DNA from: Amyloporia xantha
Taxonomy: Eukaryota; Basidiomycota; Agaricomycetes; Polyporales; Adustoporiaceae
Assembly: GCA_036971615.1 (NCBI GenBank)
Contig: JAYKKR010000020.1
Location: 496,001 to 560,000, forward strand
Direction of reading: 5' to 3'
DNA: 64,000 bases
Shown: piece by piece, positions 1 through 64,000 of the stretch
How the letters are laid out: each line of letters begins with the position of its first letter
Numbering within the stretch: the stretch's first letter is position 1
The notes under the pieces: model-generated
Seen by the model: the letters and a program-made list of their open reading frames with translations, nothing else
Told to the model about the DNA's origin: nothing
Database searches by the model: none
Position numbers and translations under genes: made by a program

Positions 1-2244
1 CTTCTCTTTCAGCAAATCCACAAAATCCCGGGGACGGTATACTCCTCCTCCAACTTCAGCCCGCCCGCTGCAGTGGCTCCTGACTCACGTGCCCCAGTGG
101 ATTCATTCAAGGCGCGCATGGAACAGCTCAAGGACACGTCGTCGACGAACTTGTACATGGAGGGGCTCCCGATGTCCATCAATGAGCGTGCGCTTGCAGC
201 GCTCGTCACGCCTTACCGGATCATGAGCAGCCGGTTCTTCCAGACAAGGCTGAGCAATCCTCCGCGGATCATCGCATTTGTGAGGTGCGCATTTCATTCA
301 GATTTCTGGCATCGGCTCGATCTTTGGAGTTGTCGGTTGACGTGTCTCTGGATAGGTTGGAATCTCGTAGTGACGCAGAAGAAATCATTGAGCGGTTGCA
401 TGGCCGTCATGTCTACGGATGGCAGGACAAGGGAGCCAGGATCTCTGTCAGGTTCGCTGATACCAGTGAGCAGAGGGAATTAAGGGTTAGTCGTCTTCCG
501 TCAACGCTTGTGACTTCTCTGGCTTGTTCTGCACCATCGCCGATCTTTGGTTTACTCGCATATATCGTAATGAAGCTTCTACTATATTATATTATGTTGC
601 GCACTTTTTCTCATCGACTCAGCCTTGAAAGTAGTTACTGACGGCTGCATCTTGTAGCGCGTGGAACGGGTCACCCGCGACGGTGATCATTCGCCGGCGC
701 GTATTACCATTGCACAAGCCGCCCTTCTCAACCTCAAGGGTACGCAGCTCAGCCCACAAGCTCACGCGAGCCCCTTGGCTAGTCCAGATTTCGGATTGCT
801 GCAAGATGACGCTCACGCGAACTCGTCGCTACTCGCGAATGACCTGATATCCGGGCACCTGGGCTCGATGGGAGGTCCGTTATCCTCTCTCTCGCATGCT
901 TCCGGCGTTCTGCCGTACCAGCAGCAGCAGTTCGTTCCTTCGCTGAACGGCATGCAAGACATGTCTATGCTTATGAACGGACAAAACTATAACGACCTCA
1001 GTGCCAATGCCTCGCTCTCTATGGGACAGCATCTCAGAATACCTCAGCACATGTTGCACGATGACATGCTCCCCGTCCATAATGCCCACGCACAGATGCA
1101 GCTTTCGAGGGCTATGAACACGGATCGAGCAGTCACCCGCGCGGACAATGGCTTCACGCCCATCGAGAGGATGCTCTTCCAAGCACATGCTGAACGACAA
1201 CAGGCGCAGCAGCTCATCAGTGCGGAACAAGAGGAGCAGATCCGTGGATTCATGCTGAAACAGAGACGCGGTCTCCATTCATCGATCCACTCTCCGTCAG
1301 GTCTCGCGAATTCCACGCCAGAGACAGCAGGACGCGAATCCGCTCGTCGTCTCCTCGATGTCTTACAACCTATGTCGGAAGACGACTTCCACGCGAGCGC
1401 CGCAATGGGCCTTCTCCAGTCACATCAGACGTTCGCCGACTTCGAGTTAGATCGAGAATCGAGAACGAGTCGATCTCATGGAAGCGGGAGGAACGCAATG
1501 GATCTTGCCCGTGAGGCTGCTGAGCAGTCCTCCCGTCTTGCACTGGACCTCGATCAGCAGGTTTCCCTCAATGGCCAGCAGCGGCACAGGAATCAAACAC
1601 ATGCTTCTCACCCTAGAGTGGAGACGGACGCTCACACGCAAGCCCTTCATACCCGTTCGACCACTCTTCCTTCTCAGTATCTCAGTCTTCGCACTAGCTC
1701 TCAGAATTTCTTGAATGATTCATCACAGCACAACAATAGTATCAGCTCTAGCATCCTCAACAGTAGCAACAATAGCACCAATCGTATCACGAACAGTACC
1801 GGCATCAGCAACGCTAGCTTCCGACTCAACAGCAACGGTATCGGCCACCTTGGCAGCACCAATACCTCCTTCGTCACGACCAATACCCTTGGCAATAATA
1901 CAAGCAACAGCAAGAATCCTATCTCTCGTGACTATCACGCTTCTTCCGATACAAGCTCGAACGTCATATTCAATACCGGGAACGCTCCCGCCGTCCACAA
2001 CAGTCGTATCAATATGATAAAACGCAGCTCGAACGACGCCGAAGACGATGCCGACCCACTGGTGTCCCCTGCACTCACTTACTCTGCCCGTACGCCTGCA
2101 TCTCTCAGCCCCGCCACGCCTTACTCTGGGTTTTTCCCTTCGGAGGAAACGTTCGACGGCCCGTCCATGGGCGCGGCGGACAAAATGGCGGAGGCGCGCC
2201 TGTCCATGGGCGAGAAGCAGAAGATGCATGGACTTCACCAGTGA
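1..2244 (+). CDS. RRM-domain RNA-binding protein, 5' partial
   Basis: Spliced 3' part of a gene. The first 12 bases end in a pyrimidine-rich CAG and look like an intron acceptor, so the coding part begins near 13. Exons are 13-284, 356-485 and 658-2244. The joined frame has an RRM-like block: LYMEGLPMSINERALAALV, then RIIAFVRLESRSDAEEII across the first intron, then GARISVRFADTSEQRELR. Intron 1 splits an Arg codon (AG/G) and intron 2 is phase 0. The last exon is long and low-complexity, with an Asn/Ser/Thr-rich stretch around 1710-1980 and poly-Gln near 920. The RRM implies single-stranded RNA binding and post-transcriptional control; targets are unknown. The true N-terminus lies left of the window. 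Agaricomycetes have proteins of this layout, but I cannot assign a gene name. Confidence 0.8.
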
Positions 2245-2600
2245 TCCTGCTGTCGACATTGCCAGAAAATCAGACACGAACTTGTATACCCGAACGAACG
2301 ATTCGCGTAGTGTTGTAAGATTATGTTGTAAATTACCTATGTTGTAAAGGAGTTTAATGGATCATTTCGTGGTCGTAACGAGCAGGCTTTCAGAATACTT
2401 GGTGGACCAGGCAGAGTCCCCTTACCTTATCTCCATCTCATGCAGCTGATCTCACCGTTCGGGGCCAATTGCAACGTTCATATGTGCTCGTAATGCAAGC
2501 ACTGGCCCAACTTGAATGTGATATAACTTCGATCTGCATACAATTCCAGACATTCAACTCCACTTCGTAGATCCATATGTGGTGATTGTGACTGTTACTA
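2245..2600. other. Intergenic, convergent 3' ends
   Basis: Tail-to-tail spacer between the RRM gene and the minus-strand UstYa-like gene. It holds only 3' untranslated sequence as far as I can see; the short frames here have no family features. Confidence 0.5.
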
Positions 2601-3338
2601 CTACTGATGCACAGACCTCCCGTCGACTGAGGACGTGTCTGCCACCGGCCAAGCTGGACCCAGCTGATTTTCCCGGACGTATGCATACAACTGCGTCCAA
2701 TCCCTGCACACGTGTGTCATCCCTACGCCATTCGTACCTGCCAACTTGCCGTCGATCTCCACGTTGAGAGCATCGAGGGTGAGGTCTGATGCACAGAGCA
2801 CGGCCTGACGCAGGAGGTTCAGACACCGCCCGCTCTCTCCGTCCGCACCGTTGATCAGGGCTACTCGCAAGACCTCCACACAGCGCAGCTGACGGAACAT
2901 CGCCAATTCGAATTCCTGCCCTATGGATCCGGATTGTGTCGAGAGGATCAGAGTCCCGAATGGTGAAAGTGAGTGACCTTTCCGCTTACCCTCCGGACCC
3001 AGTTTCACGGCTGTAGTACCTTGCGGAAACTCAAACAAAGTTTGCCAGTTCAGCCAGGAGTACCAGCCACTTATGGTGTACTTGTCGGAATCGTAGATCA
3101 TCATGGCCACTGGATCCAGTATGAGAGGCAGCTCTCGGGGATGATCATCTCCGACGTAACCTTGTGTGGAGAGCAAACGCATGAGCCATCTCTGAGAAAA
3201 CGTTCAAGGAGAAGGCGCACTGTACTGTCGGCGGTCGATAGAATCGCTCTCTACCCACCGCTGGGTCGTAAAGACGTTGAGGACCAGGCTAACAGCAAGG
3301 GCGACGAAGATGAAGACGGAGGACTTGTCAACGGACAT
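2601..3338 (-). CDS. UstYa-like (DUF3328) protein with degenerate HxxHC motifs
   Basis: Three exons on the minus strand: 3221-3338, 2990-3160 and 2601-2920 (202 aa). All junctions are phase 1, in the same places as in the paralogue at 16300-17025. The start is MSVDKSS at 3338, followed at once by a hydrophobic segment (VFIFVALAVSLVLNVF) typical of UstYa membrane anchors. Family landmarks are YVGDDHPRELPL near residue 42, the LNLLRQAVLCASD block and CRDWTQLYAYV near the C-terminus. UstYa proteins are thought to oxidise and cyclise Kex2-released peptides in the secretory pathway, and two HxxHC motifs are considered essential. Here the first reads RQLRC and the second ESGRC, so all four expected His are missing. 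I read it as a catalytically dead or repurposed paralogue, transcribed divergently from the membrane gene at 3906. Confidence 0.85.
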
Positions 3339-3905
3339 GGCCTTGTGCACTGAGCGGAAGGTGAGGGCTACGAATGTAAGCCTGCAGAGCGTGTCAATGA
3401 GATTCCTGTGGTAGTCCGCTCCGAAACGCAGCTGGTAGCAGAGCGGTTGAAATGAAGTCAGCTGGCGCTGTCATGGTCAGATGATGGCTGCATGTTCAGG
3501 GTCTCGTCCCCCGAAATACGTAGACTTGATTAGGTTTGATCCATGATGGCTTATTGTCGTCGAAGGTTCATATCAAAGCCATCTTCGTTTGCGAGCGTTC
3601 TTGGCTGTGATCAATGTCGCCATCCAGGAATAGCCATCATTACACAACGCCATCATGGCATATGACACCGGTGGAATTCCCATCACAGTTTAGTGGCTTT
3701 CTTTGCGACCCTCTATCATCTCCTGGGCGCTACCATCTTTCCAATGTGAAACTTCTCATCCGTGCGCGTGATGGCCGGAAGGACGTCTTGTCGTCCATCC
3801 CACGGCTGGCCTTCGTTATCCTCGTCGGCGCTTCAGGAACCGCTGGAGGATATCACGTAGCTTTGCCTCTTGGCGCTGCCCCCTAACGTGGTTCCTCTAC
3901 AGCCC
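3339..3905. promoter_or_regulatory. Divergent intergenic (shared promoter region)
   Basis: About 570 bp between the minus-strand UstYa-like gene and the plus-strand membrane-protein gene, so both promoters must lie here. Short frames exist (e.g. 3614-3886) but have no recognisable features. No specific operator could be identified. Confidence 0.5.
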
Positions 3906-4892
3906 ATGGCGTCCTACGTACCTCTTCAACGCTATGACCCAGAAGATGATAGTGCAGGAGACGTCGACAAGCGGCCTCTGCTCAAGGACGACTCGTACAA
4001 TCCTGAGCCGCGCGAAGTTGCAAAGTCGCCGAGTAAATGGACGGACTGGATAATTCTGTTCCTCTCCTTGCTCGTACTCGTGAGCGCAAGCATGCTCTAT
4101 GCGAGCTCATCGCGACTCCCCGTGCCGCGATACGCTCAAGGGCTGCGCATGCCAGACCAGCATCCCGGACTCGATCAAGTCGACGAATTAGCGAAGAAGA
4201 GAGCAGGTTTGTTTATTTTTGCTGTGTATACTCCTTCTCAAATTGAGCTCGCGTTGTGCAGGACCAATGATGATATTCCCTAGCACTATTGTACGAGCGA
4301 ACAAGGCACTGCCAGATCAAGTTTACGAGAGGGGCCGTCATGTAGTGTTGAGTGATAACGTGCGAAGAGCCTTGCATTCTGTGCCGATCTGCCGTGTACT
4401 GATAAGCCCGTGTTAGGACTCGATGTTCTACCAACTGCGTTTGCGAACATCCAAGTTCAAATCTTGTTATATCGACGCCATCGTCCCCACGCCCGAGAAG
4501 GGTCGCGCTGGGAACAAGACCTACACCTCATCTGGGCCGCTCAGCGCAATCCAGGTCTGGAACGTGACCACTCCCCCCGAACGCATCACCAGCCTCAGCT
4601 GGAACACCCGTCCGGAGCGGATCGCACTGCTGGGCACGGTGGCGTTCTACCCGGAAGACGAACGGACGAAGATGCTCGACCTCGAGGATGGTTGGCAGCT
4701 GAGGGCGCCAACACCGCGTTTTGCGTGCGGTGATGGCGGCGTCCTGACGTATGAAGTCGCATGCGAGGGATGCACGCTCGAATTTGACCAGATATTCTCA
4801 GACCCTCCATTGGGTGAGTGCAGGCGTGCTCTAGATGCTGATTCAGATGCTGAATATAAGCTCTAGCGTTTGACCTCCTCGAGATCGGTTAG
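3906..4892 (+). CDS. Single-pass membrane protein of unknown function (cluster-associated)
   Basis: Four exons: 3906-4206, 4262-4359, 4417-4813 and 4867-4892 (273 aa). The start MASYVPLQRYDPEDD is preferred over an upstream TTG. An acidic cytoplasmic-type N-terminus of ~50 residues is followed by one transmembrane helix (WIILFLSLLVLVSASMLYA). The larger C-terminal part would be luminal or outside; it contains the block AIQVWNVTTPPERITSLSW, several Cys (FACGDGG, VACEGC), and ends AFDLLEIG. The last short exon is supported by an identical arrangement in the relic at 15461-16018, whose end reads AFNLFEIV. I know similar single-helix proteins as a widespread Agaricomycete family of unknown role. 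Fragments of this gene accompany each precursor copy, so it belongs to the duplicating unit. A role in peptide handling is only guilt by association. Confidence 0.8.
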
Positions 4893-5763
4893 ACACTGAT
4901 ACCGTGCAAGACGTTCAGGAATAACGTTCGACTGAACCGCCACGCTTGTAACTTGAGTTAGGATGTATTTCAATGGATACAGGTTCTACTTCCCTAGTAC
5001 TTGATGCAATGCTTGAAAGCAGCATTACGCTCATATGTGAACGGCATCTAACATCTCTCGTATGACAGCTGTGTTACAGACAACCTTGTCGTTGTGCGAG
5101 TGTCTGATTGATCCTAAGGCCCATGATAACCCGTCAATGTCTTCATCGAGTTGGTGTCGGCGGTTGAGATTCGATACTGAGTCAATTTCAAGGTGCTGCG
5201 AGGTGCGCGCCCATTCTTGACGGTCGTATTCATTGATAATACAATGCAGTGCTTGGAAGAACCAACACCGTCTCTTCGAGCTGATTCACCGCCAGAACCG
5301 GTAGCAAGTACCAGTGATATGAACCTTAGACTGTCTGGAAACAAGATTTCCGAAAGACTATTATGAACTCGCCATTATGGAGGGGGCTTGCTCATGTTCA
5401 GTCTTGCTTACTCATTCAGTCTCTTCGGCCACTGGCGGGACTCAAACGTGGTTTTACAAAGGGCTGCGAATGTAGCACAATGACTGCCGTAATCGGACTT
5501 CCATGTGTCCAAGCTGAATGACTGTGTCCGACTATATGAGTCAAGCAATGGAGACTAGCCGGGGTCCACCTCGCGCGAAGATTCTACATATCCTCCCTCG
5601 GAGATTCTTGAGTCATACACGGAGTCATATAGTGTCACTGGAGGACAACTGCTCTTTACGACATATTTACAACGGACGAATGCTATACAAGTCATACAAC
5701 GATAATTTGCCAACTGCCTAGCAAATTACAGTACAGTGATACACATGAGATCTTTGGATGGGT
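4893..5763. repeat. Diverged duplicated block downstream of membrane gene and precursor A
   Basis: No gene. 4900-5050 matches 8510-8650 (for example the shared run AACTTGAGTTAGGATGTATT), and 5360-5720 matches 8690-8990 (for example GGGGGCTTGCTCATGTTC). The spacer between the membrane gene and a precursor was therefore copied together with them. Similarity is clear but broken by many substitutions and small indels. Confidence 0.7.
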
Positions 5764-6041
5764 CTACTTCGAGAGATCTGAAGACACAAAGTTTAGCCAA
5801 AAAAGTCGATCACTTTTCGTTATGTACTCGCCTTCGGGAAAGGTGCAAACCTCCTACCTTCGCGCTTGCTATACTGTCAGAAAGTGGGTCTATACTCAGG
5901 CTGATTCGCAGACAAACTCACCATCAGGAAGTGTATAGGTCACCGCCCACGGGTTAGACAAGACCTTCGCATATTCGATGAGCGAATGATTTTGCATCCT
6001 CATAAGAAAAACCCACCAGAGGGGACCTTGATCCGAGTCGT
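5764..6041 (-). pseudogene. Decayed 3' repeats of precursor A
   Basis: Downstream of the in-frame stop of precursor A are recognisable but broken units of the EGGEVYTFPD type. One, just 3' of a splice-like GTGAG at about 5920-5960, still spells VTYTLPD in one frame but has an upstream stop and a frameshift. Another at about 5835-5872 keeps KRE but is 37 nt instead of 45 and so breaks frame. At 5764-5777 a terminal exon still encodes DLSK-stop behind a CTTCAG acceptor, exactly as in precursor C. This shows that the ancestor of copy A had the same repeat type as copy C. Confidence 0.7.
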
Positions 6042-6623
6042 TCAGATGTAAGCCTCGCCCTCACGTTTTCCGAGTTCTATTAAGACACGATCAACCATTT
6101 TTCTTGCATTTTCTGAATAACTTAACCCACCAGCCCGGGGAGGCAAGCCATCTACGCGTTCCTCGAGATCTGTTTATTCCGACTCGGAGTCAGAGTCGAG
6201 TTACGCAACGACACCCCTTTGAATTAAACTTACCTGTACCATAAAGTTTCAACCCAACGCGTTTCTCGATATCTGTTGATTTCGAGTCACAGTCTAGTTA
6301 CGCAACAACACCCATTTGTATTAAACTTGCCTGGACCATAAAGTTTCAACCCAATGCGTTTCTCGATGTCTGGACCATAAAGTTTTAACCCAATGCGTTT
6401 CTCGACTCTGACGTCTGTTCATATCCATGAAGTCGGGCAAAGCGTTTCATATCGTTTAATAGGGCGACTTACCCTCACTCAAACCTGCACAATATTCACG
6501 AATTCAATGGTCATGTGAGTAAGGAGTTGAGCTATAACAAGAGAATCACTGACCCAGGGGAACGGCCGCTGTCGCGTGCAGGAGAGAGAGTGCGCAAATG
6601 ACAAAATTAGACTTGAACAACAT
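6042..6623 (-). CDS. RiPP precursor A, Kex2/UstYa type, core (I/V)GLKLYG(P/T)
   Basis: Six exons on the minus strand: 6554-6623, 6473-6484, 6331-6414, 6234-6272, 6131-6169 and 6042-6076, giving 92 aa. Exon 1 encodes a secretion leader, MLFKSNFVICALSLLHATAA then VPL. A 12-nt microexon adds GLSE. Exon 3 (84 nt) has two fused repeats, each EKRIGLKLYGPD. Exon 4 (39 nt) encodes DIEKRVGLKLYGT. Exon 5 has a damaged dibasic site (DLEERVDGLPPRA), and exon 6 stops after KREGEAYI. Every internal junction is phase 1 (G/AN), so exons can be added or lost without breaking frame. Exon 3 uses a GC donor (GCAAGT). KR in each unit fits Kex2 processing and the core keeps a Tyr. The late stop could be the true end or the start of decay. 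Confidence 0.75.
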
Positions 6624-6690
6624 AGTGGAATTTATGGAGAGCAAGTTGAAACACGGAGGGTGCTGGTTTCTGGCCAGCGGTCAGAATGAG

Positions 6691-6698
6691 CCTTTATA
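6691..6698 (-). promoter_or_regulatory. TATA box of precursor A
   Basis: Minus strand reads TATAAAGGCTCATTCTGA about 75 nt upstream of the ATG at 6623. The same TATAAA followed by an (A/G)(G/A)CTCA-like stretch occurs at the same distance in precursors B and C, which supports a shared core promoter. Confidence 0.6.
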
Positions 6699-8040
6699 TC
6701 CCTTGTCCACCCAACGACACAGCTGGTATAAACCTAATTTGCTGTATGATACCCATTATACGTCTTCTCGTAACAGATAAGACGGCGTATCAAAGGTGTT
6801 TGCTAAGAACTGATTCGAATTCTGATAGCGACGTCGCGCAGTCCTTTAACATTGGAACTTTTGACGTAGAATTGAATCACGACGAGTTGTGGCGTTGGTT
6901 ATTGGACATCAAAATCCATACCAGATGTAGAAGAGTGCCGGCACTGTAGCATCTGAAGCCAAACCTACCTCGACAGCACAGTGAACGCCGGTGCTGGTTA
7001 GAGTCACTCAGTCAGCGGGTTGAATCACACTTTCACCCTGTGACCGGGTTAAACCTGGGAGGGTTAATTAAGGGTGGTTTTCACACTCTTCATTCAACCA
7101 AATTCAACCCAGTCTTGGGGCTGTTTTCACTATCGACGAAGATTTCGCATGGTGAAAGCGGACATTTTTCGTGTTACTTTCACCATGTATGCACCGGGTT
7201 AGCATAACCCAATATTAGCTAAAATAACCATGCAGACGGGTGGAAGTGAGCCATGTTTGAGGGTTGATTTTACCCGATTTTGCCTCCATAGTGCAGATGT
7301 ACTGACTCGGGCTGATTATTTACTAAGTCGTCGAGCGGTTAGCTACGACCAAACACAAAGTAAGTACAATGCCACGTACCAATATGAATATCATCAGAAT
7401 TCCCGACTACTCCATGGAGAGAGGAAAGACCAGATGACACCAGTTTCGTATCAGAAAGCGCCATGCTGTAATAAAGTGTTCCATTGTAGTTATTCTTGGC
7501 TCCCATTGCCAATGGACCGACTGTGTACAGTAGCAGCTACCGGGGGATCTCCGATGCAGGGCACTACAGAAACTTTGTGTTGCGGTTTTCCACTTTCAAC
7601 GACTGTCAGCCTGCGCAAGCGTGACGGTGACCTTATGATACCGCGACCATACTTAATAAATTTCTCCAGGTTCTCTGGGCCACTGTCTGATTATCACATT
7701 ACTGACTCGCAGAGCCGTGCCCATGCCGTCCGATATCAATACCCACTCAGTCAATTTGAAAGTATCGCGAGGCGCGCACGAATTTGTGATTATCGGATTC
7801 GTCGACAATACAAAGACAGAGCGAAAATTTCGAGCTGATTCACCGAAGGACCGGAAGTAAGGACCAATGATGTGCCTGAGCTACCTGTTGCCACCTCACC
7901 ATTGTGAAGGGGGCTTGCTTATGTTCCGTCGTGCTATGGGTCAATCTCTTCAATTCGGCCACTGGCAAGCGGCCTAGGACCGGTTTTAAAAAGGATTTCT
8001 GACTGAGAACATCTAAGTTGTCAAGAACGCCGACTCGATT
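6699..8040. other. Upstream region of precursor A and duplicated spacer
   Basis: No supported gene. 6780-6960 matches the upstream regions of precursors B (around 10845-10960) and C (around 13370-13560). About 6985-7300 is absent from the other copies; it is rich in GGGTTA/TAACCC and TTTCACC motifs and may be a small insertion. 7300-7800 matches 10975-11440 and parts of 13560-13660 plus 15050-15400 (shared run GAATATCATCAGAATTCCCG). The 202-aa frame at 7230-7838 is not conserved between copies, so I do not call it a gene. Confidence 0.5.
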
Positions 8041-8508
8041 ATGAAATGAGTGTCGCAAAGCCGCCGACGACATGGACGAATTTGATTGTCCTACTGGTAT
8101 ATATATCCATTTGGTATTTCCCGGCGCTTGTGATTGCATGCATGCTGTATTAAGCGCAGGTAAGCGCGCGCTCCTACTATAGGCTCCTATATCTCATCAT
8201 CTGGGCCGCTCAGCGAACGCATCACCAGCCTCAGTTCAAGTTGAAACACCCGTCCGGAGCGGGTCGCACTGCTGGGAACCGTGGCGTTCTACCCTGAAGA
8301 GGAAAGGACGAAGATGCTCGACCTCGAGGATGGTTGGCAGCTGAGGGCGCCAACACCGCGCGTTTCGCGTGCGGCGTCCTGACGTATGAAGTCGCATGCG
8401 AGGGATGCACGCTCGAATTTGACCAGATCTTTTCAGACCTTCCGTTGGGTGAGTGTAACTAGCGTGCTATAGATGCTGATTCCGTTGGATATTCTCGAGA
8501 TCGGTTAT
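8041..8508 (+). pseudogene. Relic of the membrane-protein gene (unit B)
   Basis: Two homologous pieces of the gene at 3906-4892 survive. 8050-8150 is a degraded transmembrane exon, reading roughly KPPTTWTNLIVLLVYISIWY and then a stop. 8195-8508 is a diverged copy of exon 3 and the last exon, matching 4530-4892 over long runs such as GACGAAGATGCTCGACCTCG. The part between is deleted, including most of exons 2 and 3, and small indels break the frame. It lies tail-to-tail with precursor B, the same layout as the intact gene and precursor A. Confidence 0.8.
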
Positions 8509-9019
8509 ACAGTGCAAGACGTCCAGAAATAACGTTCGGTTGAACCGCCACGTTTGTAACTTGAGTTAGGATGTATTTCAATGGATACAGATTCTACTTC
8601 CGTGATACTTGATGCAACGTTTGGAAGCAGCCCTACGTTCGTATGTGAATGAAAGATAGGGATTATTTCCCGAGTCAGTAAGACATCTCATTACCTCACC
8701 ATCGTGAAGGGGGCTTGCTCATGTTCATCGTTCAATTCGGCCACTCTCAGGCAGCCCGGGACTGACTCGCGGCTTGAAGAAGGGCTGGGGATGTAGCACA
8801 ATGGCTGTCATAAACGGACTTCCATGTGTCCGCCGTCGTCCACCTCGCGCAAAGACGGTATCTTCCCTGGGAGGTTCTTGAGTCACACATGAAGTCATAA
8901 TCAATGCAGAACAACTGATGTTCACGACCTGTCTACCAATGCTATACAATTCATGCAGTGATAATTTGGCAACTGCCTAGCAGATCACAGTATAATGCAC
9001 AAGGGATCTTCGCACGGGC
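8509..9019. repeat. Duplicated spacer before precursor B
   Basis: Second copy of the 4893-5763 block, including the 3' flank of the precursor (TTGGCAACTGCCTAGCA motif shared at 5706, 8966 and near 11695). No gene seen. Confidence 0.65.
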
Positions 9020-9553
9020 CTACTTCGAGGGAACTGAAACCAGAGTGTTTAGTCAAAAAAGTTGATCCCTTCAGTTACGAACTCGCCTTCGGGAAAGGTG
9101 TACACTCCGCCACCTTCACCATCTTCGAGATCTATTGGCACACAATCAACGATTGTTCTTGCATTTTCATCAGAATAAACCCACCGTCATCAAGTTGCAC
9201 TCCGTATATGAGTGCGGGCATTGTACGTTTCTCGTGCTCGAGATCTGTTCACCCAAAGTCAAGTGAATACATCGGCACTCCTTCATATGAAGCTTACCCT
9301 CAGTGTAAAATAGTCCCGGGGTTAGGCGTTTCTCGACTAGGACGTCTATTCATATTCATAAGGCGGTCAAAGTTTTTCAATTAGCCGAATGGGGAGACCC
9401 ACCCTCAGTCAAACCTGCACGGTATTCACGGATTTGACACTCATGTGAGTAATCAGTTGAACGATAACATGAGAATTACTGACCCAAGGGAATGGCCATC
9501 GTCACTCGTAGGAAAGAGAGTGCGCAAATGACCGCAATAGATTTGAACAACAT
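9020..9553 (-). CDS. RiPP precursor B, Kex2/UstYa type, with mixed cores
   Basis: Six exons on the minus strand: 9484-9553, 9403-9414, 9298-9345, 9185-9244, 9087-9131 and 9020-9033 (82 aa, open throughout). The leader is MLFKSIAVICALSFLRVTMA then IPL, followed by microexon GLTE. The next exon encodes DVLVEKRLTPGLFYTE and the next DLEHEKRTMPALIYGVQLDD. The third encodes DLEDGEGGGVYTFPE, where KR has become DG, and the last exon encodes VPSK-stop. All junctions are phase 1; the fifth exon uses a GC donor (GCGAGT). Two KR sites would release two different Tyr-containing peptides, and the third unit is recognisably of the precursor C type. The intact frame across six short exons argues for a working gene. 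Confidence 0.8.
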
Positions 9554-9621
9554 GATGGAACTTATAGAGAGCAGCTGAAAACAAATATAATGCTGGGGCC
9601 TATGCTTAGAGCTCAAATGAG

Positions 9622-9629
9622 TCTTTATA
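9622..9629 (-). promoter_or_regulatory. TATA box of precursor B
   Basis: Minus strand reads TATAAAGACTCATTTGAG about 76 nt upstream of the ATG at 9553, matching the positions in precursors A and C. Confidence 0.6.
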
Positions 9630-9783
9630 GTTGTTATCCAACCAACACTACATTAGTCTAAACCCAGTTTGTTGCAAAAAGTCCATCATACATGTTCTCA
9701 TGACAGAGAAAATGTGTCTGATGTCTCTGAGGTGCTCGCTAAGGACTGATTCGCTTCCCGAATGGCGACGTCGCGCAAACCCC

Positions 9784-10091
9784 CAGTCTCCTACCCAGCC
9801 TTCTCCGGGCGGTGAGAGGGGCTTCATCCTAGGGACTTATTCTATGCTATGTTCTAAATCATGTGACTGCTTAATACTATCACGTGCCATCAGATCCCAA
9901 TTCACAGATCAACCTTATTCCCCTCGACCGCCCTACGAAGACTGGCACAAAACATTTGTAAACAAACCAGCCACAAGCACGCCGGGGTGGCTAGCAACGG
10001 CAAGCCAACGGCGGACATTCAAAATTAGAGAAAAGGCGTAAATCATAGAATTAGTGGTCGGCCATTTTTGGAGAACGAGTGTCGTCGCGTC
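9784..10091 (+). repeat. Left terminal inverted repeat
   Basis: Exact reverse-complement partner of 10513-10820 as far as I compared them by eye. Confidence 0.85.
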
Positions 10092-10512
10092 GCGTCGATC
10101 GCAAAGACTTCAGAGTTGTCTCACTACTGCAACACTACTGTTGCATACATCAATTTAAGGCTAAGCTACACTTCTAAATGGCTCCCCCCTGTTCTGCTCC
10201 TGGTCCCTCCAGCACATCGTCTCACACTCCTGATGTATTGTCGTTCAGAGAGATGCAGGCATGGGTAATCCAGTTGGTTGTGACCAGAGAACTTCTCGGA
10301 TTATGCAAGAATGCAGATAGGATTTCACAACAAGATTCAAGGATTTCCGTTTGTACAGGATGGTCAATAGAGTTGTTTTTGAGCATAGACAAGAATATAG
10401 TGCTCAGATTGAGGTCGAGAGCTCGCAGAGTGCCGCTCAGAACCTCTAGTTGCTGAAATAGACTGATCATCTCGAAACAAAGACAACTGTAAGTCTCTTC
10501 GAGAACGCGATT

Positions 10513-10820
10513 GACGCGACGACACTCGTTCTCCAAAAATGGCCGACCACTAATTCTATGATTTACGCCTTTTCTCTAATTTTGAATGTCCGCCGTTGGC
10601 TTGCCGTTGCTAGCCACCCCGGCGTGCTTGTGGCTGGTTTGTTTACAAATGTTTTGTGCCAGTCTTCGTAGGGCGGTCGAGGGGAATAAGGTTGATCTGT
10701 GAATTGGGATCTGATGGCACGTGATAGTATTAAGCAGTCACATGATTTAGAACATAGCATAGAATAAGTCCCTAGGATGAAGCCCCTCTCACCGCCCGGA
10801 GAAGGCTGGGTAGGAGACTG
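10513..10820 (-). repeat. Right terminal inverted repeat
   Basis: Partner of 9784-10091; it ends at GGAGACTG immediately before the right 9-bp target duplication. Confidence 0.85.
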
Positions 10821-10829
10821 GCAAACCCC

Positions 10830-11540
10830 AATGAATTTGTCATTGAGATATTGGACATAGAATTGAGCACGAGGAGTTGCGGCGTTAGTTGATGAACGCC
10901 GGAATCATATGAACTGTAAAAGAGCGCCGACTCTGTAACATCTGAAGCCAAACCTGCCTTGACATGTACCTCCTGGGGTCAAACAATTACTAAGTCATTG
11001 AGCAGTGAGCCAGGCCCACATGCAAATAGTAGGCACGATGTGTCGCACACCTGTATGAATATCATCAGAATTCCCGACTACCCCGTGGAGCGAGAACCAG
11101 CCAGATGTCTCCTATCAAAAGCGCCGTGCTGTAATAAACTGTTCCAAACGCTGTGGTTATTCCTGGCTCCCACTGCCAATAGATCCGGACCGACTGTACA
11201 GCGACGACTACCGGCGGATACCCGATGCAGGGCGCTACAGAATTTTTGTCGTGCTGTTTTCCACTTTCAACGACTATTAGCAAGCATGACAGTGATCTTA
11301 TGATACCGTGGCCATACCTAATTAGGTTCTCACCAGGGTTTGGCCTCTATCTCGTCACATTACTCTCTCGCAGCGCTCAGCTTGACACGTATCACGGTTC
11401 TGATTGTCCATGGACCATCTGCGACCCTCAATGAAGCACGACTTTCAGTATGCACGGCGTGCTATTGACTTCTTCGGAGTCATAATAGAAGGTGATGGAC
11501 ATTGTCAAGAGCGCGCATACGGTATTCAATTCTGACTTGA
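10830..11540. repeat. Duplicated upstream/spacer block (unit B)
   Basis: 10845-10960 continues the precursor B upstream region after the transposon, and 10975-11440 matches 7300-7800. No supported gene. Confidence 0.6.
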
Positions 11541-11640
11541 GTGTCGCAAAGTCGCCGAGCACGTGCATGAATTTGATTATGGTTTTCAAGTTCTTCAATC
11601 ACACGGAAATCCACAATCGTCACAGCAAAACACTTGTTTT
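11541..11640 (+). pseudogene. Relic of membrane-protein gene (unit C)
   Basis: Only the piece around the transmembrane exon remains. The motif GTCGCAAAGTCGCCGAG is shared with 15473-15490 and with the intact gene around 4020-4035; the translation runs roughly KSPSTCMNLIMVFKF and then loses similarity. It lies just beyond the 3' end of precursor C. Confidence 0.6.
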
Positions 11641-11741
11641 GCACAACCCATATATGATAGAAGGATGCAATATAATTCATGCAGCGCACATTAATCTGCC
11701 TAGCAAGCTACGATAAATACACATGATATCTTCGGACAGGC

Positions 11742-13222
11742 CTACTTGGAGAGATCTGAAGACAGAGTTCAGTCAAAAAGTCAATCACTTACATTGTGTA
11801 CTCACCATCGGGAAAGGTGTAGACCTCACCACCTTCGCGTTTGACAAGATCTATGCGTCCTCACTGAGCGAATGATTTTGCATTCTCATGGAAAGAACCT
11901 ACCATCCGGGAAGGTGTAGACTTCGCCTCCCTCACGTTTCGAGAGATCTTTATACGTGTCAACATCGTCCCTGAGATTCCAGAGTACACAAACTCACCGT
12001 CGGGCAAGGTATACACCTCGCCACCTTCACGTTTCACGAGATCTAAGCCCAGTTGTTAACATTATCCTCAGGATTCTACAGTACATGAGCTTACCATCGG
12101 GGAAGGTATAGACCTCGCCCCCCTCGCGCTTCGTGAGATCTTGGTCCAATCGTCAACAAATTTCTCAGAATTCCATAGCACACAATCTCACCGTCAGGGA
12201 ACGTATACACCTCGCCACCCTCACGCTTCACGAGATCTAAGCCTACTTGTCAGCGTTGTCCCTAGAATTCCAGAGCAACACAAGCTTACCGTCAGGGAAG
12301 GTGTACACCTCGCCACCCTCACGCTTCGCAAGATCTTGGCCTGTTCGTCAACATTTTCCTGGAATTCCGCAGCAAACAAGCCTACCGTCGGGGAAGGTGT
12401 AGACTTCGCCTCCCTCGCGTTTCACAAGATCTTGGTCCAATCGTCAACAAACCTTCTGGAATCCCGGAGCACATAAGCTTACCATCAGGGAAGGTGTAGA
12501 CCTCGCCTCCTTCGCGTTTTACGAGATCTTGGTTCAAATGTCAGCAGCGTCCTTAATTTTCCGAAACATGTACTCTCACCGTCGGGGAAGGTATACACCT
12601 CACCACCCTCGCGCTTGACGAGATCTTGGACCATTTGTCAACACATTTCATAAATTCGAGAACGTACAATCTCACCGTCGGGGAAGGTATAAACCTCGCC
12701 TCCCTCACGTTTCGTGAGATCTAAGTCTGTATGTCAATAGTGTCCCTTAAGTTCGAAAGCACATAAGCTCACCATCAGGGAAGGTATAGACCTCGCCTCC
12801 TTCGCGTTTCACGAGATCTTGGGCCATATGTTAATAAACTTCTTAGAACACCGGAGCATGTAATCTCACCATCCGGGAAGGTGTAAACCTCACCGCCCTC
12901 ACGCTTCGCGAGATCTTGACCCACTTGTTAGCATTTTCCCTAGAATCCCAGGACACAAACTTACCATCGGGGAAGGTATAAACCTCGCCTCCTTCGCGTT
13001 TTACGAGATCTGTGTCCTTGCGTTCTATTCGTATCCTTTTAAATACGGGCAAAGTCTCTCATGGTGTCGAACAAAGAACCTACCTGCACGATATTCACGA
13101 ATTCGACGCTCATGTGAGTGCGAAGTTGAATAGCAACATGATAATTACTGACCAAGGGGAGCAGCCGCTGTCGCTCGTAGAAGAGAAAGTGCGCAAATGA
13201 TGAAACTGGACTTGAACAACAT
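11742..13222 (-). CDS. RiPP precursor C: 13 tandem 45-nt exons, core EGGEVYTFPD
   Basis: Minus-strand gene of 15 exons and 222 aa. Exon 1 (13153-13222) encodes the leader MLFKSSFIICALSLLRATAA then APL. Thirteen repeat exons follow, each exactly 45 nt, with upper ends at 13009, 12914, 12817, 12720, 12624, 12527, 12430, 12334, 12236, 12139, 12042, 11947 and 11850. The last exon (11742-11755) encodes DLSK-stop. Each repeat reads DLxKREGGEVYTFPD, with x = V, A, T or S; one repeat (11998-12042) has YTLPD. Repeat introns are 50-53 nt with GTRAG/GTAGG donors and AG acceptors, always phase 1 (G/AT). Intron 1 is 143 nt; the 12-nt microexon of copies A and B is lost here. KR implies Kex2 cleavage, and the Tyr/Phe-containing core is a plausible UstYa cyclisation substrate. 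Family knowledge: ascomycete dikaritin precursors have the same leader-plus-repeats logic. Confidence 0.88.
11806..13009 (-). repeat. 13-unit tandem array, ~97-bp period (exon plus intron)
   Basis: Unit spacing is 95-98 bp: 45 bp of exon and 50-53 bp of intron. Exon parts are highly similar and differ mostly at synonymous positions (Gly GGT/GGC/GGA, Tyr TAC/TAT, Asp GAT/GAC, Arg CGT/CGC). Intron parts are more diverged. Confidence 0.9.
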
Positions 13223-13286
13223 GGTAAAATTTTGGAGAACAAGTGAAAACACGGAGGGTGCTGGTGCAGCCAGTGCTCAGAGTGAG

Positions 13287-13294
13287 CTTTTATA
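13287..13294 (-). promoter_or_regulatory. TATA box of precursor C
   Basis: Minus strand reads CTATAAAAGCTCACTCTGAG about 72 nt upstream of the ATG at 13222; the same arrangement is present in precursors A and B. Confidence 0.65.
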
Positions 13295-15460
13295 GCTACT
13301 CTAAACATGATTTGCAGCCAAATGTATGTTGACGCGTTCTCGTGACAGAATACGTAGTGCGCCGAAGACTGATCCGACTCGATCGCGAATAGCGATATTG
13401 CGCAAACTTTAGTAGATTTGTCGGCATCACTTTGGACATAGAATGGGATCATGAGTTGTGATGTTCGTTGTGAGGCACCGAGACCATATGAGCGATAAAA
13501 GTGTGCTGGCACCATAGCTCTGGAGCTAGACCCACATTGACTGATGCACTGGAGGCAATTAATCACGAATCCGTCAAGCGATGAGCTGTAAGCGCATGCG
13601 AAGCAGGCGGGGTTTCACATACCAGCAGAGTAGTACCCGACTCCACGGAGCGCAGACTGCCAGCCTATGCGCTGTGCTGTTGAGAACTAAGCCAGACGTT
13701 GTGTTTATTTTTTCCTGAATCCTATCCTGGTCATCCACAAGACGCCTGCAATATTGAGTGTTCTCCCAGTGAATGTTCCCTGTGGTAGTGCAGTCATTGA
13801 TCGGTCGGCAGAGATCCGCGGGCTCAGATGGCTATAGGCGACCCTGGACGCTACGCACATCCGAGACGTGATTGAATTGAAACGGGGCATCGGAGACAAC
13901 AAAAATGGAGGACATTGGATTGATGATGGATTGATCAGCTCACTCAACACGACACGGATACATTCCACAGACTCGAGAGTGTGCGACTCGGATGGGGGAT
14001 GTGACGGCGTCATGACGTACTCGCATATTGTTATGCCTCGGATGTAGCTACCACCTAGAATAAATATCACGACATCAACGTACGAAAGATTTGCACACAA
14101 TTGAGACATTTGATGTTGTATGTGAGCCCAGTCGCTTGCACCGGCGGCAAGAACTGAGGAGAGTCAGGAGCTCGACAGAGTTGGCCACCGGCGCTAGTAT
14201 TAGCTTTGTTAACTGATCTGGCCCGAACATACGGTGATCAACATTCTCCATCATGCATCATTCCCGGAACTCTTTTGTCCCCGACTCAAATAACCGATCC
14301 ACTCCACAAGACCCGTGAGTAGACGGTATGTACAATGTATTTCGCGAGACCAGCACGGACGGCCGTTCATCCAGCCACTCGGAGGCGCTCAGGTCTAACT
14401 ACGTACGACACTCTCATGGGTATCTATTGTCTGGTATAGGTTTTCACACATTCATCTCCGTGAGGATATGACCGCAGATGGCGCTTTTCAGAATTGTAAA
14501 TCGTCAGCCCCAAGAGGCGCCTTACGAATATAACCTTGTGTATGAGGCTGAACGTGTGTGTGTGTGAGTCGTCTATTACACCCTCATCCTGGACGAGTAT
14601 CTACTTTAGACGTTAACGCTGGACAGAGTCAACGCTAACCGCCAGGGGGCGGCGGAACTGGTGGCCAGGGCCGCAATTACAAATGGGTGCTTGTGTGGAG
14701 GAACCGCGTTAGCAAGGTTTCTATTCCAAGCTGCTGCTTTCTTCCAGCGCCGACGCGAAATGGCCCAATAGATGAATTTTATCCGCGCTATCTGGGTCTG
14801 CCCATACTAAGCTCGGAAATGACAGCAAGCAGTGGGTGGTCGCAACGGAGTCGAGAAGCACCGAAGGACATGTCCACTCAGGAAGCATGGTACGATTGTG
14901 ACACCATCTCACATGAGCTGTACAAACACATCTGATCACCTTTTGGGAGTATGCGGGTTTAAATGCGCCAATCCGATCTGTGATGCCCCACTGCATGATC
15001 CTCCGTCGTCGGTTCTATATACCTTCTCAAGCCATATAATGTGACGCATCACGAGCAGGCTGCGTACAGCAGCAGCTACCGTGACCCGACCTCCAATCCT
15101 GCAATGATACCATCATAGCGCTTAGAGCGTTGCACAAGATTTGCCATGCTATATTCCACTTTCAGCGACTATCCATGGAGACGTCGGTGATGGTATGTCA
15201 TATGTCAAGTATGATGCCACAGCTGTGCCTAGCTAAGCTTTTAAGTTTTCTCCAGGATCTGGTTTCTGTCTGGTCACATCATTGACTCACAGTCTCCATG
15301 CCTGACGCGTACTGCGGTTCCGAATTGCCTCCGCCGAGAAAGCGTGACCTGCAGCATTCCAGTCATGGCGCGCTACTGACTTCTTCGGAGTCGTGACCTT
15401 GAGGGTGATGGTTCACTAACAGGGGACATCGTCATTGACAGGAGCGCCGAATCGATCATG
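13295..15460. other. Upstream of precursor C with a ~1.35 kb insertion
   Basis: 13370-13660 matches the precursor upstream block of the other units. Similarity stops near 13690 and resumes near 15050 (TACAGCAGCAGCTACCG, compare 7525 and 11197), so about 1.35 kb was inserted or is unique here. The insert has a 134-aa minus frame at 13705-14109 with no family features and no obvious inverted repeats. I could not name the inserted sequence. Confidence 0.5.
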
Positions 15461-16018
15461 ATGGAATTGAGTGCCGCAAAGTCGCCGAGTACATGGACGG
15501 ATTCGGTTATCCCATGTTTATGACCACACGCATGCTGTACACGAGCTCATCAGGCCTACGCGCTCCGCGACATGCACAAGTAGTACGTTCGCCCTACCAC
15601 TATTTTCGGCTCGCTGAGATCAACCAACTAGCAAAGCAGAAGACTTGGTTCTCCCTTTCGTTCTTAATGTGTTTGGCAATCCGAGCATGCACGATGTAGG
15701 ACCGTTGACGCTTTCCCCTTGCACTAGTACTGTCGTATGCACAGACAGATTGGTGCCTGGCATTGCCGACAAGGTCTTTAAGAGGAGTCTCGGGAACAAG
15801 AGTTATATATTCTCCGGGGCTCTGACCGTGATCCGAGTTTGGAACGTCGATACCCCAGAGGATAGGGCTGAGACAGTCGAAGACATGTCCGATGGATGTA
15901 CGCTCAGCTTTCACCAAATCTTCTCCGCCCCTTACACGGGTGGGTGCATGCACGTTCGAGAGGCAGATTCAAACGCTGAATGCATGAACAAGCGTTCAAC
16001 CTGTTTGAAATTGTCTGA
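15461..16018 (+). pseudogene. Truncated copy of the membrane-protein gene
   Basis: It aligns to the gene at 3906-4892: KSPSTWTDSVIPCL and then a stop; MLYTSSSGLRAPRHAQ in a shifted frame; GNKSYIFSGALTVIRVWNVD; and DGCTLSFHQIFSAPYT, joined across an intron to AFNLFEIV-stop. The N-terminus is missing, the transmembrane helix is disrupted by a frameshift, and roughly 50 residues between VWNVD and DGCTL are deleted. It is convergent with the UstYa-like gene at 16300. Confidence 0.75.
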
Positions 16019-16299
16019 GACTGAGTAGACGGATTGCCTTCGCACGTACAGGTCTGCTATGAAGTAGTGTCCTAGGCCAGCATCGTCCAATATCAGACTA
16101 CAATGCTATATCACCTTAAGCGGCGACAGTCTTCAGACACCGTGATAATGATATCATACAGAGTGAGAGTATCTGATGGGCTAGAAAGATATTGTACAGC
16201 CGAGCATTCAATTGAACCGTGGTACAAGATCATCTATTGAGCACCAGCAATGCGAATGCGTAACCTGCAGGCGACGACACGATGCGTACATTCTCCCCG

Positions 16300-17025
16300 C
16301 TACGCATGCATGTGCGTCGTCGCATTCTCCTTCTTCGCGGGCCACTTCCCATTGAGCTGGTTGTCCGTGATATAATCATACACCTGCGTCCAATCCCTGC
16401 ACGAATGCGTCGTCTGCATGCCCTTCGTCTCCAAGGTCGTGTCCGCAGCGCACAGGAGCGTCTGCCGCAAGAAGTTGAGACAATGCGATGCATGCCCGTC
16501 AGGCTCGCCGATGAACGCCTCCCTGATCATTTCGAGACAATGCAGCAGGTGGAACATAGACACGCCGAACTTGCGCCCTAGTGACCGGCGACACACAGGT
16601 CAAACGTGAAGGGCATATGGCGGTGAGACCGGAAGGGACGCACCTTGGGAACCTAGACTGACGAAGCCGTGCGCTCGGGGAAAGTGGTCGATGGCATGCC
16701 ACTCCAGCCAGGAGAACAGGTCGGCCTGGCGATAGCTGTTGTTCGGCGCGACGTCCTCGAAAGCCATCTCCACGGTGTCGAGGCGGAGAGGCAGCTCGCT
16801 CGGAAAGTCATCTCCGACGTAACCTGTCAAGCATCGCAAGAGACGTCAGTCTTGATCGCCGCTGTGTAAGAAGGCGACTGGCGTACTGTACTGGCTGTCG
16901 TCAATCGACATCGTCTTGTGTATGCGCCTGAACGCGAGGATGTTGACCAGGCTGCTGATGGCGAGAGCACACAGCGCAATGTTGCGCATGGTGCGCCTCC
17001 ATCGTTTTGAGATGTGTTCGAGCAT
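16300..17025 (-). CDS. UstYa-like (DUF3328) oxidative cyclase candidate
   Basis: Three exons: 16887-17025, 16644-16823 and 16300-16577 (198 aa), with phase-1 junctions identical to the paralogue at 2601-3338. It starts MLEHISKRWRRTMRN and has a hydrophobic anchor (IALCALAISSLVNILAF). DDSQYSYVGDDFPSELPLRL follows; the Ser codon of QYS spans intron 1. The two hallmark motifs are intact: HLLHC (in MFHLLHCLEMI) and HASHC (in HASHCLNFLRQTLLCAADT). CRDWTQVYDY lies near the C-terminus. UstYa-family proteins install oxidative cross-links on Kex2-released RiPP cores in the ER/Golgi. With intact motifs and three candidate substrates nearby, this is the best candidate enzyme of the cluster. The frame is fully open. 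Confidence 0.9.
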
Positions 17026-17942
17026 GGCTGCAATGCTGCAGGAGACCTGTCCTGGACATGTAGTGGGGAGGGGGGGTCGAGATTAGACTCTGTGTTCCGA
17101 ACTTGACAGAGTCACGATAGGACGCGCTCACCTATCGCGCTTGAAACCCAGAGCCTAGCAATAGTCAGAGGGTACGATAGGCAGAAGGCGCCACTACGAG
17201 CGACTCACTTGGAAGATTCGGAGCCTTCCTGGTGATGGGAGAAGGTAGCCAACACACCCTTGATTTGCCCGTGACAAATTGACATGTCAGAGGACCTTCA
17301 GGGTTGCCGCTAACGCTGAACCGTATGATGCAGCGTCTCAAAGCGCGATCTTGATGGGAAAGTATCAGGAGTCGGAACAAAGGGCTTTCAGTGCCGCGGC
17401 CCAACTGATGGGGTCTACGATATTCCCTTGGAAGTCGACATAGCGAGCGGGACAATCGAGAGGCTGATGGAATGAGCAAGAGAGTACAGGACGACGCGCG
17501 AGCGACTGGGAACTTGGGAAGTCATTCTAGCGCGTATCGGTCATGTGGTCCATGACATCGGGCTGGCCTCGGGCTTCCAGAATCCAGTTCCAGGCGCAGA
17601 CATTCGCTCAATCTCAGGGGTATTCTCGTCTGGCGGCGTTTGCATGCATTGCACTCTTCTTGACTTCTATCTCTTCAAGCTCTACTGTGTCCGAAGTATT
17701 TTCCCTCTCAAGTCACCACTCGAGAGACCAATTCTCAGCATCCACTGGCAGACAACTTCCGCTCGCCAGTACTTACTGGACACGGCTCCCGTGCGGTACG
17801 GCCATCGATATGGTAGCCACGGAACAATCAGTCGAGCAAAGAGTTCTTGCGTTGATGCTTCAACTGTTTATTGTACATTTTCACAAGATGATATGTGTGA
17901 CTTCATTTCTGTCCCCGTTTTGGTGCAGTCCATTCACGCACC
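17026..17942. other. Intergenic, no supported gene
   Basis: 5' flank of the UstYa-like gene and 3' flank of the next gene. Several open frames (e.g. 17543-17974, 17545-18150) overlap the neighbouring gene antisense and lack features. Confidence 0.4.
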
Positions 17943-18682
17943 CTATCGCATTCTCCTCTCCTGCGTGCCCATGATCGTCCCGCTCTTATACAGCTCGCCC
18001 GGCTGCTCCGCCTCGGTGGGGACCTCCCTCGGAATCTCCCCGCTCCCAAACACATCCGCACCGCGTGGGTGCGCCTTCCGCCCCGGCTGCCCGTCATGCC
18101 TAAGCTCTTTGCTACTCATGCCCGAGCCGGGGTGCCCCAGCCCGTCATGAACATCCGCAGACGTCGCACCACCGAGCGTGTCCCCCGCCGTGGCGGGTGT
18201 GCCGAAGGGTGAGCGGTCGATGACCGTGCGCGAGTCGGGTGCAGGCGGGAGGGGATACGGCTCGCCCACGGTGCGTGCGGCGGTGAGCCGCTCGAGGTGT
18301 GTGCTGTTGTCAGACGTAACATCGGGCTGTTGGTCTGTGGGGAGGGACAGCGGATAAGTACAGTGATCGATGGTGGGGCGACGGGCAGACGTACCTCCTG
18401 GGATGACCTGGCGAATGTTGCGGCCTACAGGCGGGACATTGGCTGCAGGGGCCGCGTCGCGACCGGTGGAAGGCGGGAGATGTTCCTGCGGTCTGTCACC
18501 TGGCGATCGTCGTCGTCAGCACGGGATCGAAACGTGCGGTCGCGGTTGTACTCACCTTTGGGCACGACGGACGCGTAATGATGTCCAGTGGTGGCAGAGT
18601 CTGCGCCCGGGATGCGCGCACGGCTAGCGTCGTCGCCGACGTAGTCATTGTGACGCTGGGAAGTAATGGGTTCTGAAGACAT
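17943..18682 (-). CDS. Hydrophilic, intrinsically disordered protein, unknown function
   Basis: Three exons: 18556-18682, 18395-18499 and 17943-18334, all phase-1 junctions, 207 aa. It starts MSSEPITSQRHNDYVGDD. The protein is rich in Gly, Pro, Asp, Glu and Arg, with no hydrophobic core or signal peptide. The C-terminal region has MSSKELRHDGQPGRKAHPRG and GSGEIPREVPTEAEQPGELY. Similar short disordered proteins with an SSKELRHDGQ-like motif seem to occur in Agaricomycetes, possibly stress- or development-related, but I cannot assign a role. Strong third-position GC bias and consistent splicing support a real gene. Confidence 0.65.
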
Positions 18683-21600
18683 AGTGCGAGTGATGGTGGA
18701 ATGTGTGTGTATTCGTGTAAGGGGTGGACTGTGTGAGTTATTTGATGCTGAAGATCGTGTGTGTTTGTGAGAGTGACGGACGGATGTCGAGCAGATATAT
18801 AGATTCGTGGTGGAGCATGGGCCTGCAAGCGACGACGGTGACGGCGAGTTGCATCATGTCGGTGGCACCTTGGTGCTCGGTCCATATTTATTTTGTGGAG
18901 ACACTGGAGAGTGAAGCTTGAGAGGATGCATCGCGCCGGGATCACGTGCCATGTCATGATCTCTGCCGTGCGCATTCGTCGAATCGTTACGGTTGAACGT
19001 TCGTCAAGACCGGGCGTAATATCCTCATATTCATCGTCTTACTTAGGTCGCTTCACGTTTCGTCTACCGTGTTCAATACTCCCATGAACCTCTTTTACGA
19101 AGGAACGATGCATGCTAGTCATACACCGGAGTCGGCACGAACAGGATCTATGGTCTTGACAGAAGGCAAAGAAAGTAGGAGAAGGCCGAAACATTCACCT
19201 TGTGTCTGCTGTAAATGATGCGAGGGAACTACGACATGCAGGAGAAAGAATAGCCGTCTCATACTGGTGAGCGATTCACAAAACCTGGTGGAATCTCCCT
19301 GCCTACTTATAATATGCGCAGGCCGAACGGACATCTAAATGGCAGTTGTCCACTCTTTTACCCGCCCCAGAATACATCCCTTTGAACTTGGCACTAAGTC
19401 CTGTGAATACTCATGATACAAAAAATGTGCCTAGTCGCGATCTGGAACAACGTTAACATGGCATCGACGTGAGTTTGTTCTGAGAGGCAGTACTGTTATG
19501 GAGTATGTCTGGCTGTTTAACGCTGATCTTCCACGACGAGCGTCTTAGCCACTTCTTGTAGTAAGTACCGACGATGCCTTAGCTTCGGACGATAGCAGCA
19601 ATCGGCGCATTCGTTTCGCTCAGATGCAAGCAAGTATTGCGTCTGCAGAGACCGGTCAAGGTGGAGAAATGATAGGCCAGGACAATTGTAGTTTTCGTGC
19701 GACTCTAGGGAGCACTCGCACACTTGATACTAACTCGTGAGAGACCAGCCGTAGGTCCAACCATGCTGAATATCATCACCGGAGATAGACTCCGCCAGTT
19801 CACTCCGCCGAGCGATGCGTTCGACGGGCTGCGCTGCAAGTCGAGGGTGATGACGCAGTAGCTGCCGAGAAGGCATGAAGGAATCGCTGAACAGCGTGTC
19901 AGGTGCATGAAGCCGAACGCAAGGATGCGGGAATAGGCGCAAGAAAGAATGGGCTGACTTCAGTATTGCGGAGGCGGTATGGCGTGTCCCAGTGACCCAC
20001 CCCTGCGCGTATTCAGCAACATTGCAGAGAGTGAGGACAGCTTTGAATAGGACATCATCTTTACGGACGCGTCGGTGTCGCCTGTCTTGTACAGTATACC
20101 TGCCTCATTTGCCACGCCAAATTCCACAGCCATGGCCTGTTCGCGTGTGCGCCCTGTTGCTTGTTTCTTGATGCCAAGATCCCTCGGCTTTCTTCCTCGC
20201 ACAGTGGCTCAGGGCTCTCAATCAGGTTCGCGATGTACTGACTATATCACGCACATTAATCTGGCGCCAGTTCTCTCTACCTCTGCCAATCACTCCATCC
20301 ACCGCATGTCATTTCCGAATGTTCACCCCGTCGACTTCCAGCTCTCATCTTCATTCCATCTGTCAGCATATTACCGTGGTCCGGGAATCGTTAGCCCCTT
20401 GTCACCTTCATTGCTGCTCGCCTTCTTGAGATCTATTCAAGATTGATTCCAAACTCCGCCAGGCTGAGTGTGGCGTAGGGTGTTTGCAACTTTGCAAAGA
20501 GCAATGTAGGATTTTGGAACCGATACTGGTGCCCGTATGACATATACTGGCGTGCAAGGTATACAAGTAGTAACGGCTGAATGAAGTGAGTGCTTTGACG
20601 ATACCATCTTGTCATTCCATGAATAACTTTGTTGTTGACCTTTGGGCCCCCGGCGTCTGGCCCAAGCGTAGCTATTCATCGTCTCCATGAGTACAGCAAA
20701 AGCTTTACCTCGCGTTCTCGGGTCAAACAATACAATGTATCTAGTTCTTCTTTGATTGTTATATGATGACTATTGACACGCCTCTTGAGCGTTGTGCAGC
20801 CTAACGCCACGATTAGAGATCTCAGGCCGCCACGAGACAGACAGGATATGTTTGTTTAGTAATGTCTGAACATGAGTGAGGTTAGTGACGCCACATGATG
20901 CTGTCGTAGAAATCGAAGTATGGCCCGGTCAAAGCAAACTCGCTTTGACAGGGATGGTCCACATTGTCCAAGCTGCTCGGACAATGCGTTGGCATGGGGG
21001 CAGTGCTTGTGACACGTCTGCGCAGCCTCCCTTTGGCTGTTCATTATGTATAAATACCCCCAGTACTCTGCGACTGTCCCAACCAACAAGCCTCGCAGAA
21101 CTCCCTACCGCTCTCCCCACCCACTTTGAACCATGAGACAAAGGCGACGGCGCGTCTCTAACGCGCATTCATTACCACTCCTCCTACACCATACAACTCC
21201 AGCGTTGGTCAACTTGACGTTGCCCGTCTGCTGGATTTGCACCCCTCATGGCAACCACCAAGAGCAATAGCTCCATCTGCTCTACAGGGGTGCCGTCGTC
21301 TCCTATATGGAAGCAGCGCGGTTCTCAGCGATGGCTCAAGAACGCAGATTCGTAAGCATTTCACAAGCGACTACTCGACCGCTGGTATACTGATCCGTTG
21401 TGTCTTCATAGAGCGCAGGTTTCCACTTGCCAATATGCCTCCCCAGGCAGCTTTTGGAGTACAGCTGCAATGACTACGGCCATGAACGCTGGTGAATGCA
21501 TACTCACCGTTCCCTGCCAGACGAAGTATTGATCCAGTACCGGGATCATCAAAGACGGTACATCACCTCTCTATGATGAACAATACCAATCTGGAAACTA

Positions 21601-22195
21601 GGCGCCAGGCCATCAGGTCAGCCGTCCAGTATCATGCCCGTGTTCGTGCCGGCACCTCCTCCTCACCGACCAGGATGCAAGAGGCTGGGTTAATCTCCCT
21701 GCAAGGCCCGGCCCAGTTGGTATTGCCTGTGGCGGAGAGTTCTCTGTTCCGGAAAATGTCAGCTGTGCTGTGCTCAGGCTATGTTAGGACAGATTGTAAT
21801 ATTGTCTGGGTGGCCACACTTTAGGCTCACTCATGTCCCCCTCGCAGTCAATTAAATATGTTTGAATCACAAAAACAATCATATGTATTTGGCGAATAGA
21901 AGTGCGTACTGAATTCGGACAGATTCATCAATCCACAAACTCGAGTAACATGTCAGTAGCTAGCTTTACTCGTTCTCATTCGGTTTTACATTCCTAAATG
22001 CACTAGCTAATTTTCGAAGGTCAAGGAGGGTGCCTTTTGATCAGGCGAAGGTCGTCCTGATATCGGCGAACTGAATAACATGACCAGGAATTTGTCCCGG
22101 GGCCCAAGCTTGATCTGAAAGACAATTGCTTCATACAGGCGCTACTCAACACCGTATTCAGTCCTGCACGTCTCCACTTCGCCCTCAGTGCTCTC
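18683..22195. other. 3.5-kb gene-poor stretch
   Basis: I found no frame with domain features, signal peptide or consistent splicing in this interval. The longest frames are 20075-20446 (+) and 20437-20730 (-); both are unconvincing. It may hold decayed genes, non-coding RNA or the regulatory DNA of the flanking genes. Confidence 0.4.
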
Positions 22196-23616
22196 TTACA
22201 TCGTCTCATCCTGTTCGTATGCGGGTGGGGCGGCTTCGTCCGCAGCTGCCGAATTGGCTTTTAATCTCTCGACCTCCATCTGTAGATCCTCAATCTGTCG
22301 CCGAATGTCGGTATCGTCAAATATTCCATCTCCTCTCTGTGCGGACATGAGCTGTGCCGGGACTGTGGGCGCTGGCGCTGAGGTATCGCCGCCACCTGGG
22401 TAGGCTTGGCGTCGCAGATGCTCAACATACTGTTCCATCTCGTCCAGATGGTGTACGAGCTCCTCTCTCTTGGATGTGAATTTGGAGGTCTGGGTTTCTC
22501 CCGGCGAGATAGGCCCACTCAGCGTAGTCGGGGAGACGGTGGTGTAAATGGTGGATAGAGATGTGCCCATTTGATGACTGGAACCACTGTTGGCCAACTC
22601 CCGTAGTGTGCTGGCCGAAGGTTTAGTAGGCAGACGTTCGAAGGACGCGTGCGATGCGGATAACGCAAGCTGGGACATGCGTGGAATACCGACGTACGGC
22701 TCGATTGTCGGCTGAGGTTCGTGAAAGGATGTTCCAGATGTCATATCGAGCACCGTGTCTCTGCTATCGGCTGCTCTGTGTCGACGATGCCACATGAAAA
22801 GGAGCAGGCCAAGGGCCAGACCGGCAATGCCACCCACAACTCCGCCAGCGATGGCACCGACATCAGTATGTCGTAAAGGCACCACCGTGGGCGACCCACT
22901 CTGTGGTAGGGGGGCAACTTCAGTAGCGGTCGTGGACGAGCTCTTCGTGATCGCAGGGGTGGTGACTACTTCCTCGTCATAGCTGCATAATGTCAACCCT
23001 CATTTTTTATGGAGATCGAGCTGTGTAAACTTCCACTTACGTGTATTCCGCCCAGTCGAAAGCCATGTACGAGTAATCGTATGGCTGCGGGCTGATTACT
23101 AGAGTATGCTCCTTGGCCTCGAGGTCGGATGCGCTGTATACCGACACGTTATATTTGTAGAAACTTATCCCCGGGACCGACGTATAGGTGTAGGGTGGCC
23201 CTATCTGGCCGTCCAATTCGAAAGCGATACTCGCATAAGTTATATTCGAGTTCGGCACCATACAGTAGATCGTGACAGCAATACCTGCAAAGTTGGTTTG
23301 GTATTCTATACCTGTCAGACAGCATGATATAGCTACCAGTGAAAGTTAATGTGATGTTTACAGGGGAAGGTTCTTCGTCGGGAAAATCCGTTATTTCATG
23401 CCATGTTTGATCGAACAACAGGGACTGGTTTGGGTGCGCCGCACAACTTGTGCATGAAGGGCCATAGTTCCAAGCTGGTTGATAGACCGGTTTCGCGCCA
23501 GTCACGGAGTCACCATATTCATCATCGATAGTCCTATTTGTTAGCATGCAAGCGACAGGTAGACATAGTGAAAAGAACATGATATGCACAAAGACGCGAT
23601 TCGAGACTGCGTACAT
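22196..23616 (-). CDS. Secreted-domain type I membrane protein, unknown function
   Basis: Three exons: 23337-23616, 23041-23284 and 22196-22982 (436 aa). A signal peptide (MYAVSNRVFVHIMFFSLCL) precedes an extracellular domain beginning RTIDDEYGDSVTGAKPVY, with paired Cys (GPSCTSCAAHP), a WHEITDF motif and N-glycosylation sites. The frame crosses intron 1 as NITLTFTGIAVTIYCMV. A Ser/Thr stalk leads to one transmembrane helix (VGAIAGGVVGGIAGLALGLL) and a cytoplasmic tail with coiled-coil potential (DIRRQIEDLQMEVERLKAN), ending PPAYEQDETM. The layout is common among Agaricomycete cell-surface proteins of unknown function and suggests a cell-wall or ligand sensor. Confidence 0.8.
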
Positions 23617-26600
23617 AGTGCCTGGAGAGTTCGACACTGCAAAGCCGGAGGAAGAGCTTCGTCAAGAACTGTACAGAACTTGAAGTATACCAGCTCCAAA
23701 ACTCACCGCCTCCTGATACCAACTGGGCTATAAGTCCCATGGGCAGCGCTGATACACTAATGCGTGAGAGCCCCATGACTCAATACAACACTTGCATTAA
23801 ACACTCGCTTACCAGTATAACACATGAGCCGCCATGATCGGTGGTTGTGACTTTGATATTGTACCTGAGTTCAATGGATGTGGCTATCGAACACTGTTAT
23901 CTCAAAACCTATAAGGCTAATGGGATACTCATCTGAATCACCTACTAGCAATGTCAAACCGTAAGCCAACTTTCGAAGTACACAATCAGCTTCTGTGCCT
24001 CGTTGTTGAAGACGTCATGGGACAGCAGACACATGCCAGCCGTAGTCGTAGACCATCGACTCTAGTGTCAGCGCAGCCTTTACCTGATAAGAGAAAGGCT
24101 ACGCTGACAAGAGGTAAAGTTTGGTCGTTTAGAGCTCGGTTAGTAACAAAGCATGGGCAGATCACAGAGGTTCTCATCGGCAGTACCTTGGAATTGATTT
24201 GGGCAAAACTTCCGAGATAAGGACAACTGCCACTCATGACAAGAGGCAGGACATACAGCCATGTCAATACCACATACAAAAAGGCGTGAAAGGAGGCGCA
24301 GGATGTACATCCAAAATGGCAGATTACTGTCTACCACCGATATCGATGACCAATATAAGCATTGACGCTGTTGATAGACCCTTTGTAGCATTATGATCAC
24401 CTAGTATGTCGGTGTACGTTCGGTGAGACAGGCCCGTGATGAAATGAACTTAATAAGATTATAGTACTTGACTGCCACTCACTAGACACCGGACGTCGTT
24501 GAGTCACCGTGGCAAGGATCGGTCCGTGGCCTGCTATGTCCTTTCAACGTCTCCGCTGAAATTCATTTTCCGAGGGTTGATTACTGACGCTGGGAGAACT
24601 AGATGGGGATGGTCTCATAACATCGACGTTAGAAGACCACAAAGAATTGTTTTCAATATTCAGAAGCCGCTGATGTGTCTCTGAAATGAATACTTTGCGG
24701 TATCATCAGATATATGGACAGCTGCTGGAACATGAAAGTCCGCTCACCTGTATGAAGTGCTAACCCACCACACAGACTGAGCCATTCAATAATCGATATC
24801 CATATTCGGAGAACAGGCTCCGATATACCATTGAGACGGAAAAATGATCGTCGACGCAACTCCAATCAAGTTGTAAAATCAACCACCGAGTCTCGTCGTG
24901 CTAGACACCTTTGGTTTAATTCTGTCATCTTGAAAGCACCTTGCGACGTAGGCCCAGTAACTTGCCTTGCAGTAGTTGTCATTGACATGATCCTCAGAGT
25001 GCGCAATGGTCGCCGTCCCGCACATTCTCCTTATAGCGACCGTCCCTCCCTCACTCTCAAAGGGCGCTATTTTTGGTCTGCCTAGGGGAGACAAACACAT
25101 TCTCGACGGCACATCGCCACTCTTCCAAATCAGGTTGTGTTTGGCACTATTGTCTTACTGTTCTTTGAAGGCTTTGATGTGCCCTGAAGGCTGAAAGGCC
25201 AGCACCACTTGGAATTATTCAGTTCAGTCGCAGTTCAGTGCGAACAATGTGCCTGCAAATATATCCAAAAGTTGGTTGTGATCGGTTGTGATGCGCACGT
25301 ACGCTGGTGCAGTTACTCGGAGTCTGTTGGTCACAGCCGATCGCTTGCCAGCTCAGCCTGCTTCGTCTGAAAGTTGACGATACATGAAGTGCTATCCGGG
25401 TTTGTCATATCTCTCAAGCATCAGGACTCGTATCCCTGAGGATATTCGTTGCATACGACATGCTTTGCACGGTATGACGAGCAATCCGCCAGACTTGCCG
25501 AAATCATATTGACAAGCATAAATATTGATGTCACACGACCCTCAGAAGTTGATAGATGTCCGCTGCCCATGTTCATACGCCGCGTCTGGACCTGTCATCT
25601 GACAGAGAGTCCACAAACAGGTGACGAGAGAAATTGTCGGTATATATAGCGAGTTCACAGCCCTGTGGGAAGGTCGCTCCTCTGCGACTTGGCCTCCACC
25701 CGACAATAACAGTACCACTCTGGATACATGTCTAGCACTGCGCACCTAAGGACAATGGACCTTACTGCATGACCCGCGGAATTCATTGAGTTTGAGGTGA
25801 GTCTGCGTCTTGAGATCGAAAGAACGAGGAATTTTAGGTTGCCAAGTACAGCCTGAGCACACGAGGGTACATGTTGCTTGCCTGTTCGATTATTAGACAG
25901 AGGGAACGTCAGTTCTTCATTCCTTTGCCAAAGAGTGCAACTGCCTGCAGCCTTGATCGCACGTTTTTATCCGGGTAGGCCTATCATACCTAGGGTCGTG
26001 CTCGTTAAACGGCGTGCTAGAATGAGTAATCTCTGGTTCCGGGTACCCATCACCGGGCGAACGTCGTTGCCAGTGCAAGCATGGCGTGCGCCCTGGAGGA
26101 GGTTTCCTGACATGATGCAGTGCTGTTTAATGGAACAACACCCTATTTGTTGAGGATTTATAACGCAATGCATGTACTTACTTGAATGTCAATCACTGCA
26201 GATCTTGTTGTTGAAGCCACAATTGAATATTCGGGCAAAAATTCTTGTGTGAAGGTTCAAGTTTGCATCTCCAAGAACAAGCCGACGACACCTTGCGGTC
26301 GTGCTTGTCAACCGATAGGTGCTATATTGAATTATTGGTGGACGTAGGGGGGCACGCATCGTGTTCTTCGGAATGATGGAGCGTGCCCTGGACGAACGTC
26401 CTCCACACACGCGACATGCAATGAGCGGTTCTAATTATATCGACATATATTCTGCATGATACATGTTCTGTAACTTTAGGCACAGAAAGACAATAGGAAA
26501 TGATGCTGGAAAGTGCAGTCAGCAGTAACGGCGAATTCATGCGGTCACTGACCTGCCCATGCAAGATTTATATCTCTGTCAGTAAAGATAAATTTGTGCC

Positions 26601-27008
26601 TTCAGGTTTCACAGCGTGAAGTGCCCTTCGGAATCGTCGGAATTCTGGGGCCCGTTCGGCCTGCCTCGAAGAAGGTAGATGACGTTCTTAACAAGGATGC
26701 ACGATGAAGCCGATGCTGAGCCGATGAAATCGATTAGTGTGCTCTGACTCGAAGGCCATCAGTACCGATGCGGAGAAAACCGGGACTCGCTCGTAATAAA
26801 ACGCCTGATCAGACAGTTCCAATAAATTAGCGAATCCGGAAGCTCTTACAACTATCAGGGGACAACATTAAATGATCAGCACTAGTATATCTAAACCGGA
26901 AACATGTTCTCAAGCAGTGCCAGGGTCTGAACTGTAAGGCATGGTGAACAAGTCAGTCTGCAGGAACGACCTGGTGAGATCAAAAAGCGCATACCCCTTA
27001 TGAAGAAA
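23617..27008. other. 3.4-kb gene-poor stretch
   Basis: Only short frames on both strands (60-97 aa), none with recognisable features. No tandem or inverted repeat was obvious by eye. Confidence 0.4.
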
Positions 27009-29154
27009 TTATCTAGAGGGCCCTTCGGTCCGTGGCTGGATATTCGCAGCTTGCAGTGCTGTGCATCCATGAGCCGGGACCTTCCAGATTGAGAGGCATG
27101 CCACCCACCCATCAGTGGAGACGTACGGCCGAAGGCCGTCATCGTCGCCAGCACTTTCTGCACCGCGGTAAAGAATCTGTTGTGATCGGCCTGTACCTGT
27201 TGTGCCTGATGCCCACCAGCAGCTTGATCCGCAAGTAATGAGGGGGACGACCACATGGTACGCAGCCGGACAACCTCACCGAACAGCACGTGGCACACTT
27301 CCGGCCACAAGATCTGGAATCCACCATCGTCAGCGTCAGAAGTAAAACCACAGCGAAGAAGACAAACCGCTAGGATCGGATCTACGTAAGAGAGCTGTGC
27401 GACATTTGCCCTATCAATAATTGCGACTGCTGCTTCTGCGGCCGCCACATCCTTGTTGTGTGGAAGTCCGGCCATCTGCCTCAAGGCGCCTTGGACTTTA
27501 ATCGTGGCAACAAGAGCGAGGGTGTGCATCACCAAAAGCTTGCGAACGACGTCCTGGTCTTGACCGCCTTGTATATGGGGTAGAGATGCGATGAACCGAT
27601 CGATGATCCCGTCTAAGTCGTGAAGATTAGTAGCAAGTTGGTCTGCGTAGGCCATGTCTTTCAGATAAGAGACAATGAATAGATGGGTCAGTACCAACGC
27701 ACGATCAGTCGGAAATAAATGCTCAACTGGGAGTCCACTGAGACGCGAGGCGTGCAGCACGCTCGAACAAAGCAGCCGCCTTCGCATAAAGAGCAACGGA
27801 GGACCTTCCTTCGTTGGTATCCTGGACTCCCACGGAGAGGAAGGCTTCCACTGTGCGTGAGCCTCGCATATTGGGAGGCATACCGCCCTGAAGTCGATCT
27901 TGAATACGCGTCAACAGTACTCTGGGGCGCAGCAACTTACTTGTTCATAATTACCCATGTCCAAAGGCCACGGAGTGTCAATCTGAGTGCCGGGCGAGCC
28001 ATTATAATGCGAAGGCGACCCAGCAGCCACAGCCCAGCACTTGTCTAGTATGAAAGCGCTCCAGAAAGCGTTAATTCTCTCGCCCTCTTCGATAGCATCA
28101 GTCGGCTGAGGTAAGCGGTAGTTAATGACGCTGGTAGGGGCCTGGCTTGGGTCTGGGAGAGCTCGTATCTTGTTCAGGCGACACCCAAGTGTGAGTGCAA
28201 TAGCCGCGCTGCAATGATATCGTCCCTCGAGAAACCGGTTTGTGTAGAAAAAGTAGTTTGCCAAGAGCACCTCCGCCTGAATGATGTAAACCACGTTGTA
28301 TCGGATATGCTGCGCAAGGGCCTCGGACACGGCTTGTACGGCGTGCTGAAGGAACACGGCCTCCTGAGGGCGGAGAGAATCGTTCCCGGAAAAGCGAGCA
28401 CCCCAGAGGTAAACAGCATTTACGAGGGCTGAGGAAAGTCGAGCGAAGCGCGCATCGGCTTGCGGGAGAGTGATGGAGTCTAAGAAGCGAGGGCGATGCA
28501 AAAAGAACCCGACTTGCGAGGCATGAGCAATAAAGAAGCGGACCCTAAATGGCACAGTAAGAAGCAAAATTCGGACAGCAGATGGATCGTGGTTACAATC
28601 TATTGGTGATTTTCGTAGGCGGCTCTGTGGCAAAATCCATAGATGTCGTCGCAGAGGCCGGGGGAGGGACTAGATAGCCTACGGGCGAATTTTCACTGTC
28701 TGCAGCAGTAGCAGTCAATGATGTCCCGGCTGTCACGGACAATAACATTCAGAATATGACAATTTTGGCGGAAATTCCATACATACATGGCATTCCGGCC
28801 TCAGGCGGAGGGCGTGGGTGATAAAGCGTTACAGAAGGAGAAACAGACTCCGGATGTTCCAACTCGTATATCCGCGCTTCGATACGAGCGATGTTATCTT
28901 CGAGCACCTGTGTAGGGCTCCGGACGGGACCGTCAGTGTACTCACAGTCCGACTGCCGGTTCGTACGGATGCACGGCCCACATACAGGTCTTGTGCCATC
29001 GCATCTCTGGGGGTAATATATATAATCGATCAGCGTCAGCGCTACCCCGTTGGAACTCCCTTACCAATTTGCGTCGACGGCAATTGAGACAGGCAGAGCC
29101 ACGTGCAGCACGTCCCGAACCCGACGGTCCTGCTTGACCTGGCGGAGTGGACAT
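27009..29154 (-). CDS. Zn(II)2Cys6 transcription factor with fungal MHR domain
   Basis: Seven exons: 29065-29154, 28787-29006, 28597-28729, 27941-28544, 27728-27887, 27109-27657 and 27009-27058 (601 aa). The N-terminal zinc cluster spans intron 1: CLNCRRRKL then RCDGTRPVCGPCIR and SDC, giving the six-Cys pattern. A probable dimerisation helix follows (VLEDNIARIEARIYELEHP). The middle is a fungal-specific transcription factor region, with QVGFFLHRPRF, LSSALVNAVYLWG and GRYHCSAAIALTLGCRLNKI. Splice sites were chosen to keep the family frame, for example NYEQ/GGMPPNMRG and QWTPN/MAYADQL. It binds DNA in the nucleus; target genes are unknown. It lies ~10 kb from the RiPP cluster, so a regulatory link is speculative. 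Confidence 0.85.
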
Positions 29155-32100
29155 ATAGTGCGATGGAGTTGATAGATGCTGGAAAGAGTTGGGTCAGTCG
29201 TAAGAATGAGGCTGAACGGAGGTTGGCACTGACGAGCCGTCCTCTTATAGCTCATGCATCGGGATGACGAGGCTCACCTACAGATGAGCAAGAGATATTG
29301 ACAGGAGCTAGCTGTCGGTCGCATCGGAGTCAAGCATCTCCTAACGCGCAATATTAAATTTTCCTCGGGAAGGAAGGATGGGGGAGAGTGGCTTGTCCAT
29401 GCCAGGGCATTGCGCGGCCGGCGTCTTGGCTGGGGGACTTTCGGACGTGTAATGAATTCGTGTCATGAAAGCGCTGTGTCGGGCTGCATTCGGGCAATTT
29501 GGAATGTCATCGAACGCCCGGGTGTGGTGAGTAAACCGAATGCTCGATCGAACATACGAGTTATTTACCACGGTTTCTCGAGGGCGGTGAGTTTCCCTTT
29601 ATGGGAATTCCCGTCATTTCTTGGATGACGTCATGAGACCTCGCTGTGCCTACTGCGCGCTCCGTAACATCGCGAGTCGCAGCTTGGCCGTGATCCGCTG
29701 CACGAGGCTACTGCAGCAAGCCGAGACGTACGCACGCGTATAAGCGTCTTCACCCGTCGGGACCACCATGAGCGAATCAGTTGGCGGGGAACAAGGCCCA
29801 ATGACTCGAAATCGCTCACTCTTATGCGATCCCATCGGCCATGTACGACTCTTTAGGGCTGTGCTTGTCTTCTAGAGTGTGCCGGATCGATCGATAGCGT
29901 TTCGCCGAACTATTTCACTTGGTCCGTCTGTTGGTGATCAGCGGTGTCCGCACAGAGTTTGGGTGAGCACGGCACATGCAAGGCAAAGAAGTGATCACAA
30001 AGCCATCATCGGCAAGTGAATTGCCTGTATACTTATATATCTAATATCGAGTGCTGGGGTACATACCTCATAGGCTTCTTCCCTCCACTGTGACTAATCG
30101 TACAATATTGCGAAGAGAAGACGCAAAACTTGAAGATGGGGGCAGAGGTCTATCCTATACCCGAAATGAGTTCAATCGGTGGCGGTTCATACGCCGCTGT
30201 TCTGGTTAGTAATGCATGCACACCTGGCTCTCTATCTTGCCTCAACGACGCCATTGCTGATGACTTACGAGCTCAACATCTCTATTGGCTAGTGACTTTT
30301 GAGGAGTACCCGCGGCGGTCCCGCGCCCGTCAAACTTCACGTTGCCGCCCTAAGCAACAGGACGTGGTCAAACCAGCCAAGACCAACACATCGGAATAGC
30401 GCGTCAGGTCTAAGTGTCGATTAACACGTATATATGCGGTCAATTCGAAGATACGTGGACGCTCGATTTTGGATGAACGAGACGCAAGCGCCCAAAGCTT
30501 CAGCGCTTCAAGCTTGTCGATCACGCCACACGCAGTCCTCGGGCGCCTGTCTCTCAACCTTGCTCGCGGACATCGTGACCGTCCAACGGTCAAGTCTTTG
30601 AAATAAATACCTCTGCAACAAGTTCAAATCACAGCTCACCTGTATACTCTGGACGACCTTTCATGTCCTGACATATACGCCTTTGTCATCCAGGACACTT
30701 GTTCGTTCAAATTTAACAAGCTCTGATGATTCTTAGAAGCAGTGTAATCCACACGCAGCGGTGATTGGTGAGGAAACATTTTTCAGGATTCATATCCTGA
30801 TATATACTCGGAACATGATATGACTTCTCTGCGCCTTGATAGACGCGGGCTCCGACCGCTACCCATCCGCAGGACGTCAGCTAGCGCGTCACATACATCT
30901 CATCGTGTGGATTGTCACTGCGCATGGCGCTTTTGAGTCAAAGGCCACGCATTTGAAAGCGTCTTCCTTGCAGCAGTCGCCGGTTGCTTACCGCTCGGAT
31001 AGTGTCCGAACCACTTTACCTTTGTCATGCCGCCCTATCAAAAGTATCTACAAGGCTACCCTGCCGCGTCACGCACCCATCGACGATTAGTCACGACATG
31101 GAACAAGCTGTGCAAAAAAACACGGCCTTGGAATGGGGACGTCGGATCGTCCATATCTGTCCAACACCTCGGAGAGCCCACTCTAAAGGCCTCGCTTTTC
31201 AGATTCTACGATTGACTTCTCGTTCTCAACCTTGTATCAGTACTCGTCCCGTATGACGGCATGTACTGGAGGCCATCATGTCTCCTGCGCACGCAGTGTG
31301 ACAAACACCGGTACCAAAATACCTTTTGCATCCTACCAGGATGCTACCGTTCCACTTTCGATCTCCATATTCAAGATTGCGCATATCAACCAGCTACCCA
31401 ATATGCTCTGCAGTGGTTATTGGTTAACCCCGCAGCCCTATATCTCCACAATTCGGTATCTCCTCATCTCCGCATCCACGAAGGTGGCTAGCATGAGAAC
31501 GCTTTTCCGCGTTCTCTTCTGTCGAGGATGTACTGGCGTACGTCTGTGCTGCGGGCGTGACCAACGATAAATTCCCACATAGTAATGAGGTCTTTGCGCC
31601 ACCGTTCTTATCTAGAAAACAAGTAGCTCACTTTAGTGGGTCCAGCATGCTTGGACGCACAACGTTTATGTGTGTACACCTTCATTGTGCCCTGTCCATT
31701 ACCGTTCTGAAGATTGTGGCAGTGCGTAGAGTCATTTCACGGTTCCGTTCTAAGGGATCTACTGGCATTTATCAGACGTCGAGGGCGGGAACGCACAGAA
31801 TTTCTCGAAGCTGGAATCGATGAAATACATGACTGTCGAGCCCTTCAGTTAGTAGTCATCCCACCAATAGTAGCGGGTCTGTTCCCTCCCAAAGGCACCC
31901 CCACTTGCTCTCCGTCTTACACTGTTGACTAATTGTCAAAGCGGGTGCTCTACCGAACCTCGTGTCTCTACTGACGGTCTCGACCGCGAGCTCCGCTCAA
32001 AGCCTCATGTCTATCTAATTCGCACGGTTCATAATGGGGCACACGGATTTGCATTGTTCTGCACAACTCCGCTTTCCATGGAAGGATTCAGGCGTTTTGT

Positions 32101-32539
32101 TTCCGGTCCGCTTGCATTGTCTGAATATACCTCTACCAAGCGCCTGGAGACCACTTGAATAACGTCAATGACAGTATTCAATACCGTCCCCAGCACCTTG
32201 AAGGCGTTCTTCATGTAGCGCACTCATAGCAGCCACGGGCCTCATAGTCACAATTAATGATGATCATGCTTGATTTCGTGCGTTATAAAGAAATCACGAT
32301 GACGCGAAATCCTTGAGGGTGAGATCTGGGTGAGTGATCGTAAGGGGTAATCGGAATAAGCCGTAGCCGCCACAATACGCGTAGATCTCGCGCGCGCGGG
32401 ACCGTGGCCTTGTTCTTTCTGCAGGCCGTTGACTCGCGGACTATGCTACTCGCTCTTTCGGTAGCTGCGTCCTCCTTTTGCGTGTTGACTCAGCCCCAAT
32501 TTTAAGACCGCATACATTCGAGAGAAAAGACCGGACACC
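29155..32539. other. 3.4-kb gene-poor stretch
   Basis: Contains the promoter of the transcription factor gene and, near the right end, that of the CCCH/RBR gene. Short frames between 30.1 and 32.2 kb have no domain features. Confidence 0.4.
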
Positions 32540-35500
32540 ATGTCGCGCGCCTCCCGGACGACGACTCGTAAGTCCAGGACAACAGCGGTGTCCAGTGCCA
32601 ACTCGGACATCACCCCTATCAACGTCGACAGACCCGGCGGAGGGGAATCAAAACTGGCGGTTGTAGCGTGTGCAGCAAAGCCCGCGAGTTCGTCTCCGGT
32701 GAGTCGGCGCTTGAGTCACTCCAGACTACAACCTTAAACCTTACCTCCTTGCTTAGACGTCTCCCATCAAGCCTGCCCCCCTCGTCTCCGGTCAACCTAC
32801 CGTTGTGACCACGAATTCCGTCCACGCACCTACAGAGCTGCGAGAGGGCAGTATCGCTCAAATGGAGTCCGCCCGTCAACAAAGTACTGAGGTGAGTTAG
32901 CGTGTCAGTGGCGTCTGTGATTGAGACCCGAGTGGCTCAACACGGTATACTGTATTATCCTCAAAGGCTGTGTCGAAACCTCACAAATCGCGAGCGGTTT
33001 GTTGGAACTATCTCCGCGGCCGTTGCCAGAATGGCGACGAATGTCTCCGCCGCCACCCATCCTCGAAGGATCTTCCTTCACCTCCTCACACAAAGGAAGA
33101 CGTATCTGAACGTCAGGTCTCTAACTCTCAACACGAGGAGACTCCCACCGTCGATCATCGCTCGACGACAATCCAAACACCCACACCGCCGCCACAGGCA
33201 CAACTACCTACTCACTACACAGGTAGGTGGGGCCAGAGACACGTGCTTGACAGCGGTGATGGACCCACCCACCCAACACCATCGAGGCCTCCTACCGGGG
33301 CCGTTAACAAACCTACGGCGATGGGCAGTACCCCGCCACCCGTAAGTGACAGCGACCCATCAGCCCCTGACGTATTGAGAACAAAGTCGCCTTGCAGAAA
33401 CCGGCTCAAAAGTTCTGTCTCGATTTCCTCGCTGGCCGGTGCAAGTATGGATGGGGCTGTAAATACGACCACGGGGACGTTCCCGCCTCTAGTACACAAG
33501 GGACACAGATTGATTCAATGGGCCAGGTCCATACGTTGCCTGACTTTGTGCTGTACCCACTAGAACTGATGCCATAATATGTGCAGATGTCGGACCGTGA
33601 ACAGGCCATAAATGCGGGTTCTGTCCGTGACCTGTCGAGCACTGTCTCCCCGGACGTCAACCGGAACAATTACCAGAACACACCGTCGCAAGAGAACAGC
33701 CTGATCACAGGTGACCACAGACCATCCAGGGTGAGCTGACCTGACATGGACTTGTGGAGAATGCGTAACACATTCGTTTTCTTCTAATCATAGAAATCGG
33801 ACTTGATCTGCGGGTATTGGCTCAGAGGGCGCTGTGAATATGGCCCGCGCTGTCATCGCACGCACACCGTACGTCCTGGCACCAGCATCCCGCCGACGCC
33901 GGTAGAGGGAGCACCTTCCGGCGAGGCTCGCGGTCACATCGAGGACGATCTCAGCGCTGGTCGGCTGGATAATCGACCCTCTCGAGTCAGTTCACCGAGC
34001 CACTTTTTGTATTCCGACATGCTGATGGCCCATATTTCGCAGGTCAAAGACGAGGTCTGTGAGGTTTACCGAAAGGGCCATTGTCAGTGGGGTGACCTAT
34101 GCTACCGCGCACATGTGCTTGGGGATTCACAGAACGAGATGGTTCCTCCTCCGTCATGGCCAGAAACGTCCGCTCCACCGCTGAAAGCGGCGTCTGCGCC
34201 GATACAGTCTGGAGTACCCATGCAGACGCCGCTTCAAGCCGGAGTACCGCCATCCATTCCATCATCTCCGGTCAATCAGGTGAGCACACGCCATTGACAT
34301 ATGCGCCGGACGTTGTTCACGCCTCTGGATGGGCAGGGCGTCCCGGTTCACGCGGATGTTAGGGGAGCACTCCCAAACCCACGGACGAAGCCTCTTCAAG
34401 TAAGTCTGCGGTGCAGAGTCGATCCTCGGATAGTGCTAATTTCTTCACGTCATTTACAGGACGCCGGCGCATCCACACATGGCAGAGAAATTTGTCTGAA
34501 ATACATGAAGGGTGCTTGTTTGAAGGGCAATCATTGTTCACGCTTTCACCCGCCTCGTGACGGATCTCAGACGGCGGAGCTTTCTTCAGTTGCGACCTCC
34601 ACGCCCGTAGTCCTGCCTGCTCCCGACGCGGGTGCAAGCACACGAGTGCCAGTAGAAGTCGTAGTTTCACCACGGCGCTCAGCAGAAAAGGTACGGTTGT
34701 CAATGATCTTGACCTTTGTCCCTAACCTCGTTCCTCCTCTAGCTACCTGAAGTAGGTCCAGTCTCGCATACTGATGAAAAACAAATCGCTGTCAGCTCGC
34801 GTCAGAGGCGTGTGCGTAGTTATCTCAGACTGTCATTCAAACTTGTCGATCATGCTTACGCGTTGTTCGTAGGCTGATGCGAAGGCAAGGGAGACTTGCA
34901 GAAAATATATGCGGGGTAAATGCCCCAAGGGTCATCGATGCCCGTACCTGCACCCGCCACCCTCAGAATCGAGTACGGTCGTTCTTCCGCCGGTCGGGAA
35001 TGCGGTGCCCTCTGCTTCTGGCGTGGTAAAATCTCTGCCTACCGCTTGCAGTCCGGCTGACGTGCGGCCTCGGCCCACGATTGAATCAGCACCTCCTGCG
35101 GTACGGGACAGTATTAGCCTCACTAGTGCGCAAAAGGCTCCATTGCCAATGGAGTCGGCTTCGTCCTCAAGTCTGGGAGGGAGAGCTTCGCCGAGCCTCG
35201 AGAGCAGTTTTGAAAGGTCGTTGAGCGATGTCCTTGATCATTGGTCTGTATCGAGGGACTCAAATATGTGTGTTGTACGCTTGCCTAGATCATCCCAAAG
35301 CCAGGAGTCGAGTCGGAAGAAGAGAAACAAGGTCAGTGCAGATGCTATTTTATATCCGAGCCATCATACTGAGGGGATCATCTCGTAGAAGCTGAAGAAG
35401 GCTGTGGTTGCTTCGTCCAACTTCGTTGCGGATCAATCGCACGATGACATCGCAGGGCCAGATATCACTACGGCGCCGTCGGATACTCTAGATGTCATCA

Positions 35501-38451
35501 ACGGACATGCCGCCGCTAAAACATCCGTCAAAATGCCGCAGATCGATAGACAATGCTCTCAGTCGTCTGCATCTCCTGTGTCTCCGCAAAATCATGGGAA
35601 GTCACCTGCTAGATCTCGGGCGTTCAGCGGTCGTGGGGAGGTGGGGCAATTTTTGTCGGAGTCTACGTTTTATTCATGTGTAAGTCTCACTGCAAATGAT
35701 CTGAGAATGTAGTTTAATGGTCGTTTCAGTCAGCAAATTCATCCTTGGAGGCGTCTCCTCCATCATCTGTCGCTTCCCTCGACACGCCAAAGACCCCGGA
35801 TGAAAATTCGGTGCCCGTTTGCCTAGACTATCTGCACGGTCGCTGCCTTAGGCCACAATGCAAATACTCGCATGACGAGAATGATGCTGCTAGGCATCAA
35901 TGGAACATGGACAAGGGTGAGCAGCCGAAGATTCGCACTGGAACTTCTAGTCGGCCAGCGATTGTTGAAACTGGGGTGAGGTTTCCAATCGCACGGTGTA
36001 AATCTGAATACTAACCGTTAATATCTTCGCCACAGGTGGATCGCCTCTTTGAAAGGCTTCAAAGGTCTGAGTTAGCATCGCCACGAAGATCTGGAGACAC
36101 GCATTCTGGACTCAATGAATCAACTCCTGCGAGGGGGAATGATCGTCGACCGGAAGGGTCACGAATAATACTGCCTCCACCAGAAGCTTGTGCAAATGCT
36201 CCCCTGGTGCCTCCTGGGCTAGGCCTGGAAGCCGTAAGTAACCTCTTACATGCAATCCTATCTCGTGTCTAAGCTTGTACAAATGCAGAAGATCCTAAAC
36301 GCGGACCTTCAAGCGCCACGGAAAGAGCCGCCTTCCTCGCTCACGCTACCCGTTCTCGACTCTACAAGGGCAACTTTCGGGCCGGGGTTCGAAATTCAAG
36401 AACTTGTCACTGGCTTTGAGTCGCGGCAAGTGGTCCTGAAGAATCTTCCTCGCGGTGTTACGCCAGCAAAAATAACCGCTGCGCTAGAGCCGTTCGGTGA
36501 AGTGGTCTCTGTGCGGCTCCCCGAATTTTTGAAGAAGAACGATCACACTATGGATGTACGGGTGACATTTGCCAAATACGACCAGGCAGCGAAAGCGGCT
36601 CCTGCTCTCGATGGCAGTCGTCTATTTGATAGGACCATATCCGCTCGATTGCTCTCATTCGAAACGGCTTCGGTAGGCAAGGGGTCACTTGCTGACGGAG
36701 ATGTTCTCCTTGAGTTTCCCTCGGCTCGCAAAACAGGGTATGCCGGCTACTTAACTCGTGCTCTCGCAGACAAGGCTATCGCTATTGCAAACGGAACAGA
36801 GCTACGGGGTGCATGGGTCACAGCTACATATCATGAGGGCATACCGTCAGTCGGGTCATTCAATGTTCGTTTTCAAGGCCTTCCTCCAGATGCACAACCC
36901 AAAGACCTCAAGCGGTACGGGGAACCAGATGATGTCATGATGGAACGTCCCAACTATCAGTCGCTCCCCGGCGCAATACGGCAGCTACGAGACAGTTTGT
37001 CAGGGTTCGGTGACTTGCTTTCCTTCAACGTACTTCCTCCGCCATACAAACGGGGCATAGTCCGTGCGTGGGCTCATTTCGCATCGTCAACTGTCGCGGA
37101 TATAGTATGCGCTGCTTTGCACAACAGGCGAAAGAGATTTTGTGGGGAAGGGAAGCTGTATGCAAAACACATCAGGACCCTTTCGTACCTTCTCCCTGCA
37201 AAGGTTTTTGACGCACTGGCCAGCGATATTCGTCTCCTCAGCGCTTACGTCTGGAACAATGAAACAGGCTGTGGCATCTCTATACTCGACAGACGGGCTG
37301 TCGCCGGATCTGCAGCGCCTGTCAGGGTTAAGCTTGCTTGCCCTAATCTGAAGGCTCTCACTCGACTCAAAAGTTCCTTCGAGCGGCTACTCAGGGGAGA
37401 GCAGGTCGTACAAAATGGAGAGATCATTTGGGACGGCTTCTTCAATCGGCGAGGAGGTATTCTCTATCTGGAAGACTTGGAATCGCGCTATGCAGGGGTC
37501 ATCATTGATAGGAACGTTAAGCGGCGGTCTATATCCCTGTTTGGCCCAGCCCCCAAACGGCACATGGTTCGTAATGCCATTTTGGCCCGGGTCGCCTCGC
37601 TGAGGGCACAGCAGACTCATGCAATACCGCTAATCGGACGGACAATCGGCCTTTTCATGAGTTCTGACCTGGCAATATTGCAGAAACAACTCGGGCCCGA
37701 GAACGTGTCTTTGGATCTTAAAGATCGTGTTCTCAGAGTGCGAGGAGATGAAGACGCTTATAAAGTGGCTCAATTAGCAGTCAAGCATGCTCGCGACCGT
37801 CACACCCACGAAAGGCAACAACATGATCTGGAATGCCCTGTCTGTTTCGATGAAGTGACTTCGCCTGTTTCACTAGCCTGCGGCCACACATGGTGCAAGT
37901 CATGTCTTTGCAATTATCTTCTGGCAGCCGTCGATAACAAGGTGTTTCCACTCACATGTCTTGGAGATGAGGCTACGTGCTCTCACTCAATTCCCCTCAC
38001 AATCGCACAGGAGTTGCTGTCCACGAATGATTTCCACGCGATCACACATGCATCTTTTCTGGCTTACGTTCATTCACGACCGTCAGAATTCCATTATTGC
38101 CCGACCCCTGATTGCCCTCAGGTATATCGGAAAGGCCCGAAGGATAGTGTCTTGCAATGCCCGTCTTGTCTCACTCGGATATGCCCTCACTGTCACGTCG
38201 AGTATCACGAAGGTGCCTCCTGCCAAAACAAGGACGACGAAGACCAGCAGCTGTTCGACGAGTGGAAGAAAGGCCATGACGTCAAGGATTGTCCGGAATG
38301 CAAAGCTCCGATTGAGCGGGCTGCGGGATGCAATCATATGACATGCATTCGATGCAAGACGCACATTTGCTGGGCCTGTCTCGGCACCTTTACGACTGGG
38401 GAGGATGTGTACGATCATATGCGACTTATTCACGGAGGGATAGGATTGTAG
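32540..38451 (+). CDS. Seven-CCCH zinc finger RBR E3 ubiquitin ligase
   Basis: Fourteen exons, all phase 0: 32540-32698, 32757-32891, 32967-33341, 33398-33526, 33587-33730, 33794-34279, 34337-34399, 34460-34690, 34743-34811, 34873-35331, 35389-35679, 35730-35975, 36036-36233, 36289-38451 (about 1715 aa). Seven CCCH fingers of C-X7-C-X4/5-C-X3-H type lie at about residues 110, 230, 319, 401, 505, 606 and 874 (e.g. CWNYLRGRCQNGDECLRRH). An RRM-like block, RQVVLKNLPRGVTPAKI, lies near 1040. The C-terminus is a RING-IBR-RING: CPVCFDEV, CGHTWCKSC, CPTPDC, CPSCLTRICPHC, then RING2 CPECKAPIERAAGCNHMTC, with the catalytic Cys in GCNHM. Expected role: RNA-associated ubiquitin ligase using a thioester intermediate. 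An extra intron within 33794-34279 (GTCAGT...TTTCGCAG) is possible without a frame change. Confidence 0.85.
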
Positions 38452-38795
38452 GGAAGATAAGTTTGATGTACGTTTAGATGATGTTGCTATGTATATTGGT
38501 TGCTCTCTAGATTTCCTTCACTTATTGCTGCTATTTATGCCGTTGTTGTATTCGTTCGACCAAATGTATCACCTGTGATGTACAATATTTGAATTGATTG
38601 GTCCGACACCTATGGTTAAGATAAATTGCGTGTTGAAGAGCTGAGGACGACATAATACATTGGGCGATGATACAACATAATGAGTGTTACAGAGCGTGCG
38701 AAGTCCAGATGTGATCCAGTCATATCCCAGTCAGATATATTGCACAAACTAGAGAAAACCGGTCTTCAGTTTCCGCGCACAAGTTTGAGAATCAT
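38452..38795. other. Convergent 3' spacer
   Basis: 3' ends of the CCCH/RBR gene and the following minus-strand gene. AT-rich; no gene seen. Confidence 0.5.
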
Positions 38796-41079
38796 TCAGA
38801 CATCACGTACATGTTCGTATGGCCGCGAAGGAGGCTCCCCATGTAGCGGAAGAGATTCCGGAAGCTCCGGCACGCTCGGGTCATACTTCACCTTCTTCCC
38901 ATGATGGTCCATGAATCCCTCTAATGGAACAGGATATTGGGCTAGCTCAGGTGGATTAGCCAAATGCCGTGGTGCATAGACGATAAATTGACTATTGCGC
39001 TCCAGCGTGAGATGGTCGCCCCGCCGGTTCCAGAAGCCTTTCCGGACCTTCCGGTAGCCAGCATTTTGCGGCGTGGAAGGCGCTGCGGATGAGGACACGG
39101 AGGCTGACGACGTGGAGAAGGTGGTCGGCATTGGAGGCTGCGGGAGGGGGTTGTGGCTCATCCGTGCGGTTCGCGAAGGCGAGGGACCACGAGATCGCGA
39201 TGCGCTCGGTGACTTCGACGAGTTTGGGGATGTCCTTGATGACGAAGAAGGATCGATGACTGGATAAGTCTGACTTCGCGAAATCGGCCGGGGTGCGGTA
39301 TCGGGGGAGACGCGTGAAGAACGCGTCGGTGAACGGGGATTGACGTAGGGCGTCGCGTGCGGATCCCTATGTTGATCTGCTGCTGGTCTGGGAGTTCGTG
39401 GATGAGACAGAGCACGATCTTCCGGGATGGTGTCGAAGTTGGATCCAGAGAAGGACGGGAACGTCTGACTCCGCGACACTTCCCTTCCTCCTGGACTTGA
39501 GCCACCCGTGGATCGGGTAGGAGTCACCAAGGGACTGAGAAGGCCAACAGGCTCTTCAGAGAAGTTGGCTAGGAAGGGCAAAGAAGGCGCGGATGAGGAA
39601 GTAGCAGGTGCAGATGAGGAAGCAGAAGCAGAAGCAGAGGAGGCCGGGGGCGCGGACGACTGGCGCTTGGAAAGACTGTTCGAACGACTGGGGGTGTTGG
39701 AGGGCGGCGCGTATATTGGCCCGTGGGAGTGGGGGGAGACTGGTGGGCGCGAAGGCGTGCGACCCGCATCGTCGTGACTTGCACGGCGAGTAGGAGTTGA
39801 TACCGACGCGGCGTGTGCATCATCACCGCTCATGCGCCGAGATGGCGTCGATGTCGACGCCGAAGAGGTATAAGGGTCGTCGCTACTGGTGCGACGGGTA
39901 GGGGTGCTGGTGGAGGCGGAGGAGTAATGATTGGGAGTACGGATGATGCTGGGGGAGAATGTGGGATGCAGCTCCTGCTTCGAGCTGAAGGCTTCGGAGG
40001 CTGATCTGGTCGTGGTGGGCGCTCGAGTGGCTGCTGCCGCTGCTGCAGAGGCCGACGAGGATGAGGTTACAGAGGAGGTCGCAGGATGATCCGGAGAAGT
40101 ACGAATATCGCGCGTCTGTGGATGTGACTCTCTCGGCGACACACGTTGTTGCTGCTGTGGCTGTTGCTGTTGTGGCTGTTGCTGTTGTGGCTGTTGCTGC
40201 TGCTGTTGTCGCGAATACGCAGAATATGAGGATACGTGTGCCGGAGCAGATCCAGGGATAATTCGCTCGGGGACTACGTTCCCGTCCGAGCGGGTGCGAT
40301 CAGGAGGCCGACTCGCGGTAGAGTCCGCCCGCTGATGAGAGGGTTTGGTCTCGGGACGCTGATCACGACTCGCTGAGGAGTTGTTGTACCCATTATACGG
40401 CTCGGGACCTTGCCGCGATTGTCGGTAAGCATCTGAAGACGACACAGAGCGATCATGGGAGTGAGGCTGAGACCGCGTTTCGTGGTTCTGGTCGTGCTGG
40501 TCTTGTTCGTTCGGACGCCCTTGCCCATCACGCAGTTCAGCCTGGTCATGTTGTTCGGGCGACTTACAGAGCTCCCGCGGCACCCACACCCAGGGCGTGT
40601 GCATCACCCCGTTATCCTGCGTCTTCTTCGATACGTTGTCCCTACCGCACACAGCAACATGACGTCGTCGGCACAGCAAGGGTGAAGGACGGAACGCACC
40701 TGATGTGCATATTCTCCAGCCCCAGCCCATTATCCTTCAACTTCGTGCTCCAGTACTCAGCACCGCCCGGGTTCGGCACTCGCTTGTATGGATTGAAGTT
40801 CGCGCCAGCCGCCGCGTTCGCGTTCGCGCCCTGTGGTCCCCAGCTAGGGTGCGGCGCCCAGGCATGTATGGCGGCGTGTGGACCTACCACAGAGCCGCGG
40901 AATGACGGGTTGACCTGCCACTGGCCAGACGTCCATGCCTGCGGGTTGACGCCTGCAGGGACTGGTGGCGGTCCTGGATAGCCTGCAGGCGCAGTAGGAG
41001 GCCATGGGCCCTGCCACCCGGGTGGGGCACCGTGCATCGTCGCCCATATGGAATACTGCTGAGGGTTCACCCAGGACAT
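38796..41079 (-). CDS. Disordered Gln/Ser/Pro-rich protein with conserved ends
   Basis: Two exons: 40700-41079 and 38796-40641 (741 aa), junction in phase 2. It starts MSWVNPQQYSIWATM and continues with a Pro/Gly-rich segment and NPYKRVPNPGGAEYW just before the intron. Exon 2 opens with DNGVMHTPWVWVPRELCKSP, then a very long low-complexity region: QQQQQQPQQQQ near 40170, Ser/Ala runs near 40040 and 39620, and many RTPSR/SRSPS repeats. The C-terminus is ordered and probably conserved: YRKVRKGFWNRRGDHLTLER, FIVYAPRHLANPPELAQYP, KVKYDPSVPELPESLPLH. No known catalytic domain. The Trp-rich conserved ends with a disordered middle suggest a scaffold or regulatory protein; function unknown. Confidence 0.75.
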
Positions 41080-43029
41080 GGCAGTGAGGTGCTGGCTAGC
41101 GATATCGCGCACGATGAGAGATCAGCGGGTGCTGGATTGGGGTACGCCGACGCAGGAGTCTGTACAAGCACTAGCATAGATATATAGGCTCCCAATGACT
41201 GACAAGCAACGATTCATGTTACTTACAGCCTCGCACCGTAACGAGCATAAGAGCACCCACCCCACAACGATCACTCTCGGAAACAAGGCAGCTATTGTTA
41301 CCAGAATATAGGGAGGCTGTGATGAGTAGCGGAATCACCGGAGAACGCGATCTACGTCGACACAATCGCTGTTAAGATATCGGGGACTGAGAGTGGCGAG
41401 TGACGATGGACCTCGGTCGGAATCGTCTAGATATAGCACTTAAGGAACGCCAGACTCCAGGCCGACATGCACTGCAATTAGTGCACAGGAACTTGTGCTG
41501 GGCTCGATATAGCGCTAGATGACCCCGGTCAGGCTTGATCCGATGGATGGTTTCATCTATGAAGCAAAACCCACGCACCTACAAATCGACTGACTGGGGT
41601 CAGGAATGCACGACGCCGATCTCACTATTGCGATAGGAGCATAGATCTGTCAGTACTGGTGGTTATCGGGATAACACTCGAGATAACAGCCTGAAGTCGA
41701 TTACGCGAGGCGTAGTAAGGAAGCAGTAATACCCAGAGTGCCTCAAGGCCTCCAGTCTGTACACAGTCACCGTCACGGTGTCCTGCAAGGCTGCAACAGG
41801 CATTCCTATTTGTGCTTGTTTGCTCCCGGTGGCAAGAAATGAGCGATCGTCAATTTCACTGCAGCACAGTACGTTAGCCTGTTACGGCTGCAGCTCCTCT
41901 GGTAGCATTACAGCCGCGGTCAGGCCGCCATCCTCGGTCAGAACATGTCCGAACCATGATGGCTTCGCAGTCGGAGTCATCAAGCAGCGACTCGAATGCT
42001 ATGCATGGTGCGCTCCGCTGCGGCGGACTATGGGTGGACTGGAACTGGCAGATGGACAATTCGCCGGGAACTCGTATGGCCCCGGAGCGCCGCGGTGAAC
42101 TCTTCTGTGACAGCATGGAGATACGTCTCCGCTACTGCTGTTGCAGCGGCGGCGGCGGCGGACGCGGTATCTGATGGACGAAGTTTACGTACCTTGAAAC
42201 AGGAGGCACCTCGAGACACACAGTGCAAGAGATAGAGAGACACTGGCTGCAGGCTATTAATGAACGTCTAGCAGTAGACTGCAAGATGACAAAGAAGCAA
42301 AAATATAACAAGAAGGCCATCAAGCAGTCCCTTGTGAAAGCCACATGGGAGAAGACACTGCGGAACGAGGAATATCTGCCGCGCAATTTGGCCAGTGGCA
42401 GAACTGAGGTTTTAGTGGGTATAATGGAAGGTCAGTTGGGGGTACCAGAGACTGGTTGGTGCGATGATGGTACACCAGACTGACCCGACTCGTAGTACTG
42501 AGTCTCACACTCCGTTCGTAATTGCATTTCCTCAGTGTGAACACATGGCGAAGGTAGTAGTATGATCATTTTCGGGGTCTCGTTTCCCTGGGGGCTCTAG
42601 AGACGACTTTGTCGCCTGCTAGACCCTGTGCCTTCCAGGCGCAACGCTCCACCCAAATAAAAATAAAAAGTTTACGTACCTTGAGGATAATTGTGGATGA
42701 CGAGCGTGGATTTGCAGTGAGTCGCAATACGGTTGTGGCTTGCGGTTTTTTCGAGTGTAAAACACGCTACTTTTTGCACCACGATAAACAAGCCTACATG
42801 AATGCGTCGAGACTTGTACTCACCGGTCACCGGGTCAATTTCTGAAAATCAAGAATTGCACCGGGGGTACGCCTTCTACTGGTGAGCAGGAAAATGTAAG
42901 ACAAAACGCCTAATTGCGTGTGGCTGGCTCGACGCGACCGTCTCTTAGTCTACGCCACAGACGCGTCTTCCACGTGACTTACGTGTCACGGAAATTTACC
43001 CGCGACCCAAACTGACCAGCTCGTCAGTC
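41080..43029. other. Gene-poor stretch containing a retroelement fragment
   Basis: About 1.95 kb between divergent genes. Apart from the fragment listed at 42223-42483, I see only short frames and a GCGGCGGCGG tract near 42150. Confidence 0.45.
42223..42483 (+). mobile_element. Retrotransposon C-terminal fragment (LINE RNase H tail)
   Basis: An 86-aa frame reads AINERLAVDCKMTKKQKYNK, LVKATWEKTLRNEEYLPRN and TEVLVGIMEG. The order 'ADxxMTxKKxxxKA...xLVxxTWxxxLxxExxLPxxW...VLVGI' is what I recognise from the C-terminal end of RNase H-containing non-LTR retrotransposon proteins in basidiomycetes. No reverse transcriptase is present upstream, so it is a 5'-truncated remnant, as is usual for LINEs. 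Confidence 0.5.
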
Positions 43030-43974
43030 ATGTCTCTCCGTCAAGCTGTCGCCCGCTCGTCCTCTTTGTTCGCTCACCTACCGCCACCACCACGAGTATG
43101 CTGCAGACCGTGCTTCTCCGCGCATCTAGTATCCCAAACGCGTTCGTACGCCTCGAAGCGCAAGGCCGACAAGGAGCCCAAGGAGGCGAAGGGCAAACAC
43201 AGCCCTATCGTGTCGACGGAGAACCTCATCCCTGGCTCGCAGCGAATAGCAGCAGGAGAGGAGTACATGAAGGCCGAGGGCAAGATGAAGGGGGTCGCTG
43301 AGTGGTTCCGCAAGGACGTCGCTGGCATGGAGATGCGGGCGAGCGGGCGGATCACGCCAGCTATCCTGTCGCCCGTGCGGGTCATGCTACCCGAGAACAA
43401 GGGCGCGGACGGGCGAGGCGTGCAGCTGGAAGAGATTGCGACGGTGGGTGTGAGGGAGGGGACGACCCTGCTCGTGACGGTGTTCGAGGAACATGTGAGT
43501 AGCGTCGATGCGAGCGGACTGAAGTCCTGCATTCACCTCCATCCCAGTAGACGTTAAAACATGTTGAAGAAGCACTGTATGAAGCGAAGCTCCCCGGGGT
43601 CATACCGCAGAAGCTAGATGCCCGCACGCTCAAGATACCCATGCCAAAGCGAGTTTCCTTTCTCCTGGAGGCATCCCGTTCTAACCCGCCTTTACTTGCA
43701 GGCCAACCGTTGAGGCACGCCATGCCATGTACACGAGCGCGCAACGACAGGCAGAGGAGGCACGGGTGCAGATACGCAAGCAACATCAGGCAAGTCTGAA
43801 GAGAGGCAAATACGCAAAACACTCTCCTGAACTCGACGAGGTCCGTTACTCGTTTGTCCGCTATGTGATTTGACTTGAACAGCCTCCGTATAGTTCCAAT
43901 CTCTTACAGACAAGTATCTGGGTGAGATAGACAAGATTCTCGCTGATGTCAAAAAGAGTACGGGGGCAAAATAG
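43030..43974 (+). CDS. RRF1: Mitochondrial ribosome recycling factor
   Basis: Four exons: 43030-43494, 43551-43648, 43702-43840 and 43894-43974 (260 aa). The Arg/Ser-rich N-terminus (MSLRQAVARSSSLFAHL...RSYASKRKA) is a typical mitochondrial presequence. The mature part matches ribosome recycling factors: RASGRITPAILSPVRVMLPE, VQLEEIATVGVREGTTLLVT, LKIPMPKPTVEARHAMYTSA, EEARVQIRKQHQASLKRGKY and a C-terminal helix ending DKILADVKKSTGAK. Intron 2 begins GCGAGT, a GC-AG intron; it is required to join KIPMPK to PTVEARH. The protein splits post-termination mitoribosomes together with mitochondrial EF-G. Length and domain order are normal. Confidence 0.9.
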
Positions 43975-44163
43975 CGACCGGGCTCATTCCTCGGAGTGCT
44001 CTATGCTGGCGCTGCGGTCGGATGAATGCTGATGAGCAATAGTTCTCTTCAGAGACTCCCGTCTAGTACCTAACATTATCTTAATGGAGCGGTCACCATC
44101 ATCATGCTCATCTTTACTAGTACGTGACGGGTCTATTGGGTCTATTAGTTGTAAAACATTATG

Positions 44164-45382
44164 TCATGAGCCATATCTACTGCTCAGCCCGTCATAAATC
44201 AAGAAAATGAGAGCGCTGCTGGGGATTGCTCTTGCCACGGTGATCCCGCATCCCGCATACAGCCCTTTAACGCCCTGCGCGCGATACATCGCCCTGAACG
44301 TAGCCAGAAAGTTCTGCCCTGGCTCCCCCTTGGGGCGAGGCCGTAACTCCGCTTCGGTCTGCATCGTGCTCTTCACCGAGTCCGCAGGGAAGAGCGCGAC
44401 ATTGTACGCAATGCCTGCGCACGCTCCCGAGACCGCTGACTCCCATGGCCGCAGCTCCTTCTTGTCCTTCACGTGCCTCCGAGCGAGAAGCAGTGTTGCC
44501 ACCGCCTCTTTGGACGCGAACCACGCTGCGCCGCCACCCGTCTCGCGGATGAGCGTTGCAGTCTGTCCGAGCCACAGCCCGCGGAACCCGTGGTCGCGCA
44601 CGACGGAGGTGATGACGGCCATTGGTCCGGGAAGCTTACGCGGTAGAGCAAGGCGATGCTGTGAGTCGGGCCCCGTGGCCGCAGAACCCGCGAGGGCGGA
44701 CGTGGATGAGAGAAGAGCGGCGGCCTCTACTGACGAGACGCCAGGAGCCATGAGCATCTGGACCTGCATCTTGCATTTTACCAGCTCGATTGGGGTTCTG
44801 AGTATCGATGCTGCTGTGAGAAATGAGGTGGTACCAACGAGGGGACGCCTGTACGCACAGGACGAAACTCGTCAAGAATCCGGCCCCGGAACCAGCCAGT
44901 GCGAGTTGGCCTAATGAGAGCTCCTGCGAGGCGGGCAGTTTTTGCACTTTGCGTATTACACGCTGCAGCTCTGTGTATGACCAGAATAACGACGCGTTTT
45001 CCGCCATCGCCCCTACAATGGGTGCGGGCAGTCCCTACGCACGGCCATGAGTCACTGAACGCAGGACAGCTTCCCCGAAGCGATGCTCACCCTGTACAAG
45101 CCCCGTAGCCCTTCCTTGTTCCATGTTTGCACTAAACAGTCTATAGGCCCATCGAAACGGGCGGTCTTGTCGAGTACTTGGGACTGGAGACGGACCTTCG
45201 TGAGGTCAAAAGGATGCTCGAAGACTTTGGACGTCATTCCAGCTATCTGTTGGCATATGCATGAGCCACAAGTCAAGACCCATGGTCCGACGACTTACGC
45301 TGCCAAAACTGATGTCCTTGAGAGCGCGCACGCTCATGGGCTCAGCGACCTCTGCCCCCGTAGGGATTGGGGATGGCTCCAT
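44164..45382 (-). CDS. Mitochondrial carrier, ornithine transporter type
   Basis: Four exons: 45299-45382, 45091-45246, 44859-45034 and 44164-44797 (349 aa). The start MEPSPIPTGAEVAEPMSVRA is the first in-frame ATG; the frame is open upstream only through non-ATG codons. Three mitochondrial carrier repeats are visible, with signatures PFDLTKVRLQ, PIELVKCKMQ and PADSVKSTMQ, plus GLRGLYR, GFRGLWLGQ and GVKGLYAGC at the repeat ends. The opening DISFGSIAGMTSKVFEHPFD resembles ARG-13/Ort1-type ornithine carriers of the inner mitochondrial membrane, which exchange ornithine for arginine biosynthesis. Substrate assignment is by resemblance only. Confidence 0.85.
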
Positions 45383-45940
45383 GTTATAGCAATGGTTAGA
45401 GGAACTGTAGTTGATGTTACCGGCTGATTCTAACACATATTGAACCTCTCGGGTATCCTCTCGACCTGCCTGAATAGAGCGCTGGAGATCGACTGAAGAC
45501 ACGTCGTCAACTGGTAGAAATTTGCATGCTGTGATGAACAGTGGCCAAGTGCAGGAGCCGACAAGCGCTCGTTAGCGGCTTGTTTCCGAACAGACCGTAA
45601 CATGACCCTAGGCCTGTGATATTGCTGTAATCGTACTCGACTCTTGAGCTCAAATGGGTGAAATTAGAATGTGGCTGATGTACGCAAGATAATCTTACTG
45701 TTTAGGTGTACTTCTAGAGAGGCTCATATATCGTCGTTATAAGTTTTCTAATGCCGCACGACGGAAGGTATAGCCCGATGTCTGTCTCGGGCCCGGGTGC
45801 CATAAAACTTCCCTTAGTTCAATATACACAGGTCTAATGTTACATATAGCAACGATCAAAGCCAGATACAAAGCACGTTATGATAGCAAGGGGACAGAAA
45901 TCCAGAAATCCAGAGAGGTTCACCGCATACCGTGCAGTCT
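45383..45940. other. Intergenic, 5' flank of carrier and 3' flank of MSH2
   Basis: No gene features. The minus frame continues upstream of the carrier start to about 45590 without an ATG. Confidence 0.45.
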
Positions 45941-48900
45941 TCAAAGCGAAGCTAGTACATGTTGAACCCATGGATTGCCTTCGATCTGCGGACGAAACTG
46001 CTCCACACATCTCTTGAGCTCTTTCAGTTGAGTGGTAGAAGAATCTTCCGCATCTTCCATGAGCACGTCGTCATCGTCCTGCCCTGACACGCGTGATGCC
46101 CATGTCCGCAACAAGTCTTCAACGATTTTCGTTCCTTCTTCAACCACTTCTGGAGATAGACTCGGTTCACCGACGCTGTCTTCTGTGAACAGTATTAGTC
46201 AAACTCTCTTTAATTCGAAGTAGAATTGTCTCACCAATGGTGAAGTCTTCCAGTTCGTCAGCCTTGCGTTTTGCAAGCTGAAGAAGTAATGAGTCTAATG
46301 GAGCAGGGGCTGTGGTATAAATACATACCTTGACGACCTTCTCAGGAAAATTCGCCAGCTCTGCAACATGGATACCGAAACTCTGATCGCAGACGCCTAT
46401 CAAAAATTGTAAGAACTACGCCTCTGGCTGCGAATCACGACTTACCAGGTTCCACCTTATACAGCAACGTGATATCGCGCTCTCGATTGCTATCATCGGA
46501 CTTGGATACGTGTGCAACAACGTGCAAATTCTTGACGTGTGGGATCTCTTGGTCCAGCGCAGTGAGCTCGTGGAAGTGAGTGGCGAATAGACAGAAGGCG
46601 TGTATTTCTGATGCAATATGTCTGACGAAAGTAAGCGTTCACGTCTAACGCATACCATGAAGAGGCTCACTCTGAGATTGCCCATGCTAGTCCGAATCCA
46701 TCATAAGTTGATGTTCCTAAAAGGCAATGTAAACACTTGTCATAGTAGCTTTGTAAAGTCGAGCCTACCTCTCCCCAGTTCATCAATGATTATGAGGGAG
46801 TCTTTGGAGGCCGACTGCAAGTATGTGCATATAGTGAGTTGATTACCTCCAAAAAAACCAGTACACCAACCCTAAGAATGGTCGCCGTTTCAAGCATCTC
46901 AGCCATGAAGGTAGAAATACCCTTCAGTTGACTATCTCCTGCACCAACTCGGCAAAGGATCGAATCAAATATGGGTATGCTAGCTTCCGAACAAGGCACG
47001 AAGCTACCCGTCTGCGCCATGAGTGCAATGACACCAGCCTAGAGACGAGGTTGAATACAGAAGATAGCTTAAGAAGCCAAGGCCAAACCTGCCGGATGTA
47101 CGTGCTCTTTCCACCCATGTTCGGACCAGCTTTGAAATGAACAATCAATTAATGACAGCGCCTAGCTCAAAAGTACGGCACTTACTAATGATTTGAAACT
47201 CGCTTTGATCTGTAGAGTATGGTCAAGGTTTACACGCGTGAGCAGCAAGGAGGCACTTACCTTTGATCATCTCCACATCGTTGGGGATAAAGCTCATGTC
47301 ATCTTGAACTTCGAGACATGGATGCCGTGCTTCTCTAAGTATCAAGCTGCCTGAACCTGTAATGGACTTGAGTCCATGCACGAGAAATCGAATGGATGTA
47401 CATACCCATTTCGAGCACCTTCGGTTTCACATAGGCATCCGGAGCGTTGACCGCCACATGGGCGAAACTGAACAAATTGAGTAGGAAGTAGAAACACCCG
47501 GACTGACCTCACCTACCTGACGATAACGTCCAGATGGGCAAGAACATTGTTCCAGGACTCTAAGACAGGCGTATAGGTGGCTGGTACGAGTGAGCATATC
47601 CATTTAAATAAAATACGAGCTTCCTCACAGGCTATGTTGACCACCTCCTTCACCAAACCACTCTGTGTCTTGGAGTACATCTCTGTTGTTTCCTGGTAAT
47701 CGGTCGCGAGTTCCTTTAGTGTCTTTGTCGTGAAGATTTGGCCGCTTTTGAGTGTGACCAGCTCAGTGTACTTTTTATTGTTGTGGACGAGCTTCGAATC
47801 CTATACAGTACCGTCGGTGCATCAATATTTCCACGATGGCATGTTCTATTAATATGACTCACGCTCTTCGTCACCCGGAAACAGTACCCATACGTGGGCG
47901 AGTTCTCCAAGTGCAACTTCTTGTCCAAATCTAAATCTAGATCCCGACCAACCTCCTTATGCTCCTCGTCCAGGCCATCCCGAATATCCTTTAATTTGTC
48001 CGCCAGTGCTTGTAACCGAGAATCATATTCTGGTTTAATTACGAAGTTGTGATTCTCCAGCTCGTCGAGGTCGAGGGTCTGCTGCACCATCTCTGAGTAT
48101 TTTGAGAGGCTACTATTGTATTCCTGGCGTAAGAGGGCGGAGGATTTCAGCTCATGTCACCACCTATATATGAAGACACATGCGCACTCGTAATTTCGAT
48201 AGATATGTCTCATCTATCAGGATCTTGTAGTCTTCTCGAGCGATATTGACGCTCTCGAGGGTGGTAATAAACCCTTCGAGCTGAGGAGCAACATGTGAAT
48301 ATACCTCCTTGATCATGAGACAAGTCAGACGCACCTTCAAGATCGCCTGATAGACACGGACCACGTCCTCCAGAGATGCTACCGACTTCTGGAATCGCTT
48401 GCATATGCGATGCATGTCTGGCATCATTTTGAGGTAGTCATCCTATATCAAACATCAGGTATGTGATGGTAACGACACTAAATAGAGGGGTCGACAATAG
48501 ATTTCTAAGCGACTGACCTGAAGAATCCTACGGGCATTGGCGTCGTCGACAAAGATTTCTACCAGATTTTGTCTCTGATCTTTTCAGTGCAACAAGCATG
48601 GAGTGTCATCACATGAGCATTCATATCTGAGGAAAGATCACTGACGGATCTCATGCAAATTAACCAGAGGCTGCTTCAGCCAGCTACCCAAAAGCCTCGA
48701 ACCCTGGGCAGTCTTGCATTTGTTCAACAGCCCAAACAGGGTGGTGTTTTTGTTGGAGCCCTGTACAGATACATTCAGTCCTTCCGTACAATCTAGACCT
48801 CGAAGAACGCACAACGTTGCCCGGTGCTTCGGTAAGATTTAGGGCACGTAGAGCGCTCGCGTCGAGTTTCATGAACTGAGAGAGATCATGCATGCGGATC

Positions 48901-50143
48901 GTGTATGCACCCTGGTTGGACGGGTCGGAGAGTAAGGAGAGGTAGGAGACCAGTGCTGACAGCGCTGAGGGTGCCACAGGAAGAGACAGCTCGGCTACGA
49001 GAAACAAAGCGAGGTAAAAGCGGCCGCCAGATATAAGCTGAAATTTCAACGAGATAATGGCCAGACCTACGAATGACCAAGGATGCGTCGGCACTCGATG
49101 TCGAAGGTATCGATGCGGGATTTAGGAGTCTGACCATATCATCTTTGATGTTCTTCGCAGTAAATTCGCCTGTATATGCTTGTATCAGAGGCCCTCCAAG
49201 TAGTTGAGAGAGACGTACTAGGTTTACGCTCCGTGATGACAACTCCGCAACGTTCCAGGACCTCCTTCAGCTTCTTCAATTCAAAATCCCGCTCTGTTGT
49301 TCCAGTAGTTGTACCCGTAGGGATGAGTGCTTCCTTTACCGAAAGCTGGATAATCAGTGTCTGTTAAGGCAGTATGCTTAGCACCGCAACAAAGACATAA
49401 TTAACGGCACTAAACAACGCATATACCTCGATATTGGAAAACAAGTCATTGTCAACAAAGTCAGCGACTCCGATCTCCCGTGTGCTGGTATCTGCAAAGG
49501 CAGCACCAATAGTTTTGGTCTTCGCTTTTGAAGACCCTGCGACGGCAGCGGGCGTAGACGTGATCTTGATGGCCATAACAATAGGTGCAGAGACGATGTC
49601 TGTATTGACGAACAGCATGTCCTCAACTGCTTGAAGGTTGCCTGGCGACGCCTTAAGCACAAAATGAACTCGTCAACAATGCGACTGGACGACGCGAGGT
49701 AACGCTAACCTCTTTGTCAAGGCGAAATTTGGTAGCCTTTTTTCCTTGCCCAGCTTCAGGAACCCATATCTCCACCTTCAGCTGTTTGGCTGTTAGTGCC
49801 TCCCTCAGAAATGACCTAGCCAAGCTCTCCGTCATGGTCACGCTCGGGAGACCAGCCTTTCCTCCAGGCCCCAAGTACTTGATGACCGAATTCGTCCTGA
49901 AGACGTGCGTGGCAACATAGTGCGCATCCGGGCCATGTGCAGACCACCAGTCTTGTCGGTAGAAGAGACGAAGGGTGCCAGTCTCAGGAGATTTGGGTGG
50001 CAGCTTCGCGAAGAAGCTTATAAAACCGGGATGGGATGAGTTGTCTGGCGCACAGCGTCAGTCAAGTCCTCCATGACAACGTGAATGGTGCATGTACCAA
50101 TCTCGTGGTCCGCATCCTTCTCTTTCCCGTACATTAACGACAT
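45941..50143 (-). CDS. MSH2: DNA mismatch repair protein MSH2
   Basis: About 24 short exons, from the ATG at 50143 to the stop at 45941; total length is in the usual MSH2 range (somewhat over 900 aa). The N-terminus joins as [20 protein letters not shown] and [19 protein letters not shown] (mismatch-recognition region). The connector/core includes [36 protein letters not shown] and [20 protein letters not shown]. The ATPase has Walker [15 protein letters not shown], Walker [33 protein letters not shown], and the C-terminal [12 protein letters not shown] helix. It forms MutSalpha/MutSbeta with MSH6 or MSH3 in the nucleus. Most introns are 45-75 nt. No missing catalytic residues were seen. Confidence 0.93.
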
Positions 50144-51129
50144 TTTGACGCGTTATTCTGTCCTAGCTAGTTATGGAGTGAATATTCCTGCTCGAAGTAA
50201 CTCAATCATGAGACTATTCACGCACACCTAACACGTAAGAGAGTAATGCTCTTACCGAAGGTGTGTGCCGTTGTATCGTACCCGTTACTGCTCAAGGAAT
50301 TTTTTGGGCCTCTGAAGAATAATGATTGAGCTGGCCAGCGGCGGGCACTCTAAGTAGCCTTTCGAGGGATCGTGTTTGCAAAGACGCGTCTTGGACGCGT
50401 CGCGCTTTCAGTCGCCGCTTGAATCAAACGACCTTTAGGCGCGGAAGCAATTTTGTCTCTTGACTTTTTCTTGCTCTCTACTCTACCGATCCTAACACAA
50501 CATAGTGCCTCCTATACGCCTTGCTTATGTTTGTCTTCGCAATGGTGACTAGGGTTCGTATCATTTCTTGTGCGGCGACGGGTTCCTCTCAGACCGCCCA
50601 TAGACCTCAAGGATTCGACATGCCTGTCAGTATCTTCGCAAGGCTTGCCCTCACAACGAGTTGGCAAGCATGTCGTGTCTTTGTATCATCTTCTAAAATA
50701 TCCTCCGCGATGCATATCTGCGATTTATGACGATCCAGGCTCAGCTGTCGCTGATTCCGCACCTATTGTGTACAGACGCAGTGGCTTTCTCACCGCAGCC
50801 TCTGAAGTGGCTTTACGGTGCAATATTAACGTAGACTTCGTCTTATCTTCCTTTATTACTTCGGCGCCATCTTACATACGGTGCAGGAGTTTGTCACGGA
50901 AGACACAGTTTGTACATATATTCTACATATTTTCATGTAGTCCTACCGCTACTTTCATACCGAACCCTCGTCATTCAATATGATATCGGTGAAATTGCCG
51001 GACAACAGTACGAAGATAACCAGCATATATGTGAGGCGAAAAGGGAAGTATGGTATCAAGAAAGAAAATCCAAACATCAAGCACATCCGGAATCATTCCC
51101 TGAAAACTCTCATCTTGTGGTGACCGCCT
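50144..51129. other. Intergenic, 5' flank of MSH2
   Basis: Plus-strand frames (50521-50730, 50570-50983) have no ATG-led exon structure or domain that I can support. A small spliced gene is possible but not shown. Confidence 0.4.
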
Positions 51130-51662
51130 TTACCGGACGTAGTTACCCCCAGTGGCGCCGTAGTTGGCTGCAGGGGGCGGAGCACCGACCGGTCCTCCGT
51201 AAAGAGGCTCGTAGTGGCCGTTTCCAACATCTGGGTCCGAACACTCAGCCAAACTGCGCATGAAGATGCAGGTAGGTGCGAACTCACATTGGAAGCCGCC
51301 ACGTCCGTAACGCTCTTCAGCCTTCATCTTCTTATAGATGAGCCAGAATGCATGCTATGAACGGCTAAAGTCAGGGCATGTGAGAAGAGTGTCAGACTGA
51401 TAAGACATACGATGTGTCCGGGGAAGTATCCTAGACTATCTGGCGGTCAGCCTCATGGTGAACAGTCTACTGTGCAAAAAGTACGTACATTGTGAGCAGA
51501 ATGTTGATGAGCAAGTCACAGCTACATCCAGAAATGAATGCCACCGCCGCTGGGGGGAACAGAATGGCGACCTAGGGTGCTGGGTTCAGTTCTGCTGTAG
51601 CGGTCCCTATCCACGCTCGAGTCACTGACCAGGATGAGGCAGACGTCCGAGCCGCGAACCAT
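51130..51662 (-). CDS. PMP3: Plasma membrane proteolipid 3 (PMP3/UPF0057)
   Basis: Five tiny exons: 51630-51662, 51489-51571, 51411-51435, 51288-51354 and 51130-51230 (102 aa). The joined protein reads MVRGSDVCLIL, VAILFPPAAVAFISGCSCDL, LINILLTILGYFPGHIHAFW, LIYKKMKAEERYGRGGFQYV, then a Gly/Pro/Tyr-rich tail ending GATGGNYVR. Two hydrophobic helices with the CSCDLLINILLT signature and the GYFPGHIHAFW motif identify the PMP3 family, small plasma membrane proteins that affect membrane potential and cation tolerance. The extended C-terminal tail is usual in basidiomycetes. It is easily missed because no exon exceeds 101 nt. Confidence 0.92.
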
Positions 51663-54193
51663 GATGTATGACTTTGCTCAATAGAATCGTAGAAGTAGTA
51701 CAGAGAGAGAGAGACAATGCCTGAGTCGAAAGTGTGAGGTATGTAGGCAAGAAACGATGTTTGGGCTGAGACCGCTTTATGAGGGCGTTCACAATGGACT
51801 GCGCCCGCATGCGCAGCGGGGCCTGTCAATGGCCTGTCGTGACGTACCTGTCACGTGAAATACCAGCATGGTATTCTCATCCCAATTTTGCGTCTTGTTG
51901 GCCGCTATCCGCTGCGCGACAAACACTAGTGCCTGACCGCAGGCATGGGTAGAGCATTTCGGTATTGATACGTATCCCGATTTTGCAATAGACATATACA
52001 ATGAACTAGTACATACTAGTGGATGAGCAGATGAGAGTACACATCGAGCTGATACTGGATCCGCAGACGACAGGAATGATGAATACAGTGGCCAAGTCAA
52101 CTGGTGTCATACTCATACATAATCATACAGCAATAGCAGAATCAACAGACGTCATGTCACTATGCAGAATGCCTCGGTAACACATCAGAATGGACGCGCA
52201 TCCACATCGACAGCATAGAACGTCGGATCGTATGGAACAGGTGGTGTGTAGTCGTTCATGCCTCGTTCAGCGGTGGTTCTCGATGAAGCGGCTGCGATAT
52301 GGAGAGAAAGCTTGTTAGTGTGAATTCGTGAGGACTGTTCTTATGAATACCTTGCGGCGTGAATATCGTGGCAACAGGCATCGTAAAAGTAATTCGTGCG
52401 CTCTTTATCATGGATTAGCTCATTCCGTCACGGAGAATGCGCAGCACGTACCAGGTCCTGCGGCTGGGAGCGATGAGGTGGTCGTCTACGGTTGCATCGA
52501 CCGAGGGTAGTCGAAAGTATCGCCTTGAGGCCGTCCGCTTTCTTTTATAAGCGTGTTCACTTTGTCTTTGATTGTCCCAAGAGTACATCACTATCGAGCG
52601 TTTTCATCAATTCCAGAATGCCTCCGGAGTCCGTGTAGCTCCAGTCTGCGCATATCGATGATCTAGTGATGCATAGCTCAGTTGTACGTATCGATCAGCC
52701 TTCTTCGTGCAAACCTACCCCTAGACTATAGCAAGTGTCAAAGCAATGGCACTGAACGTTGACCACTAATCATACGCTATCATGAGTGACTAGATGGTGT
52801 ATACCCTCGCGTGAGCACAAGGTCTTGACCACTGTGTGAGAAATCTGGAAGTGCGTCACTACATCTAAAGATAATGGGACGACGGGGTCGATGTGGCGCG
52901 CGTAACTCGCGTGGAGCGCACGTTGGCCGCGTGGCCGCCACGCGATGGCGCAGGTCCTCCCATAGGACGTGCGCGCGCAGCGCGAGAGTTGGCACTGGGC
53001 TCCGCGCAGCGGCAGGGGGGTCCGCGGGGGTCTCCCCCGCGCAAGAATTCAAAGTAACATACAGCATTAGTGGAACGGGCTCAGGTGCAAGGATTCACAA
53101 AAATGTAATATATTTACAGCACAAAAAACAGCATGCCCACTGCATCGGGAACGGGGACCGGCTCAACGGGTGCGGGAGTTAGTCCCGGGTGCAGTGGCTG
53201 CAACGGGAACCAGTGTCGGTATACTTCTCGACGCCTTTCTCGCACATTGATTCAAGATAAACATAATTTATAGTGTTGCTACTGAATCACTCTGAATGGG
53301 AACGACGACGGGCGCTTCGCGCCCCCAGGCCTTTAGTGCTCACTGCTATACTTCCCTGCAATGGGAACGGGTCACGGGCACGAAGTGCCCGTTGGTGGGC
53401 ACACTGGGTTCGTGCCAAAGTGAAGAATCCGAATTTGGCACCTCTGTGGCGAAGCCACAGGTAGTGTCACTAGAAGACACTAGATTATAAATTATTCATA
53501 TTATTTGTATTCCAAACCTTACGTGGCAAAGCCACGGGTAAAGACGCTAGTATGAATAGATTCTAGAAAGACCGGCCATGCGCTTACGTCGAGTACGAGG
53601 TGCCGCAACTTGACTCATGAATCACTACGACATGCATGCTCCTCATGCAATCTTGCAGCACACGGAGTGACTTCTCCGCATCGGAACTATGTGTGCCCAG
53701 AGACACTCATTTTTCTGATGCCGTGCATTCGGAGACTGTTGGTTTGTAGCTGCTGCCGGAGAAGCACCTCTGAATACGTGGAGGCACAGGCGGCCGTATA
53801 CCTGAAGTAATCTAAGTACGCTCCCCTTGCACGCCAGTTGAGCAGGGAGCTTGGAGCACGCTCGTGTACATTCCATTCAGGCCTTGAGGGCTTCATGTCT
53901 TCGAATTAATTTGCATGATGTGAGCACGACTTTTCGGTGATATCAATACATACTATGAGCATACACTTGTCTGAGACTACTCAACTTATGCTGCCCACAC
54001 CAAACAAGCTACTCATACATCGCAGCTAGATACACAGCGATTGCTTCACAAGGCACACACACCTTTCAAGAAAACTCTTCCATACTAATTTCTGGTAAAG
54101 TACCAAGGACTGTTCGACGCGCAGCCAACCTTCGCCTGACAAGCCTAGCGAAAGATGATATAAGCGATATAGCCGTTCGCTGACAAACAAAAC
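51663..54193. other. 2.5-kb intergenic with hairpin-rich GC patch
   Basis: No protein-coding gene supported. The part at 52872-53535 is listed separately because of its dense short palindromes. Confidence 0.45.
52872..53535. repeat. GC-rich cluster of short hairpin palindromes
   Basis: Within about 660 bp there are many short stem-loops: GCGGGGGTCTCCCCCGC near 53024-53040, GGGCGCTTCGCGCCC at 53310-53324, CGGGCACGAAGTGCCCG at 53375-53391, GTGGCGAAGCCAC at 53446-53458, GTGTCACTAGAAGACAC at 53464-53480 and GTGGCAAAGCCAC at 53523-53535. AT-rich sequence separates the later ones. The composition differs sharply from neighbouring DNA. It resembles GC clusters of fungal mitochondrial DNA or a hairpin-type mobile sequence; origin unresolved. 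Confidence 0.6.
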
Positions 54194-55671
54194 CTACCGC
54201 TCAAAGACCACCAGCGGGCTCTCTGTCACCGCTTCCATCCGCTCACCGTCGTGCTGCCGCGCATTGTCTGTGTACGCTTGGATCGGAACCCAGCTGCTCA
54301 GCGGGCTGGTCCCGGGCTCGTATGTAGCCTGCGCGACATATAGCAACATCCCATCAGGCTGTATCTCTACCGGTCTTGCTTGAATTTGGACCAGAGGGGA
54401 CAGTGCGCTGTCAAAGTCCATCGAACCCTCACTGTAGGGAGGAGACAAGGGCATGGAAACAGATACGACGCGCGATGACCGCGTCAGCGGGATAAGGGCG
54501 CTCACGATGTGCTCGAAGGTCGTGGTGGTGTGGTACGGCACCGGCAGGAACGTGTTCGGATACGGGAACTGATACTGTCCCGGCGAATCTGCAGCAGCCA
54601 CGACTGCGGACCCTGGCTGCGACTCCGATGCATCGGGCGGAGGCGGAAACAGCGTGAGCTCGGAAAGCCGCGTGTCTCGCCACCAGAATCTGAAAGGTGT
54701 CTCGCACTCTCCGACGTCCTGCCCCTTCCACTTCAACACGTCCAACACGTGCAGGATCCCGTTATCCTTCCAGTTCTCGTCTAGAATGCAATCCAAGACG
54801 GTCTGCGGGGGAAGTGGGGAGGGGAAGGGATTCATGAGCGGTTTTCCGAGCACGCGGGAGCGAAGAGTCATGTTCGGAGCTGCGTATAGGGATTAGGAAA
54901 TGTTCAGAGCTGAGCTCGGTACGAGACTTACCAAGTCCAGCAAGTCCAGACGCTTGATGGGTTACCGCAAGGCACCGTTTGCCCACGGGCACAGGAGTCA
55001 CAGCCACCCAACCTGTCTCCATGTCCTCAGGAATCCCGTCACGAACAGGGTTCATGTCGTTCATATCGTCGACCATTTCGAGCAACTCTGCATACATGCA
55101 TTTGTCTGCCCACCTGCTCGGTTTCCTCTTGGCTTGGGCCTTCGTCGATGCTGTTGCATCACGCCCCTTGCCCTTACGCTTCTTGCCACGCTTCTTTCCG
55201 TTCGTCTGCATATCGCTCGCGTGGGAGGTAAGTATAGCGGACTCACTAGGGTCGACGGAAACAGTTGTAGGCACACTAGGACCAGGAGCAGAAGGTGGCA
55301 GCATGCCCGCGAATTGTGCCATGCCCTCGCGGACTATGTCCGGTCCGTCCTGCGCGCCATCCTCTTCGTCTGCCTCGTCGTCCGACGGCCCAAGATTAAG
55401 GTCTGCAAAGAAGTCCAGCTGCCGGCTAGAGTCGAAACGTTCTGCACGCCGCTTTCGTCTATAATGTCAACAGAAGTAGAGAAAGCCTGAGCAGAGAGGT
55501 GCTCACACGTTTTTGTTCTTCGAGTGCCTGTCATACAAGGTAGAAGTCAATGGAACGATGTTAGAGTAATCAAGATCCGCGCACCTTAGTTCTACGGTGT
55601 TCTTGAGATGTTAGTGAGTCTCTGAGAACCGCGGGCGGTGCCTTGTAAGATGCTTTCCGATTGTTCGACAT
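54194..55671 (-). CDS. Snurportin-1-like m3G-cap-binding protein
   Basis: Four exons: 55585-55671, 55507-55527 (21 nt), 54932-55451 and 54194-54879 (437 aa). The N-terminus MSNNRKASYKAPPAVLRDSL and EEQKRRRAERFDSSRQLDFF is basic and resembles an importin-beta-binding region. A Lys-rich stretch (GKKRGKKRKGKG) precedes the cap-binding fold: ETGWVAVTPVPVGKRCLAVT, TLRSRVLGKPLMNPFPSPLP, VLDCILDENWKDNGILHVLD and WKGQDVGECETPFRFWWRDT. These match the snurportin pattern (GKRCLVV, LDCI, YVLDVMCW, DCQTDFRFYW). Expected role: nuclear import of trimethylguanosine-capped snRNPs through importin-beta. Acceptor choice for exon 3 (GAAAG/CGG) is by frame. Confidence 0.78.
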
Positions 55672-56010
55672 GGTAGACGCGCGGTTTGGTACTGGAATAA
55701 TAGTGCCAATTTAGGATGCTCTGTAGAAGTACGGTAGATGTTCAATTCCAGACGAGTTTTTTCGGTATTCAAGACCGTGGCATAAGTCAATCAGATCTCC
55801 CGTACAAGGTGCACTTCAACTGGTTGGCGCCGGCAGCTACAGTCGGCGTCCAAGCGCGTGGTGTCACGCAGTGTCACGCGGTCTATCAGTGCGTACTACG
55901 TAGGGCTGTCCATTCCCCAACTTGTACGTCGTCTTCCTCAGGTCTCCATTGTTGCTGTTGCGACCATCACACGCATGAAATAAACACGGCTTAGGTGGAC
56001 TAATTCCAAG
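55672..56010. promoter_or_regulatory. Divergent promoter region
   Basis: 339 bp between the snurportin-like gene (minus) and the GT61 gene (plus); both promoters must lie here. No specific motif assigned. Confidence 0.45.
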
Positions 56011-57849
56011 ATGCCCCCTCTTACCCCAACTGCTCGAGAAGTCGTCCTTCTCGCGGTGCTCTTCGTCGCTCTGCTGGTCTTCACCACATCGCTGCCTCAT
56101 ACTGGGCGGAGTGTCGGTGAATTAGCCAAAGCGTACTCTCAGTCTGGGAAAACTGCTGCTTCGAACGCCGTTGCCGCAACGCTCGAGGCTCAATACACGT
56201 TGCAATCGTTGAATGAGCCCCTGACTTGGGCTCTTGGCGAGGTTCCCCAGACGAAGATTGTTGTTCATGTCCCAGGTAAGCCTAGATATCCTCTTGAATA
56301 CCGCCCATGTCTGCGCAATCCCAGCCGGAAAGTAAATGTTGTTTTGACCGTCAGTCCATGTCACGTGACCCACAACGCTGCAAGCTGCCTTCGGTCCAGT
56401 TGCTGATTGGCAATTATTCAGGATGGACAATCTTTGACAGGCTCTATATGTTGAACGGTACAATATACATTGTGACCGACCAGCCGGAGACAATACCCGA
56501 TCGCTCTCGTATGACATCCACCGCCGTCTTCATCAACAATGGACCTATCGCAGAGGCAGAGCGGATCCCTACTGACAAAGAAATGCGCATCATTGACACT
56601 AACGAGGCAAGGCGTCTTTTCGGACCGGCCGCAGAACGTCTAGATGGAGTTACGGTAAGGAACAGTCCGCGCCGTTACTCAAGTTCTGAGAGCTCACCGC
56701 ATTCCTCCCCAGTGGCTGGCCAACGATCCGAAACAATTGTACGTCTGCTGGTTTCTCCCGATCGTCTTGCGACTGAAATGCCGTCAGCATCACACATTAC
56801 TACCATTGGTCCGCCGAGCTCTTCTTCGGTTTCTGGCGCACGTATTCCTCGCTCGATCCCGGCATCCCTCCCACCGGCGAGACGACACTCCCCTCCCCAC
56901 GCCGGATGATCTTCCCGCATCTGGACGCGAACAACTGGCGCGACTACGCCGAGATGAACCAATGGGTGCTGCGCAGCGCATTCCCGTCCATCTCTATGGA
57001 GTTCATGAACGACTGGAAGGAGCGCGCGGACATGGCGCGCGTGTTCGTATTCGACCGCGTCGTTTTCGCGGACCGCGCCGCCGCGATGCATGGCGCGAAT
57101 TTTCTGCGCACGCAGCGCACGGCTTCGAATCCGTTCGCACTCCCGGGCAGTGTGAACTGGTGGAGCACGATCAGGAATAATGTCGTGGGCTTTGCCGGGC
57201 TCGGGCAGAACGTGGGCGCGGAGTCCGTGCAGGGCGTCGCGAGTACCCCGGTTATCACTTACATCTCGCGACAGGATTGGGGGCGCCGCATGTTGATCCC
57301 GGAACATCACGATCGGCTCGTGCAGGAGCTGTATAACCTACGCGACACCTATGGCTACGAAGTCAATGTCGTTAGCATGGACCGTTTGTCGCGTATCCAG
57401 CAATTCCTACTTTCAGGTCGGACAACGGCACGTGAAATTATTGACCTTGTTGTCATTAAAGCTGTCTGTCTCATTTTCATCTCCGTAGATCATGATGGGT
57501 GTACACGGAAACGGGTTGACCTCTCTGCTGTGGATGCGGCCCACCCCGCGGTCTACTGTCATGGAGTTCTTTTACCCAGAAGGTTTCGCACATGATTACG
57601 AATACACCACTCGGGCTCTGGGCATGGTTCATTATGGGTTCTGGAACGACAGGTGAGTAGCCTGGAACAACATTGTCTTTCACCCCTGGAGGAGACTGAC
57701 CGGCATCGACCAGGTCGTTCACTCAGCCGGACGTCCCGCCAGTCAACTATCCTCCAGGCTTCCAAGGCAATGAGATTCCCATCGACGGCGCCGCGGTAGC
57801 ACGACTGTGCCACCAGCGATTGACGTTGTCGGAAGAGGCAGACGATTAG
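56011..57849 (+). CDS. GT61-family glycosyltransferase, type II membrane
   Basis: Six exons: 56011-56275, 56422-56654, 56713-56738, 56788-57427, 57489-57652 and 57714-57849 (487 aa). A short cytoplasmic N-terminus (MPPLTPTAREV) is followed by a signal anchor (VLLAVLFVALLVFTTSL). The catalytic region shows GWTIFDRLYMLNGTIYIVTD, FITHYYHWSAELFFGFWRTY, TYISRQDWGRRMLIPEHHDR and the family hallmark IMMGVHGNGLTSLLWMRP, followed by STVMEFFYPEGFAHDYEY. GT61 enzymes add xylose or GlcNAc in the ER/Golgi. The intron before IMMGVHGNG appears to use a GC donor (GCACGT) because this restores the family join GRTT/IMMG. The acceptor is unknown. Confidence 0.88.
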
Positions 57850-58223
57850 TACATCGTGCCGGGAGTGCCAGTCGAGATCCCGCGATGCTTCTCTAAAAAT
57901 AAAACTATCGTGTATTGATCTTGCTGCCCTACTAATTTATTATAATGGATGGACAGACACTGCTATTGTGTACAATGCATTACCCTTCGCTTGGTAGATA
58001 TACTCATGCAATGATCAAATGCTGAGACACTGTCGTGAGGTGATGCATTCGAGCTGGCAGCACGTGCCTGGTGTGCTAATGCGCGTCGAAAGTGATCGAG
58101 ACGAATCACGATCGTCGATCACGAGGTAGCAATATTCTCTGTCTGTTCCTTCCAACCGCGCACGTCCTCCTCATAGCCGGCTGCCTCTCCTTCTCCTCAT
58201 CAATATACAAGAATCAAAAGAAC
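57850..58223. other. Intergenic, 3' flank of GT61 and promoter of methyltransferase
   Basis: 374 bp, AT-rich at the left with a possible polyadenylation signal AATAAAACT near 57899. No gene seen. Confidence 0.45.
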
Positions 58224-59478
58224 ATGTCTGATTCAGATGAAGAACTAAGCTTCTCCCTCGACTCGGTCTTCACGGTCAGTTCGCAAGCTTGACCCCTCTC
58301 TCGGGCACGACTAACCACGTCCGCCTACCTAGGAGCCACCAAGACCGCCATCTCCGGAACCAACCATTGTGGTCTACACACGCGACGCTTGTTCAGACTT
58401 GTCCACAACAGGTGACCCCAGCCGTGGCGACGAGAATGAACCGCCATGGTCGACCATCGAGATCCGTTTGGTCGGCTCACATCCGCTCTGGGGACATCAT
58501 CTGTACGCGACCTCTGTACAATGTTTGATCGGCCAGATTTACCCTTCTGCCACTAGATGGAATGCGTCACGCGCGTTTGCCTCGTACTTGAATGAGCACC
58601 CCAACATTTACCGTGACCGCGCGGTTCTTGAGCTCGGCGCGGGAGGAGGTCTTCCTGGGATCGTATCAGCCAAGAACGGCGCAAGAACTGTGGCTCGACT
58701 CCAACTACGAATTTTTACATCTTTGCTTATCGCCCTCTGTGTCTAGGTAGTGCTGACGGACTACCCGGACGCCGCTCTTCTCGAGAACCTCACCTTCAAT
58801 GTTGAGAAGAATATCCCGCCTCAACACACATCACGCGTACATGTTAAAGTAGGGAAAATAATACATGCCCGACGACGACCCTGCTTTTGTATAAATACTA
58901 ATTTCAATATTCAGGGCTACATATGGGGGCACCCAGTCGACCCCTTGCTGGATGCCTTACCGACCTCACCTTCAACCCATTCCCGCGGGTTTGACCTCAT
59001 CATACTATCCGACCTCATCTTCAACCACTCGCAGGTACGTGCTCCGGCTCCCTCTCCAGAAGCATAACTACCACCCCTGAGTCGCATCTCCCAGCACGAC
59101 GCGCTCTTGCAGACCTGCGAACAATCGCTGTCCCCGTCGCTTCTGCCGCATCTAAGCCAAGGCGAGCCATGCCTCCTCGTGTTTTACACTCACCACCGCC
59201 CACACTTAGCACACCGTGACATGGAGTTCTTTGACAAGGCGCGCACGCGGGGGTGGGCGTGTGAGGAGGTGTTGACACGCAAGTTTCCGGTAAGCAATTT
59301 GTTTGGTATTTAACTTAAGCAGCGTCGGACGTATTCAAGAAGCTGCATGTTTCTCTAGTACGGTTGCTCACGATGTGTTCTCTAGCCGATGTTTCCTGAT
59401 GACCCGGGGGCAGAGGAAGTGCGCGCAACGGTCCATGGATGGCGGCTGACACGGTCCAAGGCGGCTCCGGTGGCGTAA
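58224..59478 (+). CDS. EFM7: Protein N-methyltransferase EFM7/Nnt1-like
   Basis: Six exons, all phase 0: 58224-58274, 58333-58689, 58747-58848, 58915-59034, 59095-59289 and 59386-59478 (305 aa). It starts MSDSDEELSFSLDSVFTEPP. Methyltransferase motifs are RLVGSHPLWGHHLYAT, the SAM-binding LELGAGGGLPGIVSAKNGA, TVVLTDYPDAALLENL, GFDLIILSDLIFNHSQHDAL and CLLVFYTHHRP. The order and the HPLWGHHLYA and DLIFNHSQH motifs match fungal Nnt1/EFM7, which methylates the N-terminal region of elongation factor 1-alpha. No feature appears missing. Confidence 0.88.
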
Positions 59479-60222
59479 ATAGTGTTCGTATAGGATCATA
59501 GTCGGTGTGTATGATGTGCAGCAGACTGACGGAGCCTCCAGCTCTGTCATTATTAGGGCTTCAATAAAGATTAGGGTCAAATGCATGGTCAGACAAGCAC
59601 ATTCCTGGACGCAGGTCAGTTGCAGATATGCCATCAGAACGTGACTATGGCCGAGTCAGAAAAGATGATGAAACAATATATAGGCATTCACCAAATCGGT
59701 GTGCCATTGAGACAATGGTAGTTGCAAGCCTTCTCAGTGCAATCAATGAAATGTCGGTAAATTTTCTCATTTTAAGTACACTGTCAGGAGGAGAAACGCT
59801 GCTTATCCGCCAAAATTCGCATATCACATTGACATCTCCACCAAGGGGCACACGTAGACTCTTATGCCCAGATGTAAGTAGGTCTATAAAGCGCTGCACA
59901 CCTATCGGAAGGGCTGATCCTGCACATGTAGGATATACATCTGAAGTTGCATGCTGATTCAGACGTTCAGACCCAGCTTCCGACTCACTCTAACCCTTAG
60001 TGGATCATTGCGCTTATTCACCGTGACATGGGTGCAGAACATTAGCAGGCACGACGAATGACTGTCGATGTGTACTGGTACCGCACAGATATCCAAGTAG
60101 GATGCGTCATATATCAGTATTCTGATAAGAACAGCACATCAAGAATAGCTGGTGTGAGCTTGCATGAAGATCAGTGACGTGCTAACGGGACAGTGTGATA
60201 AGTTCCGTATAACGATACAGTA
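59479..60222. other. Intergenic, no supported gene
   Basis: 744 bp between convergent genes. A 109-aa plus frame (59628-59957) has no features. Confidence 0.45.
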
Positions 60223-62823
60223 CTAGCCTGCTCGCCCGACATAATCCTGCCATAGCCTGTCTACGAAATCCTTGTCCGTCTGTACGGCATTTAAAAATCA
60301 GCGCGAGAGCCATATTTTGAGTGAAGACACATACGTGAATCAATGTCAGCAGTTCCCGAACAAAATCGTTCCTGGAAAGCTCTCCGCTGGGTCGCTTGGG
60401 CAGAGACGTAAGAGTACCAATAATGGCGTCCCTTGTTGCCCCGGCCTGGATCCCGTGAGATCCATTCGTGACATGACCATTTGTCTGGGGAGCCGTAGAT
60501 TTTACACTGCTAGTACCTTCGCTCCGGTTGCCATTGACATTGGGACCACGAACGCTTGACGAGGATGCTGGCTGGCTGACGGGTTCAGCAATCTGGACCT
60601 GTCCGCGCACCGGGTCATCCCATCCTTCTTCGATTTCCCGCCTCTCTCTCTCACGGTCCGCCGCACGCTCTTTCCGTGTCTTCTTCTTTCCTCCTATCTT
60701 GCTCTGTTTTTCTTTCAAGCGGCTAGTAAACATCGCCGGGTCGCTGAGCGCACGCGTATCGGCGAAATCAAGCTCAACCACGTCCGCATCGTCCTGTTCC
60801 AGCGATCGGTCATCCAAAGGCGCACGGGGATACGGCCATAGATCGGAGTCGGCTTCGAAAGGAACAAGATTGCGAGGACGCGTTATACCGTCGACTTGGT
60901 TAGCAGCGGTCGGAGCTGTCGAAGACCGACCACTGGAGTGACCATTCACATGGTGGTCGGCTCCAGTAGCAGATCGGCTAGACGAGGATGTCGGCGTTAG
61001 GTACTGTTGGCTGCCAGTGTGCGGGATGGAGCGTTGTGGCTGCAAAGGAGGCGAGAATGGCCCAATCCCGAGGGCTACCGCGCGAGGCGTCACGTCACCC
61101 TCCACACCTTTTGAGTTTTGACTAGACTGACCCGATCTAGAATTCACGCTGGAATGTTGCGCAGCTAGAAGAGGCATGCCAGACGAGGAGCCCGCCGCAA
61201 GTACCGCAGGGTCAACATCAATATCCAGCACTGTGCTGGAGACAGAATAGTCCGATTCCGACGCTAACTCGCCCTCGCTGTACTCGTTGTCGCCTTCATA
61301 GCGGTTCTGTCCCGAGCGTCGGGAGCCTGCCGAGCTTGGGGCCGCCGAAGATGCCCGGGAATCAGGACCGAGACCGAGAAGGGAGGAAATCACATCTTGA
61401 TTCAAAATCTGCGGTAGAGTACTCGATGTCGGTTTCGGAGACACAATCTCGATTTCTTCCGGATTCGATGAGAGTGAACTGGAGGACGCAACGGGAGGCC
61501 CGTAAACAGAACTGAAGCCAGATGAGGGAGGAGGGTAGGAAGGCTGTGCTGGTGCGGACGCAGACGCAAAAATGGAATCCAGTAGAGCAAGTCCACGATT
61601 AGAAGGAATGTCTGGTGCCGGCGGAACCGAAGGGGCCTGTTGTTGTGTTGGTCTAGTTACTCCCATGGACGCGAATAAATCTTGAACAGATAATGTGGAT
61701 GTCGAGCCATTAGTAGCGATATGCGATTCTGACGATGGTGCCGGTGTAGACGGAGCGGACGGCATCAACTTCGCGAATAATTTGTCCAGCTCGGAAACTG
61801 TGGTATTCGGGCCTGGCCCGTTCATCACAGAGCTGCTCGGTTGTGCTCTGCTGACGCTCCTGGAAGTGGGCTGATAGGAGCCTACTTGCGGAGTTTGCAT
61901 GTCTGCTTCATCATCTACAATTGAACCAATACAGCTGAAGCGATTAATGCGGTAGAAATAGTATCCAAGCTTACGATGAGATATAGAGGCCCGACTGGCC
62001 GTGCGCAAATGAGGATTCGGAGGCGGGGGACGACCTGGCCCATACCTGAACTCTTCCGGGTAAGGCTTGCCCTGTTTGATGTACGAGTGAAGCCTGTATT
62101 TACACTCAAACGGTGCTAGCAAAAACTCAATTGCGTTAGGCGTACCGCATCATAACATCCTTGAGAGGCTCGCGTGCATCTGTGGCGAACATCCACAAAC
62201 CGATTGTCACGGATGTGCCCCGCCACTCCTTCCCCGGAGTCTTGTGTGAGACGGCAATCTCCTCTGGTGTCATCCGTCTGAGGAGCTCGCCATCTAGTGT
62301 GGGTCGATGTTGTGGTGGAATGGGATAAGGCAGTCCCATTGCAATTCGTAATTCTGTGAATTTCGGATAGTAACGGTACATGAGGTAGTCCCCCATGATG
62401 TCCATGTCATCCTCGGGGTGGATTGGGCAGATGTAGTCGTCGGTACCCATTCGGTTCAGAATGAAGAATCCATACGGAGGGTATGCCTGCCTATTCTCGT
62501 TGAGCGACGCTGCACCTAACAATACGGAACTGTGAAGCGCACCTCTCAAATAAAAACATACTCCCTTCAAAACCTTGCTTCTCCCATTTGCTTCCGTTGT
62601 GGTGGTAGACACATACATGACTGAATTGGTCAAATATCGAGATGATAGATGGCTCGCGGCGGAGTAGTACTTTCATATTGTTCTCGTAGATGGCGGGCGT
62701 CAAGCCCATCTGACGTTTGGGTTGCTGTGTAGTCACAGTCGGTGACTGATTCCTCTGTGAATGCCCATTGTGTATGTTTCCAGCAGAGACGTTGGATCCT
62801 GAACGATGTCGGTGAGGTGTCAT
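60223..62823 (-). CDS. DCP1: mRNA-decapping enzyme subunit 1 (Dcp1)
   Basis: Five exons: 62543-62823, 62146-62490, 61975-62093, 60335-61914 and 60223-60279 (793 aa). The EVH1 domain opens with ENNMKVLLRREPSIISIFDQ, FSHVCVYHHNGSKWEKQGFE, then GSMFLFERQAYPPYGFFILN, and closes with TVTIGLWMFATDAREPLKDV and RLHSYIKQGKPYPEEFRYGP. A long disordered tail rich in Ser/Pro carries LDKLFAKLMPSA and VQDLFASMGV, helical motifs of the kind used to contact decapping partners. It ends TDKDFVDRLWQDYVGRAG. Cytoplasmic activator of Dcp2. The tail is much longer than in yeast Dcp1 but usual in basidiomycetes. Confidence 0.92.
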
Positions 62824-63000
62824 TGTTATTGGTAGGACAGCGGATGGTAAGGAGCAAGTTCGAGGTGTTGCGTATTTGCTACTGATTTTGCTCGATAGGT
62901 GGATAAGACTTCAAAATGAGTTCTTGATAAGTACTTACATCCGCGAACTTCGGCGATATTTAATTAAGTGTTGCATCACACCCATCATACATCCGCCTTC
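62824..63000. promoter_or_regulatory. Short divergent promoter region
   Basis: 177 bp separate the DCP1 start (minus) and the start at 63001 (plus), so the two promoters must overlap. Confidence 0.45.
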
Positions 63001-63700
63001 ATGAATTTGAACCTCTGGCAGCAAGGGGCAACCAGGGAGGCTCGCAAGATAGTTCTCTCTATCATTGGGTCTCAGAGTCCAGCACCGACTGTTCAAGAGA
63101 TCTTCAAACTCGCTGTACAGCGGGAATCCGCCCAGTCGGCCGCGAGCTCTTCATCGTCACCCTCGGAGGCCTCTCCTGCTCAGACTTCAAAGAATGTCCC
63201 ACTCCCTCGCTACCCGGATCATGCAATTCGGTCTATGCGGTGAGCTAATATCTACGGAAGTGCTCATATTCGTGCTGAGTCGTTGTCTCCTGGAAGATAC
63301 CTCAAAAGCGTCGTGCTACCTTCCCTCCTCCAGACGAAGGACATAGAGAAGGTCCACATGACACACGAACTCTCGCCTGAGGAGCTGGAACAACGGCTGC
63401 AGTCCATGACACGGTCATCGCGAAAACAGGCCGCCTTCCCTCACGACGACGATCGACGTCTGGCGTTGGCAGCTCCGTGCCCATAAGCCTACGCCGCCGA
63501 AGCCAAAGGCGGAGAACCTGTTCGGCAAAGATGTGGGTGTCGGAGCGGACTGGTCGCACCTTAACAGGAGGCGACAGAGATCGCGTCTACTGAGTGTGAC
63601 GAGGGACGTGAGATGGTTGAGGAAGTTGGACAAAGCTCGTGGGGAGGGGCTGAAAGCACAGATGAAGGGGGAGGGAGAGACTGCGGCTATTGCACAGTAG
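63001..63700 (+). pseudogene. Conserved basic protein gene with apparent frameshift
   Basis: Exon 1 (63001-63239) encodes MNLNLWQQGATREARKIVLS and continues to NVPLPRYPDHAIRSM. Exon 2 starts near 63301 with YLKSVVLPSLLQTKDIEKVH and ELSPEELEQRLQSMTRSSRK. In that frame it stops at about 63486. The neighbouring frame then continues from about 63440 with WRWQLRAHKPTPPKPKAENL, VGVGADWSHLNRRRQRSRLL and an ending ETAAIAQ-stop at 63700. The second half clearly belongs to the same protein, and no GT-AG intron joins the frames. One extra base near 63436 would explain it: a sequencing or assembly error, or real damage. Small, very basic, Lys/Arg-rich product; function unknown (a mitochondrial or ribosome-related role is possible). 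Confidence 0.6.
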
Positions 63701-64000
63701 GGCGTGCAGGGAGCTCTGCACCCTGTACGAAGGTGTGTGGTAAATGCAATCTTCAGCCATGTCACTGGCAGTCATTTTGCATTGTCATTTTAATATTGTC
63801 AGGAGCTGTGCTCGTCGTCCACTTCCAAACCCGCAATAAGTGAGATTCGGTAAGATATTCATCTACATTTGGCTGCCATCTCTTGTCTTCAACGTCAACG
63901 TTCTCAGTATTTCGCTTATGCGTAAGTTAGCTACAGACTTGTTCAGATCGGCTATTAAGAGACGAGACTTCCAGGCCGTCGCTGGAACGGTTGGATGCGA
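63701..64000. other. 3' flank, no supported gene
   Basis: Window end. Short frames only; the next gene, if any, starts beyond 64000. Confidence 0.4.

Follow-up and report, generated by a model that had tools for sequence, protein, structure and literature searches.

Thirteen near-identical 45-nt units on the minus strand of an Amyloporia xantha contig raise the question of whether a fungal peptide precursor can be built from cores that are each encoded by an exon of their own. Such a gene was proposed in the initial annotation of the window, the whole 64-kb stretch of DNA analysed here. Based on our analysis, this gene (gene A) is a selected exon-per-core precursor that sits within a UstYa cluster, and the genome has at least three families of this kind, that of gene A included; the splicing and chemistry are predicted.

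Predicted exon layout and coding constraint of gene A

Regular-expression extraction on the minus strand from 13222 to 11742 returned 13 units of 45 nt, each with AG before it and GTRRG after it and spaced 95-98 nt from start to start; the donors are GTAAG or GTGAG in 11 units and GTAGG in two (Table 1). Both the thirteen units every ~97 bp and the bordering AG acceptors and GTRAG or GTAGG donors of the initial annotation were thus recovered. Across both strands of the 64 kb there are 39 AG-N45-GTRRG sites, 13 of them on the minus strand within the 1,481-nt gene A. The inter-unit introns vary between 50 and 53 nt while the repeat exons are invariant in length. Read in phase 1, 12 of the 13 units encode DLxKREGGEVYTFPD (x being V, A, T or S) and the other is of the TLPD type (DLVKREGGEVYTLPD), so the proposal that every unit encodes the former holds for all but one. 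Lys-Arg (KR) is found in all 13. Similarly, the exact 45-nt size stands for the 13 units as extracted, with the reservation that repeat exon 1 may begin at an alternative in-frame acceptor (start 13024) 15 nt upstream.

When the leader, the 13 repeats and the last exon are joined, the frame is open up to the stop, in line with the secretion-leader exon and closing DLSK-stop exon originally described, and nothing beyond the leader is fused to the repeats. As judged by eye, the predicted N-terminus of gene A, like those of genes B, C and D described below, is hydrophobic and ends in small residues (A-x-A-like); also read by eye, a branch-site-like YTRAC motif lies near the acceptor in 11 of the 12 inter-unit introns of gene A. 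AAG, a less usual acceptor in fungi, ends eight of the 13 introns downstream of intron 1. All of the repeat exons are symmetric and each could be skipped in frame.

Table 1. Coordinates of the predicted genes and exons (positions in the window unless a contig or locus label is given)
Feature	Position	Strand	Description
Gene A exon 1	13153..13222	-	signal-peptide-like MLFKSSFIICALSLLRATAAAPL; phase-1 end; counterpart exon in both paralogues
Gene A repeat exon 1	12965..13009	-	45 nt, DLVKREGGEVYTFPD; 60 nt if started at 13024
Gene A repeat exon 2	12870..12914	-	45 nt, DLAKREGGEVYTFPD
Gene A repeat exon 3	12773..12817	-	45 nt
Gene A repeat exon 4	12676..12720	-	45 nt, DLTKREGGEVYTFPD
Gene A repeat exon 5	12580..12624	-	45 nt
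Gene A repeat exon 6	12483..12527	-	45 nt
Gene A repeat exon 7	12386..12430	-	45 nt
Gene A repeat exon 8	12290..12334	-	45 nt
Gene A repeat exon 9	12192..12236	-	45 nt
Gene A repeat exon 10	12095..12139	-	45 nt
Gene A repeat exon 11	11998..12042	-	45 nt, DLVKREGGEVYTLPD
Gene A repeat exon 12	11903..11947	-	45 nt, DLSKREGGEVYTFPD
Gene A repeat exon 13	11806..11850	-	45 nt
Gene A last exon	11742..11755	-	14 nt, DLSK stop
Gene B	9020..9553	-	exons 9553-9484 (70 nt), 9414-9403 (12 nt), 9345-9298 (48 nt), 9244-9185 (60 nt), 9131-9087 (45 nt), 9033-9020 (14 nt)
Gene C	6042..6623	-	exons 6623-6554 (70 nt), 6484-6473 (12 nt), 6414-6331 (84 nt), 6272-6234 (39 nt), 6169-6131 (39 nt), 6076-6042 (35 nt)
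Membrane-anchored protein gene	3906..4866	+	one hydrophobic stretch near N-terminus; approximate exon model
UstYa gene U1	16300..17025	-	exons 17025-16887, 16823-16644, 16577-16300; PF11807 E 3.8e-14 on last exon
UstYa gene U2	2601..3338	-	exons 3338-3221, 3160-2990, 2920-2601; PF11807 E 1.9e-8
Gene D	G000:C45:394117-395522 (L062:1774-3179)	+	14 exons, 12 of them repeat exons
Gene E	C32, L067:53471-52443	-	
Gene G	C32, L069:104824-103633	-	
Gene H	C32, L070:94559-95296	+	

The variation among the units is that of coding sequence. Sixteen of the 45 columns vary among the 13 units, third codon positions accounting for 14 of them (hypergeometric P ~1e-8). Mean pS is 0.627 and mean pN 0.032 (pN/pS 0.05), pN dropping to 0.005 when residue 3 is excluded. 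Identity is 0.56 at third positions and 0.61 in the 12 inter-unit introns, as against 0.97 at first and second positions together. The three-base rhythm of variation begins at the acceptor and stops at the donor, the variation turning aperiodic at the splice sites. With introns and synonymous sites drifting together while the amino acids stay frozen, gene A is a clean case of exon duplication. As each of the 13 units falls in an ORF of its own, plain ORF-based precursor searches would miss the gene, as had been anticipated.

Paralogues and UstYa genes around gene A

Two paralogues, two UstYa genes and two further precursor families add to what the initial annotation listed. The paralogues, genes B and C, lie in tandem beside gene A on the same strand and encode different cores. 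Gene B has a complete spliced frame with three unlike units (cores LTPGLFYTE, TMPALIYGVQLDD and EGGGVYTFPE), the third without KR, and gene C encodes IGLKLYGP cores, its 84-nt exon holding two units without an intervening intron. The internal exons of the two genes (12, 39, 45, 48, 60 and 84 nt) are all multiples of three, every intron is in phase 1, each gene has one GC donor, and AAG acceptors are found in neither. Since paralogues with other cores keep the phase-1 exon-per-unit plan, the plan outlived the change in core sequence. When the 46.8-Mb genome was searched at the protein level with a shortened gene A as query, the best candidates, to which scoring was confined, included 13 matches, every one of them at genes A, B and C. 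Downstream of the gene C stop, at ~5770-6042 on the minus strand, are decayed gene-A-like units, as if gene C descended from an A-like ancestor whose cores were exchanged for its present ones.

A membrane-anchored protein is encoded at 3906-4866, and its gene is possibly part of the cluster. The pieces of this gene had no Pfam match, and at E <= 0.1 the matches to the outer part of its protein were confined to this contig. Partial copies of it at ~8212-8483 and ~15777-15980 (plus strand) lie beside precursor genes, and it seems that they were duplicated along with them. In a self-comparison of the window, from which matches <90 nt and matches within the gene A array were excluded, an inverted repeat of 309 nt (9783-10091 and 10513-10821, 100% complementary and 421 nt apart) lies between genes B and A; it may reflect the recent insertion of a mobile element or an error of assembly.

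Matches to PF11807 flank this group of genes on the minus strand at 16303-16599 and 2604-3203, within the UstYa genes U1 and U2, respectively. In the alignment both HxxHC motifs of U1 are intact (HLLHC, HASHC), whereas both are altered in U2 (RQLRC, ESGRC) despite its open spliced frame; judging from these motifs, U2 is a possible inactive partner. U1 is 91% identical across the whole query to the JGI-derived protein P0001 and 49-65% identical to UstYa proteins of Wolfiporia, Daedalea, Piloderma, Serpula and Suillus. In total, 28 proteins out of 53 candidates were related to U1 at E <= 0.001, and we take those carrying an organism name to be all from Agaricomycetes, in agreement with the basidiomycete origin put forward in the initial annotation. 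The fold predicted for P0001 from 28 sequences (mean pLDDT 60, pTM 0.34) was too poor for a fold search, and a search by sequence yielded no notable solved relative, the best of four chains (E 0.0068) being an unrelated hydrolase over 30 residues. Given the two adjoining UstYa genes, the original assignment of gene A to the UstYa-type RiPPs is sustained, modification of the peptide being a prediction.

Split precursors elsewhere in the genome

Searching the genome with PF11807 gave 33 match rows; manual grouping reduced these to 23 genes spread over 11 contigs, a count in which two UstYa pairs (on C26 and C52) with identical scores may each be one region assembled twice. Split precursors total eight genes in three families at six loci (on C13, C45 and C18, and three on C32), and nine of the 23 UstYa genes lie at these loci. 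The two families besides A, B and C comprise five genes with one or two exons per repeat and with introns inside nearly all of the Kex2 Lys-Arg sites. Used as queries against the genome, genes A, D and E matched no family but their own (E <= 10), and therefore the three families are called separate.

In gene D the repeat exons are 48-60 nt long and the introns are in phase 0. Each repeat exon ends in SYSDYYK and the next opens with R, such that 12 of the 13 KR sites are split between K and R by an intron and arise only by splicing, the first lying within one exon; after splicing, KR precedes every repeat. When 11 of the 12 repeat exons are compared across their final 13 codons, pS and pN are 0.416 and 0.006, respectively. 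EA, EP or EV dipeptides follow KR, which suggests STE13-like trimming. Gene F on C18, a paralogue of D, has two units, the second KR being split as in D. Like genes A and B, genes D and F have intact spliced frames.

In the third family (genes E, G and H) every unit consists of two exons, 45 and 18 nt long; an intron interrupts the Lys codon of KR, and each gene is divergent from a UstYa match 2.1-2.3 kb away. The unit of gene G is KR SDLVTAGALDDFY TLDENL KR, with five units in the part of G covered (pS 0.397, pN 0.042). Between genes E and G, pS is 0.551 and pN 0.129. Within gene E, pN (0.088) is about equal to pS (0.090) and the gene may therefore be decaying; KP takes the place of KR at one of its four sites. 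Some units of gene E also offer an in-frame CAG acceptor 12 nt farther upstream, the use of which would remove KR. With the long-exon acceptor placed there, gene E has no KR and pN exceeds pS; this placement was rejected after comparison with G and H, and the acceptor was moved, giving KR in three of four units, so that its position rests on that comparison. In genes D, G and H the cleavage sites of the proprotein mostly exist only after splicing. AAG acceptors number 5 of 12 in gene D, 9 of 10 in gene E and 10 of 12 in gene G, and the numerous AAG acceptors in the repeat introns of A, D, E and G are perhaps weak or regulated sites.

No precursor was seen at the other 14 UstYa genes, in flanks that ranged from 1.5 kb (three of the 14) to ~10 kb; since KR-repeat scans of UstYa flanks missed gene F, which was found by protein search, absence at these genes is not established. 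Besides gene D, gene E and one array on G000:C35, the KR-repeat scans of other UstYa flanks gave only scattered, noise-like two-copy matches. That array (L049:3014-3963) is a uniform 86-bp minisatellite of 11 copies with 94% matches, less than 10 kb from a UstYa gene. It was considered as another split precursor and rejected on its uniformity and its lack of a comparable third-position bias. As the stretches scanned were selected as flanks of UstYa genes in one genome, the count of six loci is uninformative on precursors elsewhere. The proposal that the units of gene A are coding microexons separated by introns is borne out by selection bounded by the predicted splice sites, by the phase-1 plan of the paralogues and by the two further families built alike.

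Proposed processing, known systems and implications

Gene A probably encodes a secreted precursor that carries many cores, is processed by Kex2 and belongs to the UstYa (dikaritin) type, with 13 symmetric phase-1 microexons spliced into one frame and an array grown by unit duplication. Under this scenario, splicing would join the thirteen 45-nt exons into one reading frame, the signal peptide would lead the chain into the secretory pathway, and a Kex2-type protease would cleave after each KR, which a carboxypeptidase would then remove. The main products would be EGGEVYTFPDDL(V/A/T/S). Among the 12 predicted products ending at KR, EGGEVYTFPDDL is followed by V in seven, A in two, T in two and S in one (the S from the TLPD unit), and the last predicted product ends in DLSK. 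U1 would then probably cross-link the Tyr side chain of the gene A core, a step proposed from the role of UstYa proteins in ustiloxin-type peptides (PMC7329392). The cores EGGEVYTFPD, IGLKLYGP, LTPGLFYTE and TMPALIYGV each contain Tyr. Unequal exchange of units of exon plus intron would have enlarged the array. Because the repeat exons are symmetric, gain or loss of a unit would alter the number of cores and leave the frame intact, and exon skipping would do likewise in RNA. In a collection of 5.8 billion proteins, no relative of the gene A precursor was found among 24 candidates at E <= 1, nor was any found with an A+B+C profile among 159 at E <= 10; this collection depends on gene calls and such split genes could be missed there.

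Other readings of the locus can be weighed against this one. That gene A is a non-coding minisatellite or decayed array, its frame an accident, is extremely improbable and was rejected. Tandem Repeats Finder reports a 97-bp array at gene A and decayed units lie behind gene C, but the third-position pattern and the low pN/pS of gene A are absent from the control, the 86-bp, 11-copy minisatellite, in which third positions make up at most 13 of 29 variable columns in any of the six frames (a crude comparison of ungapped copies). Also against it are the intact spliced frames of genes A, B, D and F.

The two remaining readings accept the repeats as coding. In one, which we regard as unlikely, the gene structure is right and its products are linear peptides, the UstYa genes being incidental or acting on other substrates. 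Many Kex2-processed repeat peptides are apparently without extensive modification (PMC9769878), UstYa genes are numerous in this genome, U2 looks inactive from its motifs, and the dipeptides after KR in gene D resemble STE13 substrates. The presence of Tyr in the cores, the divergent UstYa matches near E, G and H, and the proximity of split precursors to UstYa genes at six loci (all of the stretches examined being UstYa flanks) argue instead for a link between the two. In the other, slightly less likely still, repeat exons are skipped or alternatively used, the introns serving variation by giving a population of precursors that differ in core number. The symmetry of every repeat exon, the possible weakness of the AAG acceptors and the in-frame alternative acceptor before repeat exon 1 would fit such a role, whereas the very strong constraint on each copy suggests that all copies are used.

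Like the dikaritins (ustiloxin, asperipin, phomopsin and victorin), gene A has a signal-peptide-like start, near-identical cores, Kex2 sites, a core Tyr and adjoining UstYa/DUF3328 genes, the HxxHC motifs being present in U1 and not in U2. Unlike in dikaritin precursors, the cores of gene A are separate microexons and the host is an agaricomycete; the peptide product of gene A is a predicted one. To our knowledge, the repeats of ustiloxin/asperipin/phomopsin-type precursors lie in continuous coding sequence. In fibrillar collagen genes, repeat units are carried by small symmetric exons arranged in tandem, many of them 45 or 54 nt long; the likeness to gene A is in the gene plan alone, as collagen is an animal structural protein without peptide release. 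Borosins carry a fused methyltransferase. Gene A differs from both cycloamanides and borosins in its signal-like exon and KR sites and in having nothing else fused to its repeats. Cycloamanide (amatoxin-type) and borosin precursors are cytoplasmic substrates of S9 oligopeptidases (PMC9769878).

The Kex2-processed repeat proteins of basidiomycetes, as described in the accessible parts of PMC7329392 and PMC9769878, are like gene A secreted and KR-separated and also occur in Agaricomycetes. The near-identical repeats of that class are found here (13 in A, 12 in D), as are dibasic sites between repeats, the exceptions being the third unit of B and one of the four units of E. GigA and the epichloecyclins of Epichloe similarly involve a secreted repeat precursor, kexin sites and a UstYa-like cluster gene; unlike gene A, GigA has imperfect repeats of 27 aa and is from an ascomycete (PMC7317419, PMC8982410). 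The SP7-like repeat effectors of arbuscular mycorrhizal fungi are secreted, with repeats and a conserved intron before the first of them, and the accessible part of PMC11333574 mentions for them neither an intron per repeat nor a Kex2/UstYa system. By word count, "exon" and "splic-" are absent from the main texts of PMC7329392 and PMC9769878, and "intron" from that of PMC7329392; PMC9769878 uses it once, on intron-less sequences amplified from cDNA. The suggestion that the exon-per-core layout is undescribed agrees with the open full-text literature, in whose accessible portions (including PMC6339444, PMC9233826, PMC12048977, PMC9632046, PMC8893723 and PMC3990503; subscription journals and the original gigA, ustiloxin and asperipin reports lying outside its scope) we found no description of repeats divided among exons in this way.

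DUF3328 genes were reported near 103 of 1,680 repeat precursors in Basidiomycota (6.1%) and near 1,647 of 5,372 in Ascomycota (given as 30.1%), and the authors asked whether a different motif is used or cyclisation hardly occurs in Basidiomycota (PMC7329392). Precursors cut into exons of 12-84 nt are invisible to ORF searches and should be hard for gene finders, and thus part of this gap could be an annotation artefact. A bolder generalization, which we hold tentatively and lean somewhat against, is that one or two microexons per core are the general rule of UstYa-associated precursors in this mushroom lineage, arrived at by three or more families separately and with introns within or close to the Kex2 site. 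Core number could then evolve by whole units that keep the frame and might be tuned through exon skipping, and the layout would be a main reason why so few basidiomycete precursors are found beside UstYa genes. Kex2-processed multi-core precursors beside UstYa genes are known; what appears new is that each core would be its own microexon, a split layout that would hide such peptide genes from ordinary searches.
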